Assembly (NCBI GenBank): GCA_013911135.1
Contig: JACERO010000079.1
Span: 24,051-88,050 of the forward strand
Direction of reading: 5' to 3'
DNA: 64,000 nt
Source: Candidatus Nitrosopumilus sp.
GTDB lineage: Archaea > Thermoproteota > Nitrososphaeria > Nitrososphaerales > Nitrosopumilaceae
In this document: piece after piece, positions 1 through 64,000 of the stretch
How the letters are laid out: each line of letters opens with the position of its first letter
Position numbering within the stretch: position 1 is the stretch's first letter
Notes under the pieces: generated by a model
Database searches by the model: none
Told to the model about the DNA's origin: nothing
Seen by the model: the letters and a program-made list of their open reading frames with translations, nothing else
Program-made: the position numbers and the translations under genes

Positions 1-833
1 AAATAAAATCATTGAATAAAATTCAAAAAGATGTTAAAAAAGACAATTCTGACATGGTTGTTGGTATTGGTGGAGGTCGTTCTGTAGATACAGCAAAATT
101 AATTTCATATAATTTAGGTAAACCATTTGTAAGCTTACCAACTGCAGCTTCTCATGATGGAATGGCAAGTCCATTTGTTTCTGTAAAAAGTGACTTGCCA
201 CATTCAATTGTAGCATCTGCACCTATGGGTGTTTTTGTAGATATTGATGTAATTAGAAAAGCTCCTACCAAGTTGTTAGCTAGTGGTTGTGGAGATCTTA
301 TTGCAAATATTATAGCAGTAAAAGATTGGCAATTAGGTCACAAAAAGAAGAAAGAATACTATGGAAGATATGCAGCAGATCTAGCCATGATGAGTGCTAA
401 GATAGTTATGGAAAATTCTTCTAAATTTGCAAAGGAAGGATTGGATGCAAGGGTGATTGTAGAAGGATTGATCAGTGCAGGAGTAGCATCATGTATTGCA
501 GGAAGTAGCAGACCATGTTCTGGTGCAGAACATCTTTTTTCACATGCACTTGATAAAATTGCTCCAGGTATTGGACTTCATGGAGAGAAGTGTGGAATTG
601 GTTCTATAATGATGGCAAAATTACAAGGACAGAATTGGAAAAAAATTGTAAAGACGTTAAAAGATGTCAAAGCTCCAACAACTGCAAAACAAATTGGTCT
701 TAAACCAGATGTAATAATAAAAGCTCTAACTATGGCACAAGAACTAAGACCAGAGAGATATACGATTTTAAAAGAAATTAAAATGACTGAAAAAAGAGCA
801 CAAAGTCTTGCAAAGAGTACTAAAGTAATTTGA
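1..833 (+). CDS. egsA: sn-glycerol-1-phosphate dehydrogenase (5'-truncated by window edge)
   Basis: Frame is open to the left edge; GIGGGRSVDTAKL, PFVSLPTAASHDGMASP and LHGEKCGIGS motifs typical of archaeal G1PDH. Confidence 0.93.
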   Translation, partial: IKSLNKIQKDVKKDNSDMVVGIGGGRSVDTAKLISYNLGKPFVSLPTAASHDGMASPFVSVKSDLPHSIVASAPMGVFVDIDVIRKAPTKLLASGCGDLIANIIAVKDWQLGHKKKKEYYGRYAADLAMMSAKIVMENSSKFAKEGLDARVIVEGLISAGVASCIAGSSRPCSGAEHLFSHALDKIAPGIGLHGEKCGIGSIMMAKLQGQNWKKIVKTLKDVKAPTTAKQIGLKPDVIIKALTMAQELRPERYTILKEIKMTEKRAQSLAKSTKVI

Positions 834-834
834 T

Positions 835-1581
835 TTAAGCAGCTTTTTGTTCAGGTGCTTTTTCTTTTGTTTCAGGTTTCTTTTCCTGAGTTTGTTTATT
901 GACATGTGTTTCAATAAAACTTGCCTTTTCTAAAGTTGGAACAAATTTGAAAATATCTAATTGAATAAAGTGTTTCATTATTTGTAAACCATCTGCACGT
1001 ACAATTTCCTCAGGAATTGTAATGTTTACTTGTTTATCTTTCAAGTCAAATGCAATTTTTGAATCCTCTACAGGTAGTCTGTTTTTAAGAATTCCATCTA
1101 TCTTGTCACTTGGAGAATCAAGTGATTTGATTACATTTACATCATACAAAATTGTTTTTCCTGCATATCTGTGATTGTAATCTATTTGGACTCTACCAGA
1201 TCCCATTAAACGAATAATTCCTCTTTTATTATCAACTTCAATTGTATTACCTACTAAAACTTTCTCTGCATCTTCACCTAGTTTTCTAATAGGAATCATT
1301 CTAACTTTTTTAGAATCTCTTTCACCAAAACCTTTGTCAGGTGTAACTTCAATTGTAAGTTTATCTCCAACAGATGTTTTTGCAAGTGCTTCATCTAATC
1401 CTTTGAGAACAGGATAAGACACTTCACCAATAGAAACTAGTTTTGGTTGATATTTGACATTTTGTTCATGAATGGAATGTTTTTTTGCATCTTCTTCAAG
1501 GGTGGTATCAAAGACTTCGTCATTATCTTTTACCTTTGCAGTATAGTCTATTAAAATTAATGAGCCTTTATTGAAAGTCAA
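835..1581 (-). CDS. FKBP-type peptidyl-prolyl cis-trans isomerase (SlyD-like)
   Basis: KGSLILIDYTAKVKDNDEVFDTT and VGDKLTIEVTPDKGFGERD motifs with an IF-domain insertion. Confidence 0.9.
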   Translation of the reverse strand: MTFNKGSLILIDYTAKVKDNDEVFDTTLEEDAKKHSIHEQNVKYQPKLVSIGEVSYPVLKGLDEALAKTSVGDKLTIEVTPDKGFGERDSKKVRMIPIRKLGEDAEKVLVGNTIEVDNKRGIIRLMGSGRVQIDYNHRYAGKTILYDVNVIKSLDSPSDKIDGILKNRLPVEDSKIAFDLKDKQVNITIPEEIVRADGLQIMKHFIQLDIFKFVPTLEKASFIETHVNKQTQEKKPETKEKAPEQKAA

Positions 1582-1622
1582 TGTGATCGGTCTCGAATTT
1601 CCTAATATTAAGTTAACATAGT

Positions 1623-2771
1623 TTAGAGAGCTTTTAGTTTTTCTTCTGCAGTGTCAAGTCCTGCTTTAGCATCTGTATCATACCCCATCATTGCTAAGGT
1701 AGATGAAATTGCTGAAATGGTTCGCATTACATGATATGGACTAACTTCGCCCATACATCCAACTCTGAATACTTTTCCTTTAAGATTTCCAAATCCACCT
1801 GCTACTAAGACTTTGAATTTATCTGCTAGTGTGCTTCTGAAAATTTTGTCTTCTAGTCCATCCAAATAATTTAATGCAACAATTGAAATCGAGCGATCTT
1901 CTTCTTTTGTAACATATGGTGTTAAACCAATTGCACTTAATCCAGAGTATAATGCATCAGAACAAATCTTATGACGTTTATAGACATTTTGTAGTCCTTC
2001 TTCTAACATTATTGTTAGTGCTTCTCTGTATGCATAAAGTAAAGGTAATGCAGGAGTAAATGGAGTATGTTTTGACTCTTCATAATATTGAAAGTATCTT
2101 GCTAAATTGAAGTACATTGTAGATGGTGGATTTTCTATCATGTATTTTTTGGCTTTAGCACTTACAGATATTGGTGAAATGCCAGGAGGAGCAGCAAGTG
2201 CCTTTTGTGCTCCAGTTAGACATACATCAATATTCCATTTATCTACTGGAAGTTCAACGCCGCCAAGTAAAGAAACAGAATCTACAACATAGAATGCATC
2301 GTTTCTAGATGTTAAGTCAGATATTTTATCAAGATAATTTACCATTGTTCCAGTAGAAGTTTCGTTGTGAATAACATAGAATGCTTTAACATCTTTATTG
2401 TTATCAAATGCTTCTTTTATTTGATCAAAAGTTGCATTTTGTCCTGGTGGAGTTTCGAGTTTAACAACATTAGCTCCTTGACCTTCAATAAGTTGTGATA
2501 GTCTGTTACTAAATTCTCCATTTACAGGAATTATGATTTTATCACCTTTTTTAACTAGATTAATTACTCCTGCTTCTACTGCACCTGTTCCAGATGCAGA
2601 TAAAGCCACAATATCATTTTGCGTGTCAAATACTTTTTGAGTTTTTTTAACAACATCAGTGTATAACTCAACAAAATCATCACTTCGGTGATTAATGATA
2701 GGTGCAAGCATTGCCCTCATTACTCTATTAGGTACATTTGTTGGACCTGGGAGCATTGAAAGATATTCCAT
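1623..2771 (-). CDS. Class V aminotransferase (alanine-glyoxylate / serine-pyruvate type)
   Basis: LPGPTNVPNRVMRAM, PLP-lysine region CLTGAQKALAAPPGI. Confidence 0.9.
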   Translation of the reverse strand: MEYLSMLPGPTNVPNRVMRAMLAPIINHRSDDFVELYTDVVKKTQKVFDTQNDIVALSASGTGAVEAGVINLVKKGDKIIIPVNGEFSNRLSQLIEGQGANVVKLETPPGQNATFDQIKEAFDNNKDVKAFYVIHNETSTGTMVNYLDKISDLTSRNDAFYVVDSVSLLGGVELPVDKWNIDVCLTGAQKALAAPPGISPISVSAKAKKYMIENPPSTMYFNLARYFQYYEESKHTPFTPALPLLYAYREALTIMLEEGLQNVYKRHKICSDALYSGLSAIGLTPYVTKEEDRSISIVALNYLDGLEDKIFRSTLADKFKVLVAGGFGNLKGKVFRVGCMGEVSPYHVMRTISAISSTLAMMGYDTDAKAGLDTAEEKLKAL

Positions 2772-2813
2772 TTGTAATCTACGATGTCAGTGAGATATTG
2801 GGTTTATTTATAA

Positions 2814-3323
2814 TTAGAGATTTTTCAAACGATCTTTTGCACTAACGTTAACCAAAAAATTTTTTGTGTCCTCAGGAACAAGATCATCCCATTTTTGATC
2901 GCTGGTAATTAATTCCCGAATTTTAGTTCCAGATAATACATCTCTTTTCAAGAATGGAATAGAAACTATTTGAACAGCCATTTTTGAATACAGATGTTTT
3001 GTTAATTCATCGTTTGAAAAAACGATATCAAATTTTGGAACAATTGTATCTATTTTTTCAATCCATTTGATATGATTATCCAAATCTGGAATAAAGTAAA
3101 TTGAAATCCTCTCTTTTATTGAATTATCAATTGAAGATAGAATCATCTCTTTTCGTTCCTCAGCAGAGAAAGGATTGTTTTTTTGTGCGGGTTTGTTAGA
3201 GCTGCCTAAACCTACCCATAATTTATCAACTTTTGATAGCGCAAATTGTAATGCTTCAAGATGTCCCAAGTGAAAAGGTTGGAATCTTCCAATCAACAAA
3301 CCGTTCATACAAAATATAGACAA
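2814..3323 (-). CDS. nadM: Nicotinamide-nucleotide adenylyltransferase (archaeal NadM type)
   Basis: GLLIGRFQPFHLGHLEAL nucleotidyltransferase motif and ISIYFIPDLDNHIKW. Confidence 0.88.
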   Translation of the reverse strand: MSIFCMNGLLIGRFQPFHLGHLEALQFALSKVDKLWVGLGSSNKPAQKNNPFSAEERKEMILSSIDNSIKERISIYFIPDLDNHIKWIEKIDTIVPKFDIVFSNDELTKHLYSKMAVQIVSIPFLKRDVLSGTKIRELITSDQKWDDLVPEDTKNFLVNVSAKDRLKNL

Positions 3324-3370
3324 TTTCTTTTTAAAAAACTATCATAAAGAGTTCTAATTATAAAAAAACT

Positions 3371-4396
3371 GTGGATTTTCTAAAAATTAATGGAGGGTTT
3401 GGTGAAGAAGGAGGACAGATAATACATTCAGCAATTGCACTTTCGTGTATTACAAAACAACCAATTCATTTAGAAAATATAAGAAAGAACAGAAAGGTTC
3501 CAGGATTAAGACCACAACATCTCACAGCGATAAAAATTCTTCAAAAAATTGCAAATGCTAAAGTCATTGGAGCAGAGATTGGCTCTACTGAATTAAAATT
3601 CATTCCAAGCAATATTGAAAGTTTAGAATTAGTTGAAAATGTAGGAACAGCTGGAAGTATTTCTTTAATTTTACAAGTTTTAATTCCTGTAGTTGCTATT
3701 TCCCAAAAAAAACTCAATTTAACAATTAAAGGAGGTACAGATGTGCTTTGGAGTCCTTCTATTGATTATACTCAACATGTACTAAGAGAAGCATATTCTA
3801 GAATGGGAGTAGAATTTTCAGTTAAATTAAACAAACGAGGATACTATTCAAAAGGAGGTGGAGAAATTAATTTACAAGTATACCCATCTCATGTAAAACA
3901 AGTATCATTTACAGAAAGAAAAACAAATTCAGTTAAACTAATTTGTACATTTTCAAAACTTTCAATTGAAAAAATCAAAAATCAAGTTGAAGAAATTAAA
4001 GAAATAATTAATTAAAGAAAATTTTATTGTTGAAACAGAAATTAAAAATCAACAAGCAATAGATTCAAGAGCATCTTTGTTAATTTACAGTATTGATGAA
4101 TATTCGATTATAGGAGTTGATGCATTGTTTAATAAAAAAACACAAAGATTTGATTTAGATTTTGATAAATTTGTTAAAAATTATTAGGAGTAGATGAGAA
4201 TTTAGCAGACATGCTTGTAGTTCCTGCGAGTTTGGGTGAGAAAAAAATAACATTTCAGGTTAGAGAGATTACAAAACATTTGGAGACAAATTTGTTTGTA
4301 ACATCAAAAATTACAGGCTGTAAATATGGAATTGGGAGATTAACTAATGGATTTGAAGTAATTATTGAAGGGACCTCAAACTCCAGCATCAAGTAA
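3371..4396 (+). pseudogene. rtcA: RNA 3'-terminal phosphate cyclase, two frameshifts (near 4010 and 4187); probably assembly error
   Basis: GGQIIHSAIALSCITKQPIHLENIRKNRKVPGLRPQHLTA and TDVLWSPSIDYTQHVL; homologous reading continues in other frames (KENFIVETEI..., then GVDENLADMLVVPASL...). Confidence 0.85.
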
Positions 4397-4873
4397 TGAT
4401 GCAAAAAACAGAATTGCTACTGATAAAAATACTGTCACTTCCCCAAGAACAATGATTTTTTTTCTTAATTTTTGAATTTGTGGCTCTGACATTTGATTAG
4501 ACATAATTTTTTCTTCAACATCTTTACGAATTACTCTAACATGTACTGCATATGTAATTACTAGTGCAATGACAAGAATTATCTTAATAATTAAAAATGT
4601 TCCATAACTTGTTGAGACAAGAAGTTCAGGTTTACCAAGTAATACATGAGAACTATACAATCCAGTTACCATTAAAATAATCAATGATGGAACCGCAATC
4701 TTGTTAAATCGTTTTCCAACACGAATCATTATTTTCATTCTTTCTTCAAGAGAATCAGTCATTGTTTTTAGAAGTGGAGAGAATACAAGTCCAATGAAAA
4801 GTGAACCACCAACCCATATTGCAGCTGCAATAAGATGAATCCAAGTGAGAATTGCTTGCTCTAGGACAGTCAT
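4376..4873 (-). CDS. CopD-like / DUF integral membrane protein
   Basis: Four hydrophobic helices; WIHLIAAAIWVGGSLFIGLVF resembles the CopD domain. Confidence 0.7.
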   Translation of the reverse strand: MTVLEQAILTWIHLIAAAIWVGGSLFIGLVFSPLLKTMTDSLEERMKIMIRVGKRFNKIAVPSLIILMVTGLYSSHVLLGKPELLVSTSYGTFLIIKIILVIALVITYAVHVRVIRKDVEEKIMSNQMSEPQIQKLRKKIIVLGEVTVFLSVAILFFASLLDAGV

Positions 4874-4955
4874 AGAATATCATATTTGGAATCAAATATT
4901 ATGTATTTGGATCTTAACAACCTTTTTTAGTTATACATAATCTGATAGCATTGAA

Positions 4956-5450
4956 ATGGTATTTCAAAGCAAGATGACAATTTATGCTGCATTAGTTGGA
5001 TGTTTAGCTTTGATGGGAGGAATTTTTTACTATGGTAATCTCGATTCCGTGCAGATTGAGCAAGTTGAGATTGAATTAATAAATGTAGAACTAAGAGACA
5101 TTAGCACAATAGATAATCAAGTAAAATTTGATGTTACATTTCTTGTAAAGAATCCAAGTGAGAAAACATTTACAGTTCCACTAATTGGTTACCAGCTTTA
5201 CGGTGATGGAATACTACTAGGTTCAGGACAATATTCTACAGAAGATATTTCAATGCCAGGAAGAGCTGCATTTTTTCCAGGTGTAGAACTTCCTTTGAAA
5301 AATGTATTTGTTCTTGAAAAATCTGAAGTTAATTCAGAAATTTATCAAGATGCCATAGAAAATAGAATCACTAGTTTTTCAGCAGAAGGAAGTATTACCA
5401 CTCAATCTTCATGGATGACTATTGAAAAAGAATTCAAAATAGGATTTTAA
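4956..5450 (+). CDS. LEA14-like membrane-anchored conserved protein
   Basis: N-terminal TM helix followed by VKFDVTFLVKNPSEKTFTVPLIGYQLYGDGILLGSG, LEA14-like. Confidence 0.55.
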   Translation: MVFQSKMTIYAALVGCLALMGGIFYYGNLDSVQIEQVEIELINVELRDISTIDNQVKFDVTFLVKNPSEKTFTVPLIGYQLYGDGILLGSGQYSTEDISMPGRAAFFPGVELPLKNVFVLEKSEVNSEIYQDAIENRITSFSAEGSITTQSSWMTIEKEFKIGF

Positions 5451-5459
5451 CTAAAAAAG

Positions 5460-5533
5460 TGGGCCGAGTGAGATTCGAACTCACGATCACCGCCGTGTCG
5501 AGGCGGTATCCTAACCAGCTAGACTACCGGCCC
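5460..5533 (-). tRNA. tRNA-Val(GAC)
   Basis: Reverse complement GGGCCGGTAGTCTAGCTGGTTAGGATACCGCCTCGACACGGCGGTGATCGTGAGTTCGAATCTCACTCGGCCCA folds as a full cloverleaf; loop TCGACAC gives anticodon GAC with C at position 33. Confidence 0.9.
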
Positions 5534-5615
5534 ATTGAAAAACAAGACTAGATGCTGGCATTATTAACGTTTAACAAAAGAAAGGATGAATAAAAAGGAA
5601 AAAAGTGTGAAATAA

Positions 5616-6326
5616 TTGACAGATAATTTTACTGAAGAAGAAAAAAGAGGCTTCTATAAGGCAATTTATTCAAGAAGAGATGTAAGATCTCATTTTATCT
5701 CAAAACCCATAGAAGACGATATTTTATCAAAAATATTACATGCTGCACATCATGCCCCATCAGTAGGATTTTCTCAACCATGGAATTTTATCTTGATAAA
5801 AGATATTGAAACAAAAAAGAAAATCAAAAAATCTTTTGAGGAAGAAAAAAATCGTTCATCAAAATTAGTTGAAGAACCAAAGAAATCAAAATATCTTTCA
5901 TTCAAGCTAGAGGGAATTTTAGAGTCACCAGTAAATCTTTGTGTTACATATGATCCTACAAAATTTGGTCCTTTTGTTATTGGAAGATCAAGCATACCTG
6001 AAGCAGGACTATACAGTGTATGTTGTGCAATCCAAAATTTATGGTTATCAGCAAGAACAGAAGGAGTTGGTCTTGGATGGGTAAGTATTCTTTCAAATGA
6101 AACACTAAAAGAAACTCTGGCATTACCAGAACATGTCATTCCTGTTGCATACTTGTGTTTAGGATATGTTGATGAATTTGCAGAAAAACCAGATCTTGAA
6201 ACTGCAAATTGGTTACCAAGACTTGATCTAAAAGATGTTGTGTATTTTGAAAAATGGAACGATAAAGAAAATAAAAATTGGAATGGAATTAAAGAAATAA
6301 TTAAAGATAATCTTGATTACGCTTAA
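5616..6326 (+). CDS. bluB: 5,6-dimethylbenzimidazole synthase (BluB-type nitroreductase)
   Basis: YSRRDVRSHF, HHAPSVGFSQPWNFILI, ARTEGVGLGWVSIL motifs; C-terminal WLPRLDLKDVVYFEKW. Confidence 0.88.
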   Translation: MTDNFTEEEKRGFYKAIYSRRDVRSHFISKPIEDDILSKILHAAHHAPSVGFSQPWNFILIKDIETKKKIKKSFEEEKNRSSKLVEEPKKSKYLSFKLEGILESPVNLCVTYDPTKFGPFVIGRSSIPEAGLYSVCCAIQNLWLSARTEGVGLGWVSILSNETLKETLALPEHVIPVAYLCLGYVDEFAEKPDLETANWLPRLDLKDVVYFEKWNDKENKNWNGIKEIIKDNLDYA

Positions 6327-6351
6327 ATAATTAAGAGTGTTTTTTTTTGCT

Positions 6352-6443
6352 GGGCTTGTGGCGCAGAGTCATTTGACGCGAAACATGGATAGCGTGGTAC
6401 TCTCCTAAGGTACAGGTCGAGGGATCGAAGCCCTCCAAGCCCG
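6352..6443 (+). tRNA. tRNA-Arg(CCT) with ~16-17 nt D-loop insertion/possible intron
   Basis: Acceptor GGGCTTG/CAAGCCC; anticodon arm GTACT-CTCCTAA-GGTAC; T stem GAGGG/CCCTC; extra sequence between D-stem halves GCGC (6361-6364) and GCGT (6392-6395). Confidence 0.85.
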
Positions 6444-6495
6444 TTAAATTTTAAAACTCATGGGAATTTATATACAAAGATAGATTGCTGAAGAT

Positions 6496-7026
6496 ATGAA
6501 AGTTGTAGTTATTTCTGGTAGTCCAAGAAAAAATGCGGTTACACAAGTTATGATGAAGTATGTTTATGATTATGCTAAATCAAAAAACCAAGACACAAAA
6601 TTGATTAATCTTTCAGATGGTCAAATTGAATGCTATAGAGGATACGGTGAAGAATACAATGAGGCTACAAACACAGCTGCAAATGACATTACAGATGCTG
6701 ATGTTTGGATAATAGGAACTCCTATCTACAATTCGTTTTTTAGTGCAGCATTGAAAAATTTGTTTGAATATATCAATTATAAAAAAACTGCAGGAAAGGT
6801 AGCTGGAATGGCAATTTTAGCTTCTGGAAATATTGGTTTTACCGATGTACAGACATTAGTCACACAATTATTATCATACTTTAGAGTAGTAGCAAATCCT
6901 AAAGCTGTGTTTCTAACCACAGAAGCTTTTACTGATAATTCTGTTTCAGATGTAAATGCACAAAATAGACTAAAAGAAATGGTAGATGAAACTTTGGAAC
7001 TTGCTTCTAAATTGCATAAAGATTAA
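6496..7026 (+). CDS. NAD(P)H-dependent FMN reductase / flavodoxin-like
   Basis: VVISGSPRKNAVTQVMM and IIGTPIYNSFFSAALKNLFEYI motifs. Confidence 0.85.
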   Translation: MKVVVISGSPRKNAVTQVMMKYVYDYAKSKNQDTKLINLSDGQIECYRGYGEEYNEATNTAANDITDADVWIIGTPIYNSFFSAALKNLFEYINYKKTAGKVAGMAILASGNIGFTDVQTLVTQLLSYFRVVANPKAVFLTTEAFTDNSVSDVNAQNRLKEMVDETLELASKLHKD

Positions 7027-7371
7027 AGTGTAAATATTTTATGAAGAGTTTGATAGTTTAACTACCATTAAAAATATTTTTGATTTGATCTTAGTGTAAG
7101 ATTACTATTCTGAATTTGTATTCATAAGAACTATATTTATTTACAATAGTTTAAGAAAATATGTTCAATAATTATTTTCTGTAACATATTTATCATTATC
7201 AAAAATGTGTATTAAAAGATCTTATAATTTACAAATTATCTATAATAATACTTGCAAAAATTAGATTTTTAGATTATAGAATAACTCTATATTTAGAATA
7301 AAAAATTTATTCTAATTCATTTATTTTCAAACATAAAATATTAACATAACATAGAAATTATACTATTAAGT

Positions 7372-7485
7372 TTGAAAAAAGATCCAACTGAATTGTGTTC
7401 ATGTAAATGCCATTATGGTGGTGCTGTAAGTTGTCCTAGTTGTAAGAATAATCATGATACGGCATGTTGCCATTGTGAAGATTAA
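7372..7485 (+). CDS. Cys-rich microprotein (37 aa), TTG start; not in ORF track
   Basis: Translation MKKDPTELCSCKCHYGGAVSCPSCKNNHDTACCHCED*; eight Cys in CxCxC, CxxC and CCxC patterns. Confidence 0.55.
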   Translation: MKKDPTELCSCKCHYGGAVSCPSCKNNHDTACCHCED

Positions 7486-7487
7486 GA

Positions 7488-7740
7488 TTATTTACTCTTG
7501 GTTTTTCTTTCAGAAGCTGGTATTTTTAGATTAGTTAATTCAGTTTTTAATGATTCAATCTGAACAAGAGTTTGCAGGTTAGAAATTTCTTGATTTAATC
7601 TATCAATTTCGCTATCTTTTAGTTTTACAGAATCTTTAAGATCATTTAGTTCAGAAGATAATTCATTTTAAATTTGTTTTATTTCAGAAAGATTGATTGG
7701 CTGCCGGAAGTTGTAGAACAATGGTTTGTGTATTACTCAA
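7488..7740 (-). pseudogene. Disrupted coiled-coil small protein
   Basis: Reading ...INLSEIKQI*NELSSELNDLKDSVKLKDSEIDRLNQEISNLQTLVQIESLKTELTNLKIPASERKTKSK* contains an in-frame TAA; the upstream TTG start is in another frame. Confidence 0.4.
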
Positions 7741-7966
7741 GCTTTTTTTGGATGTCAGCGTGTGCTGATGATTGTTTATGCATGTAATCAGTACTTTTTT
7801 GGGATAACCAACACATCAATGTAAGAAACCATGTAACAGTGACTGATATGATGAAAATAGTATTCATATCTGGTGCAAAATCAATAAAATATGGCCAAAG
7901 TCCAGTTAGTACTGCAGCAAAAACTCCAGTAACCAGAGTTGCTAAATGATTATAGAAATATCCCAT
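7733..7966 (-). CDS. Small two-TM membrane protein
   Basis: Complete ORF; two hydrophobic helices with a charged tail. Confidence 0.6.
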   Translation of the reverse strand: MGYFYNHLATLVTGVFAAVLTGLWPYFIDFAPDMNTIFIISVTVTWFLTLMCWLSQKSTDYMHKQSSAHADIQKKLE

Positions 7967-8051
7967 ATAACTAATTTGAAAAAATCATTGTTTATAACAG
8001 TAATGCTAAAAATCATAAAATAATAAAATTAAAAAGAAAAAAGAGCCGAAT

Positions 8052-8282
8052 TTATTCGTCTTTCTCAGAGGTAGTCGTTACTTTAGGCATATCAGATTGT
8101 AAGATTTGGATCTTTTGTAGTAATTCAGTTCTCAGATCTCTTGCAACTCTCCTTACAGTTGGTCTTGGAACACCAAGTTCATCAACAACTTTGGTATAGA
8201 TATCCTGTTTGTCAGTTACCCCCTTGTCAAGATAAGAATTAATCGCTTCTTTAATTATCGTGCTTTGATTTGTACGATTCAA
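8052..8282 (-). CDS. Small HTH protein
   Basis: Short helical protein with a DELGVPRPTVRRVARDLR HTH-like segment. Confidence 0.65.
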   Translation of the reverse strand: MNRTNQSTIIKEAINSYLDKGVTDKQDIYTKVVDELGVPRPTVRRVARDLRTELLQKIQILQSDMPKVTTTSEKDE

Positions 8283-8531
8283 CGAATTTTAAATTTTATT
8301 TGTTCTATATAAGACTATAACTTCTGAGATTTATAAAATAACATATCTAATAAAGTCAGATCTTTTACTTGTTTAAAAAAAAATAAAAATTCTCTAAGTC
8401 TTTAACGATAAATTTATCAATGAAATATATATTAATAATTATAAATTTTTCAACATACTTAAAATATGTATAAAAATTTTAAAAGAGATTTTCACAAAAG
8501 ACTCTTATGATAAGATAGTAGATAGATTTTA

Positions 8532-9008
8532 GTGACTACAGCAAATATTGAAACCAGTTTTGGGAAAATTTCATTTAAACTTTTATCTGAATTAGCGCCA
8601 GAGACAGTAAGAAATTTTGAAAAATTAACCAGAGACGGATTCTATGATGGGACTCTTTTCCATAGAGTTATTCCTGGATTTATGATTCAGGGTGGCGACC
8701 CAAATACAAAAACCGATAACAAAGGTTCATGGGGAACAGGAGGACCAGGATATAATATCAAGGCTGAATTTAGTTCAAGAACTCATTTGCGAGGCATAGT
8801 TTCGATGGCTAGATCACAAGATCCAGACAGTGCAGGCTCACAATTTTTCATAGTGACAGCTGATAGTACATTTCTTGATAGACAATATACTGTATTTGGG
8901 GAAGTGACAGAAGGTATGGATATTGCAGATAAAATTGTAAATCTTGAAAGAGATGGCAATGATTGTCTTTTAGAAAAAGCACAAATGATTCGTGTAACTG
9001 TGGAATAA
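8532..9008 (+). CDS. Peptidyl-prolyl cis-trans isomerase, cyclophilin type
   Basis: FYDGTLFHRVIPGFMIQGGDP and SAGSQFFIVTA signatures; GTG start. Confidence 0.95.
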   Translation: MTTANIETSFGKISFKLLSELAPETVRNFEKLTRDGFYDGTLFHRVIPGFMIQGGDPNTKTDNKGSWGTGGPGYNIKAEFSSRTHLRGIVSMARSQDPDSAGSQFFIVTADSTFLDRQYTVFGEVTEGMDIADKIVNLERDGNDCLLEKAQMIRVTVE

Positions 9009-9905
9009 ATGAATACAGCGATTTTCAGATTTTTAGTAATTTTATTGATGATATCAGTTATTCCTATAGCTGATGCCCAATTTTCAATTGGTGAAAAAGC
9101 TATACAAAAATCCGTAGAAGTTATTATAAATTCCGTAGGTGATGTTCATGTCAAACATGTTGTTCGTCAGTCAAGTGTTCCAACTCAAATTGAATTGATT
9201 AATGGTACAGTTTCAAATCTTTCAATAACAAATGAACAAGGAAAAGAAAAGCAATTAACAGTTATTGGAGATAATTATGGAGTATTTATTCTACCATCTC
9301 AAGGAAATTCCATTATAGAGTATAATCTTGATCATGTACTAAATAAAAAAGATAACGTATGGACTTGGGATTTCCTATATGTTCAATTAACTGCTTTTCA
9401 TTTTCCTGAAGAAGTTGATTTAGTCTTTGTAAATACAAATCCTGTTTATTTTGATAAGAAGAAAGGAATTGCATGTCATGGATGTCAAATGATTTTAGAA
9501 TATTCTATTAATGAACCAAAAGTTTTTAAAAATATAAAATGGGAGGATAAAGAATTTGTAGTAGAGATTAGAAGTCATTCTAATATCGATAATTTTATTT
9601 TTGATCAACCAACAAAGAGCATTATATTTGATATTTCTGAAGAAAATAGATTTGTCACTACAATAATTCCATTAGAATTGTTGTGGGAACCATATATAGT
9701 ATTTCTTGACGATAAAAAAATTATATCTTATGAATTCAATAAAAATGGAACTCATGTTGGAATTAGTATAAAGTCTGATACTACAGGAGAAATTAAAATA
9801 GTGGGAACCACAGTAATTCCTGAATTTCCAATAATTGCTCCATTAGCAATAGGGTTTTTGATGATTCTTGTTGTACCGTTAATGAGAAAATTTAATCTCC
9901 GCTAG
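9009..9905 (+). CDS. Secreted protein with PEF-CTERM-like C-terminal anchor
   Basis: N-terminal signal peptide; C-terminus VIPEFPIIAPLAIGFLMILVVPLMRKFNLR. Confidence 0.7.
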   Translation: MNTAIFRFLVILLMISVIPIADAQFSIGEKAIQKSVEVIINSVGDVHVKHVVRQSSVPTQIELINGTVSNLSITNEQGKEKQLTVIGDNYGVFILPSQGNSIIEYNLDHVLNKKDNVWTWDFLYVQLTAFHFPEEVDLVFVNTNPVYFDKKKGIACHGCQMILEYSINEPKVFKNIKWEDKEFVVEIRSHSNIDNFIFDQPTKSIIFDISEENRFVTTIIPLELLWEPYIVFLDDKKIISYEFNKNGTHVGISIKSDTTGEIKIVGTTVIPEFPIIAPLAIGFLMILVVPLMRKFNLR

Positions 9906-10047
9906 AACCACACGAACAAAAACCATATTCATCAATTCTAACATTACATACTGGGCATTTTTCACCATATTCTACTTCCCATGGTTCCTTTCCATAGAGC
10001 TTAAAATGATCATCAATTTCTAGTGGTACTACCCTCTTCTTTTCCAA
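9892..10047 (-). CDS. Zinc-ribbon-like microprotein (51 aa), TTG start; not in ORF track
   Basis: Translation MEKKRVVPLEIDDHFKLYGKEPWEVEYGEKCPVCNVRIDEYGFCSCGSSGD*; CPVC...CSC zinc ligands. Confidence 0.55.
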   Translation of the reverse strand: MEKKRVVPLEIDDHFKLYGKEPWEVEYGEKCPVCNVRIDEYGFCSCGSSGD

Positions 10048-10094
10048 TGATTTGTATAAGTATTCAAACTATACATACATTATCAGAGAAAATC

Positions 10095-10286
10095 ATGAAA
10101 ATTGAGTGTGGTTGTCATTGTATAAAGTGCAAAAGTACAGATCTTAAATCAAATAGAATTGGAGAAGTTGAGAAGGATGGATATTTTGATATGCATCATA
10201 CATGTAACCAATGTAAGACACATTTTGATCATTTAGCCGGAGAAACTTTTTCTAATTGTGAAAAGTGTAATTATTCTGTTAGTTAG
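10095..10286 (+). CDS. Small Cys-rich zinc-finger protein
   Basis: ATG at 10095 inside the listed ORF gives MKIECGCHCIKCKSTDLKSNRIGEVEKDGYFDMHHTCNQCKTHFDHLAGETFSNCEKCNYSVS. Confidence 0.6.
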   Translation: MKIECGCHCIKCKSTDLKSNRIGEVEKDGYFDMHHTCNQCKTHFDHLAGETFSNCEKCNYSVS

Positions 10287-10763
10287 ATACTAATGATTCT
10301 TGAACAAAATAATGCATTATATTCTCATGAGAGTTTTTCATAATTTCTTTGCTTGATGCCATTTTTGCTAAAGCTTTTGATACGTCTAATGGACTTGAAG
10401 CCAGCCATATTCTCTGAGTTGTTCAACTGTTTCAGTGACTGTTCTTGGAGAATCAAAGAATCTACTTGTTTCTAAAATCCGTAATTTTGATTTAATTTCA
10501 TGAGAAGTAATGTATTTTGGTTCACTAAATTCTGGTTCATATACTTCAGCATCATCTAGGTAGTCCAAACCATATTGGGCCGGATGTTCATCTTCAGTTG
10601 ATTTTTGGGTAGATTCAGTTTCATACACGATTTTTGCATGATTTTCTGGTAAATGATGCGAAATACTACCTATGACTTCACTTAGCGTTTGATTATCTAC
10701 ATAGAAATCTCTAGAGTCAACTTCGATCTCATTTTCCCCAAGTTTGAGTTTAATTCTAGCCAA
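10267..10763 (-). pseudogene. Conserved hypothetical protein, C-terminus displaced by a single frameshift near 10388
   Basis: ORF 10386-10763 ends YGWLQVH*; one base shift gives a continuing reading WLASSPLDVSKALAKMASSKEIMKNSHENIMHYFVQESLVSN. Confidence 0.6.
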
Positions 10764-10893
10764 TAAGGAACAGTCATCAGATTTTGATTTATTTTGTTAG
10801 CTCTAAGGAGATTTAAGATTACATCAAAACTTTTACACAATTTATTGGGATTTTTTTCCTTTTGAGTTAAAAGGTAATTTTACAAGACTCAAT

Positions 10894-11345
10894 CATGAAA
10901 TCTTCTAAAAAAGGAGGTCTAATTGTTCTCTTTGTACTAGGCATGAGTATTTTTGGATATTCACAGTATGCATCTGCATCTCAGATAGAAGTAAGCATTA
11001 CTCAAAGTGAATTATTGAATGAGAATGAAAAAGGTTCAAATTATAATATAAGTACAATTTGAAAATCCTTCATTATTAATATTAACTGCAGGCGAGACTG
11101 AATTCTTTATTATTGCTAACAATGAAATGGTGGGAGAAGGTCAGTTAGAACCATTCATACTACAGCCATTAGATAGTAGTTATGTCAAAGGTACTTTTTA
11201 TACAAATTCTAATGTTGATAAAGAATCTCAATCTATAAAAATTTCTGGAGTAACAAAATATGATATATTCTTTACATCTATTGATGTTCTATTTGTTTAT
11301 TATCCAACAGAAGAACAAGCAAGAGAATTTATACATCAAAATTAA
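10894..11345 (+). pseudogene. Secreted hypothetical protein with a frameshift near 11057
   Basis: Signal peptide MKSSKKGGLIVLFVLGMSIFGYSQYASA then a frame switch into QFENPSLLILTAGETEFFIIANNEMVGEGQ... Confidence 0.6.
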
Positions 11346-11356
11346 TTCCTTCTCAA

Positions 11357-12250
11357 ATGCTTACTGTTTTTGGTTCTACTGCATTAGATACAATTAGAAC
11401 CCCAAAAAAAATATTACGAAATGTTCTTGGAGGAGCAGCAACTTTTGCAGCAATTTCTGCAAGCAATTTTGTGAATACTGGATTAATTGCAGTAGTTGGA
11501 AAAGATTTTCCTAAACAGCATCATAATATTTTGTCTAAATATCTGGATTTACAAGGATTGACTGTAAAAAATGGTAAAACATTTCGTTATGATGGAAGTT
11601 ATGACAATACATTAAGTACAAGATCTACTTTGAAAACTGAATTAAACGTATTAGCTGATTTTAAACCAACAGTTCCTGAAGCTTACAGAAAATCTCAATT
11701 TGTATATCTTGCAAACAATGATCCTGAACAGAATACTTCATTAATCAAAGAATTTGATAAGGTAAAATTTTCCATGTGTGATACTATAGATTTTTGGATT
11801 TCTACTAAACGAGAAGCAGTGATTAAGATGATAAAAGCTGTAGATGCAGTTGTAATAAATGATGAAGAAGCTAAGCTCCTTACAAAAGAATTCAATTTGA
11901 TAAAATGTGCAAAAAAAATGATGCAGTGGGGTGCAAAATATGTAATTATCAAGAAAGGGGAGCATGGTTCCTTGATGTTTTATGATGATGTAATTTTCCC
12001 AACAGCAGGTTTTTCGTTAGAAAATATTGTGGATCCTACAGGTGCAGGCGACTCTTTTGCAGGTGCAATGATAGGATATTTTGCAAGTAAAAAATCAACT
12101 AAAATATCTGAGATCAAAAAAGCAGTAGTTTATGGTAATGTTCTAGGATCCTTTGCAGTTGAGAGATATGGATTGGATGGATTACTAAAGATCAAAAAAG
12201 GAGATATTTCAAAACGAGTCAAGATGTATGAAAAAATGATCCGATTCTAA
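11357..12250 (+). CDS. PfkB/ribokinase-family sugar (nucleoside) kinase
   Basis: FGSTALDTI, NVLGGAATFAAISAS, PTGAGDSFAGAMIGY signature. Confidence 0.9.
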   Translation: MLTVFGSTALDTIRTPKKILRNVLGGAATFAAISASNFVNTGLIAVVGKDFPKQHHNILSKYLDLQGLTVKNGKTFRYDGSYDNTLSTRSTLKTELNVLADFKPTVPEAYRKSQFVYLANNDPEQNTSLIKEFDKVKFSMCDTIDFWISTKREAVIKMIKAVDAVVINDEEAKLLTKEFNLIKCAKKMMQWGAKYVIIKKGEHGSLMFYDDVIFPTAGFSLENIVDPTGAGDSFAGAMIGYFASKKSTKISEIKKAVVYGNVLGSFAVERYGLDGLLKIKKGDISKRVKMYEKMIRF

Positions 12251-12289
12251 AAAGACTTAAGTTAAATAATTTCTCAAATTTATTTATCA

Positions 12290-12640
12290 TTGACACAAGA
12301 AATATCTGAAAACGATAGACTAGATACAATATTCAAACTTCAAAAAGGTCTATCAGAAATGATGAATCTGGATAGATACCCAAAAGATTCTGAAGGAAGA
12401 GTTTCTGCATTATGTACTGCAATAATGCATGAGGCAGTAGAGCTACAAAGAACAACAAATTGGAAATGGTGGAAAACACCAACTAAATTTGATGAAGCCG
12501 AAGCCAGAGAAGAATTAATTGACATATGGCATTTTGTTGTTCAGGCATCACTTGAGCTAAATCTTACGCCAGATGATATTGTAGATGAATACAAAAAGAA
12601 AAATGAAATTAATCGAGAAAGACAGAGAAACGGATACTAG
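12290..12640 (+). CDS. Dimeric dUTPase / MazG-like all-alpha NTP pyrophosphatase
   Basis: AIMHEAVELQRTTNWKWWK and EELIDIWHFVVQASLELNL motifs. Confidence 0.8.
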   Translation: MTQEISENDRLDTIFKLQKGLSEMMNLDRYPKDSEGRVSALCTAIMHEAVELQRTTNWKWWKTPTKFDEAEAREELIDIWHFVVQASLELNLTPDDIVDEYKKKNEINRERQRNGY

Positions 12641-13089
12641 GAAATTCTAATTTTATCAAAAATTGTTTCAAAATTAGTTTCGTTGATTAAATTTACAAGA
12701 GTTATATTATTTTGAAAATATTGTATATGATATTTAGAAACTGTAAGATAAGGATCTGGACTAGTTGAATTAATTATTCTATTATTTTTATCAACTCCAT
12801 TTTTGTGTAATTGAAACAATGAATGACCAGCTTTATGACCCCAAACTTCTTTTCCACAAACTATGATAGTGGTAATTTTTTTATTTTTATTTACATGTTT
12901 GATAATTGAATCAATTCCTTTATTTTCAGAAAGCAGTCTTCCTACTATTGATATATGATTTAGAAGTTCAGAATTTGCAAACTTTTTGAGTAAATCTATG
13001 CTTGAAAGCGTACAAATTGCTATTGATGAATTAAGATTTCCTTGATAAGACTCCTCAGGAATGGGTAAGATAATCTTATAGTTCTCCAA
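12637..13089 (-). CDS. MtrA-like protein (tetrahydromethanopterin S-methyltransferase subunit A-like, DUF4346-like)
   Basis: IIVCGKEVWGHKAGHSLFQLHKNGVDKNNRIINS matches the CG-E-GH-G-L--LH-NGVD-N-RI pattern. Confidence 0.7.
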   Translation of the reverse strand: MENYKIILPIPEESYQGNLNSSIAICTLSSIDLLKKFANSELLNHISIVGRLLSENKGIDSIIKHVNKNKKITTIIVCGKEVWGHKAGHSLFQLHKNGVDKNNRIINSTSPDPYLTVSKYHIQYFQNNITLVNLINETNFETIFDKIRIS

Positions 13090-13107
13090 TTTGCTCGCCT
13101 AGAATAT

Positions 13108-14190
13108 TCACAGTATATCACGCATAGTCTTTGCAATGAATTCAATATTTTTTTGAGTTACTTTTGGATGTATCGGTAAAGAAACTACATGTGATGCAGC
13201 CCAAATAGTAACAGGAAGTTTTGTATTTAATTTGTAATATGGAGTCTTATGAACTGGTGTAGGATAGTAAGATGCAGCACCAATTCCTTTTTCGTTAAGT
13301 TTTTTCAAAAGTTTATCACGTTTTTGAGTTGCAATAGTATAGAGATACCAATTAACATTTTCATTTTTTCGTTGATAAGGAAGTTTAATTTTAAGATCAG
13401 AAATTAATTTTGATAAAAGTGTTGCATTTTTTTTCCTAGACTTTAGAAAGTTTGGAAGTTTTTTCATTTGAATAGTTGCAATTGCAGCATTGATTTCAGG
13501 CAATCGTAAGTTTAAGCCAAATACTTTTGTATCATATCCATGAATCATTCCATGATTTCTAATCATTAATAATTTGTCTCTGAGTTTTTTATTGTTAGTT
13601 ACAATAAAACCACCTTCTCCGGAAGTCATTACCTTTGCAGGATACATACTATAACATCCCATTTCAAAGAAAGTACCAGTATGTTTTCCTTTGTAGGTAG
13701 AACCTAAAGACTGTGCAGAATCTTCAATAATAGGAAGATTATATTTTTTAGTGATTTCAGATAGTCTTTCTATATTTGCTACATTTCCATAAAGATGAAC
13801 AGGTATTATGGCACGAGTTTTTTTTGTTATCTTTTTTTGTAGATCATCTGAATCTATGGTATAGTTTTCTTTTAGAATATCAACAAAAACAGGTTTTGCT
13901 CCTGTTGATACAATGGTATTTGCTGTAGCAACAAAAGTAAATGATGGAACTAGAACTTCATCGCCTTTTTTAATATCCAATGCATAAAGAGCCGCCTGTA
14001 AGGCAGCAGTACCAGAATTGACAGCAATTGCATATTTGGATTTTACAAAAGAAGCTACTGATTTTTCAAAAGCTTGAACATGTTTACCTCCTTGATTAGC
14101 AGCTGATGTTAAGGCACCATTTCTAAGTATAGAAGTTACTGCAGAAATCTCTTCTTTGCCCACTATAGGAATGTTAATTGCGATTTTCAA
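13108..14190 (-). CDS. DegT/DnrJ/EryC1/StrS-family aminotransferase
   Basis: YAIAVNSGTAALQAALYAL, EDSAQSLGSTYKGKHTG, YPAKVMTSGEGGFIV. Confidence 0.92.
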   Translation of the reverse strand: MKIAINIPIVGKEEISAVTSILRNGALTSAANQGGKHVQAFEKSVASFVKSKYAIAVNSGTAALQAALYALDIKKGDEVLVPSFTFVATANTIVSTGAKPVFVDILKENYTIDSDDLQKKITKKTRAIIPVHLYGNVANIERLSEITKKYNLPIIEDSAQSLGSTYKGKHTGTFFEMGCYSMYPAKVMTSGEGGFIVTNNKKLRDKLLMIRNHGMIHGYDTKVFGLNLRLPEINAAIATIQMKKLPNFLKSRKKNATLLSKLISDLKIKLPYQRKNENVNWYLYTIATQKRDKLLKKLNEKGIGAASYYPTPVHKTPYYKLNTKLPVTIWAASHVVSLPIHPKVTQKNIEFIAKTMRDIL

Positions 14191-14235
14191 TAGTAATTCT
14201 GTAAATAACTAGTCTATAAATCTCGTCGCATATGC

Positions 14236-14844
14236 ATGAATTTTTATATTTCAAAATTTGGAAATCGCATTATGAAGCCACGATATCTTGAAAAAACTGA
14301 TGCAGGTTACAAAGTTTATCTGTACATATTCTATGTTTGTGGATTTATCATGGTATCATCTTTAGTTTTTGGTGTGTATGTAACAATGATAGAATGGATT
14401 GAAAATGGTACTTATGTAATGGGAGAAGCAATTCACAATGCAACTATTCCATTTGAAAATTTTGCAAGAGTAACAACTTGGATATTTTTTTCTACAACAA
14501 TTGGATGGTATTGTGTCACTAGAATTGGTTGGAGAAGAACTGCTGGAAACAAAATAGTTGGTACAAGAATGGCATTACTTCAGTTAATGTTGCTAGGATT
14601 TTCAATTATTGCGCTCTATGAAGTATTATACAATTTTACAGTGTTAAATGCACAAATTACTGCAGGAGTTATTGATGGACAAGTTCCAGATATTGATAGA
14701 TTATCAGTTGCCTATCCAGATCCAGATAGACCATGGAATTTAGTTTTTGCAACAAAAATATTCCTTGCAGGTTTTATCATTAGTACTCATGCATTTTATC
14801 TTAGCATAAAACCTAGAAAAAGCCTAGATGAACCAGAAATATAG
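14236..14844 (+). CDS. Integral membrane protein (4 TM)
   Basis: Complete ORF with four hydrophobic helices. Confidence 0.65.
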   Translation: MNFYISKFGNRIMKPRYLEKTDAGYKVYLYIFYVCGFIMVSSLVFGVYVTMIEWIENGTYVMGEAIHNATIPFENFARVTTWIFFSTTIGWYCVTRIGWRRTAGNKIVGTRMALLQLMLLGFSIIALYEVLYNFTVLNAQITAGVIDGQVPDIDRLSVAYPDPDRPWNLVFATKIFLAGFIISTHAFYLSIKPRKSLDEPEI

Positions 14845-14912
14845 ATCGATCAGATATTTTGTATTAATATACGTAAAAACTATTTTTCATAGTATGTAGA
14901 AATACTTTTGAT

Positions 14913-15100
14913 ATGGGATTATTTGGATCCAGCAAAAATGAATTAAAATGCAAAAAATGTGGGACAGTTCTATCAGATCCTGAAAGATTAGAGAGACATC
15001 AGGAAAAAGCACATAGTAAAAAAAAGTGAAATGTCGAAATTGTGGGATTGAATTTATGAGTGAAGATAATTTAAGAAAACACAAGAAAAAATGTAAATAA
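14913..15100 (+). CDS. Tandem C2H2/C2HC-like zinc-finger small protein with frame change at A-AAA-AAG (15023-15029 region)
   Basis: Frame 0: MGLFGSSKNELKCKKCGTVLSDPERLERHQEKAHSKKK*; -1 frame continues VKCRNCGIEFMSEDNLRKHKKKCK*. Confidence 0.6.
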
Positions 15101-15157
15101 AAATTCAGAATTGTTTAGAATAACTTTATAGGCTTAGATCTCAAAAGTTGTTTTGAT

Positions 15158-16204
15158 TTGGATATTTTAGAAAAAGTAGATTTGATTGAAAGGCCACCAA
15201 CTGAAGAAGTAGTAACACGTGACGAATTAATTGAATTATTCAAGACAAATTCTTCACCAAAACATTACATTGGTTTAGAAATTTCTGGTTTCTTGCATCT
15301 TGGTAGTTTGATTAGCACTGGTTTCAAAATTAATGATTTTATGAAAGCTGGAGTAAAGTGTACTGTATTTCTTGCAGATTGGCACACTCTAATTAATGAT
15401 AAACTTGGTGGTGATTGGGATGTTATTACAAAAGTCTCAAAATATTATGCTGAGGCTTTCAAACTTGTATGTCCAGGAGTAAATATTGTTCTTGGTTCTG
15501 AACTTTATGATTCAAGAAAAGAGTACTGGAGGGAGTTTATTGAATTCACTAAACATATGTCCCTGAAACGCACAATGCGTACTCTAACTATTATGGGTAG
15601 AACTGAAGATGAAACAAAGATTGATCTTGCAAAATTACTTTATCCTCCTATGCAAGCAGTTGATATTCATTCACTTGATTTAGATATTGTTCATTCAGGA
15701 ATGGATCAGAGAAAGATCCACATGTTAGTAAGGGAGATTTTTCCTAAAATGAAATGGAAAGTACCTGTTGCTGTTCACCATAAACTATTACCAGGACTTT
15801 CAAAACCTGCAGACACCAGTGATTCTCAAATATTAGGAAAGATGAGCAAGTCAGACCCAAATTCAGGTGTCTTTATCCATAATACAGATGATGAAATAAA
15901 GAAAAAGATTAGCAAAGCATGGTGTGAAGAAGCAAATACTCAGAACAATCCACTATTAGAGATTGCAAGAACAATAATCTTTCATAAGTTTAATAAAATG
16001 AATGTTGAAAGGCCTGAAAAATTTGGTGGGAATGTATCATATACAAATTATAATCAATTAGAAACAGACTTTGCTGAAAAGAAATTGCATCCAGGGGATT
16101 TGAAACAAACTGTTGGAAGTTATTTAGTAAAAATAATTTCTCCAATTAGAGAAAAGCTAAATCTAAGTGAAGAACTATACGAGATAATAAAGAAAAGCTA
16201 TTAG
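15158..16204 (+). CDS. tyrS: Tyrosyl-tRNA synthetase
   Basis: HYIGLEISGFLHLGSLI, FLADWHTLINDKLGG, ILGKMSKSDPNSGVFI. Confidence 0.93.
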   Translation: MDILEKVDLIERPPTEEVVTRDELIELFKTNSSPKHYIGLEISGFLHLGSLISTGFKINDFMKAGVKCTVFLADWHTLINDKLGGDWDVITKVSKYYAEAFKLVCPGVNIVLGSELYDSRKEYWREFIEFTKHMSLKRTMRTLTIMGRTEDETKIDLAKLLYPPMQAVDIHSLDLDIVHSGMDQRKIHMLVREIFPKMKWKVPVAVHHKLLPGLSKPADTSDSQILGKMSKSDPNSGVFIHNTDDEIKKKISKAWCEEANTQNNPLLEIARTIIFHKFNKMNVERPEKFGGNVSYTNYNQLETDFAEKKLHPGDLKQTVGSYLVKIISPIREKLNLSEELYEIIKKSY

Positions 16205-16995
16205 ACTTTTAGATCTGGATTGGTTTGTTCTTCTAAGTTATATTTTGATTTGTATCCTCGTGGATTTATCATCAAATCTTTGTAATTATATGTGGATGAA
16301 TTTCCAATAATTACAGTACTAATCATGCCTAATTTATCAGAATGATTAGGTAAATTTTCCAAATCAGTCATAACAATTGTTTCAGATTCTCTGAACGCTC
16401 CTTTGATAATTGCAACAGGGGTTGTAGGTTTTCTATATTTTAAAAGAATTTTTCTAGTGTCTTGTAATTGATGAATTCTTTTCTTACTAGCTGGATTGTA
16501 AATAACAATTACAAAATCACCTTGTGCTGCAGCTTCAACTCTTTTTTGAATAATTTCCCATGGAACTAACAAGTCACTCATACTAACAACTGCAAAATCA
16601 GTCATCAAGGGTGAACCAACTATTGATGCACAGGAATTTAGTGCAGACACACCTGGAATGATCTCAACTTGTAGACCATCTTTAGGATTCCAACCACTTT
16701 CAGCAAGTGTTTCATAAATTAATCCAGCCATTCCATAAATTCCAGGATCTCCACTTGATACAAGTGAAACAATTTTTCCTGATTTTGCAAGATCAATACA
16801 TTGATGAGCTCTTTCAACTTCTTGTGTCATTGCATAACGATAAACTGTTTTACCTTCAATTAGATCTTGAACTAAATTTACATAAGTTTCATATCCAACA
16901 ATTGTATCACTTTCAATAATTACTTCTTTTGCACGAAATGTCATGTGGTTATGGTCACCAGGACCAACACCAACAATGTAGAGTTTACCAGTCAA
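16201..16995 (-). CDS. cbiH/cobJ: Precorrin-3B C17-methyltransferase
   Basis: LYIVGVGPGDHNHMTFRAKEVI, SSGDPGIYGMAGLIYE, IIPGVSALNSCASIVGSPLMTDFAVVSMSDLL. Confidence 0.9.
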   Translation of the reverse strand: MTGKLYIVGVGPGDHNHMTFRAKEVIIESDTIVGYETYVNLVQDLIEGKTVYRYAMTQEVERAHQCIDLAKSGKIVSLVSSGDPGIYGMAGLIYETLAESGWNPKDGLQVEIIPGVSALNSCASIVGSPLMTDFAVVSMSDLLVPWEIIQKRVEAAAQGDFVIVIYNPASKKRIHQLQDTRKILLKYRKPTTPVAIIKGAFRESETIVMTDLENLPNHSDKLGMISTVIIGNSSTYNYKDLMINPRGYKSKYNLEEQTNPDLKV

Positions 16996-17043
16996 TTTTA
17001 AAACAAATTATTTGTTAAGTAATTTATCCGTTTAGTGAAATTC

Positions 17044-18516
17044 CTATTGGAATGGATCTATGAATGGGCAATTAACTATATGATCACTATTAGTTGGTCG
17101 TGCAATGCTTACAGATATCAAATCATCTGCACGAAACGAATCAATATCTGATTTTGTCTCTAGAATTTTTGCGGATTTTGCATCATTCCATTCAACTAGA
17201 TAAATTCTCCACATTGGGCTGTAATTTGTATCACCAAGAGCAGCACCAGCAATTCCTGGTTGGAATCCTAGTGGACCAGAGCCTTTAATTCCATTTTTAA
17301 ATTGGAAAAGATCAACTGCTCCAGAATGAGCTATTAGATTTGCAGAAGTAGGAGATGAAACAACTCCCATTGTTTCTGCAGGTTTTGAGGGGGTAGCATC
17401 AGTAACAATATAGTAGATTGTTCTTCCGTCAGGCCCCCAGCCTCTATGAGCCACAAAAGTTACAGTCAATTCTTCCTCATTGATTTCAATTATCTGACCA
17501 CCACCGTATGACATTTCATCTGTAATTTCTTTATCAGAACGTACCATCATCTGTCCATCAGACCAAACAATTTGAGGAGTATTAAGAACAATTCCTGTTT
17601 CATTAAATTCAATTCTACCACCTTCTTCAGCAGCAATTACATCAGCTGCAGATTCAAACATTATTGTTTTTTGACCTATTTTCCATGTAACTTCAATTAC
17701 AGAACTCAATGCACTGTATTGTGATTCTTGTGATCGGATACTAGAAAATACTTCATCTTGGAATCCATAAATTCCATCACCTTTAATTCCATTTTTAAAA
17801 ACAAATAATTTTTGAAGAGCATCTTCGGGTACATTTGTAATGGCTGGAGCAAGTTCAACATTCCATCCTTGTTTTTCAGAAAGTGTTTTTGCATAATCTT
17901 CATCACTACTATCAGTTATAATGTAAAGAATTTGATTTCCTCCATGAATTCCTTTATGCATTGGAATTGTAGCTGGAATATTTGTTTTTGAAAGTAACAA
18001 TGAAGGATCTTCTTTTTCTAATTCAATTTTTTGTATTATAACTTCAGTAGGTTGTCCTCGTATCCAACCATCAACACTAACAGTTACAGTGAATTCTTTT
18101 GAATTAGATGAATGTAATGCAAGTGCAGCTCCTGTAAACTCAAAAGAACCTGAATTTTCCTCTAAATCAATGAGAGATAATCCATAAACAGTATTTCCAT
18201 CAACAGTCCATGTAGGTTAACCTTTTGCCTCTTGAGAGTTAATTTCGTGTAAAACTATTATCTGAACAGGTTTACTTGAGGTAAATGTCATTGAACCATC
18301 ATAAAGAGTTCCTTCGTTAGGTGATAGAATAAGTGCTAATTGGTGATTTTGATGTCCTTGTCCTGGATCTTGAGAAGAGGTAACAGTTTGAGTAAAGTGA
18401 ATTTTTTTTCTAGAACCTGCATCTACAAATTGATCAGATATTAAAGAAACAGAAATAATACTAGCTACAAAAATTACAAAAATTACAATAACTAAAATAC
18501 TAATTTGTTTGTTCAA
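17044..18516 (-). pseudogene. Secreted conserved protein, one frameshift near 18216
   Basis: Signal peptide ORF 18217-18516 continues in another frame as PTWTVDGNTVYGLSLIDLEENSG... into ORF 17044-18000. Confidence 0.65.
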
Positions 18517-18554
18517 TGAATCTAATTAAATTTATTCCCTTAAATGATTTTGTC

Positions 18555-19958
18555 TTAGTTAATTTTATCAAGTACAAATTCATTATGTAGAGCTTTTACT
18601 GCTGCATTTGCATCAGAATTTTTTACAATAAATGCAAGATTAAGCTCAGATGAACCTTGAGTAATCATTGATACGTTAACTTTGTTTTTCTCAATTGCTC
18701 CAAAAACTTTTGAGGCTACTCCAACAGTTCCTCGCATACCTGAACCAATTAATGCAATAATAGCTACATTTGTAGTGACTTCTAATTTTTTGATAATTTT
18801 TCCTAATAATTCCATTTCTAATGCACTAACTGCTTTGTCAAGATCTGTATTCTTTACTACAATTGTAATGCTTGATTCTGAAGGATTTTGTGAGATCATC
18901 ATTACATTTATTCCGGATTTTGCCAATGTTGCAAATATCTTGGCTGCAGTTCCTGGTGTTCCAACCATACTACCACCCTGAATATCGATTAACCCATTAT
19001 TTCGAACATTACTTACACATTTTACAGTATTTTTAGCAGATGAAGAAGTAGATGCAGTTACTAGAGTTCCTTCATTTTTTACATTGAAAGAATTTCTAAT
19101 CTTCATTGGGATTTTCTTTGTTAATAGAGGTTCAAACGTTCGTGGATGTATCTGCTTTGCACCAAACATAGCCATTTCAATTGCTTCTATGTATGATACT
19201 TCTTTTAGTAATTTTGCATTTTTAACAATTTTAGGATCTGCTGTCATAAGTCCATCTACATCACTCATCAACCAAATCTCGTCTGCTTTAATACAAGAAC
19301 CAATAGTTGTTGCAGTGTAGTCAGAACCGCCTCTACCAAATGTAGTTACATGTCCATGTTGATCTGCACCTGCAAATCCTCCTACAACAGGAATTGTTTT
19401 CTTTGAGAACAATGTATCTACTGTCTTTGATACTCTCAGTCTTGTTGTATCAAAAAGTGGTCTGGATTCACCGAAGTTAGAATCAGTTACAATTCCTACT
19501 TCTTTGCCAGTAAGGGAAATTGATTTTTTACCTGAATCATTAATTGCTGATGACACTAATTGTATTGATGATCTTTCACCAAATGAAATTAGATAGTCCA
19601 TTGATCTGGGTGTAACTTCACCCAGTAACACCATTCCATCAATTAATGCAAGAAGTTCTGTAAAGTCTAGATCTAGTTTTATTAGTAATTTTTTTTGTGT
19701 ATCAGATTTTTTGATTGTTTGTTTTGCTAATTGTTTATGTCTATTGACAATTTTTGCTGCAAGTTGTTCAGCTTTTGATTTATTTTCTTTTTTTATTAAC
19801 TCAGATATTTCTATGAGATCATCAGTAGTTCCACTTATTGCAGAACAAACAACTAGAATTTGATGTTTTTTTGATAATGAGCTAATGTGTTGAGCTACAG
19901 CTTGGATATCTTTTGTAGTAGAAATTGATGTTCCACCATATTTTATTACAAGTCTCAT
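18555..19958 (-). CDS. lysC: Aspartate kinase with ACT domains
   Basis: RLVIKYGGTSI, VVGGFAGADQHGHVTTFGRGGSDYTAT. Confidence 0.94.
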   Translation of the reverse strand: MRLVIKYGGTSISTTKDIQAVAQHISSLSKKHQILVVCSAISGTTDDLIEISELIKKENKSKAEQLAAKIVNRHKQLAKQTIKKSDTQKKLLIKLDLDFTELLALIDGMVLLGEVTPRSMDYLISFGERSSIQLVSSAINDSGKKSISLTGKEVGIVTDSNFGESRPLFDTTRLRVSKTVDTLFSKKTIPVVGGFAGADQHGHVTTFGRGGSDYTATTIGSCIKADEIWLMSDVDGLMTADPKIVKNAKLLKEVSYIEAIEMAMFGAKQIHPRTFEPLLTKKIPMKIRNSFNVKNEGTLVTASTSSSAKNTVKCVSNVRNNGLIDIQGGSMVGTPGTAAKIFATLAKSGINVMMISQNPSESSITIVVKNTDLDKAVSALEMELLGKIIKKLEVTTNVAIIALIGSGMRGTVGVASKVFGAIEKNKVNVSMITQGSSELNLAFIVKNSDANAAVKALHNEFVLDKIN

Positions 19959-19993
19959 TTCAAAATACCTGAATTAGTTAATCTTTAAATGCT

Positions 19994-20740
19994 TTAACTT
20001 TCCACGCGTGGAGCCAAGTAAAAGTGAATTCTACCAATATTTGCGACTTTGAATTCAATTCTAAGAGGCTTTGCGCTCGAAAACTCACATGTAATCAAGC
20101 CTGCAGTACTTCCTACGGCTTTTATCACTGGATTAAGATATTCAAGACTGTAAGTACCAATACTATCTGCTTTTGAAAAAATTTCTTCAATATCTTCATC
20201 ATCTTTGTCAAGATCAATTACTACTTCACCAGAGTCACTTTTGCCTGAAAAATCTGCTTTTGAATCAGATGTCTGAATTGTTAAATAATCAGATACAACT
20301 TGTACATCACCAAGAATCTTATCAAATTTTGAAGAAGACAAAGTAATTTTTGAATCATAAGGAATTTTTGGTAATGGAGTATCAGTTGCTGAACTTTCAA
20401 TTAAACGCATTTTATATTTTTTATTTTTTCCAACTGTTACAAGTAACATATTTTGCTCAGAGATACTAATCTCTATACTGTCTTTTTTGTCTGCTCTTTT
20501 GATAAGTTTTGAAAATTCATCTATTCGTACTCCAAATTTTATATCACTATCGCATTCATATTTTTCAAATGCAGAATTAGGCCACGATATATCAATAAGT
20601 GCAACATGTGATGGATCCATTCCTCGAAAAGTAATTCCTTCTGCTGTTGCAACAAAAGTTGCTTCTTCAACAAGTGTTGATATTGCAGAAATTATTGCCT
20701 TTAGATCGTCTGAACCACTTGTTTTTGCTCCAAAAGTCAA
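19994..20740 (-). CDS. pcn: DNA polymerase sliding clamp (PCNA)
   Basis: FRGMDPSHVALIDI, C-terminal LRIEFKVANIGRIHFYLAPRVE. Confidence 0.94.
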   Translation of the reverse strand: MTFGAKTSGSDDLKAIISAISTLVEEATFVATAEGITFRGMDPSHVALIDISWPNSAFEKYECDSDIKFGVRIDEFSKLIKRADKKDSIEISISEQNMLLVTVGKNKKYKMRLIESSATDTPLPKIPYDSKITLSSSKFDKILGDVQVVSDYLTIQTSDSKADFSGKSDSGEVVIDLDKDDEDIEEIFSKADSIGTYSLEYLNPVIKAVGSTAGLITCEFSSAKPLRIEFKVANIGRIHFYLAPRVES

Positions 20741-20774
20741 ATCAACTTTGTTGACTTTACGTTCAAGTTAAACG

Positions 20775-21092
20775 TTATGTGTAATCACGCCAAGTGTATT
20801 TGCATTTTGAACAACAATAAAATCGAGTTGTAGGTTCATCAGCACTTCTAGTTTGAAACATCCACCAAACTGCTTCATCATGTCCACATTTTTTACAATC
20901 CATTTTGATTGTTGAATATGATTCTTCTCCTTCATTTCCTTCAAAAGCAAGAAGTGAAAAATCTGGTTCTTCTTCGTTAGTAATTTTTTTTGTTTCCTTT
21001 ACTTTTTGTCCTTCAGTATAACCACATTTTGAACATTGAAGGCCAGAAATACTCTTTTTTAATTTGACCTCACATTTGGGGCAAAATTTCAA
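20775..21092 (-). CDS. tfs: Transcription factor S (TFIIS/RPB9-like)
   Basis: MKFCPKCEVKL..CSKCGYTE and C-terminal CKKCGHDEAVWWMFQTRSADEPTTRFYCCSKCKYTWRDY. Confidence 0.93.
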   Translation of the reverse strand: MKFCPKCEVKLKKSISGLQCSKCGYTEGQKVKETKKITNEEEPDFSLLAFEGNEGEESYSTIKMDCKKCGHDEAVWWMFQTRSADEPTTRFYCCSKCKYTWRDYT

Positions 21093-21093
21093 T

Positions 21094-21372
21094 CTAATTT
21101 ACCTTAATTTTAGAATTAAATAATTTTTTGTATTCTTCTGATGTTTTTATTGCAGAATCTGTAGCTTTTTTGATCTCTCCTAGTGGTTTTGTGCTAGTAT
21201 TGATTTTCATCCATATTTCATCGGTAAGGGGATGTTTTACAATAACTCCTGCAAAATCGACTTTTGATTCCTTTAGAAGCTCATGTTGAATAACATATAA
21301 AATTCCTATATCAGCCTCTTTTATTGAAATACTAAGTTCTTTTGGTTCTAAAGTAAGTACTTGAGCATCCAT
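21094..21372 (-). CDS. rpoL: DNA-directed RNA polymerase subunit L
   Basis: VIVKHPLTDEIWMKINTSTKPLGEIKKA; adjacent to tfs. Confidence 0.8.
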   Translation of the reverse strand: MDAQVLTLEPKELSISIKEADIGILYVIQHELLKESKVDFAGVIVKHPLTDEIWMKINTSTKPLGEIKKATDSAIKTSEEYKKLFNSKIKVN

Positions 21373-21423
21373 GTAATCGGAAAAAGAACTTATTGTGGAT
21401 ATAAATCATTATGAGCGATTAAC

Positions 21424-21960
21424 ATGGGAGAAAGCAAGATTTTAGAGATTCATCTAGTAAAATCCAATGATGAGTACTCATCAGATGATAATATTGAGAT
21501 TAATGTCCAGTTTTTAGTTGAAGGAGACATTAGAGATGCGTTTAACGAGGCAAATTGGACAAAAGCATACAACAACAATGATGTTGGATTCAAATTGAAA
21601 TATGGTGTGAAATTGACGTCAGGTGGAATTAGAAAGAAGGAATTAGGTAGGACTGTTAACACCTATAGAAAGGCATCAATCTTTTGGACTAGAAATCCAA
21701 AACTGGTAAATCCAAACAAAGACAAAAGAATCTGGGTTCAGGTAGCCAAAAACTTTGAGCCATTTATTAGACTTTCAGAAGAAGAGGTAAGACAGGAATT
21801 ATTTGACTTTAATGAAAAATTTGTATTCAAAGCATCAGATTTGGGAAAAGGTAAACACACGATTAGGTCTGAAGCATTTGCATCATGGCAAAAGCATGAC
21901 TATACAGAGCCAGGAAGTGCCAAAAACAATTCCAGCAAAATTGAGATTACAATCAATTAG
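21424..21960 (+). CDS. Conserved hypothetical protein
   Basis: Complete 178-aa ORF, no recognised motif. Confidence 0.6.
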   Translation: MGESKILEIHLVKSNDEYSSDDNIEINVQFLVEGDIRDAFNEANWTKAYNNNDVGFKLKYGVKLTSGGIRKKELGRTVNTYRKASIFWTRNPKLVNPNKDKRIWVQVAKNFEPFIRLSEEEVRQELFDFNEKFVFKASDLGKGKHTIRSEAFASWQKHDYTEPGSAKNNSSKIEITIN

Positions 21961-22559
21961 GGATCCCAAACATCTCCGTAATAGTTATTCTCTACAATAT
22001 CAAAATTAATATCAATACTATGAATGATCATCTCAGGAAACTTGCAATCTATTGAATCAGAAATATATCCTGCCTCATGGATAAATCCAAAATAGTCAGT
22101 ACCGTTATTTTCTGTAACTCCAATATACTTTAGAATATGAATTTGTTTTGCAGGAGTTCTATCATCCATACTTGGGATATAAAAAAAGTTACATCTTGCA
22201 ACAAAGGTTTGATTGTTGCTAATCACTGCAACAAACTTCTCAGAAATTAGTTCAGTCTTGTTGCCAAACTGGAAATAGTTTGCATCAAATGTAACTCTTA
22301 TTGTATCATCGTCTGCTTTAAGATCCTCAGTAGCATTATAAAGTTGGATGTCAGACATTGAACCATAGTATTTTCTCTCTCTGTCTACTCTTTCATAATG
22401 TGTATCACTGTCTCTATACTGATTATATTGTATGTTGCTCAAAGCATCAATAATCACAATATCTTCAAATGTCTTTTCTGATTCAATTACAAGATAAATT
22501 ATCCCAATTCCCACAGTTACAATCACTACAACAAAAATGATTAATAATCTAGTTTTCAT
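21957..22559 (-). CDS. Membrane-anchored hypothetical protein
   Basis: N-terminal TM helix; complete ORF. Confidence 0.6.
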   Translation of the reverse strand: MKTRLLIIFVVVIVTVGIGIIYLVIESEKTFEDIVIIDALSNIQYNQYRDSDTHYERVDRERKYYGSMSDIQLYNATEDLKADDDTIRVTFDANYFQFGNKTELISEKFVAVISNNQTFVARCNFFYIPSMDDRTPAKQIHILKYIGVTENNGTDYFGFIHEAGYISDSIDCKFPEMIIHSIDINFDIVENNYYGDVWDP

Positions 22560-22894
22560 TTTCTTTTGTCTATATAATAAATTCCAAGAATGATCATTAT
22601 GGGCATTACAAAGTAAATTGAAATTGCATTTACATTATCTTCAGGCATAAAGGGAAATGATGCTATTTCAATTCCCTCTGCTGTCCCACTCCAAGCCCCG
22701 ATACCGTCACCTGTATCCCATGCATGAGTATAGCTCATAACAGGAGCTGTTTTAGAAAATAATATTAGAAATGGTTTACAAGTTTCAATGTCATCAGTTA
22801 ATGCAAAACATGCTTCTTCAAGTGGCATTCTAATAAAGAAAAATATTACAAAAATTGTAATTACAATTAATATTTTGTATCTAGTTTTCATCAT
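22556..22894 (-). CDS. Hypothetical membrane protein
   Basis: N- and C-terminal TM helices; overlaps the start of the preceding gene, suggesting an operon. Confidence 0.55.
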   Translation of the reverse strand: MMKTRYKILIVITIFVIFFFIRMPLEEACFALTDDIETCKPFLILFSKTAPVMSYTHAWDTGDGIGAWSGTAEGIEIASFPFMPEDNVNAISIYFVMPIMIILGIYYIDKRK

Positions 22895-23255
22895 CTAATT
22901 TTTAGAATTTAGACACCATTTAATCAATACTCATCATATACTACTCCTAAGAGGCTTGAACCATGTTGGAAAGAAATAATGTTCAGTTCCAGATCATAAA
23001 GATTCACCAAGGTACCTTCAAAATTAATCCGTCCTGATCAGAGAGTACTTGGATTAATTTGGGACTCCTACACAAATTAACAATCCTTTTTTTAAAGGGG
23101 GTAGGGGAGGTATAATCTTGTTTCATTCTGGTGATACGTCCAGTTTTCTAGCAATTGTTATTATCAAATGAATTCAGTTGTGAGTAAAAAATTGGTTATC
23201 ATACAAAAATACTCTGGTCAATTAGTGATATAAGGAACTTTTTGATTGAATCAAC

Positions 23256-23408
23256 ATGGCAAAATACGATGGACTACTAGGACAACCAATACTTGAAGTA
23301 GAAGAACCTGATAAGGAAGGCGGAATTACCTTCATTATTAAAGACAATAGATTTTTGTTCATAAAAGTAGTTGATGGGAAAATCGATACGATATCGATAC
23401 CAGAATAG
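23256..23408 (+). CDS. Small hypothetical protein (50 aa), tandem paralogue A; not in ORF track
   Basis: MAKYDGLLGQPILEVEEPDKEGGITFIIKDNRFLFIKVVDGKIDTISIPE*. Confidence 0.6.
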   Translation: MAKYDGLLGQPILEVEEPDKEGGITFIIKDNRFLFIKVVDGKIDTISIPE

Positions 23409-23418
23409 GTGAATATGA

Positions 23419-23565
23419 ATGGAAAAATATGATTCAATCAAAATGGTAGAACTTGTAAAGGTAGAAGATCCTGATTCAGAAGGCGGATTAACTTTGATCT
23501 TTGAAGATAACAAAACCTTGAAGATTAAGGTTGTTGATGGAAAACTAGTTTCAGAATTCGTCTAA
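23419..23565 (+). CDS. Small hypothetical protein (48 aa), tandem paralogue B; not in ORF track
   Basis: MEKYDSIKMVELVKVEDPDSEGGLTLIFEDNKTLKIKVVDGKLVSEFV*; shares KYD...V(E/K)V(E)(E/D)PD-EGG-T-I--DN--L-IKVVDGK with paralogue A. Confidence 0.6.
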   Translation: MEKYDSIKMVELVKVEDPDSEGGLTLIFEDNKTLKIKVVDGKLVSEFV

Positions 23566-23566
23566 A

Positions 23567-24061
23567 CTAATTTTTTATGTGTTTTTCATAAAAACCGATA
23601 GCTAACTCTTGTACTTCAGATTGAATAGAACCAGGTCTTTCATCTCTAATTTTTTTAATTGCTTCATCTGCTGAAAATTTTTTGTGTTTTATAAAGTAGC
23701 ATGCAAGAATTGTTCCTGCTCTTCCCATTCCAGCAGCACAATGAACCATTACTGCTTGATCATTTTTGATTTGTTCATGGATAAAATTTACTGCTGAATC
23801 TATTTTATCCATATCAGGTGCAGTAAGATCAGGAGTTGGCACATGAAGATAATTAACATTTTTTATCCAGTTATCAGGTAAAGCGTTCTCAGTCATAGTT
23901 ACAATTGATTTTACTCCTTGATTTAGAAGCCAACTAAATTCATCAAAACTTGTTGGCATTCCAGAACCAGCTAATTTTTCTTCAATTAACCAAGAAAAGT
24001 TAGTTGGTTTTTTTGTAATTTTACCATGAACCTTTCTCCAGATATTTCCGGGCTTACTCAT
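23567..24061 (-). CDS. Dual-specificity/tyrosine protein phosphatase
   Basis: VMVHCAAGMGRAGTILACYF = HCX5R catalytic loop. Confidence 0.9.
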   Translation of the reverse strand: MSKPGNIWRKVHGKITKKPTNFSWLIEEKLAGSGMPTSFDEFSWLLNQGVKSIVTMTENALPDNWIKNVNYLHVPTPDLTAPDMDKIDSAVNFIHEQIKNDQAVMVHCAAGMGRAGTILACYFIKHKKFSADEAIKKIRDERPGSIQSEVQELAIGFYEKHIKN

Positions 24062-24116
24062 GTAAGATGGTGATATTTTCTATATTTTTAACATTACGGA
24101 ATTTTGTGTGAGTAAA

Positions 24117-24758
24117 TTATGATGCTACTGCTCTTACTGGTGAACCTGTAGCATCTTTAAGCTTTAGTGGAAGAATTGTAAAATTAAATTCCTTTGATGA
24201 AATTTTATTCAAGTTTGCCAAGTTTTCTACAATCAAAACATTGTTTTTTGATAAAATATGATGAACACTAAATGATTCATCTTTTCCAAGATCTATGCTT
24301 GGAGAGTCTATTCCAACTAGATTGATCTTTTTTGATACAAGATATTTAGCGGCAGATATGTCCAATCCTGGATTTTCTGTGAAATAATTATCTTTTTTCA
24401 AATTTTTTTGCCATCCAGTAAAAAAGAAGACAGATAAGTGGTTGGAAATCTTTCCATTCTTTTTTTCAAATAAAGTAATGTCTAATTTAGTAATGGTAGT
24501 ATTCCTAGTTTTTTGGAGTTTGATTATTGTAGCGTTTCCAATGAGTCTATCAAGTGGAATTTGGTCTATTTTGAGACCATTTTTAACAAAATGATATGGT
24601 GCATCAATATGAGTTCCAGTGTGAGAGCTTAAGAATAATAGTTCAAGGTTATACCCATCATTCTTTAGATCAGACCAAGAAATGAATTGCGGGTTTGGAG
24701 AACCAGGAAAGCTTGGAATGGATTCTGATATTGTCAGTGTTAGATCTATTGGTTTCAC
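24117..24758 (-). CDS. Cyclase family protein (kynurenine formamidase-like)
   Basis: SSHTGTHIDAPYHFVKNG metal-binding motif. Confidence 0.88.
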   Translation of the reverse strand: MKPIDLTLTISESIPSFPGSPNPQFISWSDLKNDGYNLELLFLSSHTGTHIDAPYHFVKNGLKIDQIPLDRLIGNATIIKLQKTRNTTITKLDITLFEKKNGKISNHLSVFFFTGWQKNLKKDNYFTENPGLDISAAKYLVSKKINLVGIDSPSIDLGKDESFSVHHILSKNNVLIVENLANLNKISSKEFNFTILPLKLKDATGSPVRAVAS

Positions 24759-24833
24759 ACCAACAAATCTTGATGGTGATTAATCAGTTTTTGAATTATG
24801 AAAGGTTAAATACTGTTTGATAAAAAATTTCGT

Positions 24834-25091
24834 GTGCCTACTGCATATGTTCTATTAAATTCAGATTTAGGATCAGATGAGTCAATCATTAATGAAGTAA
24901 AACAGATTCTTGCTGAAGAAGATGTTACATCTGAGGTTCAAGGAGTTTATGAAGTATATGACATTGTCTTAAAGTTATCATCTGATGATGCTGAAAAATT
25001 ACGTGCAATTATCACTAACAAAATCAGAAAAATTAGTAAAGTTCAATCAACGTTAACTATGATGGTAATAGAAGAGCAAGAAGGTCTATAG
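24834..25091 (+). CDS. Stand-alone Lrp/AsnC ligand-binding (RAM) domain protein
   Basis: AYVLLNSDLGSDESIINEVKQIL...VQGVYEVYDIVLKLSSDDAEKL; no HTH. Confidence 0.82.
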   Translation: MPTAYVLLNSDLGSDESIINEVKQILAEEDVTSEVQGVYEVYDIVLKLSSDDAEKLRAIITNKIRKISKVQSTLTMMVIEEQEGL

Positions 25092-26237
25092 TTTCTTTAT
25101 TGCATCAATTACTTGAAGCATTTCAGATTCAGTGTTAAAAAAGTGAGGAGATACTCGTACAATCTTTTTTTCCATAATTTCTCTTACTGCTAAAACAATA
25201 CCTTGTTTTTCAAGTTTATCTACTATTTCTTGTGAATCAAAACCATCAATATTAAAAGATACAATACTGATTCTGTCATTTGGATCTTCTGGTCCATACA
25301 AAATAACATTTTTTATTTTTAATAATTCTTCTCTGAAAAGATTTGACAAGTATTGATTTTTCTCACGAATATTGTCCATACCAAAATTTAGCAGATATCT
25401 TACAGATGATTCTAATCCAACTATTCCAACATAATTTCTAAAACCAGTTTGAAATTTGTCAGGTAGTTCTTTGAAAGCAAGATCTGTGTCATCATAAATA
25501 ATTGCAGATTCACCACCAATTGTCATTGGTTCTAATAATTCACTTGATTTTCTATTACAGTAAAACAAGCCAGTACCCATTGGACCGCAAAGCCATTTAG
25601 AGCCGTTAAATGACATGAAATCACATTTAATTTTCGATACATCAATGTCACCTATACATCCTATAGTTTGTGCACTATCAATAAAGAATGGAACTCTATT
25701 TTGAAGAATATTTCCGATTTCTTCTACAGGTAATATTGAACCAGTATTATACAAAGCATGACTTAGAGTTACTAGTTTTGTGTTAACATCAATGTAAGAT
25801 TTTAGATCATCTAATTTGAAAAAACCATTTTTATCTATAGGGAGGTTTTTTATTGAAATTTTTTCTTTTAATTTAATCCAAGGATAAAAGTTTGCATGAT
25901 GTTCATGTGCCATTCCACGAATTATTATATTTGATCTAGAATCAAAAGGGAGTCCATTTGCTACGATATTGATTCCATCAGTTGTACTTTGAGTAAGAAC
26001 AACTTCATCAGGTTGACAGGAAATAATTTTTGCGATTATTTTTCTTACATTTTGTAGTTTTTCAGTAATAAATGGTTCTGAATCCTTAGAATCAGGACCA
26101 ATTGAATTGTATGATATTAGAAACTCGTTTATGGCTTCAATACTTTGAGAAGGCATCAAAGATACTGATGCATTGTTTAGATAGATTTTATCTGAATTAG
26201 GAAAATCATCTGAAATATCTTTTGATGCTAAATTCAT
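25086..26237 (-). CDS. Class V aminotransferase / cysteine desulfurase-like
   Basis: YLNNASVSLMP, LTQSTTDGINIVANGLPF, FMSFNGSKWLCGPMGTGLFY. Confidence 0.85.
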   Translation of the reverse strand: MNLASKDISDDFPNSDKIYLNNASVSLMPSQSIEAINEFLISYNSIGPDSKDSEPFITEKLQNVRKIIAKIISCQPDEVVLTQSTTDGINIVANGLPFDSRSNIIIRGMAHEHHANFYPWIKLKEKISIKNLPIDKNGFFKLDDLKSYIDVNTKLVTLSHALYNTGSILPVEEIGNILQNRVPFFIDSAQTIGCIGDIDVSKIKCDFMSFNGSKWLCGPMGTGLFYCNRKSSELLEPMTIGGESAIIYDDTDLAFKELPDKFQTGFRNYVGIVGLESSVRYLLNFGMDNIREKNQYLSNLFREELLKIKNVILYGPEDPNDRISIVSFNIDGFDSQEIVDKLEKQGIVLAVREIMEKKIVRVSPHFFNTESEMLQVIDAIKKL

Positions 26238-26260
26238 TATTATATCTGTAAAATGCTAAA

Positions 26261-26878
26261 GTGGTGTTGGATAAAAATCCTAAGAATGTTTTAGATAATA
26301 ATTTAACACATATTCAAAATGAATTTAGACAAAACATACCAAGTATAGTGTTATGTTCAGAACCTTTCCATAAAGCAGAGTTTCTTAACAGACTAATCAA
26401 TTCTGTCGAAAATCCAATTATTTTTGTAGATATGGATTTGCTTTACACAGGATATGTTGAATCTGGAATGATTCAGAAAAAAAACAATGTAACAATTTTT
26501 CATCCTGATAAAGTAAGTTGGAAAAAGAAATTATTAGAAATCATAACTAAAGTATCAAAAGAAAAACTCCTAGTTGTAATTGACTCATTTAATGGAGTTT
26601 ACAATATGTTTGATGATCTTGAATCTGCTAGATTCATCAATTCATGTATTATGTTACTCTCATCTGTTGGAAAACAAACAAGTTCATCTGTTGTTATAAT
26701 TGCAATGGCAAGAAAAAAAGAAAACAATGAATGGGTATTATCACCAGGAGGGAAACAGATCATAAAATCAGGAAAAACAGGGGTTTTTTTCTTAAAAAAA
26801 ATTGAAAGTAATTTAGTAGTTAGCACTTTTGAAGATGTAAATTCAAAGATATTCAAAATTGAACAAGAAAATGGTTGA
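26261..26878 (+). CDS. RecA/KaiC-superfamily-like protein lacking an obvious Walker A
   Basis: IIFVDMDLLYTGYVESGM, LLVVIDSFNGVYNMF (Walker B-like). Confidence 0.55.
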   Translation: MVLDKNPKNVLDNNLTHIQNEFRQNIPSIVLCSEPFHKAEFLNRLINSVENPIIFVDMDLLYTGYVESGMIQKKNNVTIFHPDKVSWKKKLLEIITKVSKEKLLVVIDSFNGVYNMFDDLESARFINSCIMLLSSVGKQTSSSVVIIAMARKKENNEWVLSPGGKQIIKSGKTGVFFLKKIESNLVVSTFEDVNSKIFKIEQENG

Positions 26879-26971
26879 TTTGGGTTTTTGTGCGATCAAA
26901 TTTGAAACACCGTTATAACTCGATATTTTTAGGCAAATTATATAAAGACCAAATTAAGAAATAATTTCGTT

Positions 26972-27271
26972 ATGCCAGTAGGAATTATTCCCGACATCAG
27001 CGAACAGATGTGTATCGGATGCGCACTATGTGTAGAAATCTGTACAACTCTTGGTCCAGATGTCCTTAGAGTAAAACCAGTTGAAGGCTGGAAGAGAGGT
27101 AAAGCATTTGTATTTTATCCAGAAAGATGTATTTCTGATGGTGCATGCATCGGTGTATGCCCAACAAAAGCAATCTTTTGGATGAGACCAATGGACTTTA
27201 CTGTTGGACAACCAGTTCCACTCTACAAGAACTCAGTCTTCGTCAAAGGTTGGACTGAATTAATCGATTAG
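26972..27271 (+). CDS. Dicluster ferredoxin
   Basis: CIGCALCVEICTTLGPD and CISDGACIGVCPTKAIFW Fe-S binding motifs. Confidence 0.9.
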   Translation: MPVGIIPDISEQMCIGCALCVEICTTLGPDVLRVKPVEGWKRGKAFVFYPERCISDGACIGVCPTKAIFWMRPMDFTVGQPVPLYKNSVFVKGWTELID

Positions 27272-27381
27272 ATTAGTTCAATTTAATTTCTTTTTATTAT
27301 TTTTAGTCTAAATCAACATATGCCATAGACGTTGATGCTAAAATAACTAATATTGAAAACCAAAAAAATCATGAAGATTGA

Positions 27382-28533
27382 TTAATTTTTAGAAAAGCCA
27401 AATTTTAATGCCCAACTACTTTTTTGGTTTTTAGTTGATTTCTTTGAAAGATTATCTAACATATCATATGTAATTGTAAATCCATATCCAACCATAGTAG
27501 CATCTTTTCCATAGTTCTCTTTGTTAGGTACAAACTCATCAGCTAAATCTTTGATTTTTTTGGTTTTTAGATCAAACAATCGAATTTTTTTGCCATTTTC
27601 AAGTTTGATTATTGCATCTCCACTTAATCCTTGAATTGAAAAGCTTTCAAAAAATCGTATTAAACCATCCTGTTTTAATTCAATTACAGAATCATGGGTG
27701 AATTTTCCTCCATAAAATAAAATTTCACGTCCAGATAGTATAACATCATCTTCTACATTAAGAACAATAATTGTATCAGCATCAAGTGAAACTGTATTTA
27801 CAACATTTTCAGCAATAATTTTTCCATTTAGGGCTGAAATGTGTGTTCTGTGTTCTTGAATTTGAAACACACCAACTTTTATCTTGTCTGCAACCTTGTA
27901 TTTTCTGCCGAAGATATTTCCTACTATAATATTTCCATTATCTGCAATAAGTCTAGCACCATTCTCAATTTTGTATTTAGTTTCTAAAGGATTAATAAAT
28001 TTGAAATCTCCTTTAGTGAGATGTATGTCTGTTTTAAATTCTTGTGTCCATGATGGACTAGTTATACTTCCCTGCATAACTATTGGACCATCATATGTTA
28101 GACTTCCTGCCATAAAATTTCCTTTAATTGATAATGCACCTGTTGCTTTTCTTTCTAGTTCAATTTCGCCAAGAGTTTTTGATCCAAATAATCTTGTTGC
28201 AGTTGAGTTTGATCTATTCAGGGCTGATGCCCATTCTTCAGCAGTTTTCATTTCTTTGGATAGTTGTTGACCTAGAATCTGATTCTTTCTTCTAACATCA
28301 GCTTCAGTATCACCAGAAAATACTCTTGAGTTTCTTAATTTTTCAATGTCTGTATCAGGATACTTTTTACCAATTTTGAGATCATCGTATGCTTGTTTAA
28401 TTTTGATGAATTGTTCATTTTCTCCTCCTCGATCTGAATGATATTGAAGAGCCAATCGTCTAAACGCGTCACGAATTTCTTTCTCAGTTGAACCTTCCAC
28501 AATTCCTAGAATATCATAATTGCTCTCTACCAT
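27382..28533 (-). CDS. J-domain protein with long C-terminal beta-rich domain
   Basis: NYDILGIVEGSTEKEIRDAFRRLALQYHSDRGGENEQFIKIKQAYDDLK. Confidence 0.8.
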   Translation of the reverse strand: MVESNYDILGIVEGSTEKEIRDAFRRLALQYHSDRGGENEQFIKIKQAYDDLKIGKKYPDTDIEKLRNSRVFSGDTEADVRRKNQILGQQLSKEMKTAEEWASALNRSNSTATRLFGSKTLGEIELERKATGALSIKGNFMAGSLTYDGPIVMQGSITSPSWTQEFKTDIHLTKGDFKFINPLETKYKIENGARLIADNGNIIVGNIFGRKYKVADKIKVGVFQIQEHRTHISALNGKIIAENVVNTVSLDADTIIVLNVEDDVILSGREILFYGGKFTHDSVIELKQDGLIRFFESFSIQGLSGDAIIKLENGKKIRLFDLKTKKIKDLADEFVPNKENYGKDATMVGYGFTITYDMLDNLSKKSTKNQKSSWALKFGFSKN

Positions 28534-28601
28534 ATCTTACACCAACTAGGTTAATTTTTCATGATTCCTATACTTGTAGGTTATTACACAATTGATAAAT
28601 T

Positions 28602-29948
28602 CTAATTCATTTTTGATGTTTTAATATTATTTAATTCATCTTCAAAGAAGAATTTTTCAGTAAATGCGGGTTTTAAATCATCCAACCAAATTGCATTTTC
28701 ATCATATTTTGCAAAGAATGGAGTTTCTACCCAATTAGAATTTCTACCCTGTAAAAATCTCAAAACAATTACCTTCTGATCATTTACAGTTGTGGTTCCA
28801 ATTACGTGTACTTTTCCTGGAGTTGCAGACATGCTAGGCCCACGAACAGTTCTTGCTAATCCACTTACTGTGGAATAGGCCTTTTTGAAAATATCATGCG
28901 CCTTAATGAGAGAAATTCCGAAGTAGTGTTGAGCCCCAGTATCTCTAACTACAAACATGTAGTACGGAATACATCCTAGTTGAACTTGTTTTGTCCACAT
29001 TTTTGCCCACATTTCTGCATCGTCATTGATGTGTGCTAAAAGTGGAGATTGTGTTCTAATTTGTGCACCTGTTGCTCTCACTTGTTCAATTGCACTTTTT
29101 ACAGAATCTGTTGATAATTCATTCAGATGATTAAAGTGAGCCATAAATGCAAGATGTAATCCGTTATCAGTAATCTTTCTAAAAATGCCTAACATTTCTT
29201 GTGAGTCAGAATCTGTTAAAAATTTGTAAGGCCAGTAAGATAGAGCTTTTGTTCCAATTCTAATTGTTTTAAGATTGGGAAGTTTTGCATTAATTAAAGT
29301 ATCAATGTATTTAGAAAACATTTTTGCATTCATAATCATTGGATCACCACCTGTAAAGAGTACATCACTAATTTCTGGATGTTCTATAAGATATTGAACT
29401 AGTTGTTCACCCTCTCGCATTGCAAATTTCATTTCATCCATTCCAACAAATTGTGGCCATCTAAAACAAAAGCTACAATATGCATGACAAGTTTGACTTT
29501 GACTTGGAAAGAAGAGACAGGTTTCCTTGTATTTGTGTTGCATACCATATAATTTGGTTCCATCTTTTAGTGTTGGAACATTAAGTTCCATTTGTCCTGC
29601 TGGATGTGGATTTAGTTGTAAACGAATTTCATTTGCAAGTGATGCAATTTCTTTTTTATCAGAATTATTTTTTAAAGCAGTTACCATTTTTTCATAGTGT
29701 TCTGGTTTTAACATTCCTTTTTGAGGAAAAGTCAAAACATACATTGGATCATTTGGTATATTGTTCCAATCAATTAATTGTTCAATAACGTAGTTGTTTA
29801 CTTTGAAAGGTAAAACATTTCCTACAACTTCCATCTCAAATTGAGTTTCTTCAGAAAGATTTTGAATGTGTGGAAGTTCACGAAAATTTGATAATGTATA
29901 TGATTTTAGTGGTGGTGAATCATCCCAAATTGATTCTTGATAAGTCAT
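28602..29948 (-). CDS. Lysine 2,3-aminomutase-family radical SAM protein
   Basis: TCHAYCSFCFRWPQF (CX3CX2C), DVLFTGGDPMIM. Confidence 0.85.
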   Translation of the reverse strand: MTYQESIWDDSPPLKSYTLSNFRELPHIQNLSEETQFEMEVVGNVLPFKVNNYVIEQLIDWNNIPNDPMYVLTFPQKGMLKPEHYEKMVTALKNNSDKKEIASLANEIRLQLNPHPAGQMELNVPTLKDGTKLYGMQHKYKETCLFFPSQSQTCHAYCSFCFRWPQFVGMDEMKFAMREGEQLVQYLIEHPEISDVLFTGGDPMIMNAKMFSKYIDTLINAKLPNLKTIRIGTKALSYWPYKFLTDSDSQEMLGIFRKITDNGLHLAFMAHFNHLNELSTDSVKSAIEQVRATGAQIRTQSPLLAHINDDAEMWAKMWTKQVQLGCIPYYMFVVRDTGAQHYFGISLIKAHDIFKKAYSTVSGLARTVRGPSMSATPGKVHVIGTTTVNDQKVIVLRFLQGRNSNWVETPFFAKYDENAIWLDDLKPAFTEKFFFEDELNNIKTSKMN

Positions 29949-30103
29949 TCCGTAAATAGTGTATTAACCCTTGATAAAAGTTGCAGGCTTTTTACGCACA
30001 AAAATTTTTGAATTTAACAAAAATTTGATAAAAATTTCAATCAATAATGATAATAGAAGTTAACTTTGTATTCTATATTAAACTGTGATTTAATTGAGTA
30101 GAT

Positions 30104-31828
30104 ATGACTGAGCATGAAGTTACAGGAATTTCTGTAGGCGAATTTGAAACAATACCTCAGATTCTAGCTTCTTCAGAGTCTCTTCAAGTGGCCTTTGTTC
30201 TTTTAATCATTGGTTTAGTAATTATTGGAATAGTTTACCGTAAATTTTCATATTGGGTTTCTTCTCAAAAATTTAACTATGCACGACCACATTCTTCTCG
30301 ATTTGTTCGCAAGGCAGTACTGCCATTTTTTGCAATAGCTTTAGTGTCATCTATTAATGTATACATACAAACCGCTGAACTATTCGAGGTAGAGATTGAA
30401 GATGGATTAGGTGGTGCTGAAAAATTTGCAAAAATTCTTAATTCAATTAACATACTAGTAATTGGCTGGACAATATCACACCTAATTCCAATTGCTTTAA
30501 CAAAACGTGACAAATCAATTCTGGAAAGAGAAGATTATGAACAGTGGAATAACATGCGAGGATTTACAGATGATGATAATTTATTCTACAAATGCTTCAA
30601 ATGGATTCCACCCAAGACAACTCCTTACGACATGAAAGATGATGAATTTCAAAAACATGTTCAAACCGAAGATGGTCTAAAATTTCTTGAAAAATATCAT
30701 ACTTCAAGAGGTTTACCTATTGGTAGTTATGATAAACTAGTAGATGAACCATTTGAAGAGTGGAAAAAATCAGAGAGAGTAAAATATGAAAAATATTATA
30801 AAAATTGTATAGATGGAACAAACCAGACAGGGCAAAAGCTAAAACCTGGTACTACACCAGACGAAATTTATCCTATAGATGTATGGCGAGAGCAAAAGAG
30901 ACAAAATAACTATGAACCATTAATTCCAAATTCAAGACCACCAGGATATGCAAGAAAACAAAAAGAAGGAGTTCCAAAATCTGCAAAACAAGTTCTTCCA
31001 ATAGGAATTTTTGTTGCTACAGTACTTGGTGTAGTTACATGGTGGGGAGTAGATTTGGTAGTTTTGGCAACTGCAACTGGAGGACTTGCACTGGGTATAG
31101 GACTTGCACTAAAAGAAACAATGGAAAATTACTTTGCATATATCATGATCAAGAAAGACAAAGTTATCAAAGAAGGAGATAGGGTTACGTTGCCAAGTGG
31201 ATATACAGGTCTAGTATTCAAAATTACACCTAGAATAACCTATGTCAGACATGGTCTCAACGAATCTTTGGCAATAATTCCTACAAAACAAATCGTCTCA
31301 GAAGAAATAATCAACTTTACTAAGGAATTCAAGCTTGTTCCATCAATTATTGAGGTTGGAGTTTCATATCTAAACGATCCTGTGCAAGTAGAAGCAATTC
31401 TAATGAAGATAGGTAAACGGGCCATGAAAGAAGTTAAGGATGGACAAGGTAATCACCTAGCTAGACAGAAAAGATGTCCATACCTTGATGAACACAAACC
31501 AAGTTGTGGATGTGATAAAGAAATACACGTAGAAGTAGGTGATCCTGTTGTAAGGTTTAACAATTTTAATGACTCATCACTTGATTTTGCACTTAGAGTG
31601 TTTGTACGAGATTACGGTTCTCAGTTTAAGATGAAAAGTGAAATGAGGACAATCATGTACCAAGAATTCAAAGATTATGATATTAGAATTCCATGGCCTA
31701 TCAGAACAGTATACCAAGGAGATGAGAAAAGAGAAGCAGAAGAGATTGGGAAATTCGATAAAATTCGTGACCAAGTGGTTAAGGAGTATGGTAGTAAAGA
31801 TACTGAGGGTTCTGCAGAAGAAGGATAA
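30104..31828 (+). CDS. Mechanosensitive ion channel (MscS family)
   Basis: TATGGLALGIGLALKETMENYFAYIMIKKDKVIKEGDRVTLPSGYTGLV pore/beta domain. Confidence 0.85.
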   Translation: MTEHEVTGISVGEFETIPQILASSESLQVAFVLLIIGLVIIGIVYRKFSYWVSSQKFNYARPHSSRFVRKAVLPFFAIALVSSINVYIQTAELFEVEIEDGLGGAEKFAKILNSINILVIGWTISHLIPIALTKRDKSILEREDYEQWNNMRGFTDDDNLFYKCFKWIPPKTTPYDMKDDEFQKHVQTEDGLKFLEKYHTSRGLPIGSYDKLVDEPFEEWKKSERVKYEKYYKNCIDGTNQTGQKLKPGTTPDEIYPIDVWREQKRQNNYEPLIPNSRPPGYARKQKEGVPKSAKQVLPIGIFVATVLGVVTWWGVDLVVLATATGGLALGIGLALKETMENYFAYIMIKKDKVIKEGDRVTLPSGYTGLVFKITPRITYVRHGLNESLAIIPTKQIVSEEIINFTKEFKLVPSIIEVGVSYLNDPVQVEAILMKIGKRAMKEVKDGQGNHLARQKRCPYLDEHKPSCGCDKEIHVEVGDPVVRFNNFNDSSLDFALRVFVRDYGSQFKMKSEMRTIMYQEFKDYDIRIPWPIRTVYQGDEKREAEEIGKFDKIRDQVVKEYGSKDTEGSAEEG

Positions 31829-31867
31829 TCTTCTCAAAACTTAAGAATCCCATTAAATCACATTTTC

Positions 31868-32749
31868 TTGTTGAGCAAGATATCAATAATTTCAGGAAAA
31901 TCTTCAGAAGATCTAGCCAAAAGATTATCAAAAAAACTAAAAGCAAATCTTGTAAAATCAGAAGTTAGGGTTTTTCCTGATGGGGAAAGCAAAATTACTC
32001 TTAGAGGAAATTTATCTAAAAGAAAATCTGTTGTTGTACAGTCAATTTACCCACCTGTTGACACAAATCTAGTTCAAGCATTATCATTAATTTCAAAAGC
32101 TAAAGAAACATCATCGGAAGTGATTGCTGTAATTCCATATATGGGATATGCAAGACAAGACAGAGAATTTTTGCCAGGTGAAATTATCACAATGAAAGTT
32201 CTTGCAAAATTGTTTAAAGGAGTTGGCGCATCAAAAATAATTGCTGTTGATATTCACAGTGTAATAGGTCTCAAGCATTTTACTATAAAATCAAAGAACG
32301 TTACTGCAATTCCAGATCTGGTGAAATATTTCAAGAAATTGAGCCTAAAAAATCCTTTAGTTGTCTCTCCTGATCAAGGTGGGAAAAATAGAGCAAAAGA
32401 ATTTGCGAAAAAATTTGAATCGGAGTATATTGTTCTAGAGAAAAAAAGAGATAAAAAAACAGGCAAAGTAAAAATCAAAACAAAAAATTCAGACAAAGTT
32501 ACTAACAGAGATCTTATTTTAGTTGATGATATGATAAGTACAGGAGAAAGTATCATCAAGGCTACACAATTTCTTAAAAAACAAAAATGTAAAAAAGTGT
32601 ATGTTGCATGTACACATGCTCTTTTAATGAATGGTGCAGAAAAGAAGATAAGAAAAGCAGGAGTTACAAGTATTGTTAGTACAAATACAATTCCAGGAAA
32701 AACATCAGTAGTTGATGTTTCCAATACAATTGCAAAGGCAATAATGTAA
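31868..32749 (+). CDS. prs: Ribose-phosphate pyrophosphokinase
   Basis: VIPYMGYARQDREFLPGE, VSPDQGGKNRAKEFA, DLILVDDMISTGESII; TTG start. Confidence 0.94.
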   Translation: MLSKISIISGKSSEDLAKRLSKKLKANLVKSEVRVFPDGESKITLRGNLSKRKSVVVQSIYPPVDTNLVQALSLISKAKETSSEVIAVIPYMGYARQDREFLPGEIITMKVLAKLFKGVGASKIIAVDIHSVIGLKHFTIKSKNVTAIPDLVKYFKKLSLKNPLVVSPDQGGKNRAKEFAKKFESEYIVLEKKRDKKTGKVKIKTKNSDKVTNRDLILVDDMISTGESIIKATQFLKKQKCKKVYVACTHALLMNGAEKKIRKAGVTSIVSTNTIPGKTSVVDVSNTIAKAIM

Positions 32750-33696
32750 TGCCAGAAAGTTTTTTTATTTTATCTAAAGATTATCTAGAGCTTGCAAGTG
32801 ATGAAATAATTGCATTATCAAAAATGTATGATAGATTTTCTAAAGTTAAAATAATTTCTAATTTAGTAATTATTCAATCAAAAACAAGTTGGAATAAAAT
32901 TGCAAAACGTGCTTCATTTGTTAAAGTTTCTGGACAGATATTACGAAAGATGTCGGGATTATTTTTAAATGAAGATAATTTAGAAGTGCTAAAAAATGCA
33001 AAGACCTTTGTTTGCAGAATAATTAATTTATCATCAAAACAATTCAATATTCCAGAATTAGAAAGCTCTATGGGAGATATGATATCAAAATTCTCTCATG
33101 CAAAAGTAGAATTGGAAGATCCTGATATTACAATATATTTAATTTTTACAGATAATGAGAATTTTTTTGGATTCTCAAAGCGAATTAAAGAAAAAACTAG
33201 ACCAAAAAAAATTAAAAAATATCCTCATGAATTGGATTGGAAGCTGACAAGAGTTATAATAAACTTGATTGGGTTAAAAGAAGGAGAAACTGTTTGTGAT
33301 CCATTTTGCGGTACTGGTACGACACTTTTAGAGGCTGAATCTATGGGCATCCATGCAATTGGATTAGATTTTGACGAAAAAATGTATGAGATTTCAAAAG
33401 AAAACCTCAAGGTAAATGGGTATAAATCAAAGGTTTTCAAGTCAGACTTTCAAGAATTGTCAAAACTTTCTGGAAAGTTTGATGGAATTGTTACTGACTT
33501 ACCATATGGAAGAGCATCAAAAGCATCAGAAAAACCCGAAGAGATCCTGAAGAAATTTTTCTCAATTATGCCCAGACGTAAGAGAATGGCAATTATGTAC
33601 AAAAAAGAATTAGATAGAAATTTGAAGTTAAATGGATTAAAAAAATATGAAATCTATAGGCATAAAAGCTTGACAAGGACAATTTTAATTAAATGA
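32749..33696 (+). CDS. tRNA (guanine10-N2)-methyltransferase-like (THUMP/MTase)
   Basis: [31 protein letters not shown] and [10 protein letters not shown]. Confidence 0.88.
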
Positions 33697-34592
33697 AACT
33701 TGTATTTTTAGGAACATCAGCATCTCAACCCACTGAAAACAGAGGACTATCTTGTATTTGTTTAGAAAGAGAAGGAGAGATCTTAATGTTTGATGCAGGA
33801 GAAGCTGCACAAATTTCCTATATGAAATCAGGTTTAGGATGGAATAAAAAAATGAAAATGTTTGTTACACATCTACATGGAGATCATTGTGTAGGGATTC
33901 TAGGATTATTACAAACAATGTCTATGCAAAACAGAACTGAAACTTTGGAGATTTTTGGTCCAAGTGGAATTGATGAATTTATTGCAGCAAACATCAAAAT
34001 ATTAAATTTTGGATTATCATTTTCTGTTTTAATTACTGTTGTCAAAGAAGGAAAAATTTTTGAGAATGAGAAATTTTTAATGTATGCATGCAAAGCAAAT
34101 CACTCAGTTACTGCATTTTCATATCTATTTGAAGAAAAAGATAAGCCTGGAAGATTCAATGTTGAAAAAGCTAAAGAATTAGGTATACCTGAAGGTGAAT
34201 TGTGGAATAAATTACAAAATGGAAATGAAATTACTGTAAATGAAAAAATAATAAGGCCAGATCAAGTGTTAGGAGAAAAACGTCCAGGTAAAAAAATAGG
34301 AATTTCAGGTGATACAATGCCCACTAAAGAGTTAGGAAAATTTTTTGAGGAATGTGATTATCTAGTATTTGATTCTACATTTCTTGATGAAGAAAAACAA
34401 AGAGCAAAAGATATATGTCATTCTACTGCAAAACAAGCAGCAATTTTAGGAAAAAACGCAAAAGTGAAAAATTTAGTTTTAACACATTTTTCAGCTAGAT
34501 ACAAAGATGAAGTTGGACATTTGAAAGAAGCAGAAGAGATTCATAATTCTGTAATAACTGCAAGAGATCTTTTAGAAATAGAAATTAAATGA
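33693..34592 (+). CDS. rnz: Ribonuclease Z
   Basis: [46 protein letters not shown]. Confidence 0.94.
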
Positions 34593-35317
34593 AAATGTTT
34601 GAGCTAATTAGAGATCACATTAAAGATATTAAAAAAATTGTATTTGTAACAGGGGCCGGAATATCACAAGAAAGTGGAATTCCTACATTTAGAGGAAAAG
34701 ATGGATTATGGAGAAACTATAATGCAATGAAATTAACGACAATTGATGCGTTTTATGATAATCCAAAATTGGTTTGGGAGTGGTTATAATGAAAGAAGAA
34801 GCAATATCTTTGCTGCACAACCAAATCTTGGTCACAAAGCAATTGCTGAACTTGAAAAATATGTGCAAGTTGTGGTGTTAACACAGAATATTGATGGACT
34901 TCATCAAAAGGCTGGTAGCTCAGAAGTGTTGGAATTACATGGAAGTATTGTAAAAATAAGTGTACAGTTTGTGATTATAAAGATAAAATAATAACTGAAT
35001 TTTCTGAAACTCCACCCTTATGCAAATGTGGGAATATACTCAGACCTGATGTTGTCTGGTTTGGAGAATCTCTGCCACAAAAAATATGGCAAAAAGCTAT
35101 GATTTTTGCAAGTCAATGTGATTTGATGGTAATTGCTGGTACATCTCTTGTTGTGTCACCTGCAAATACACTACCAATCTATGCAAAACAAAATAAAGCA
35201 ATATTGATAGAAGTCAATCCAGAAAATACTGAGATGTCATCAGAGATGGATTTAGCTATAAGAGATACAAGTGCAATTACACTACCTAAATTTGTATCAA
35301 TGTTTAAAGAAAATTAA
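34589..35317 (+). pseudogene. Sir2-family NAD-dependent deacylase, two 1-nt frameshifts (near 34785 and 34961)
   Basis: [50 protein letters not shown]-terminal GTSLVVSPANTLPIYAKQ; three frames join collinearly. Confidence 0.85.
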
Positions 35318-35318
35318 A

Positions 35319-36005
35319 TTATGATTGTGAAAATATGCCATTAATTTTTGTATCAGAATCATCCCCAGGATTAAATACTGATGAGGTAATTGTACCATGA
35401 TCTTCATGTTCAACAATCATATCTACATAGTAAGAAATCCCAGTAGCATCATTTACAGTAGTTTCAAACATTGAAGTAAAAAATGTGCCTGAAAAAATTT
35501 CTTTTTGTTCAGTTCTAATTACAACAGTAACACTTTGTGTTTTCCCACTTGAATCAGAATATTGAAGAAGAATATTGTTATCTGGTTGTTGTGTAGTAGA
35601 TAAGGACAGTGTATCATATACTATTAATGAACTTGTAGTTGATGAACTTGAACCACCCGTGAAAATATCTGTAATGGCTTCAATAGGATTAAAATTTGAA
35701 ATCTCTTCACTAATGGTTTTTTGAGATGATTCTTTTACTTCAGATATTTCATTAGTAATCTTATCTCCAGCGTTACTAATTCCATTAGTTATAGAATTAC
35801 TTGTTTTATCCATTATTTGATCAATTGATTCGTCAATTCTTTGGTCTGCAGAATCTGAAGCTTTTGAACCAAAGTTGGTTACATCATCCATTAAAGAATC
35901 AAATACGGTGGCAGAAGTAGTTGGAAAAATATTATCAATTTCTGTGGAGAATATCATACCTCCCAAGATTACAATTCCAGCTATTATGCCTAATTTTATG
36001 AGCAT
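35319..36005 (-). CDS. Membrane-anchored hypothetical protein with coiled-coil region
   Basis: N-terminal TM helix then Ser/Asp-rich repeats. Confidence 0.55.
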   Translation of the reverse strand: MLIKLGIIAGIVILGGMIFSTEIDNIFPTTSATVFDSLMDDVTNFGSKASDSADQRIDESIDQIMDKTSNSITNGISNAGDKITNEISEVKESSQKTISEEISNFNPIEAITDIFTGGSSSSTTSSLIVYDTLSLSTTQQPDNNILLQYSDSSGKTQSVTVVIRTEQKEIFSGTFFTSMFETTVNDATGISYYVDMIVEHEDHGTITSSVFNPGDDSDTKINGIFSQS

Positions 36006-36078
36006 TTGATATTAATTTAAAAAAAAGGATTTTAGATTCAAACTAAAAAAATATTTAACAATGATTGAATTTTCTTAG

Positions 36079-36495
36079 CTAAATTTCATCATCCCTAGAA
36101 ACAATCCAATCAATAATTCTATCAATATATGATGAAGTCAAAATTACTTTAATTGGTCCTAAAGGAGATTCATTTGCTTCTTCACAAATTGCTATTTTTT
36201 CAACAAAAGCTGCTTGTTTATTTAGATAAAACCAAGTAGTATCATTTTCTAAATTTTTTTCAAGATTACGTCTATAGATTTTTTGAGATTGTTTAGTGTG
36301 AACTGTTTCGTAAATCTTTTCTAAAGACTTGAGATCTTTGGATTGGGCACTAATTGAAAAAATTTCAGTTTTTATATTTGAGTTTGTAAAAATATTTGAA
36401 ATTGCTTTTTTAATTTTTTTTGGATCCTCAGAAGGATTTACTGAACAAAACATCTCTATTTTGCAACTAATATTTGGAATTCTCATTCTATCCAA
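36079..36495 (-). CDS. UPF0201-like conserved archaeal protein
   Basis: ISCKIEMFCSVNPSEDPKKIKKAISNIF ... LGPIKVILTS. Confidence 0.7.
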   Translation of the reverse strand: MDRMRIPNISCKIEMFCSVNPSEDPKKIKKAISNIFTNSNIKTEIFSISAQSKDLKSLEKIYETVHTKQSQKIYRRNLEKNLENDTTWFYLNKQAAFVEKIAICEEANESPLGPIKVILTSSYIDRIIDWIVSRDDEI

Positions 36496-37031
36496 CTTTG
36501 AATAATTTTAAAGGTGGTTTCTATTAACTTGTCTTTTGTTAAACCAATATTTGATATGGCATAATCAGATAGTGCAATTGGACTACTAATTCCAACTCCT
36601 AATTCGCGATTATCTCGTTCTTCAAAGTGATCTTTTGTTTGAGGATCATCTGATCTTCCTCTTTTTTGTAAAAAATCAAATCTAGTATCAGTTAATGCAT
36701 GAATTGCTAATAGTTTTACACTACCAAGTTTTCTAAGTACTTCTATTTCATCAGTAGATCTAATTCCATCAATTAGTATCACATTAGCAGTAGACGATTC
36801 TATTTGTGGTTTCACTAATTCTGCTATTGCACCAAGACCATTTTTTTCTCTAAGCTCAAGCATTAGTTTTCCAAGATTCGTTCTAGTTGATTCTAAGTTT
36901 CTTTTTTTTGCTTCTTCTCTAACAGCATTTCCCATATTGATAATGTCATATCCTTTTGGTTTCAATCCTTCAGCAATAGTAGATTTGCCAGCACCAGGCA
37001 TGCCTGTTAGACATACAATTAGTTTTGTCAA
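36483..37031 (-). CDS. UPF0200 / dephospho-CoA kinase-like P-loop protein
   Basis: LTGMPGAGKSTIAEGLKPKGYDIINMGNAVREEA; RSDDPQTKDHFEERDNRE. Confidence 0.85.
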   Translation of the reverse strand: MTKLIVCLTGMPGAGKSTIAEGLKPKGYDIINMGNAVREEAKKRNLESTRTNLGKLMLELREKNGLGAIAELVKPQIESSTANVILIDGIRSTDEIEVLRKLGSVKLLAIHALTDTRFDFLQKRGRSDDPQTKDHFEERDNRELGVGISSPIALSDYAISNIGLTKDKLIETTFKIIQSWIE

Positions 37032-37103
37032 TACATATCAAAAAAGAGTCTCGTCTATGAAGCTACCGGAAATTATTATAAAGATACTTCAAAAAATGTT
37101 ATA

Positions 37104-37646
37104 ATGCGAACTTTTGTAGCAATTGAAATCTCAAATGGGGATATTATCAATTCCATAAAAAAATTTCAAACTAAAATTAACATTGATGCTAAATCCGTAG
37201 AATCAAAAAATTTTCATTTTACATTACAATTTTTAGGTGAAATTTCAGAGGAGATCTTACAAAAAGTTATCCAAGCCCTTCGTAAGATTGAATTTTCAAG
37301 TTTTAGTGTAAACTTGAAAGGAACAGGTGCATTTCTTAAACCTAAATTTCCAAGAGTGATTTGGATTGGAACAGATGAAAATGGAGGAAACATGCTAATT
37401 CAGTTATCAAAAAAAGTTGAAAAAGTGTTAGAACCATTAGGATTTTTTTTTAGATAAGCCGTTCAAACCTCATATCACAGTATTTAGAATTAAAAAGAAG
37501 GTAGGAGATATAACAAAAGAATTGGATAGTCAAAAAATGATAGATTTTGGAATACAAAAAGTAACTAGTATCAAATTGAAAAAAAGTGAACTTACATCAA
37601 ATGGACCAATCTATTCTAATTTAGAGGAGATTAGTGCAATAAAATG
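37104..37646 (+). pseudogene. thpR: RNA 2',3'-cyclic phosphodiesterase (2'-5' RNA ligase), one frameshift in the T9 run at ~37443
   Basis: HFTLQFLGEI first motif; removing one T restores LGFFLDKPFKPHITVFRIKKK with the second HxT motif. Confidence 0.87.
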
Positions 37647-38975
37647 AAACAAATTATTTCTAAAATTTCCAAGTCTGTTATTCCATCAAAAACAATAGAA
37701 AACTCAAAAAAACAAATTGCTGAATTAGCATTTAACTTAGTTAAAAAAGAAATTGAGAAATTTACAGAAGTTATAGGATTAGAATTTGGTGGTTCATTTG
37801 CAAAAGGTACTTGGTTATCAAAAGATGCAGATGTAGATATTTTTATCAAATTTAAGAAATCTACATCAGAAGAAAAATTTGAAAAGATCTCAAAAAAAAT
37901 TGGTTTTGAATCATTGAAAAAATATTCTCCATATATTAGATGTTCTGAGCATCCATATGTTGAGGCAAAAATTAAAAATACAAAGATCAATGTTGTACCA
38001 TTTTATGATGTAAAAATTGGAGAGTGGAAAAGTGCTGCTGATAGATCTCCATTTCATACAAAATTCATGGAAAAATCACTAACATCTAAAATGAGAAACG
38101 ATGTTAGAATTCTAAAAACATTTTTTAAATCAAATAAAATTTACGGAGCTGAAATTGCAAAACAAGGATTTAGTGGTTATGTTTCAGAAGTTTTAATCTT
38201 AAATTTTGGAAGTTTTGAAAATGTAATTAAATCAATATCAGGAATTAAAGAAAATCAAATTATTGGAAAGACTTCAAAGAAATTTGGAACATCAATAGTG
38301 ATTATAGATCCAATTGATAATAATAGGAATTTAGCTGCTGCAATTTCTGATGAAAATCTTGGAAAATTTATTCTTGTTTCTAGAGCTTTTAAAGAAAAAC
38401 CTACAATAGGATTCTTCAAGGACAAAAAATCACTAGTTTCAAAGAAACATTGGGAAAATTTGTTGGTAATAAAATTTAACTTTAAAATTAGAAGCCCAGA
38501 TATAATATGGGGGCAAATTAAAAGAGCCACTTCATCATTGTCTACTCAATTAGAATTAGGTGGATTTGAAGTACTAAGAAGTAAGCCCCATACAGATCAA
38601 CAAAAAGAAGTCTATCTCTTTTTCTTGTTAGAATCTACAAAAATTTCAAGACTATATCCAAAAAATGGACCAGAATATTTTAGAGAAGATAGTTCCAAGA
38701 GTTTTATTTCTAAAAATATTGTAAATACGGAATTAATGTGGATTGGAAAGAATAAAAAAATAACTTCATTAGAAAAAAGAAAACATACTGAAGCAGTCAA
38801 ATTCATGATAGAATTTTTGAAAAAGAATCTTAGAACAGACATACCAAAAGGTCTTCAAAGTGATTTCAAACAAGGTTTCAAGGTTTCAGTAGGAAACAAA
38901 AATTTAAGCAAATCAATTAAAGAGGCTGCAAGTGAGTTGATTTCAACAGATGGCACACTCCTTCATTTCAATTAA
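37644..38975 (+). CDS. cca: CCA tRNA nucleotidyltransferase (archaeal class I)
   Basis: GGSFAKGTWLSKDADVDIFIKF. Confidence 0.92.
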   Translation: MKQIISKISKSVIPSKTIENSKKQIAELAFNLVKKEIEKFTEVIGLEFGGSFAKGTWLSKDADVDIFIKFKKSTSEEKFEKISKKIGFESLKKYSPYIRCSEHPYVEAKIKNTKINVVPFYDVKIGEWKSAADRSPFHTKFMEKSLTSKMRNDVRILKTFFKSNKIYGAEIAKQGFSGYVSEVLILNFGSFENVIKSISGIKENQIIGKTSKKFGTSIVIIDPIDNNRNLAAAISDENLGKFILVSRAFKEKPTIGFFKDKKSLVSKKHWENLLVIKFNFKIRSPDIIWGQIKRATSSLSTQLELGGFEVLRSKPHTDQQKEVYLFFLLESTKISRLYPKNGPEYFREDSSKSFISKNIVNTELMWIGKNKKITSLEKRKHTEAVKFMIEFLKKNLRTDIPKGLQSDFKQGFKVSVGNKNLSKSIKEAASELISTDGTLLHFN

Positions 38976-39711
38976 GAAATTTGCGGATGAGCCATACTCA
39001 AATATTCTTGGATATCCAAAAGCTACCAGTAGACAAATTAGATCAAGAATTAATGAATTAGAGAAATTAAAAATAAAATCAGTTTCATTTACAGGTTCTA
39101 CTACACTTGGAAATTTAGCAATTTTAGGAAAAGGATACGTTGGAGTTGTAGTTCTAGTAAAAAAAGGAAGCAAGCAGGTTGCACTAAAAATTAGACGAAC
39201 AGATTCGCAAAGAAATGAAATGAAAAATGAAGTAATATTACTAAAATTAGCAAATTCAGTAAATGTTGGACCAAAAATGTATGTTGCAAGTAAAAATTTC
39301 TTAGTAATGGAATATCTTGAAGGAATTGATATTAGTAAATGGGTAAATACGTTAAAAGGAATAGGTAGTGCAAAGAAATTAAAATCTACAATCAGAAATG
39401 TTTTAGAAGACTGTTATAGACTAGATCAGATTAGTCTTGATCATGGCGAATTAAGTAATGTTTCAAAACATGTCATTGTAGGAAAAACAAAATCTACCTT
39501 AATTGATTTTGAAAGTTCTAGCACTAAAAGAAGATCATCAAATGTTACATCAATTACTCAAGCAATTTTTATTGGATCAGGAATTGCAAAAAAAACTCAA
39601 AAAATCTACAAAAACCCGCCTAAAGAGAAAATTATTGATATCTTAAAACAATACAAACAAGAAAAGACACGAGTAAATTTTGAAAAACTATTAAAAATTC
39701 TAAAATTGTAA
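38950..39711 (+). CDS. Predicted serine/threonine protein kinase (RIO-like)
   Basis: LGKGYVGVVVLVKKGSKQVALKIRRTDSQR, LDHGELSNVSKHVIV, STLIDFESSSTKRR. Confidence 0.75.
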   Translation: MAHSFISIKKFADEPYSNILGYPKATSRQIRSRINELEKLKIKSVSFTGSTTLGNLAILGKGYVGVVVLVKKGSKQVALKIRRTDSQRNEMKNEVILLKLANSVNVGPKMYVASKNFLVMEYLEGIDISKWVNTLKGIGSAKKLKSTIRNVLEDCYRLDQISLDHGELSNVSKHVIVGKTKSTLIDFESSSTKRRSSNVTSITQAIFIGSGIAKKTQKIYKNPPKEKIIDILKQYKQEKTRVNFEKLLKILKL

Positions 39712-39764
39712 AGAATCAGTAAGATTTACTATATTTTTATAGGATATATTCACAGGATCCTAAA

Positions 39765-40547
39765 ATGACTAGTACAAATGCCGTTACTAAACTTCCAACA
39801 AGAATAAACTACAAAGTCATTGCCATAATTGCATCTCTATCTGTAGTTGATATTGTATATAATTTGTATTTTTTTGATGGCTCATACTTTGATATTAAAG
39901 ATGGGATCTATTTAGCAGGAATTGCAGGTTGTGGAATATCTTCCATTTTGGTTGCCAAAAAATATCATGGTTCTGCAATGCTTGAAAAAGCATATCTGTT
40001 TTTGGGATTGGGATTTTTTGCGTGGTTTATAGCAGATGTTGGATATTATTATAATGAATTTGTATTAGAAATTGATCCTTGGCCATCTCCATTTGATGTA
40101 GGTTTTCTTGCAAACTATGTTTTTGCAATCTTACATCTTGGTCTTAACACAAAATACTTCAAACCAAAATGGTCCAACTTAATGAAAGCTCCAATTATTG
40201 TAATTCCAATTATTGCAGTTTTTATTTTTACAATTACTGCTTATGACTCTTGGGGAGAATATGATGGACTTGTTTTTGACATAGTCTATAGCAATCTGTT
40301 TGTTATTGGGGCATCAGTAATGTTAGCACTTGTAGTTGTTGGAGTAAGTGTTTTTCGGACTTCAGTTCTCAAATCTACATGGTTATTATTGTTAATTGGA
40401 ATCTTATTTTGGGTAGTAGCTGATTCTGCGTATTATTATTTAGAAACAATTGGGGAATATACTCATAATTCTCCAATCAAAACATTATGGATGATATCAT
40501 TCATGTTAATCATTTATGCATTATACAAACATCATAAAGTGTTATGA
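39765..40547 (+). CDS. Polytopic membrane protein
   Basis: Seven or more hydrophobic helices. Confidence 0.65.
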   Translation: MTSTNAVTKLPTRINYKVIAIIASLSVVDIVYNLYFFDGSYFDIKDGIYLAGIAGCGISSILVAKKYHGSAMLEKAYLFLGLGFFAWFIADVGYYYNEFVLEIDPWPSPFDVGFLANYVFAILHLGLNTKYFKPKWSNLMKAPIIVIPIIAVFIFTITAYDSWGEYDGLVFDIVYSNLFVIGASVMLALVVVGVSVFRTSVLKSTWLLLLIGILFWVVADSAYYYLETIGEYTHNSPIKTLWMISFMLIIYALYKHHKVL

Positions 40548-40559
40548 AGATCATTTAGG

Positions 40560-40580
40560 ATGGGACCGGCAGGATTAGAA
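40560..40580. repeat. 21-bp copy of tRNA-Pro 3' end (att-like), 20/21 identical to 40941-40961
   Basis: atgggaccggcaggattagaa vs atgggaccggcaggatttgaa. Confidence 0.75.
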
Positions 40581-40632
40581 TATTTTTGGTGATTGTATTG
40601 GTACCAGTTAGGCATAGAAAATAAAAAAAGAA

Positions 40633-40818
40633 TCATGGCGGTTTAACATACGTCCAAAATGCATCCTTCTCACATGTGTTGATTGGAGGAAATATTTCGA
40701 ACAATTGCATCTGAATTGCACTTTCATCAAAAGTAGGATGACATTTTGCAGACACTTCGATATGACCCGAAAATTTGTAATATCCTGGTTTTGTACATTT
40801 GTCACCTGTTTTTGGCAT
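40633..40818 (-). CDS. Small hypothetical protein within the tRNA-flanked segment
   Basis: MPKTGDKCTKPGYYKFSGHIEVSAKCHPTFDESAIQMQLFEIFPPINTCEKDAFWTYVKPP. Confidence 0.5.
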   Translation of the reverse strand: MPKTGDKCTKPGYYKFSGHIEVSAKCHPTFDESAIQMQLFEIFPPINTCEKDAFWTYVKPP

Positions 40819-40941
40819 TAATCAATAAGATCGTTTGTAGAATAATAAACATGACCTAATTAAATGGTCATAACTTCATAAATTCAAATCCTGTAAGATT
40901 TGAATTGATTTAGTGATTGATTTTTTTGTAGTTAACCAAAA

Positions 40942-41015
40942 TGGGACCGGCAGGATTTGAACCTGCGATCACTAGTCCCCCAGACTAGTATCATACCAAG
41001 CTAGACTACGATCCC
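40942..41015 (-). tRNA. tRNA-Pro(GGG)
   Basis: Reverse complement GGGATCGTAGTCTAGCTTGGTATGATACTAGTCTGGGGGACTAGTGATCGCAGGTTCAAATCCTGCCGGTCCC; anticodon loop CTGGGGG. Confidence 0.93.
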
Positions 41016-41071
41016 TTGTCTCACAGGCACAAAATGAAATTATTAAATCGTCGTATTGATTAATAATAATA

Positions 41072-41287
41072 ATGAAGATTTGCAACATTTGCCACAAGAT
41101 TTCAGCTACTGATCAAGATCATTTAGATTGTGTTCAAAAAAGAAGTATCGAAATGGAAAATAAAGATTTTAAAAATAAAATTCCTGAAAAACTAAATCTG
41201 TCAATGGATAAACAAGAGCTTGGTATTGAAGTAAGAGCTATCCTTGAACATCTTTCAAAAGAGAAAGACAAAGAAGAAGAAATATAA
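41072..41287 (+). CDS. Small conserved hypothetical protein
   Basis: Complete 71-aa ORF with an N-terminal CxxC. Confidence 0.5.
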   Translation: MKICNICHKISATDQDHLDCVQKRSIEMENKDFKNKIPEKLNLSMDKQELGIEVRAILEHLSKEKDKEEEI

Positions 41288-41306
41288 TTATTTTAAATTT
41301 GTTAAC

Positions 41307-42047
41307 TTAACGTTCTTGTGTAGTAGGTCTTATCAAAATTTCGTTAATATTAACATGTGATGGGGATTCAACTGCATACAAAATTGCATTTGCAATATCT
41401 TCTGCTTGTAATGCTTCCATCTTTTTTGTATTTTCAACAAATCCCTGCAAAGATTCATCAGTAATAGTATCATTAAGTTCTGTTGCTACAACTCCAGGTT
41501 CAATAGAAGTTACTCTAATGTTAGAACGTACACTAAATTCTTGTCTTAATCCTTCACTAAATGCTGCAATTGCATGTTTTGTTGCACAATAAACACTACC
41601 AGCTGGAAAAACAATTCTTCCAGCAACAGATGATAGATTTACAATATGTCCAGATTTTTTTTCTTTCATATGCAAAATTACTGAGGCTGTAGAATACAAT
41701 ACACCTCTGATATTCACATCAATCATTCTATCCCATTCATCTACTTTCAGGGTTTTGAAGAAACTTAGAGGCATCAAACCTGCATTATTTACAAGAATGT
41801 CAATGGATCCCCATTTTTCTAAAACTGCTTTTGCAAAATTTTCACACTCTTCTCTTTGTGTAACATCTAATTTTTGATAAAATACTTCTCCACCGTTATC
41901 AGTAATTTGTTTTGCAAGTGCTTCTAGTTTGTCGACTCGTCTTGCGCCAATAGCAACTTTAGCTCCTGCTTTTGATAATGTCAAGGCAGTTGCAAATCCA
42001 ATACCACTGCTTGCTCCTGTAATTATTGCAACTTTATCTTTAATCAT
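41307..42047 (-). CDS. Short-chain dehydrogenase/reductase
   Basis: IITGASSGIGFATAL, LVNNAGLMPL, YCATKHAI. Confidence 0.94.
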   Translation of the reverse strand: MIKDKVAIITGASSGIGFATALTLSKAGAKVAIGARRVDKLEALAKQITDNGGEVFYQKLDVTQREECENFAKAVLEKWGSIDILVNNAGLMPLSFFKTLKVDEWDRMIDVNIRGVLYSTASVILHMKEKKSGHIVNLSSVAGRIVFPAGSVYCATKHAIAAFSEGLRQEFSVRSNIRVTSIEPGVVATELNDTITDESLQGFVENTKKMEALQAEDIANAILYAVESPSHVNINEILIRPTTQER

Positions 42048-42147
42048 TTAATTTGATCCAATTCCATCATCGTAAAAACGTTTAGACTAAATCACTTTGG
42101 AAAAAAATACTACCACCTTTATTAAATGAAAAATGACTAACTAAGCT

Positions 42148-42375
42148 ATGGAGTCTGAGAAATGTGCTTATTGTGGTGATTTAACAGATATGCCATTTCA
42201 TTGTAATTATTGTAAGGATCCATTTTGTGCTGAACATAGATTACCTGAAGAACATAGATGTGTAAAGCTAACACAAATTAGAGCAAAAAGATTTGGGGAG
42301 AAAAAAGTAATACGAGATGGTGGTAGAGACAAACCAAATATTTTCAAAAGAATATTCAGTAAATTCAAAGATTAG
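42148..42375 (+). CDS. AN1-type zinc finger protein
   Basis: CAYCGDLTDMPFHCNYCKDPFCAEHRLPEEHRC. Confidence 0.88.
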   Translation: MESEKCAYCGDLTDMPFHCNYCKDPFCAEHRLPEEHRCVKLTQIRAKRFGEKKVIRDGGRDKPNIFKRIFSKFKD

Positions 42376-42656
42376 TATGGACTTTTTTCAGGAGAAATTT
42401 TTGCACGTCTGCCTTGATAAATTAAAGCGATAGCAAGTGCAAACATTACCATTGCAGTTAAGGGAAAATTTTGTGGTGCAGGCAAAATAAACCAATAGTA
42501 AACTCCAAAACCAATTGATACAGCTGCTTGTACCCACAGTTTAATCCATTTTGGGGCTTTGATTAATCGACTTATAGCTTCAATAGCAAAGATTCCAATT
42601 ACTGGATAAATTGAAAATAATAAAAAATCAAATACTTCTACGCCTGTATGAGACAT
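42372..42656 (-). CDS. Small membrane protein
   Basis: Three hydrophobic helices. Confidence 0.6.
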   Translation of the reverse strand: MSHTGVEVFDFLLFSIYPVIGIFAIEAISRLIKAPKWIKLWVQAAVSIGFGVYYWFILPAPQNFPLTAMVMFALAIALIYQGRRAKISPEKSPY

Positions 42657-42689
42657 TTAATATGAAAATAAAGCAGGTATAATTTTTAC

Positions 42690-43247
42690 CTAATCATCCC
42701 AACGGATTTTAGTTGCAGCATTTTTGGCAATTAATGCGTAAGCATTTTCATATGGGATTGTGGCAATATCTTCAGTTTTGAAAGGACCGTATTTTTCAAG
42801 GTCAGCACCCACAATTTCTTCTACTTCTTTAAGAAATCTAATGACAATTTTCTTTGTTTTATGATTTTGAGCTAATGATTCAAGGAATTTTGATTTTCCA
42901 TTAATTGTAGCAGAAAGAATCATTTCAATTCTTTCTCTTTGTTCCTCTTGTGAATCTAAAATGAATTTTTCTTCATCTAAAAGATTTCCAAATTGGATAT
43001 CTTTTGATTTAGAAATTTTTTCTAGTCTAATGTGTATCAGTAATGACGTCAATTCAGTTGCCATTTCTATCAAAGCATCCTTAATTTTACTCTCTACTCC
43101 ATCAAATTCTTGTTTTCTTAAATTTCCTATAAAGTCAGAGAGATTTCTGTAAAAGTTTTGATCAATTTCTAATATAGAATCATTTTCAGTTTCTAGTAAA
43201 ACTGTTTGATGTAAAGAGTTGATATCGATTTGATTTGATTCAGACAT
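42690..43247 (-). CDS. GINS-like replication protein (Gins51-type)
   Basis: Helical A-domain then EIVGADLEKYGPFKTEDIATIPYENAYALIAKNAATKI, B-domain pattern of archaeal GINS. Confidence 0.65.
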   Translation of the reverse strand: MSESNQIDINSLHQTVLLETENDSILEIDQNFYRNLSDFIGNLRKQEFDGVESKIKDALIEMATELTSLLIHIRLEKISKSKDIQFGNLLDEEKFILDSQEEQRERIEMILSATINGKSKFLESLAQNHKTKKIVIRFLKEVEEIVGADLEKYGPFKTEDIATIPYENAYALIAKNAATKIRWDD

Positions 43248-43271
43248 TTCTACCTAATCCTTAAATGTTGG

Positions 43272-44762
43272 GTGTATTTGTGTTTGATTGAAGTAAAAAA
43301 ATTGCCCTATAAAGTTAGTCATGGTAAAGCAGTCCCAATAACATATTCACCTGATGAAGTTTTTGCTAGGATTCAACACGAAGACATTCAGTTTATTGAT
43401 TTACAATTCACAGGTCTTACAGGCCATTTTCATCATACCACAATTTCAGCTAACTTGTTTACCCCTGAACAAATGAGAGATGGATTACCAAAATTGGATG
43501 GTTCATCAATTGTTGGCTTTACTAGTATTGATGATTCAGATCTACTTCTCAAGCCAGACTCAAATACATTTGCAATAATTCCTTGGATGACTGAAAATAA
43601 AACAGCCAGACTTCTTTGTGATGTTTATTGGGGAGAAGATAGAGGAAGATTATCAAGAGATCCTAGAGGAATTGCGCAAAAAGCTGAAGAATATATCAAA
43701 ACTCAGGGATTTGATTTTAGTACATGGGGTCCAGAGGTGGAATTCTTTGTTTTTGATAAGGTACATTGGGATGTTTTAACGCCATACAAAGGACAGTCTT
43801 ATTCAATTGAATCAAAAGAAGCTCCATGGAGCCAAGACGGAGATGGATATCCAATGGGATTACAAGAAGGATACTATCCTAGTACACCATCAGATACTCT
43901 TACACCATACAGAAATGAATGTGTGAATATTCTAAATAAAGATTTTGGAATATTATGTGATAATCACCACCATGAAGTTGCAACTGCAGGACAATGTGAA
44001 ATTGATATCAGATATGACCGCCTGACAAATGCTGCAGATGCTGCGCAATCCTACAAGTATGTTATTAGAAATATTGCACAGAAGTATGGAAAGGTTGCAA
44101 CAATGATGCCAAAACCAATTGCAATGGATTCAGGTTCTGGAATGCATGTTAATGTTAGTTTATGGAATGGAAATGAAAATATATTTTTTGACCCAGATGA
44201 TGAGATTGAATTAAGCCAAACTGGAAGATACTTTTGCGGTGGAATCATTAATCATGCCAAAGCACTATCAGCAATTTGTAATCCTACTACTAATTCATAC
44301 CATAGACTCGTACCTGGATATGAAGCTCCAGCATACATTGCATGGAGTTCAGGAAATCGTTCTGCCATAGTTAGAGTTCCAAAACATCTCAAAGGAAAAG
44401 GATACGCATACCTAAAGAGACTAGAGTTTAGAGCTCCTGATCCTTCATCTAATCCATATCTTGTATTTGCTGCAGTAGCAGCAGCTGGATTGGATGGAAT
44501 CAAAAAGAAGATGGATCCTGGAGAACAAATACGTGAAGATATCTTTAAGATGACTAGATCAGACAAGGCTAAAAGAGGTATTGGTGTTCTTCCAAAAAGT
44601 CTTGGTGAAGCATTAGATGAGTTAGAGAGTGATAGAAAATTCCTTAATCCAATTTACACTAATAATGTAATTAATAAGCTAATAGAATTAGAAAGAAGAG
44701 ATCAGCGTGAAATTGCCATTAGGCCACATCCGCATGAATTTTATCTGTACTTTGATGTTTAG
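43272..44762 (+). CDS. glnA: Glutamine synthetase type I
   Basis: WGPEVEFFVFD, DSGSGMHVNVSLW, LVPGYEAPAYIAWSSGNRSAIVRVP. Confidence 0.95.
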   Translation: MYLCLIEVKKLPYKVSHGKAVPITYSPDEVFARIQHEDIQFIDLQFTGLTGHFHHTTISANLFTPEQMRDGLPKLDGSSIVGFTSIDDSDLLLKPDSNTFAIIPWMTENKTARLLCDVYWGEDRGRLSRDPRGIAQKAEEYIKTQGFDFSTWGPEVEFFVFDKVHWDVLTPYKGQSYSIESKEAPWSQDGDGYPMGLQEGYYPSTPSDTLTPYRNECVNILNKDFGILCDNHHHEVATAGQCEIDIRYDRLTNAADAAQSYKYVIRNIAQKYGKVATMMPKPIAMDSGSGMHVNVSLWNGNENIFFDPDDEIELSQTGRYFCGGIINHAKALSAICNPTTNSYHRLVPGYEAPAYIAWSSGNRSAIVRVPKHLKGKGYAYLKRLEFRAPDPSSNPYLVFAAVAAAGLDGIKKKMDPGEQIREDIFKMTRSDKAKRGIGVLPKSLGEALDELESDRKFLNPIYTNNVINKLIELERRDQREIAIRPHPHEFYLYFDV

Positions 44763-45037
44763 GCTCTTCCAGTAAGCTGAAAGATATAAAATAATGAAAC
44801 CGCTATCAGAGTAAATCCCCCTCCTAGATATATTCCTCTCCACTTTTCAGATGTAGCAGCTCTGTACAATAAGACTCCACCAGTAAGACCCATAAATAAT
44901 ATCAAAACGCCAATGATTACACTATCAAAACTTGTGTTAGTAATTAGCGGATAAAAGAATCCAGCAAGTAATGTAAAAAATGCAACTAGGTAAATGTACT
45001 TGAAACTAGTAAGTATTTTAGATGATGTTTTATTCAA
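44759..45037 (-). CDS. Small membrane protein
   Basis: Three hydrophobic helices. Confidence 0.55.
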   Translation of the reverse strand: MNKTSSKILTSFKYIYLVAFFTLLAGFFYPLITNTSFDSVIIGVLILFMGLTGGVLLYRAATSEKWRGIYLGGGFTLIAVSLFYIFQLTGRA

Positions 45038-45093
45038 TGTTGTTCGTGAATGTAGTTATCAAATAAACTTTTGAAGAAATTTTTCAAAATGAT

Positions 45094-46791
45094 TTACATC
45101 ATACCTCCCATACCAGGTGGCATACCTCCCATACCAGGTGGCATACCTCCCATACCAGGTGGCATACCTCCTTCTCCTCCGCCAGGTGGACCACCAGCAG
45201 ATTTTTGGGTAGCAATTACATCATCAATTCTAAGAATCATACATGCAGCTTCAGAAGCTGCAGATACAATTTGAAGTTTAACTGTAAGTGGTTCAATAAT
45301 ATCACTTGATTTCATATTAGCGATCTTTCCTTTCATAACATCAACTCCAGTCCATTTCTCTCCTTTCTGTTGTCTTGAGCGAAGATATGTCATTGTATCA
45401 ATTGGATCCATTCCAGCGTTTTCAGAAAGTGTTAATGGAATTGATTCTAAAGCATCAGCAAATTTTTCAGCAGCTAATTGTTCTCTTCCTTCTAGAGATT
45501 TTGCCCAACTTCTTAGTTTAGTTGCAGCATATGTCTCAGGGGCACCACCACCTGCAACAATTGAAGGATTTTCCATTACATCTTTTACAACCATTAGTGC
45601 ATCATGAACAGAGCGTTCAACTTCGTCAACTACTCTTTGTGAGCCTCCACGAAGAAGCAAGGTAACTGATTTTGGATGTTTGCAGCCTTCAATAAATACC
45701 CATTTGTCTTCTTCAATTTTTCTTTCTTCAACAAGATCTGCATTACCTAAATCTTTTTCAAAAAGATCATCAAGGTTTGTAACTATTCTTGCACCTGTTG
45801 CTCTTGTAAGTTTTTCAAGATCACTTTCTTTAATTCTTCTAACTGCAATAATTCCAGCTTTTGCTAGATAATGTTGAGCCATATCATCAATACCTTTTTG
45901 ACATAAAACTACATTTGCCCCAGAGCCAATGACTTTGTCAACCATTGTCTTTAACATTCTATTTTCTTCATCTAGAAATGATTTTAGTTGTTGAGGATTA
46001 GAAATGTTAATTTTTGCATCAGTTTCAGTTTTGCTAATTTCTAATGCGGTGTTAATTAATGCAATTTTAGCTTCAGTGATTTCTGTAGGCATTCCTCCAT
46101 TAACAATTTCTTTATCAAGAACAATACCCTGAATAATTGTCGTGTCTTTGATAGAGCCTCCAGCCTTCTTTTCTACTTTAATATCATCAATATCAACACT
46201 GTAAGTTTCACCATCTTTTTCTGAAACAGCAAGAACAGATTTTACAACAACATCTGCAAGTTGATCAGAGTCCTTTCTAACAAGTTTAGTTTGCATTGAG
46301 GTTTTTGCAATTTTAGTTAGAATGTTTTTATCATTTGCAGATACTTGGTCAGCAATACTTTCAAGAAATTGTTTTGCCTTTTTTGCAGATTTTCTATATC
46401 CATCAACAATAATTGTTGGATGAACATCTTGATCAATTAATAATTCAGCGTTATCAAGTAAAGCACCTGCCAATACAACAACTGAAGTTGTGCCATCTCC
46501 AACTTCATTATCTGTAGTTTTAGAAATTTCAACTAGCATTTTTGCAGCTGGATGTTGAACATCAATTTCTTTTAGGATAGTTGCGCCATCATTGGTAATA
46601 GTAACATCTCCCAAGGAGTCAACTAGCATTTTATCCATGCCTCGTGGACCTAGGCTGGTTTGAACAATTTCGGCAATAATTTTGCATGCAGCAATGTTAT
46701 TCTTTTGTGCATCTCTGCCTTTGGTTTCTGAACCGCCTTCCTTTAGCAATACAACTGGCATATTTCCTTTAGAAGTGGCTTGCATACCCAT
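45094..46791 (-). CDS. ths: Thermosome (group II chaperonin) subunit
   Basis: [47 protein letters not shown]-terminal GMPPGMGG repeats. Confidence 0.96.
45100..45171. repeat. 21-bp tandem repeat (~3.4 copies) encoding the thermosome GGMPPGM tail
   Basis: catacctcccataccaggtgg units at 45100, 45121, 45142 and partial at 45163. Confidence 0.95.
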
Positions 46792-46893
46792 AGATGCTAA
46801 AACTCTAGATTCCCCTTTTATACCTTCAGATCAGAATATGAAAATTTGAGGCAGCATCGGTGTTTTTAAATTGGGAAAATCAAATTTCAAAAT

Positions 46894-48216
46894 ATGGCCA
46901 AGTCACAAAATAAAGAATCTTACAATAAAATTTTCGCTAAATTAAAGGAACATCACAAATGGTTTGAAAATTCAATTCCGTTAATTGCAAGTGAAAATAT
47001 TCCAAGTCCTGCTGTTCGAGAAGCTATAATCTCAGATTTTGGAAATAGGTATGCTGAAGGATGGCCTGGGGAGAGAGTATATGCAGGTTGTATCTACATT
47101 GATGATGTAGAGTTTGAATGTATGAAGTTGGCCAAAAAATTGTACAAAGCAAAATTTGCTGATGTAAGACCAACTTCAGGAGTTGTTGCAAATCTTATAG
47201 TGTATTCTTCTTTTACCAATCCAGGTGATATAATGCTAGCACCTTCTATTCCTGCAGGTGGTCACATATCACATGGTAAAAAGGAGCATTTTGGAACTGC
47301 CGGTCTGGTTCATGGATTAGAGATAGAGTTCTATCCATTTAATGCTGAAGAAATGACAATTGATGTTGATAAGACAAAACAAAAAGTAAAGACTCTAAAA
47401 AAAGATGGTCGTCTTCCAAAGATGGCAATGTTTGGTGGTTCATTATTCTTATTTCCACATCCTGTCAAAGAATTATCAGATTTTCTAAAGAGTTATGATA
47501 TGCACATCAATTATGATGCAGCTCATGTTGCTGGATTAATTGCTGGTGGAAAATTCCAAGACCCTCTACGTGAAGGCGCAGATACTATGACTATGAGTAC
47601 TCATAAGACTTTGTTTGGACCTCAAGGAGGACTTGTTCTAGGATCTAAAGAACATGAAGAGGTTATCAAAAAAGCAACGTTTCCGGGTCTTACAAGTAGC
47701 CACCACATTCATCATATGGCCGGAAAAGCAGTTGCTTTTGCAGAGGCTTTAGAATTTGGAAAAGACTATGCAACTCAGGTCATAAAAAATGCAAAGTTAT
47801 TTGCAGAGACTTTGAATGATATGGGATTCAAGGTATTAGGAGAAAGCAGAGGATTTACAGAATCACATCAGATTGCAGTTAATGTTTTAGATTATTCTGA
47901 TGGTGGAAAAGTAGAAGCAGATTTAGAAAAAGCTAACATCATAGTTAACAGACAACTCATTCCAGGTGATATTAAGGCAGGAAGAAATTATTTCCATCCT
48001 AGTGGAATTAGATTAGGAGTTTCTGAAATAACACGACTTGGAATGAAAAAGAATGAGATGCAAGAAATTGCATCTTTCATTAAACAAGTAGTTATTGAGA
48101 AAAAGGATCCAAAGAAGATACTTCCAAAAGTTAAGGCATTAAGAAAAAACTATCAAAAAGTCAAATTCTGTTTTGATGATAAATTAGGTGCTTACGAGTA
48201 CGTCAAACTAAGATAA
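46894..48216 (+). CDS. glyA: Serine hydroxymethyltransferase
   Basis: NRYAEGWPGERVYAGC, MTMSTHKTLFGPQGG. Confidence 0.94.
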   Translation: MAKSQNKESYNKIFAKLKEHHKWFENSIPLIASENIPSPAVREAIISDFGNRYAEGWPGERVYAGCIYIDDVEFECMKLAKKLYKAKFADVRPTSGVVANLIVYSSFTNPGDIMLAPSIPAGGHISHGKKEHFGTAGLVHGLEIEFYPFNAEEMTIDVDKTKQKVKTLKKDGRLPKMAMFGGSLFLFPHPVKELSDFLKSYDMHINYDAAHVAGLIAGGKFQDPLREGADTMTMSTHKTLFGPQGGLVLGSKEHEEVIKKATFPGLTSSHHIHHMAGKAVAFAEALEFGKDYATQVIKNAKLFAETLNDMGFKVLGESRGFTESHQIAVNVLDYSDGGKVEADLEKANIIVNRQLIPGDIKAGRNYFHPSGIRLGVSEITRLGMKKNEMQEIASFIKQVVIEKKDPKKILPKVKALRKNYQKVKFCFDDKLGAYEYVKLR

Positions 48217-48218
48217 TT

Positions 48219-51200
48219 CTAGGCGTAATCAGTAAGAAGTGATTGGTCTCCTTTACTCTTACCAAATACTAATTCAATTTCGTCTGATAGAGCATAAATT
48301 CTTCCTCTTTGATATTCACCAACATCATATTTCTCAACAAGTCTTTTTGCAAGTTTTAGATATTTTTCAACAGAGCCTTTGGTAATTGTAGGAATTAGTT
48401 TATGACCACATACACATGTTTGAATTAGAGGCATCCGACGGAATGATTTTCCACAACCTGTGCACCTAAAGTTTTGTCTAGCGTATGCTCTAAGATTTCC
48501 CATAATATCTGGAACCAGATGTGTTGAAATGACATTTGAAACAATTTCTGAAGGATTTACTACATCAATTAATTCAGCATTTTTAATTTGCATATCAAAT
48601 TTGTCAAGCATTGAACCAAGTGTAGAGTAGGCGCTACGAGATTTTGAAGTGGTTAGTGATGAAGTTAAATGTGTAAAGAAATAATCATAAAATTGCCTTT
48701 CAGTTTCAAGACGTGACTTGATAATTTCTACAGATGTTATATCTGATGCTTTGTTCTGTTGAAATGTGGACTCGAAGAATTCTAAAGGAAGAAACTTTGT
48801 GACTTCAAGATTGTGTGCTTGTGGTTGAGATTCATGTGGTAAAACTAGAGGTTGCACAAGTAATGGAGCATCCATTAGCCCACCTATTCTATCAGAAAGA
48901 AATTGTCTTGAGAAATTAAGTAAGCTATCCATAAGAAGCATAATAGAATCAGCATCACCATCAGCATCTCTTCTTTTTGCAGAGTGCCAGTTTGGAGTTC
49001 CAAAACAAACATGTGTTTTAGTATATCCAATGATTCGTCCTACGATTCCAACAGAAGTATGTGGAGCTAAGCCAATTACTAGATGGCCGATAAGCTCTTC
49101 AGTATTCTTTACATTGTAAAATGAAGATTTTCCATAGAATTTCACTAAAAGAGTATCAATGTATTTACAAGTAGAAACCAAATAATTTCCACTATCATAC
49201 GGAATTATCACATCTTGCATACGAAGTTCAACAATCTGTTCTAAGTTTGTAAGTGGTTTCCCATCTATGTCGTGAGAATATCCAAGCTCCTTTAGTTTCT
49301 CTATAGATGTTTCAATCCATGATGGTTTGAATTGAGTTAAGGGGGAATTTGTTGCATCAAACCTAACAGTTCCATCTTTGAAGACTGTAAGTCCAAAGTT
49401 TTGACGTACAATTCCTTTTTCTAGAGGTTCAGCAATTCTATCTTGATTAATTAGCTCTTTGACGCCTTTGAATGGTTCTTTGACACGTAATCCCATCTTT
49501 TCCTGAGCTGATAGTAATTTTGTTTTTAGTGGAAATTCTTTGTGTGAGTGAGTTTGTACTTTGCGTTTACATTTTTTGCAATATGGTTCAGTAAGGGTAT
49601 TTCTACAGTTAGAACATTTGTAGAAAATTGTTGTTTTAGTGCCACATTTAGAGCACTTGATGCCTATAGAAGGTTCATCACATTGGTCACAATGTCTATT
49701 GAATATGTTAGTAAAGAAGTGTTCATTTCTTGATGCCTTTAGAAGATCTCTGGTAGGTCCTCCTTTGTCACTAATTGGAAATAATATGTGTGTAGGAGGT
49801 TTCATTTGTCTAGCAGCTGCTTTTTCAGGTCTTCCAATTCGAACTCCAATAGATGTTGAGAATTTATTTTTAATTTGAATTCCTGATGATTTTGTTAAAA
49901 TTTTTGGAACTGACAAATCACTAATTGTTGGTTTTTCTCTAAACAATAAATTAAAGAAAATTTTTGCCTCTAGATTTTCTAAGACTATAATTTCATTTTC
50001 AACTTTATGAGGAGTGCCCAATTTTTCAAGGATTTTTTTTATTTCTACAAAGTATTCAATTGATGTTTCAGTAACTTGTTTTGGTTCTAAAAGTTGACCA
50101 AGTTCTTTTGATGAGATTTTATCCCAGAAATATAGATAATGTGGATAAAGTGGAATTTGAAAGTCAAGGGAAATTTTTAGTGCCTCATCTATTGTGGGTA
50201 CTCTAGTCAGAAATTGTTTTAGATACTGATCATCAGGTTCATATTTTTGGATTTTTTGTTTTAGTTCCTCTATCCAAAATTCTTCAACATACCCTGAAGG
50301 AATAAGTTGAGCATTATTTTCAAGAAAGTCTCCAAATGAAATTAGTATATCTCCTAAGTGCAGGATTTTTTCAATTTCATTTTTGATTTCTAATCCATGT
50401 TTGATATCTCTAATCTTTACAACATTGCCATTTTTTAGGCGAACTGTCGGAGTGTCAATAGAATCAACAAAAGCAATAGTTGCTCCTTTTCCTGGAATGT
50501 CAATTTTGATTTGTGTTCCTACAACTATGGTATGATCTAAAATTTCACCTACTACGGGATGGATTCCAACTGCTGCAAAGCCTGTATTACATGCTCTTCC
50601 ATATCTTAATCTAAACCCACCTAACTTTTTAGGCATAGATAAGACTGATCTTCCTGTAATTACTTCACGCATTCTTTTAGCAGCTGCGTCTTCCTGATTT
50701 TCACCTGTTTGAACTATACCTTTCAGATCATTAAGCCATTCCCACCCATCTAGATTGTATAGCTCAATCCTTTTGAGAAGTTTTTTGGATCTTCCAATCA
50801 ATCCATCATTTAAGACTCGTAAAGCGCCTCCTCTAACCCTATCAGTTTTGATGCGAGTCATAGATTTGTGATTTACAACCTCAAATGGATCTGTATCTAC
50901 TCCGTCTAATTCGACTGGAAGGTGAGAAATGACATGTTCAATATCTTCATCTAAAATATGAAATTGAAAACTACTGGCCTCTCTTTCATAGATTCGTAAT
51001 TCCTCTACAAATCTACCAGTTTCATCATCAAATGAATTTGCTTGGTATTTTGTTAAACCAACTGCTTTTCTAACATGGTCTGCAATTAACATTGTTACAG
51101 CAGATTCTGTTCCTCCTGCTGAACGCATAGGTCCTGCAATAGAAACTGAAAGATACTTGGTGCCATCTTTGTTTTTCTTTATTTTTACTTCACTAATTCC

Positions 51201-51596
51201 CTGTAAAGGTGCGATGGTTACTCCTTCTGTAACAACGGCCAACCCTACACGAACTGCAAGATCTAGTTTGTCTTCTAAGGTAGCATCAAAAAGAGAGTAT
51301 TTACCAAGAGCAATTTCTTTTGATAAAATAAGTGCAGAGAGTTCCTTCCCGTTTATTTTTAGTAGTTCTCTAAGAGGTTCACCAATATCAATTTCGTGCA
51401 TTTTGGAAACACGATCTGCCAAATCAAATGCGATTTTAGGTTCAATTATACCTGAAGAGTCTACCAAACTTGATTTTGCAACTGCTGCTTTCTCAAAGAT
51501 GGAAACTGTTTCACTTGAAAGATTTGAGTAGTAATCATGATAATAATCTGGCATCTTAATATCACTAATACGAGAAATTGCATCGTTATCTGACAT
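48219..51596 (-). CDS. polC: DNA polymerase D large subunit (DP2)
   Basis: GPMRSAGGTESAVTMLIADHVRK, NWHSAKRRDADGDADSIMLLMD, zinc-finger Cys clusters. Confidence 0.96.
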   Translation of the reverse strand: MSDNDAISRISDIKMPDYYHDYYSNLSSETVSIFEKAAVAKSSLVDSSGIIEPKIAFDLADRVSKMHEIDIGEPLRELLKINGKELSALILSKEIALGKYSLFDATLEDKLDLAVRVGLAVVTEGVTIAPLQGISEVKIKKNKDGTKYLSVSIAGPMRSAGGTESAVTMLIADHVRKAVGLTKYQANSFDDETGRFVEELRIYEREASSFQFHILDEDIEHVISHLPVELDGVDTDPFEVVNHKSMTRIKTDRVRGGALRVLNDGLIGRSKKLLKRIELYNLDGWEWLNDLKGIVQTGENQEDAAAKRMREVITGRSVLSMPKKLGGFRLRYGRACNTGFAAVGIHPVVGEILDHTIVVGTQIKIDIPGKGATIAFVDSIDTPTVRLKNGNVVKIRDIKHGLEIKNEIEKILHLGDILISFGDFLENNAQLIPSGYVEEFWIEELKQKIQKYEPDDQYLKQFLTRVPTIDEALKISLDFQIPLYPHYLYFWDKISSKELGQLLEPKQVTETSIEYFVEIKKILEKLGTPHKVENEIIVLENLEAKIFFNLLFREKPTISDLSVPKILTKSSGIQIKNKFSTSIGVRIGRPEKAAARQMKPPTHILFPISDKGGPTRDLLKASRNEHFFTNIFNRHCDQCDEPSIGIKCSKCGTKTTIFYKCSNCRNTLTEPYCKKCKRKVQTHSHKEFPLKTKLLSAQEKMGLRVKEPFKGVKELINQDRIAEPLEKGIVRQNFGLTVFKDGTVRFDATNSPLTQFKPSWIETSIEKLKELGYSHDIDGKPLTNLEQIVELRMQDVIIPYDSGNYLVSTCKYIDTLLVKFYGKSSFYNVKNTEELIGHLVIGLAPHTSVGIVGRIIGYTKTHVCFGTPNWHSAKRRDADGDADSIMLLMDSLLNFSRQFLSDRIGGLMDAPLLVQPLVLPHESQPQAHNLEVTKFLPLEFFESTFQQNKASDITSVEIIKSRLETERQFYDYFFTHLTSSLTTSKSRSAYSTLGSMLDKFDMQIKNAELIDVVNPSEIVSNVISTHLVPDIMGNLRAYARQNFRCTGCGKSFRRMPLIQTCVCGHKLIPTITKGSVEKYLKLAKRLVEKYDVGEYQRGRIYALSDEIELVFGKSKGDQSLLTDYA

Positions 51597-51608
51597 AATA
51601 CAATTCTA

Positions 51609-52361
51609 CTACTTGCTTCTTTGAATTACTTTTGCTATTTCTTGGAGTTTTTTGATGCTTCCTCCTTTTTCAAGGAATGTACCAATTACCAAAGCATCGG
51701 CTCCTGCTTTGACCAAGTTTTGGGCAGTTTTTACATCTTTGATTCCTCCTCCTACTATCAAGAATCCATTAAAAGCACGCCTTACTGTCTTGACCATCTC
51801 TGGAGTAACACTAGTTTTTGCACCAGAACCTGCTTCTAAATATACAAATCTCATTCCAAGAAATTGAGCGGCAAGGGCATATGCAGCAGCAATTTTTGGT
51901 TTTTCAAAAGGAATTCCTCGTGCAGAACCAACAAACCAAGCTGAGGTTCCATCTCCAATCACCAAATAAGCTGTTGGAAGTGATTCTAAACCAAATTTGA
52001 GAACACTCGGGGCTCCCAATGCTTGTGCTTGTGTGATAAAGTATGGATTTTCTGAGTTCATTAGGGAGCTAAATAGGATAGCATCAGCATCAGGCACAAC
52101 ACCTGTGACATTTCCAGGAAACAGGATTATTGGAATTTTAATGCCTTTTTTGATGCCTTTGACCACTTGAGCCATCTCAATCTGATCAGTGGCTGAGGAG
52201 CCTCCAACTAAGATTGCAGACGCACCAATCTTTTCAACATCTTTGGCAAGCTTACTTGATGCCTGTAATTGTGATACTTCAGAATCAATTAACACAAATA
52301 ATAATGCATTTTTCTTTTTTAATTCTAATTTTAGGAACGATTCAACTTTGTTTCCAGTCAT
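51609..52361 (-). CDS. Geranylgeranylglyceryl phosphate synthase
   Basis: FVYLEAGSGAKTSVTPEMV, LIVGGGIKDVKTAQNLVKAGADALVIGTFLEK. Confidence 0.92.
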   Translation of the reverse strand: MTGNKVESFLKLELKKKNALLFVLIDSEVSQLQASSKLAKDVEKIGASAILVGGSSATDQIEMAQVVKGIKKGIKIPIILFPGNVTGVVPDADAILFSSLMNSENPYFITQAQALGAPSVLKFGLESLPTAYLVIGDGTSAWFVGSARGIPFEKPKIAAAYALAAQFLGMRFVYLEAGSGAKTSVTPEMVKTVRRAFNGFLIVGGGIKDVKTAQNLVKAGADALVIGTFLEKGGSIKKLQEIAKVIQRSK

Positions 52362-52426
52362 AGTGGAGGTTTGTAGATGACTCTTTAAAGTTTAATTGGA
52401 ATGTCGGTATACAGATTTGTATAGCT

Positions 52427-52789
52427 ATGACAGACTCTAAAAAATCTAATTTTAACAATATTATTCGTCAAATCATCAAAAAATCACTATTTACAGAGCG
52501 ACAAATTGAAATTATTTTAAATCAGGAGGATCTTCTAGAATCTAAATTTTCTATAACTAGAGGAGCGTATTACAGGCAAGTTGGGCAATCTAGAGAGAAA
52601 TTAATCGCATTATTCTATTCAATTATACTTTTTCGGGGTCTAGGCATACTCTTACCTGATGATATTGATGTGATATCCAAACTTTCAGAGAACATTAGTG
52701 TGATGAATGATGGTGATATCTTCCCAGAAAGAGAAGAACAAATCACTAGGGTGATAGATATGACTATTCGAAAGGCATGTAATATGTGA
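52427..52789 (+). CDS. Conserved hypothetical (possible DNA-binding) protein
   Basis: Complete ORF, helical. Confidence 0.5.
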   Translation: MTDSKKSNFNNIIRQIIKKSLFTERQIEIILNQEDLLESKFSITRGAYYRQVGQSREKLIALFYSIILFRGLGILLPDDIDVISKLSENISVMNDGDIFPEREEQITRVIDMTIRKACNM

Positions 52790-52837
52790 TGTTTGTGATG
52801 ATAAATATTAAAAAGTAGTTGATGTGTTTGTGATTAT

Positions 52838-53518
52838 GTGTGTCAGTATGTTAATCTAAAGTGTAAAATAATGTTGTTCAATCACGATAAATCACAACAT
52901 AGGCGTAAATTTGTGATGTTAGTAGAAATTCCTGATCCTGAAGTGATTTTGAGTGTAATTTTAGCATTTGTAGTTGGTTTAGGTGGGTTGTACGTGTTCT
53001 ACAAAGTACTTCCATTCATTAAATCAAAAAGTGAAATGTCTGATGTTCCACAATCTGAGCGTTTAGAGTACTACGAAAGGCAGTTAATTGACATGAAAAT
53101 ACGCTTAGATGCCTTAGAAATTCAAGGAATTGAGCCTAAAACAGAGGATTCTAACTTAGAATTAAAACAACTCTTAGAAAAGTTGTTAAATAACAAAGCA
53201 AAAGAAAATAATGTAGAAGAAGTAATTCAACCTAAAACAAGATCTGAAAAACCAATTTCCACACCCAATATTCCTAGTATAGATCACACAAACCCAACAG
53301 ATTATGTGTTACAATTAATCACAAACAAAACTATGACATCACGTGACATACAAATCACATTAAAGAGAAGTAGGGAACATACTTCAAGATTAATGAAGAA
53401 ATTATTTGATGGTGGTTTTGTTCAAAGAAATATAGAAACTAAACCATACACTTATTCAATTACTAAAAAGGGAAAAGCAAAGGTTGAAGAAGTTCAAACT
53501 AGTCAAATTATTGCATAA
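52838..53518 (+). CDS. Membrane-anchored protein with C-terminal winged-helix domain
   Basis: TM segment VILAFVVGLGGLYVFYKV, coiled coil, then MTSRDIQITLKRSREHTSRLMKKLFDGGFVQRNIETKPYTYSITKKGK. Confidence 0.65.
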   Translation: MCQYVNLKCKIMLFNHDKSQHRRKFVMLVEIPDPEVILSVILAFVVGLGGLYVFYKVLPFIKSKSEMSDVPQSERLEYYERQLIDMKIRLDALEIQGIEPKTEDSNLELKQLLEKLLNNKAKENNVEEVIQPKTRSEKPISTPNIPSIDHTNPTDYVLQLITNKTMTSRDIQITLKRSREHTSRLMKKLFDGGFVQRNIETKPYTYSITKKGKAKVEEVQTSQIIA

Positions 53519-53633
53519 GAAAATTTTTTAGTTTATTATAATAGATTTTTATCCTTTCATTCAAATTTTCATAAAAATGTAATAATTCATTATTAATTAT
53601 AAATTATATATATTATAAAATTATAATAATAAT

Positions 53634-53878
53634 ATGTCTGTTCAAGAGAATGAAGTATTGGTAAAAATCACTTCAGCCGGGACAATTTCTATTCCAAAAC
53701 AATTTAGAAATACATGGATATTCAAAAAGGTGAATATGTAAAGTTAATATTAGGAAAAGATCGGTTAATTGTTAGAAAAATAACATTTCTTAATTGGTTA
53801 TCGTTGTTTTTGGCTTATCTTTATGGTTTGATAGGTCCATTCACGGCCTGTTCTAACTCTATCAATCCTACCTTTTGA
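53634..53878 (+). pseudogene. AbrB/SpoVT-type DNA-binding protein with a frameshift near 53707
   Basis: VLVKITSAGTISIPKQFRN then one-base shift gives KYMDIQKGEYVKLILGKDRLIVRKI. Confidence 0.6.
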
Positions 53879-54184
53879 TGAAAAACGTGACAAATAGGTG
53901 GATATTATACTAAGTTTTACTGGTTCGTTGAATTCATCTTCGTATTTTTCAAGAACGGTCGTGGAGGTAAATTTACTCATTGGGAAGAATTTATCCACAA
54001 TATGCCAAATTTTTAAGCCTACTGAGTCCATGTTTGTTGTTTCGTGTTCTTCCTTAATATTCATTAAGTCCATCATTTCAAATATTTTGAGAACCTTTTC
54101 CCTGGTGACATTACCTTCTATTTTGATGTCAAATCGTGCACCATCTAAGTCCTCCATGTCTATTCGAATACGTTTTTTAGCCAT
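53798..54184 (-). CDS. Hypothetical winged-helix-like protein
   Basis: Complete ORF; C-terminal LSIISTYLSRFSSKGRIDRVRTGREWTYQ. Confidence 0.55.
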   Translation of the reverse strand: MAKKRIRIDMEDLDGARFDIKIEGNVTREKVLKIFEMMDLMNIKEEHETTNMDSVGLKIWHIVDKFFPMSKFTSTTVLEKYEDEFNEPVKLSIISTYLSRFSSKGRIDRVRTGREWTYQTIKISQKQR

Positions 54185-54343
54185 CTTTGAGATCTAAAGG
54201 ATCAGATGTTAACAGTTCAATTGATCTGAGAATGTTTGTTAACTAGATTGTTTGTTAACACTGACTGCGTAAGCCACGCCTAGCCATATTTTTGTTATTA
54301 ACAACATATCATGTAAAACCCCCTCTAATTAAGAAATATTTAT

Positions 54344-54365
54344 GCCTGGAGTGGAAACAAAAGGG
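54344..54365 (+). promoter_or_regulatory. ORB-like element 1
   Basis: GCCTGGAGTGGAAACAAAAGGG, resembling archaeal mini-ORB (TGGAAAC + G-tract). Confidence 0.7.
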
Positions 54366-54405
54366 TTGTTTCAAGCATATTCACAGTGTTAACATCAATC
54401 TTAAC

Positions 54406-54427
54406 GCCTGGAATGGAAATTAAAGGG
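54406..54427 (+). promoter_or_regulatory. ORB-like element 2
   Basis: GCCTGGAATGGAAATTAAAGGG, 19/22 identical to element 1, same orientation. Confidence 0.68.
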
Positions 54428-54461
54428 TCAAAATAGACTTTTTGTATAATTTCATAACAGG

Positions 54462-54482
54462 AAATTAACAAAATGTTAATTT
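54462..54482. repeat. Perfect inverted repeat, 9-bp arms with 3-nt spacer
   Basis: AAATTAACA-AAA-TGTTAATTT. Confidence 0.8.
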
Positions 54483-54668
54483 TAAGGTAAAAATTAGATT
54501 CAACCCACACACCAATCTTTCCACTCTATATTTTTTTTAATTTTTTTTTAAGAAAATCAAAATCTAACTAAAAATAATTAATTACAAACTAAACTAGAGT
54601 TACTGTTCTCTTCTATACTCTCTTAATTTAGATATGGTTATGATATTATTAATAGGAAACAAAGGTGT

Positions 54669-55877
54669 GTGAGTATGTCTGATCCGGTAGATAGATTACT
54701 TGATGCAGTAGAATTAGGTGAATCTATAATAAAAAACAGAGATATTTTACAAACAACTTACATACCAAATACCATACAACATAGAACTTCTGAACAAGAA
54801 CAAGTTACACAATCACTATTACCAATACTAAAACAATCAAGACCATCTAATCTTTTGGTTTATGGAAAACCTGGAATAGGTAAAACATTAGTTGTAAAAA
54901 AAGTAATTTCTAAAATTCAAGAAAGAGTAGAAAAATCAAATTTTCCAATTAAACTAGTTTATTCAAACTCTAAAGAAGAGACGACCCTTTATGGATTATT
55001 AGTTAGTTTAGGCAGACAATTAAATCTAAATGAGAAAGAATTACCCACAACTGGTCTAGCAATAAGTGAGGTTTTCAAAAGACTCCTCAATAAGATTGAT
55101 GAAGGAAAACTTAACGCAATTTTTGTAATTGATGAGATTGACTATCTAGTCCAATTAATATCAAAAACAGGTAAGGACATCTTATACCAACTTACAAGAG
55201 CAAATGAGCGATTAAAACAAGGCTCCCTAACTTTGGTAGGAATTTCAAATGATCTAACGTTTAAAGAAAAACTAGACCCTAGAGTAATTAGCAGTCTTGG
55301 TGAAGAAGAGATTGTCTTTACTAACTATAATGTTGAACAAATTAAAACAATTCTTGAAGAGAGAATTAATGAAGCCTTTGTAGAGAATTCTGTTGAGGAT
55401 CCTGCCCTAAATCTATGTGCAGCACTTGTAGGAGGAGAACACGGTGATGCTCGTAGGGCAATTGATTTGATTCGTGTCGCAGGAGAGATTGCTGAAAGAC
55501 AACAATCAAACAAAGTTACAGTTGAACATGTCAGAGAAGCCTCTCTAAAAATTGAAGAAAACAAAGAGGAAACCTCTCTAAAATCATATCCCCTTCATGA
55601 AAAACTAATCATTCTTGCAATTATGAAGGCAAATGGCTCTTCAACTGGAGAGATCTACTCATCATACAAAAATCTCTGCAAGACAGTTGGCCGGGATGAG
55701 CTAACCCAAAGAAGGATTACACAAATGTTGAGTGAAATTGAATTATCTGGAATTATTACTGGAAGACTAGTCCACCAAGGAATTCACGGTAGAACAAAAA
55801 AATACAAACTTACAATCTCATCTGAAATGATAAAAAAGACCTTCAAAAACGATCTAACTTTGAAGGATATTATCTAA
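54669..55877 (+). CDS. cdc6: Orc1/Cdc6 replication initiator
   Basis: NLLVYGKPGIGKTLVVKKV, AIFVIDEIDYLV, GEHGDARRAIDLIRVAGEIAE. Confidence 0.95.
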   Translation: MSMSDPVDRLLDAVELGESIIKNRDILQTTYIPNTIQHRTSEQEQVTQSLLPILKQSRPSNLLVYGKPGIGKTLVVKKVISKIQERVEKSNFPIKLVYSNSKEETTLYGLLVSLGRQLNLNEKELPTTGLAISEVFKRLLNKIDEGKLNAIFVIDEIDYLVQLISKTGKDILYQLTRANERLKQGSLTLVGISNDLTFKEKLDPRVISSLGEEEIVFTNYNVEQIKTILEERINEAFVENSVEDPALNLCAALVGGEHGDARRAIDLIRVAGEIAERQQSNKVTVEHVREASLKIEENKEETSLKSYPLHEKLIILAIMKANGSSTGEIYSSYKNLCKTVGRDELTQRRITQMLSEIELSGIITGRLVHQGIHGRTKKYKLTISSEMIKKTFKNDLTLKDII

Positions 55878-57299
55878 CTCTAAATTATAATTTTCATAAT
55901 GAACTTGGAAAGTTTTTAGATTTACCATAAGTGCAATTCCTGGATTTGGGGTCATTCCAACACTAACCTGGAAAGGTGTTTGTTTTTGCCATGAACCAGA
56001 ATTTACCAATAAAATTCCCTTATACATATCCAATTCTGCTCTATGAACATGACCTACATGAAAGATATCTGGAATATCCTCAATTACCAAAAGATCCTCC
56101 ATCTCTGGGGCTATGGGTGTTTGACTACCATAAATTGGACTTAGGTGTCTAGCCTTGAGAAGATGTTTCATTACATTTGTTGGTTTGTCATAACTTAGAC
56201 CAGGTGTGGTCTTTACAATATCATCAATACTCTGTCCATGAAACATCATTACCTTTACCCCGTTCAATGAAACTACGGCTGGGTTTCCAACCATTACTAC
56301 ATTTTCCATTTCCCACAAACTTGAATTGTATTTTTTTGGTATGGCTGGTTGTGGGAGGGCTCTTCTTCCAGGATCATGGTTTCCAGGCATTATAATGACC
56401 TTTATATTTTTTGGAATCTTTTCAATCAAACCAACTGCCTTTTTTAGTTGCTCTTCAATGGTCTGGCAAATCAATTCTTTATCCTGATTTGGATATATTC
56501 CAACTCCATCAACTACATCACCTCCAATTAAGACAAAACGAATTTTTCTTGCAACTGGATCTGGGCTTGATAACCACAAAATAAATTTTGTAAATTCCTC
56601 CTCCATGAAGTACTTACTTCCAATATGAAGATCTGAAAGAAAGACTGCATACACTTCAGATTCTGATTTGTTGATGGCCTGATCTGGAATATCTGGCAGA
56701 ATTATATTCTTTATAATAAATCCAGAATTCTTTCCTAAACCTATCCTTACCATTACAAATTGGTCAGTTAGAAGAGTACCTACAGTCTTTTGTAATTCAT
56801 TATCAAAAACAATACCCTCAAACAAACCTGATGGGTCCTCTAGAGTCAATTTTGAGATATTTCTTTTACTAATTCTTGAAGTAACAAGACCACAGACGTA
56901 CGTATCTCCTTCTTGTTTTGTGGTTTTCAAAGATGCAATAGATTTGAGTTTTTTTGATTCTGGTCTATCTGAAATTATTCTTTTAAGCTTGTTAAAACGA
57001 CTTGAAAATAATGCATTATACCCTTTAACTCCCTCACCTGTTGTTATTTTTTTCGTAGGATCAGATAATACTTTGATTTTACTTTGTAGAGTTGGATCCT
57101 CTTTAATTCCAAGATATGTCTCTAAATCATCTTGGTTGATCTGAAATAATTTTTGTTTGGTTTTCTCTCTAACTATCTCTTTTATGATCTTCTCTAATTT
57201 TTTAACATCAAAATTTTCTAAAATTTTAAAAGCATCTGGATGAATCTGAAATCCTTTGTTTAATGCATAGTTTAATGCAAAGGTTAACTCCTTTTTCAT
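55854..57299 (-). CDS. polB: DNA polymerase D small subunit (DP1)
   Basis: YAVFLSDLHIGSKYFMEEEF, LIGGDVVDGVGIYPNQ, IIMPGNHDPGRRALPQPAIPKKY. Confidence 0.95.
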   Translation of the reverse strand: MKKELTFALNYALNKGFQIHPDAFKILENFDVKKLEKIIKEIVREKTKQKLFQINQDDLETYLGIKEDPTLQSKIKVLSDPTKKITTGEGVKGYNALFSSRFNKLKRIISDRPESKKLKSIASLKTTKQEGDTYVCGLVTSRISKRNISKLTLEDPSGLFEGIVFDNELQKTVGTLLTDQFVMVRIGLGKNSGFIIKNIILPDIPDQAINKSESEVYAVFLSDLHIGSKYFMEEEFTKFILWLSSPDPVARKIRFVLIGGDVVDGVGIYPNQDKELICQTIEEQLKKAVGLIEKIPKNIKVIIMPGNHDPGRRALPQPAIPKKYNSSLWEMENVVMVGNPAVVSLNGVKVMMFHGQSIDDIVKTTPGLSYDKPTNVMKHLLKARHLSPIYGSQTPIAPEMEDLLVIEDIPDIFHVGHVHRAELDMYKGILLVNSGSWQKQTPFQVSVGMTPNPGIALMVNLKTFQVHYENYNLELDNILQS

Positions 57300-57378
57300 A
57301 TCAAAAAATATTATCTGGTTTAATTAAATCTGTGCCTAACACCTAACCCTCAAATATTGTATAAAATGAGAAGGTAAT

Positions 57379-57915
57379 ATGAATAAAATTAGAATAATTA
57401 CATTTTTCATATTTTTAGGAATTTTTGCTACTGCATTTCAGATCGGCTCAATGAGTTCTGTAAGTGAAGAAGAAGCAAATGCCTTCATGGCTGAATTTGA
57501 AGAACTTGTTTTAGATATTGATGCATTTGGAATTTTCACACATAATACTACTATTGCACTACCAATGTTTATTCCTGGATTTGGAATTGCATGGGGACTT
57601 TTTTCTGCTTGGTCTACAGGATTTGCTTTTGCCGCAATTGTTTCTACTGTTCCTGAAATAGGAGAAATTCCACCACTCTCAATTCTTTTCTTATCACCAT
57701 TTGGACTGATGGAAATTGTTGCATATTCGATAGGCATCTCTAGAAGTTTCATACTAATTCAGGCAGTAATTAAAAAGATCAATCTTACTTCATTTCTCAA
57801 ACCAACAGTCATTGAAATTGGAATTGTTGTGGCGCTCCTTTTGGCAGGAGGATATCTTGAATTTTTCATGATAGAATTGGCCCAACAAGAAGGCCTTGAG
57901 ATGCCTGGATTCTAA
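57379..57915 (+). CDS. SpoIIM-family membrane protein
   Basis: GIFTHNTTIALPMFIPGFGIAWGLFSAWSTG; LFLSPFGLMEIVAYSIGIS. Confidence 0.8.
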   Translation: MNKIRIITFFIFLGIFATAFQIGSMSSVSEEEANAFMAEFEELVLDIDAFGIFTHNTTIALPMFIPGFGIAWGLFSAWSTGFAFAAIVSTVPEIGEIPPLSILFLSPFGLMEIVAYSIGISRSFILIQAVIKKINLTSFLKPTVIEIGIVVALLLAGGYLEFFMIELAQQEGLEMPGF

Positions 57916-57920
57916 TTTCT

Positions 57921-58975
57921 CTATTTATTTGATGCCAATCTTTTTCTTAGCAAGAAAATTCCTATAATTACTATTGCTGTAGAAATACCATATATATATG
58001 AAAACTCTTCACCTAATATCAAAGCAGCAAATCCTAAACCAAAAATCGATGTAGTAGAATAAACAAGAATTGTTTTAACTGGACCGATTAATCTTATTGC
58101 AATAAGAAAAAACATTGTAGGTAATCCTACTCCAAGAATACTAACAAGAATGATTGGAATTATTTGATCCCAGCTAATTTCTATTGGCATGTCCAATACA
58201 AAAATAACTCCTAAAGCAAGTGCTCCTCCTGAAAATGAATAAAGCTGCATTATTCTATGCGAGCTTATTTTGTTGCTTACAAACTTGTAAAGATTAACAT
58301 CAATAGCAAGAAAAAACCCAGAAACTATTATCAAGATATTACCATAAAGTAGTTCTGTTATAACATGCCTGCGTGGGACATATTATACACGATAGGTAGG
58401 ACCATTACACCAAAAATTATCATGAAAAATGGGACTAGTTTACTTTTTGTTAATCGTTCACGAAATATAATTATTGCAATCATCAATGCAAAGACTATTT
58501 CTGCATTATCGAAAAGTGAGGCATTTATTGCAGTAGAATCTTTCAAACCCACAAAATATAGGCCCATTCCTATTAATTCAGCAACACCGACCAATAATTA
58601 CGATTAAGCTTCTACGGTCAATCTTAGTTATTGAACCACCAGCACGTCGTGCAAGTGGCGTAAAGAACACTCCGTTAATAATGTAAATAATGAAAATCAA
58701 AACAATTGGATTGATTTCAGTGTTAGAATTACTTTCTACAAGTGGTTTGCTAATAACATGAGTTAAAGCATAAAGGGCTGAAGCAGTGAGTATAACAAAA
58801 ATTCCAATTGATTTTTTAGAATTTTTTTCAAGTTTTTGTAATAATAATCTCAGCCGGCACCAACGCCAAGAAGACTGTCTGTCCTCGGATTAGATTTTAT
58901 AATTTGATTGTATGTACCAATAAACTCTCTTAGATTGCTCCTTTCTATGACATCTTGAGGTTCTGGACTCGCCAT
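57921..58975 (-). pseudogene. EamA/DMT-family transporter with multiple frameshifts
   Basis: GLYFVGLKDSTAINASLFDNAEIVFALMIAIIIFRERLT and GLGFAALILGEEFSYIYGISTAIVIIGIFLL in separate frames. Confidence 0.75.
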
Positions 58976-59169
58976 CACCCGTTCACATTTTCACTAATTA
59001 CTAGTATATGAATACATAATTAAATTTTTTATTAATTTCATATACTTTACTTATTGAGCAAATCTTAAGGATTTCTAAAAGAAAAACAATTTTTCCATTA
59101 AATTACTCTCTGTTGTACACAAAATTAGCCTCAAAAATGGTGTTTAGATATACTATATGTTACATCTAA

Positions 59170-60119
59170 AATAATTCAGTAGCAAATTATAAACCAAATT
59201 AGAGGACAAATTAATCGTAAGGTAACTATAACACTAATAGCATTACTTGTTGTTTCATCAGGATATTTTATTAATGAATCATTTGCTGAAATTTCTGAGA
59301 ATCAAGCGTTTCTTTTAGAGGGTTCTGGATTTGCAGTAACTGAGGAATCAATTAAAATGTCAGAAATTGATCTTGGTTTATCTTCACAACAACAACGTGG
59401 AAGCACAATTAACTTTCTAATCGAAGATGGTTTTATTACATTAAATGATGAGGAATTTATTATCTCTGATTTAGAAGGAAAATTTTTGCGTGAAGGTCGT
59501 TACATTAGAATTAATGGAGATGTTGAGAGCTCAAGTGGATTTGATACATCAATTAGCTTCTTTGGAAGACTAGTTGAAGAAAGCAAAGATGCAGCAGTTT
59601 ATGGTTTTACTGGCAGAATTACAACTCCTGATGATACTTACAAAGTAATTTACACAATAAAATTATCTACCCTCTCAAAAATTACCACAACTACAGAGTC
59701 TGAAGCATCAAACGATCTCACATTACACATTCTTAAAGGCTCAGCTATAGTTGGGGGGTCAGAAAGTTATATTGATACAGGTGAAGCTCAAAATACAATT
59801 GATCCATCTAGATTGAGATATTTCTCACAAGATAGAATTTCAATAGAACCAGGTATTACCATTACAATAGTAAATGATGATGAAGTATCTTACAGTATTA
59901 TTAGTGGAAAAGAAAACAGTGATCGTTATGTTCCATTTACTCCTGATGGAAGAATTTCAACTGGAGATATTGCACAGGAGAATCAGTTAACATAACATTT
60001 GATGATATGGGATTTTACAGACTATGATCCAGATTATGAATGGATGAAAATTGTAGCATATGTCTTTCCAAGTTCAGATAATTTAGTTTTTGGTGACGGA
60101 CAAAACTTAGGTAACTAAT
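59170..60119 (+). pseudogene. Secreted conserved protein, frameshifts near 59975 and 60027, no clear start codon
   Basis: Signal-peptide-like KVTITLIALLVVSSGYFINESFA precedes the 59357-59995 ORF; C-terminal reading ESVNITFDDMGFYRL / YDPDYEWMKIVAYVFPSSD in shifted frames. Confidence 0.5.
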
Positions 60120-60831
60120 TTTCCCATTGCCATCTGTAATTCATATATGAATCCAAACTTGTCTGATTAAACACCATTACAGACAAATCAGAAAACTCTT
60201 TTCCTTCCAAATCTTTTACGGTTCCTACAAAATTAGTTTCATTTTCAGTAGTTATTGCCTCAAAAACATGTACCTTCATTTGAGCAGTATCAAAATTATG
60301 CTCTTGAAGGTAAACTGCTATCTCTGAAGGCATAAAGTGTTTGTCTGGTTGTTTTGGCCAAGGTCTTGGAACTAAAATTACACTAAAACCATCAATCAAT
60401 GCCTTTTGTAATTCTAATTTCTTATCTTCAATCGGAGTTGTAACATGCATTGTAATTATTTTAGATTTATCAAGAGGAACTTTGGCTCTTGATGCAGCAA
60501 TCTGAATTGAACTAATACCCGAAATAATTTCAACTTCACCAAAAATTTCAATTAATCTATCTACAACTTCTGATTCAGAAAAATTTACATCTCCTGTAAA
60601 TGGAATTACTAGTGTTCTATCACCAAGCTCCGGAAGAATTTTTTGATAGGACTCTTCCTGATCTTTCATAGTAATTTTATAGATCTCTTTTCCTTCAATC
60701 AGATTCTCTATTGTCTTTAGTGTGTATTTGTAACCAATCACAATATCACAATTCTGAAGAATCTCTTTTACAATCTCAGTTACATATTTTGGTGAACCTG
60801 GTCCAACACCAACAGCATAAACTTTTCCCAA
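60115..60831 (-). CDS. cbiE: Cobalt-precorrin-7 (C5)-methyltransferase
   Basis: VYAVGVGPGSPKYVTEIVKEILQNCDIVIGYKYTL, VIPFTGDVNFSESEVV, EIISGISSIQIAASRAKVPLD. Confidence 0.87.
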   Translation of the reverse strand: MGKVYAVGVGPGSPKYVTEIVKEILQNCDIVIGYKYTLKTIENLIEGKEIYKITMKDQEESYQKILPELGDRTLVIPFTGDVNFSESEVVDRLIEIFGEVEIISGISSIQIAASRAKVPLDKSKIITMHVTTPIEDKKLELQKALIDGFSVILVPRPWPKQPDKHFMPSEIAVYLQEHNFDTAQMKVHVFEAITTENETNFVGTVKDLEGKEFSDLSVMVFNQTSLDSYMNYRWQWEN

Positions 60832-60833
60832 TT

Positions 60834-61325
60834 TTACTTCGTAAATCTTTGTCTGTCTTTAATATATTGCACAAAAGGCTCCCAGTCTACCTTCATGAAT
60901 TTTGTAGGCTCTTTTACAGGATATTTTACCCAATCTTCTGCTATTGCATATTGAAATTTTTCTTGCTTTCCATCTTTTTCATATTCTAAGTATAATGCGC
61001 TTCCCCAAACCTTTTCTTCAAAACTAATATTGGAAATATCATCGAATGCTAACTCCATATTTTTCTCATTTTCTAAATCATCTATTAGTTCTTCTTCACC
61101 ATAACCATCATGATGAATCATTGTGTTTTTTGATTTGATAAAATTAATTACCTGTCTTTGAGTGATAGCTTTCCACCACTTCATTCTAGCTTCTGTCTTG
61201 TGTACAAACATCAAGTGTTTGTCAGTCAATACTAACATGCCCTCTTTTCCACCAATTGAAAAGAACTTTTTAGATTCTCTCCACACTGAAACTAGATGTG
61301 CCTGAATCTTTTCATCAGATTGCAT
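60834..61325 (-). CDS. Conserved hypothetical protein (PH-domain-like)
   Basis: FFSIGGKEGMLVLTDKHLMFVHKTEARMKWW. Confidence 0.6.
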   Translation of the reverse strand: MQSDEKIQAHLVSVWRESKKFFSIGGKEGMLVLTDKHLMFVHKTEARMKWWKAITQRQVINFIKSKNTMIHHDGYGEEELIDDLENEKNMELAFDDISNISFEEKVWGSALYLEYEKDGKQEKFQYAIAEDWVKYPVKEPTKFMKVDWEPFVQYIKDRQRFTK

Positions 61326-61398
61326 GTCGGTTGATTTACTTGGCTTTGTTAAAAACTAATACAATTGGCTTTTAAGTATGGCACTTTGTGAAAAATAG

Positions 61399-62949
61399 TT
61401 GAATAGAATATTTTTGGTAATGACAATTTTATTAATTTTAGTTAGTGTTGGAAATCAAGCATTTGCACAATCAGTTGAGATCACTCGAACTCAAATACTT
61501 GATCCTATAGTAATTTTAGAGACTAATCTTGGAAATATCACAATAGAATTTTTCAATAATGATGCACCAAATCATGTTGAAAATTTTATCAAATTATCTG
61601 TATCTGGATTTTATGATGGAACTATCTTTCATAGAATAATTCCAGGATTTATGATTCAGGGAGGAGATCCAAATACAATCAATGGTGATCCAAGTACTTG
61701 GGGACAAGGAGGCCCAACAGAAAGAATAAACTCTGAATTTAACACAATTAAACACAATCGTGGAATTGTTTCTATGGCAAGAGCAAATGATCCAAACAGT
61801 GCCAGCTCTCAATTTTTTATTGTCCATAAAGATTCTATAGGCTATGAACAATCTCTTGATGGTAAATATTCAGTATTTGGTAGAATTGTAACTGATGAAA
61901 GTTTTGAAACACTTGATAAAATTGCAGCAGTTGAAACAGGACACAAAGATATACCAACAGACACAGAACAAGTCAAAATTATAAAGGTCACAACTATTCC
62001 TCGCTCTGAGGCGTCAAACCTTCTTGAATTACCAGATCCTGAACATACACAATCTACTGTAATTCCACCAACTGGTAATCAGAAATTTGAAAGTACTGAA
62101 CTCGAAATTACATTTAGTGCACCTGAAGGTTGGTTGTTGCAGGAACCTGATAAAATACAACAAAACTCTCCTGATGTAATTGCAGTAGGACCAAAGATCG
62201 GTGCAATAAATCCCGTAATTTCGTTAACAGTCCAACAAACCAACCAAAGAACTCTAGATGATCTTATTTCTGAAAAGGCTGAGGAATTAATTGAAGTAAT
62301 AGAATCAGAAAACTTGAAGATAATTTCACAGGAAAAGATAACCATCACTGGTTATCAGGCATATGTAACTAATGCCGAAGGATTATTTTTATCCAATAAC
62401 GAAAAAATTGATATAAAATTTAAAGAAGTTTTAATTTATGATACTGAAAAATTCTACACACTTGCATATGCTAATGGTATAGATGAATTTGATTCTCAAC
62501 TTCCAAGATTTGATGAAACAATTGATTCTTTTGAAATATTATCCAAAGACTCCTCTAAGAATGAACTCAATGATGAGGGAGGAGGATGTTTAATTGCAAC
62601 TGCAACATATGGTTCAGAACTTTCACCACAAGTACAACAACTCAGAGAACTAAGAGATAACAAACTACTGAACACAGAATCAGGGGTTTCATTTATGAAT
62701 ACATTCAATGATTTCTATTATTCATTTAGTCCATACATAGCAGATTATGAGCGTGAAAATCCAGTTTTCAAAGAGATAGTCAAGCTTGGAATTACTCCAA
62801 TGATTAGTTCTCTTTCAATTTTAAATTATGTGGATATGGATTCAGAAACTGAAGTGCTAGGATATGGAATATCTTTAATCATACTTAATCTGGGAATGTA
62901 TGTTGGAATTCCAGCTAGTGTGATTATTGGAATTAGAAAATATATCTAA
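61399..62949 (+). CDS. Secreted multidomain cyclophilin with CFI-box-like C-terminal domain
   Basis: Signal peptide; FYDGTIFHRIIPGFMIQGGDP, SASSQFFIVHKDS; later GGGCLIATATYGSELSPQVQQLRELRDNKL. Confidence 0.88.
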   Translation: MNRIFLVMTILLILVSVGNQAFAQSVEITRTQILDPIVILETNLGNITIEFFNNDAPNHVENFIKLSVSGFYDGTIFHRIIPGFMIQGGDPNTINGDPSTWGQGGPTERINSEFNTIKHNRGIVSMARANDPNSASSQFFIVHKDSIGYEQSLDGKYSVFGRIVTDESFETLDKIAAVETGHKDIPTDTEQVKIIKVTTIPRSEASNLLELPDPEHTQSTVIPPTGNQKFESTELEITFSAPEGWLLQEPDKIQQNSPDVIAVGPKIGAINPVISLTVQQTNQRTLDDLISEKAEELIEVIESENLKIISQEKITITGYQAYVTNAEGLFLSNNEKIDIKFKEVLIYDTEKFYTLAYANGIDEFDSQLPRFDETIDSFEILSKDSSKNELNDEGGGCLIATATYGSELSPQVQQLRELRDNKLLNTESGVSFMNTFNDFYYSFSPYIADYERENPVFKEIVKLGITPMISSLSILNYVDMDSETEVLGYGISLIILNLGMYVGIPASVIIGIRKYI

Positions 62950-63009
62950 CATGTATTATTACACAAATCTCTAGAATACTATAAATCTCTGAATTTAGAA
63001 CAAATTATA

Positions 63010-63189
63010 ATGAAAGTAACTTGGGATGAAAACATTTGTATTCATTCAGCCAAATGCGTCAAAAATCTTCCCTCAGTATTTACAAAACAAGATGGAAAAT
63101 TTGTTATCATACAAGATGGAGCACCTGAAGACCAAATTAGAAAAGTTGTAAAGGAATGTCCATCTGCTGCTCTTAAGATTGAAGAATAA
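63010..63189 (+). CDS. Small mono-cluster ferredoxin (divergent 4Fe-4S, Fer4_19-like), 59 aa; not in ORF track
   Basis: MKVTWDENICIHSAKCVKNLPSVFTKQDGKFVIIQDGAPEDQIRKVVKECPSAALKIEE*. Confidence 0.8.
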   Translation: MKVTWDENICIHSAKCVKNLPSVFTKQDGKFVIIQDGAPEDQIRKVVKECPSAALKIEE

Positions 63190-63241
63190 TGATTAAAAAG
63201 GAAAATTAAGAAGTTGAAATCATATACAATTATAATTCAAT

Positions 63242-63415
63242 ATGAAATTTATTAATTTTTCTTTAGGTTTTGAATTAAATGAACTTAAAAGATTTGAAAG
63301 TTTGGAACAGGAAGAACGAAAGATCGTTTTTTATTCAGAAAATAAGAATTCAATGTTCATCTTTGAATCTTTAATTAACAGTAGATGGGAAAGTACATCA
63401 AATTACACATTCTAG
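63242..63415 (+). CDS. Small hypothetical protein (57 aa), possibly truncated by the adjacent IS
   Basis: MKFINFSLGFELNELKRFESLEQEERKIVFYSENKNSMFIFESLINSRWESTSNYTF*; ends at the IS boundary. Confidence 0.4.
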   Translation: MKFINFSLGFELNELKRFESLEQEERKIVFYSENKNSMFIFESLINSRWESTSNYTF

Positions 63416-64000
63416 GAAATAATTATTTTTGTTATTTCTAAAATAATACACAATCATTTTCACAAAGAAATATTTGAGAGTTTCAATTGATATGATTGGT
63501 TTGTAATTTTGTATATCCGATTCTTCAGATATTATCAAATTTGTAATAATCCATGCATTGTACAAAATTAATGAATAGTAAAAGTATAGCAACCTTATGG
63601 ATTGGTTTGAACTATAGTTTTTGGTCTGAATCTTCCTATGCAGGCATAACCTGTCTCTATTCCCCACCGTTGCTTGTAATCAGTTGGAATGGATTGTATG
63701 TTGTGTGATATTTCTTTTGGTGAAATATTTGTTGCAAATGTAATGTACTGGTCTGTAAGATTTGATTTTTTTCTTGCATTCTTGTTTGGTAAAATGACTA
63801 GAGTAAATGACTCGACATGCCCTGATGCGGATTGTATCATACAATTTGAAATTGATTTTCTATCTCTATTAACATATTGTAAAATGGCATCTTTAATTCT
63901 TGGAGTCTTTTTTGCAGGCATTAGAAATTTCAAGTGTTTTTGTTTTATCACAGAAATTATTCCAGCTGTAAAAAACTCTCTATCAACTAATAACAATTTG
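63413..64000 (-). mobile_element. Partial insertion sequence, DDE transposase (IS4/ISH3-like), frameshifted near 63607 and cut by window edge
   Basis: LLVDREFF...DYKQRWGIETGYACIGRFRPKT in one frame, NQSIRLLYFYYSLILYNAWIITNLI in the next. Confidence 0.75.

Follow-up and report, generated by a model that had tools for sequence, protein, structure and literature searches.

A conserved family of TTAACA boxes and a candidate winged-helix reader at the ORB-type replication origin of a Nitrosopumilus-type archaeon

We conclude that the 490-bp gap between a winged-helix gene and cdc6 in the 64,000-nucleotide stretch of archaeal DNA analyzed here (the window) is, with little doubt, the ORB-type chromosomal oriC of a Nitrosopumilus-type archaeon. 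This reading is well supported by the conservation of the ORBs, by a skew switch in complete relatives and by the in vivo mapping of the Nitrosopumilus maritimus origin. The origin itself is of an already known kind, as mapped in N. maritimus in 2013; however, the gap also contains a second conserved family of boxes, which in these origins seems to be undescribed. We consider it an evenly balanced proposition that the Nitrososphaeria and several other families of the Thermoproteota share an Orc1-independent box code (TTAACA or TTCACA), recognized by a BlaI-like protein that is single copy and mostly origin linked, and that this protein is an undescribed dedicated regulator, the specificity of which has shifted with residue 93 (T versus I, V, L, A or M). 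No description of a thaumarchaeal origin winged-helix protein was found in the openly readable literature; the N. maritimus origin paper may mention the boxes or the gene.

The window belongs to a Nitrosopumilus-type genome of 1.71 Mb in 107 contigs. The genes flanking the gap were correctly predicted from the sequence as cdc6 and the DP1 gene, and the DP2 gene is also nearby (Table 1). The cdc6 product scored 365 bits against TIGR02928, and no second copy was found in the window genome. One to three additional, distant Cdc6 paralogues (approximately 30% identity) are carried by relatives (G034, G074, G048, G066 and others), away from this locus, and by contrast are lacking in the window genome. 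Near the origin there is also a 226-amino-acid ORF (52838-53518, plus strand) with a C-terminal TrmB/Lrs14-like winged helix, as judged from weak matches.

Table 1. Features of the origin region, in window coordinates
Feature	Position	Strand	Remark
DP2 gene	48219-51596	-	
Gene for 128-aa protein, candidate TTAACA reader	53798-54184	-	Divergent from cdc6
TTAACA box, TGTTAACA palindrome	54207-54214	.	Conserved columns, clustering
TTAACA-type box, TGTTAAC	54237-54243	.	
TTAACA box, TGTTAACA palindrome	54253-54260	.	
TTAACA box inside conserved TTATTAACA	54298-54303	+	
ORB1, predicted Orc1/Cdc6 site	54344-54365	+	Pattern match, conservation
TTAACA box between ORB1 and ORB2, TGTTAACA	54387-54394	.	
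ORB2, predicted Orc1/Cdc6 site	54406-54427	+	62 bp from ORB1
9-bp inverted repeat, two facing TTAACA boxes (54465-54470, 54474-54479)	54462-54482	.	
ORB3, inverted, AATATAGAGTGGAAAGATTGGTG on minus strand	54510-54532	-	Strongly conserved columns, 90 relatives
T-rich tract, part of presumed unwinding element	54530-54549	+	
AT-rich block CTAACTAAAAATAATTAATTACAAACTAAACTA, between ORB3 and ORB4	54564-54596	.	Likely DNA unwinding element
Weak ORB4, immediately 5' of cdc6 start	54655-54667	+	Conserved
orc1/cdc6 initiator gene	54669-55877	+	Conserved start more likely ATG 54675
DNA polymerase D small subunit (DP1) gene	55854-57299	-	

The two same-strand 22-bp repeats on which the original prediction was built (GCCTGGAGTGGAAACAAAAGGG and GCCTGGAATGGAAATTAAAGGG, 62 bp apart start to start) are present as described, and their likeness to mini-ORB sites is genuine; that label was nevertheless too modest, because the sites are ORBs. 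Allowing up to three mismatches, 0.31 matches to the ORB pattern would be expected per 64 kb, whereas ORB1 and ORB2 both match it with none. The whole window genome has exactly two matches to CCTNGANTGGAAANNNNNGGG. This pattern was found in 125 of the 151 Nitrosopumilaceae genomes searched, usually as exactly two copies that precede cdc6 and have its orientation; the reversed-pattern control gave no matches in that search. Spacing is also preserved: both copies were found at 64 of the 80 named loci, and at these ORB1 and ORB2 are either 62 bp (39 loci) or 61 bp (25 loci) apart. The predicted conservation of the repeats upstream of cdc6 was therefore borne out across the family, and it extends, in canonical ORB form, across the class: other families have ORBs such as CTCCAGTGGAAATAAAGGGGTC at the same place, often 61 to 62 bp apart, and the class-wide sites have the canonical form CCAGTGGAAATAAAGGGG and match the published Methanomicrobia motif TCCA[GC]T[GT]GAAA[CT][AG]A[AT]GGGGT (PMC4164010). 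The ORB core GGAAAYRAWGGGG is exact in many relatives, whereas in their 3' part the window copies deviate from it by one or two bases; both end in AAAGGG instead of the AAGGGG usual in the family, the other differences being small.

Other parts of the origin are conserved as well. The weaker site that had been noted directly before cdc6 (GGAAACAAAGGTG, now ORB4) is real, and the T-rich tract is present, but the first reading overlooked the inverted ORB3, the TTAACA boxes at 54298, 54465 and 54474, and the AT block. In 90 relatives, the columns of this block are approximately 90 to 100% conserved, and the AT content between ORB3 and ORB4 reaches 88%. The locus thus has the adjacent cdc6 gene, the repeated ORBs with one inverted copy and the AT-rich element of an ORB-type origin, and it resembles those of Pyrococcus, Sulfolobus (oriC1) and the Methanomicrobia in its adjacent Orc1/Cdc6 gene, in the GGAAAYRAWGGGG core and in the inverted ORBs that flank an AT-rich element (PMC4164010). 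It differs from the ORB-type consensus in that TGGA replaces the consensus TCCA in the Nitrosopumilaceae (PMC4164010), and from other ORB-type origins in its two same-strand ORBs at a fixed distance of 61 to 62 bp, its TTAACA boxes and its winged-helix partner. The likeness to the origin of N. maritimus SCM1 is close: a complete genome of N. maritimus size (G046) has cdc6, ORB1 and ORB2 62 bp apart, an inverted ORB3, a weak ORB4, the same AT block, TTAACA boxes and a divergent winged-helix gene, all located at the sequence ends. In G046 and several other complete genomes, position 1 has been set inside the origin (35-57 and 1645086-1645259 in G046), so that the ORBs are split from cdc6 by the start of numbering and scans without wrap-around miss them.

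Evidence that replication starts at this place comes from complete relatives, the window genome being a draft of 107 contigs. Approximately 400 kb was sampled from each of two such genomes, G046 and G032; skew was calculated at third codon positions (GC3 and AT3), with gene strand regressed out, and compared with 200 permutations of the stretches. Over the sampled stretches of relatives, raw GC and AT skews were uninformative. The third-position skews switched at cdc6 in both G046 (F=43.6 for GC3 and 288 for AT3) and G032 (F=44.5 and 231, respectively), with none of the 200 permutations matching the best fit in either genome, and in both the composition also switched at the antipode of cdc6. 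A third relative, G124, was weaker: its AT3 skew fitted best at 480 kb, with cdc6 at 498 kb, and 16 of 200 permutations were as strong, while its GC3 skew had no peak at cdc6. The skew extremum of an ORB-type origin was accordingly found in G046 and G032 and only partly in G124. These data are in agreement with N. maritimus, which has one chromosomal origin, mapped in vivo (Pelve 2013, cited in PMC4010727), and in which the Ori-Finder 2 prediction was counted as a true positive (PMC4164010); in the Nitrosocaldus genome paper, the origin was assigned by analogy. With the skew switching at cdc6 in two complete relatives rather than elsewhere, and with the repeats conserved, the original reading of the gap as a replication origin was upheld.

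The second box family became apparent from elements that had been listed as separate features of the gap. The four TGTTAAC palindromes of the original prediction (54207, 54237, 54253 and 54387) were correctly placed; however, only three are palindromic (the full TGTTAACA), the site at 54237 being TGTTAACT. The perfect 9-bp inverted repeat (AAATTAACA-AAA-TGTTAATTT) is likewise present. These elements are not loose extras but members of one conserved family, which is interleaved with the ORBs before, between and after ORB1 and ORB2. GTTAACA occurs seven times in the gap, against 0.12 expected from base composition, on which the other expected counts are also based, and TTAACA or TGTTAA occurs 10 times; none of 2,000 dinucleotide shuffles of the gap reached either count. 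Outside the gap, no 500-bp stretch of the window has more than two copies of GTTAACA, and the maximum per 500 bp was also two in the 400 kb sampled from G046 with the origin excluded, compared with 10 at the origin of G124. The alignment columns of the boxes are conserved in 90 relatives. In most of the class, including its GC-richer genomes, GTTAACA ranks first or among the first of the overrepresented 7-mers at the origin. TTCACA/TGTGAA takes the place of the TTAACA box in four families (f4 and f6 to f8) and in many families outside the class.

The gene on the other side of the gap provides a candidate reader for these boxes. Its product is predicted to have a beta-beta-alpha N-terminal part and a C-terminal winged helix of the BlaI/MecI type, with a recognition helix at residues 91 to 103; AF2 models had a pLDDT of approximately 90 over residues 61 to 120, and the top Foldseek match was BlaI, a weak match (E value of 5e-3, TM score of approximately 0.4). 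The ORF had no Pfam or NCBIfam match above cutoff, its Penicillinase_R score of 16.1 bits falling below the gathering threshold of 22.6, although Penicillinase_R matched 26 of 36 homologues (E value of 0.1 or less, best 1.1e-7); nothing credible emerged when the family profile was searched against PDB sequences. The protein is therefore predicted to be of the BlaI fold type but is not assigned to the Penicillinase_R family. It resembles the BlaI, MecI and CopY repressors in its winged-helix fold and weakly in sequence, but its N-terminal part differs, and it is archaeal, single copy, origin linked and without a resistance-type operon.

The window genome has a single copy of the gene. Of 110 Nitrosopumilaceae loci, 105 have it upstream of cdc6 in divergent orientation, and the remaining five are short on that side. 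Across the class, 36 of 39 loci carry it upstream of cdc6, nearly always divergently, the two genes being codirectional in G254 and G159. Outside the class, it is divergent and within 3 kb of cdc6 in 36 of the 97 genomes that carry it, representing 11 families; the idea of a universal linkage to cdc6 was rejected there, as the gene is not beside cdc6 in f20, f25, f30, f45 and other families. The families outside the class in which the gene is linked and boxes are present are represented by one to three genomes each, and most of the genomes analyzed are drafts. In a few lineages within the sample (G232, G192 and relatives, and G251), the gene has been relocated; the cdc6/ORB region of these genomes retains 14 to 16 copies of TTAAC, against approximately three expected, while no boxes were found upstream of the relocated gene itself. 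Since the boxes remain at the origin where the gene lies elsewhere, autoregulation of the winged-helix gene was rejected as their sole role. Conversely, five sampled families without the gene, all distant lineages and one with a short region, had no boxes upstream of cdc6.

The type of box also tends to follow residue 93, the third position of the recognition helix. Threonine is found at this position in 20 of 22 genomes with TTCACA boxes, whereas 40 of 41 genomes with TTAACA boxes have another residue; the exceptions are G254, G259 and G169. Counted by family, T93 is present in 13 of 15 TTCACA families and in none of 8 TTAACA families (Fisher p=9e-5). On the Cdc6 tree, however, the box type switched only about three times, giving two to three independent pairs, nearly all of which changed in the predicted direction. 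So few pairs cannot reach 0.05, and a claim of statistical significance was therefore rejected; other columns (for example, 19, 36, 43 and 101) associate with box type about equally well, as lineage markers would. The apparent tracking of box type by residue 93 is suggestive and is not significant after correction for phylogeny.

Several other explanations of the gap must be weighed against these data. The gap is divergent and intergenic, and the weak ORB4 could overlap the cdc6 promoter or start, which would suit a promoter region only, in which the sites serve the autoregulation of cdc6 and the winged-helix gene, with replication beginning at another place. We regard this as highly improbable, given the skew switches at this place in two relatives, the single origin mapped in N. 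maritimus (PMC4010727), the persistence of boxes beside the ORBs where the winged-helix gene is elsewhere, and the conservation of the ORB phasing and the AT block far beyond the needs of a promoter. It is harder still to credit that the palindromes arose by chance from the AT richness of the DNA. GTTAAC as such occurs 19 times in the window, compared with 13.7 expected, and is thus not a rare sequence, but seven GTTAACA boxes were never reached by shuffling the gap, their columns are conserved in 90 relatives, and the overrepresentation of this 7-mer persists in GC-richer genomes of the class.

The alternatives that concern the reader and the role of the boxes carry more weight. It is quite possible, though we would not favor it, that the boxes are functional origin elements with a different reader, such as a UBP-like nucleoid protein, an Lrs14-type regulator or a second initiator, and that the linkage of the winged-helix gene has another reason; binding by the winged-helix protein is a prediction, many families outside the class lack the linkage to cdc6, and UBP, a nucleoid protein of Sulfolobus, recognizes a motif that is essential to the origin there (PMC12141716). 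Against such a reader are the single-copy winged helix encoded at the origin, the tracking of box type by residue 93, and the five gene-less families in which no boxes were found upstream of cdc6. Control of cdc6 and winged-helix transcription rather than of replication appears unlikely: this role would fit the BlaI/MecI repressor type of the fold and the several boxes near the start of the winged-helix gene, but not the relocated genes, which have no upstream boxes while the origin retains its own, nor the interleaving of the boxes with ORB1 and ORB2, far upstream of cdc6. The boxes may nevertheless control cdc6 alone. On balance, we are inclined to the view that the winged-helix protein itself binds the TTAACA boxes.

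The nearest analogue is the UBP/ucm system of the Sulfolobales, in which an essential second origin motif has its own small DNA-binding protein (PMC12141716). UBP forms a saddle-shaped dimer with stirrup loops, and its binding sites comprise a motif within the unwinding element and hundreds of other genomic sites (PMC12141716). The likeness lies in a conserved origin motif that is not an Orc1 site and that has a candidate small DNA-binding protein; unlike ucm, the boxes of the window occur in several copies that cluster at the origin, most of them away from the presumed unwinding element, and the protein proposed to read them is encoded beside the origin and is a predicted BlaI-like winged helix, which does not place it in the saddle-shaped UBP fold. 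In bacteria, origin regulators of the CtrA/SeqA type have repeated boxes interleaved with initiator boxes, and CtrA half-sites are of the TTAAC type; there is no homology to these systems, and the likeness is one of analogy only.

What is directly established here is the sequence, its conservation, the synteny, the skew switch in relatives and the clustering of the boxes, and from this basis a mechanism can be envisaged. Orc1/Cdc6 made from the adjacent gene would bind ORB1 and ORB2, phased on the same face of the helix, and would also bind the inverted ORB3 and the weak ORB4. In line with established knowledge of ORB origins, the initiator would then open the AT-rich stretch flanked by ORB3 and ORB4, and the MCM helicase would be loaded at this unwinding element. 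The approximately seven TTAACA boxes would most likely be bound by the origin-linked BlaI-like winged-helix protein, which may modulate initiation through DNA bending or through competition or cooperation with Orc1/Cdc6. The control of replication timing in ammonia-oxidizing archaea is not understood, and a second box family with a linked protein, if confirmed, would offer a concrete candidate for a replication regulator in these organisms and would add a second system to UBP, the archaeal case of a known origin accessory protein. The proposed role of residue 93 predicts which protein binds which box.

ORBs of the host type were also observed in another genome. A segment of contig C6 of genome G104 (L150, contig positions 36000-52000) carries CCTAGAGTGGAAATGAAGGGG and CCTAGAGTGGAAATAAAGGGG at segment positions 4742-4762 and 10212-10232, 5.5 kb apart, each preceded by a similar T/C-rich stretch. 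This 56-kb contig consists of unnamed ORFs and could be a mobile element making use of the host initiator.
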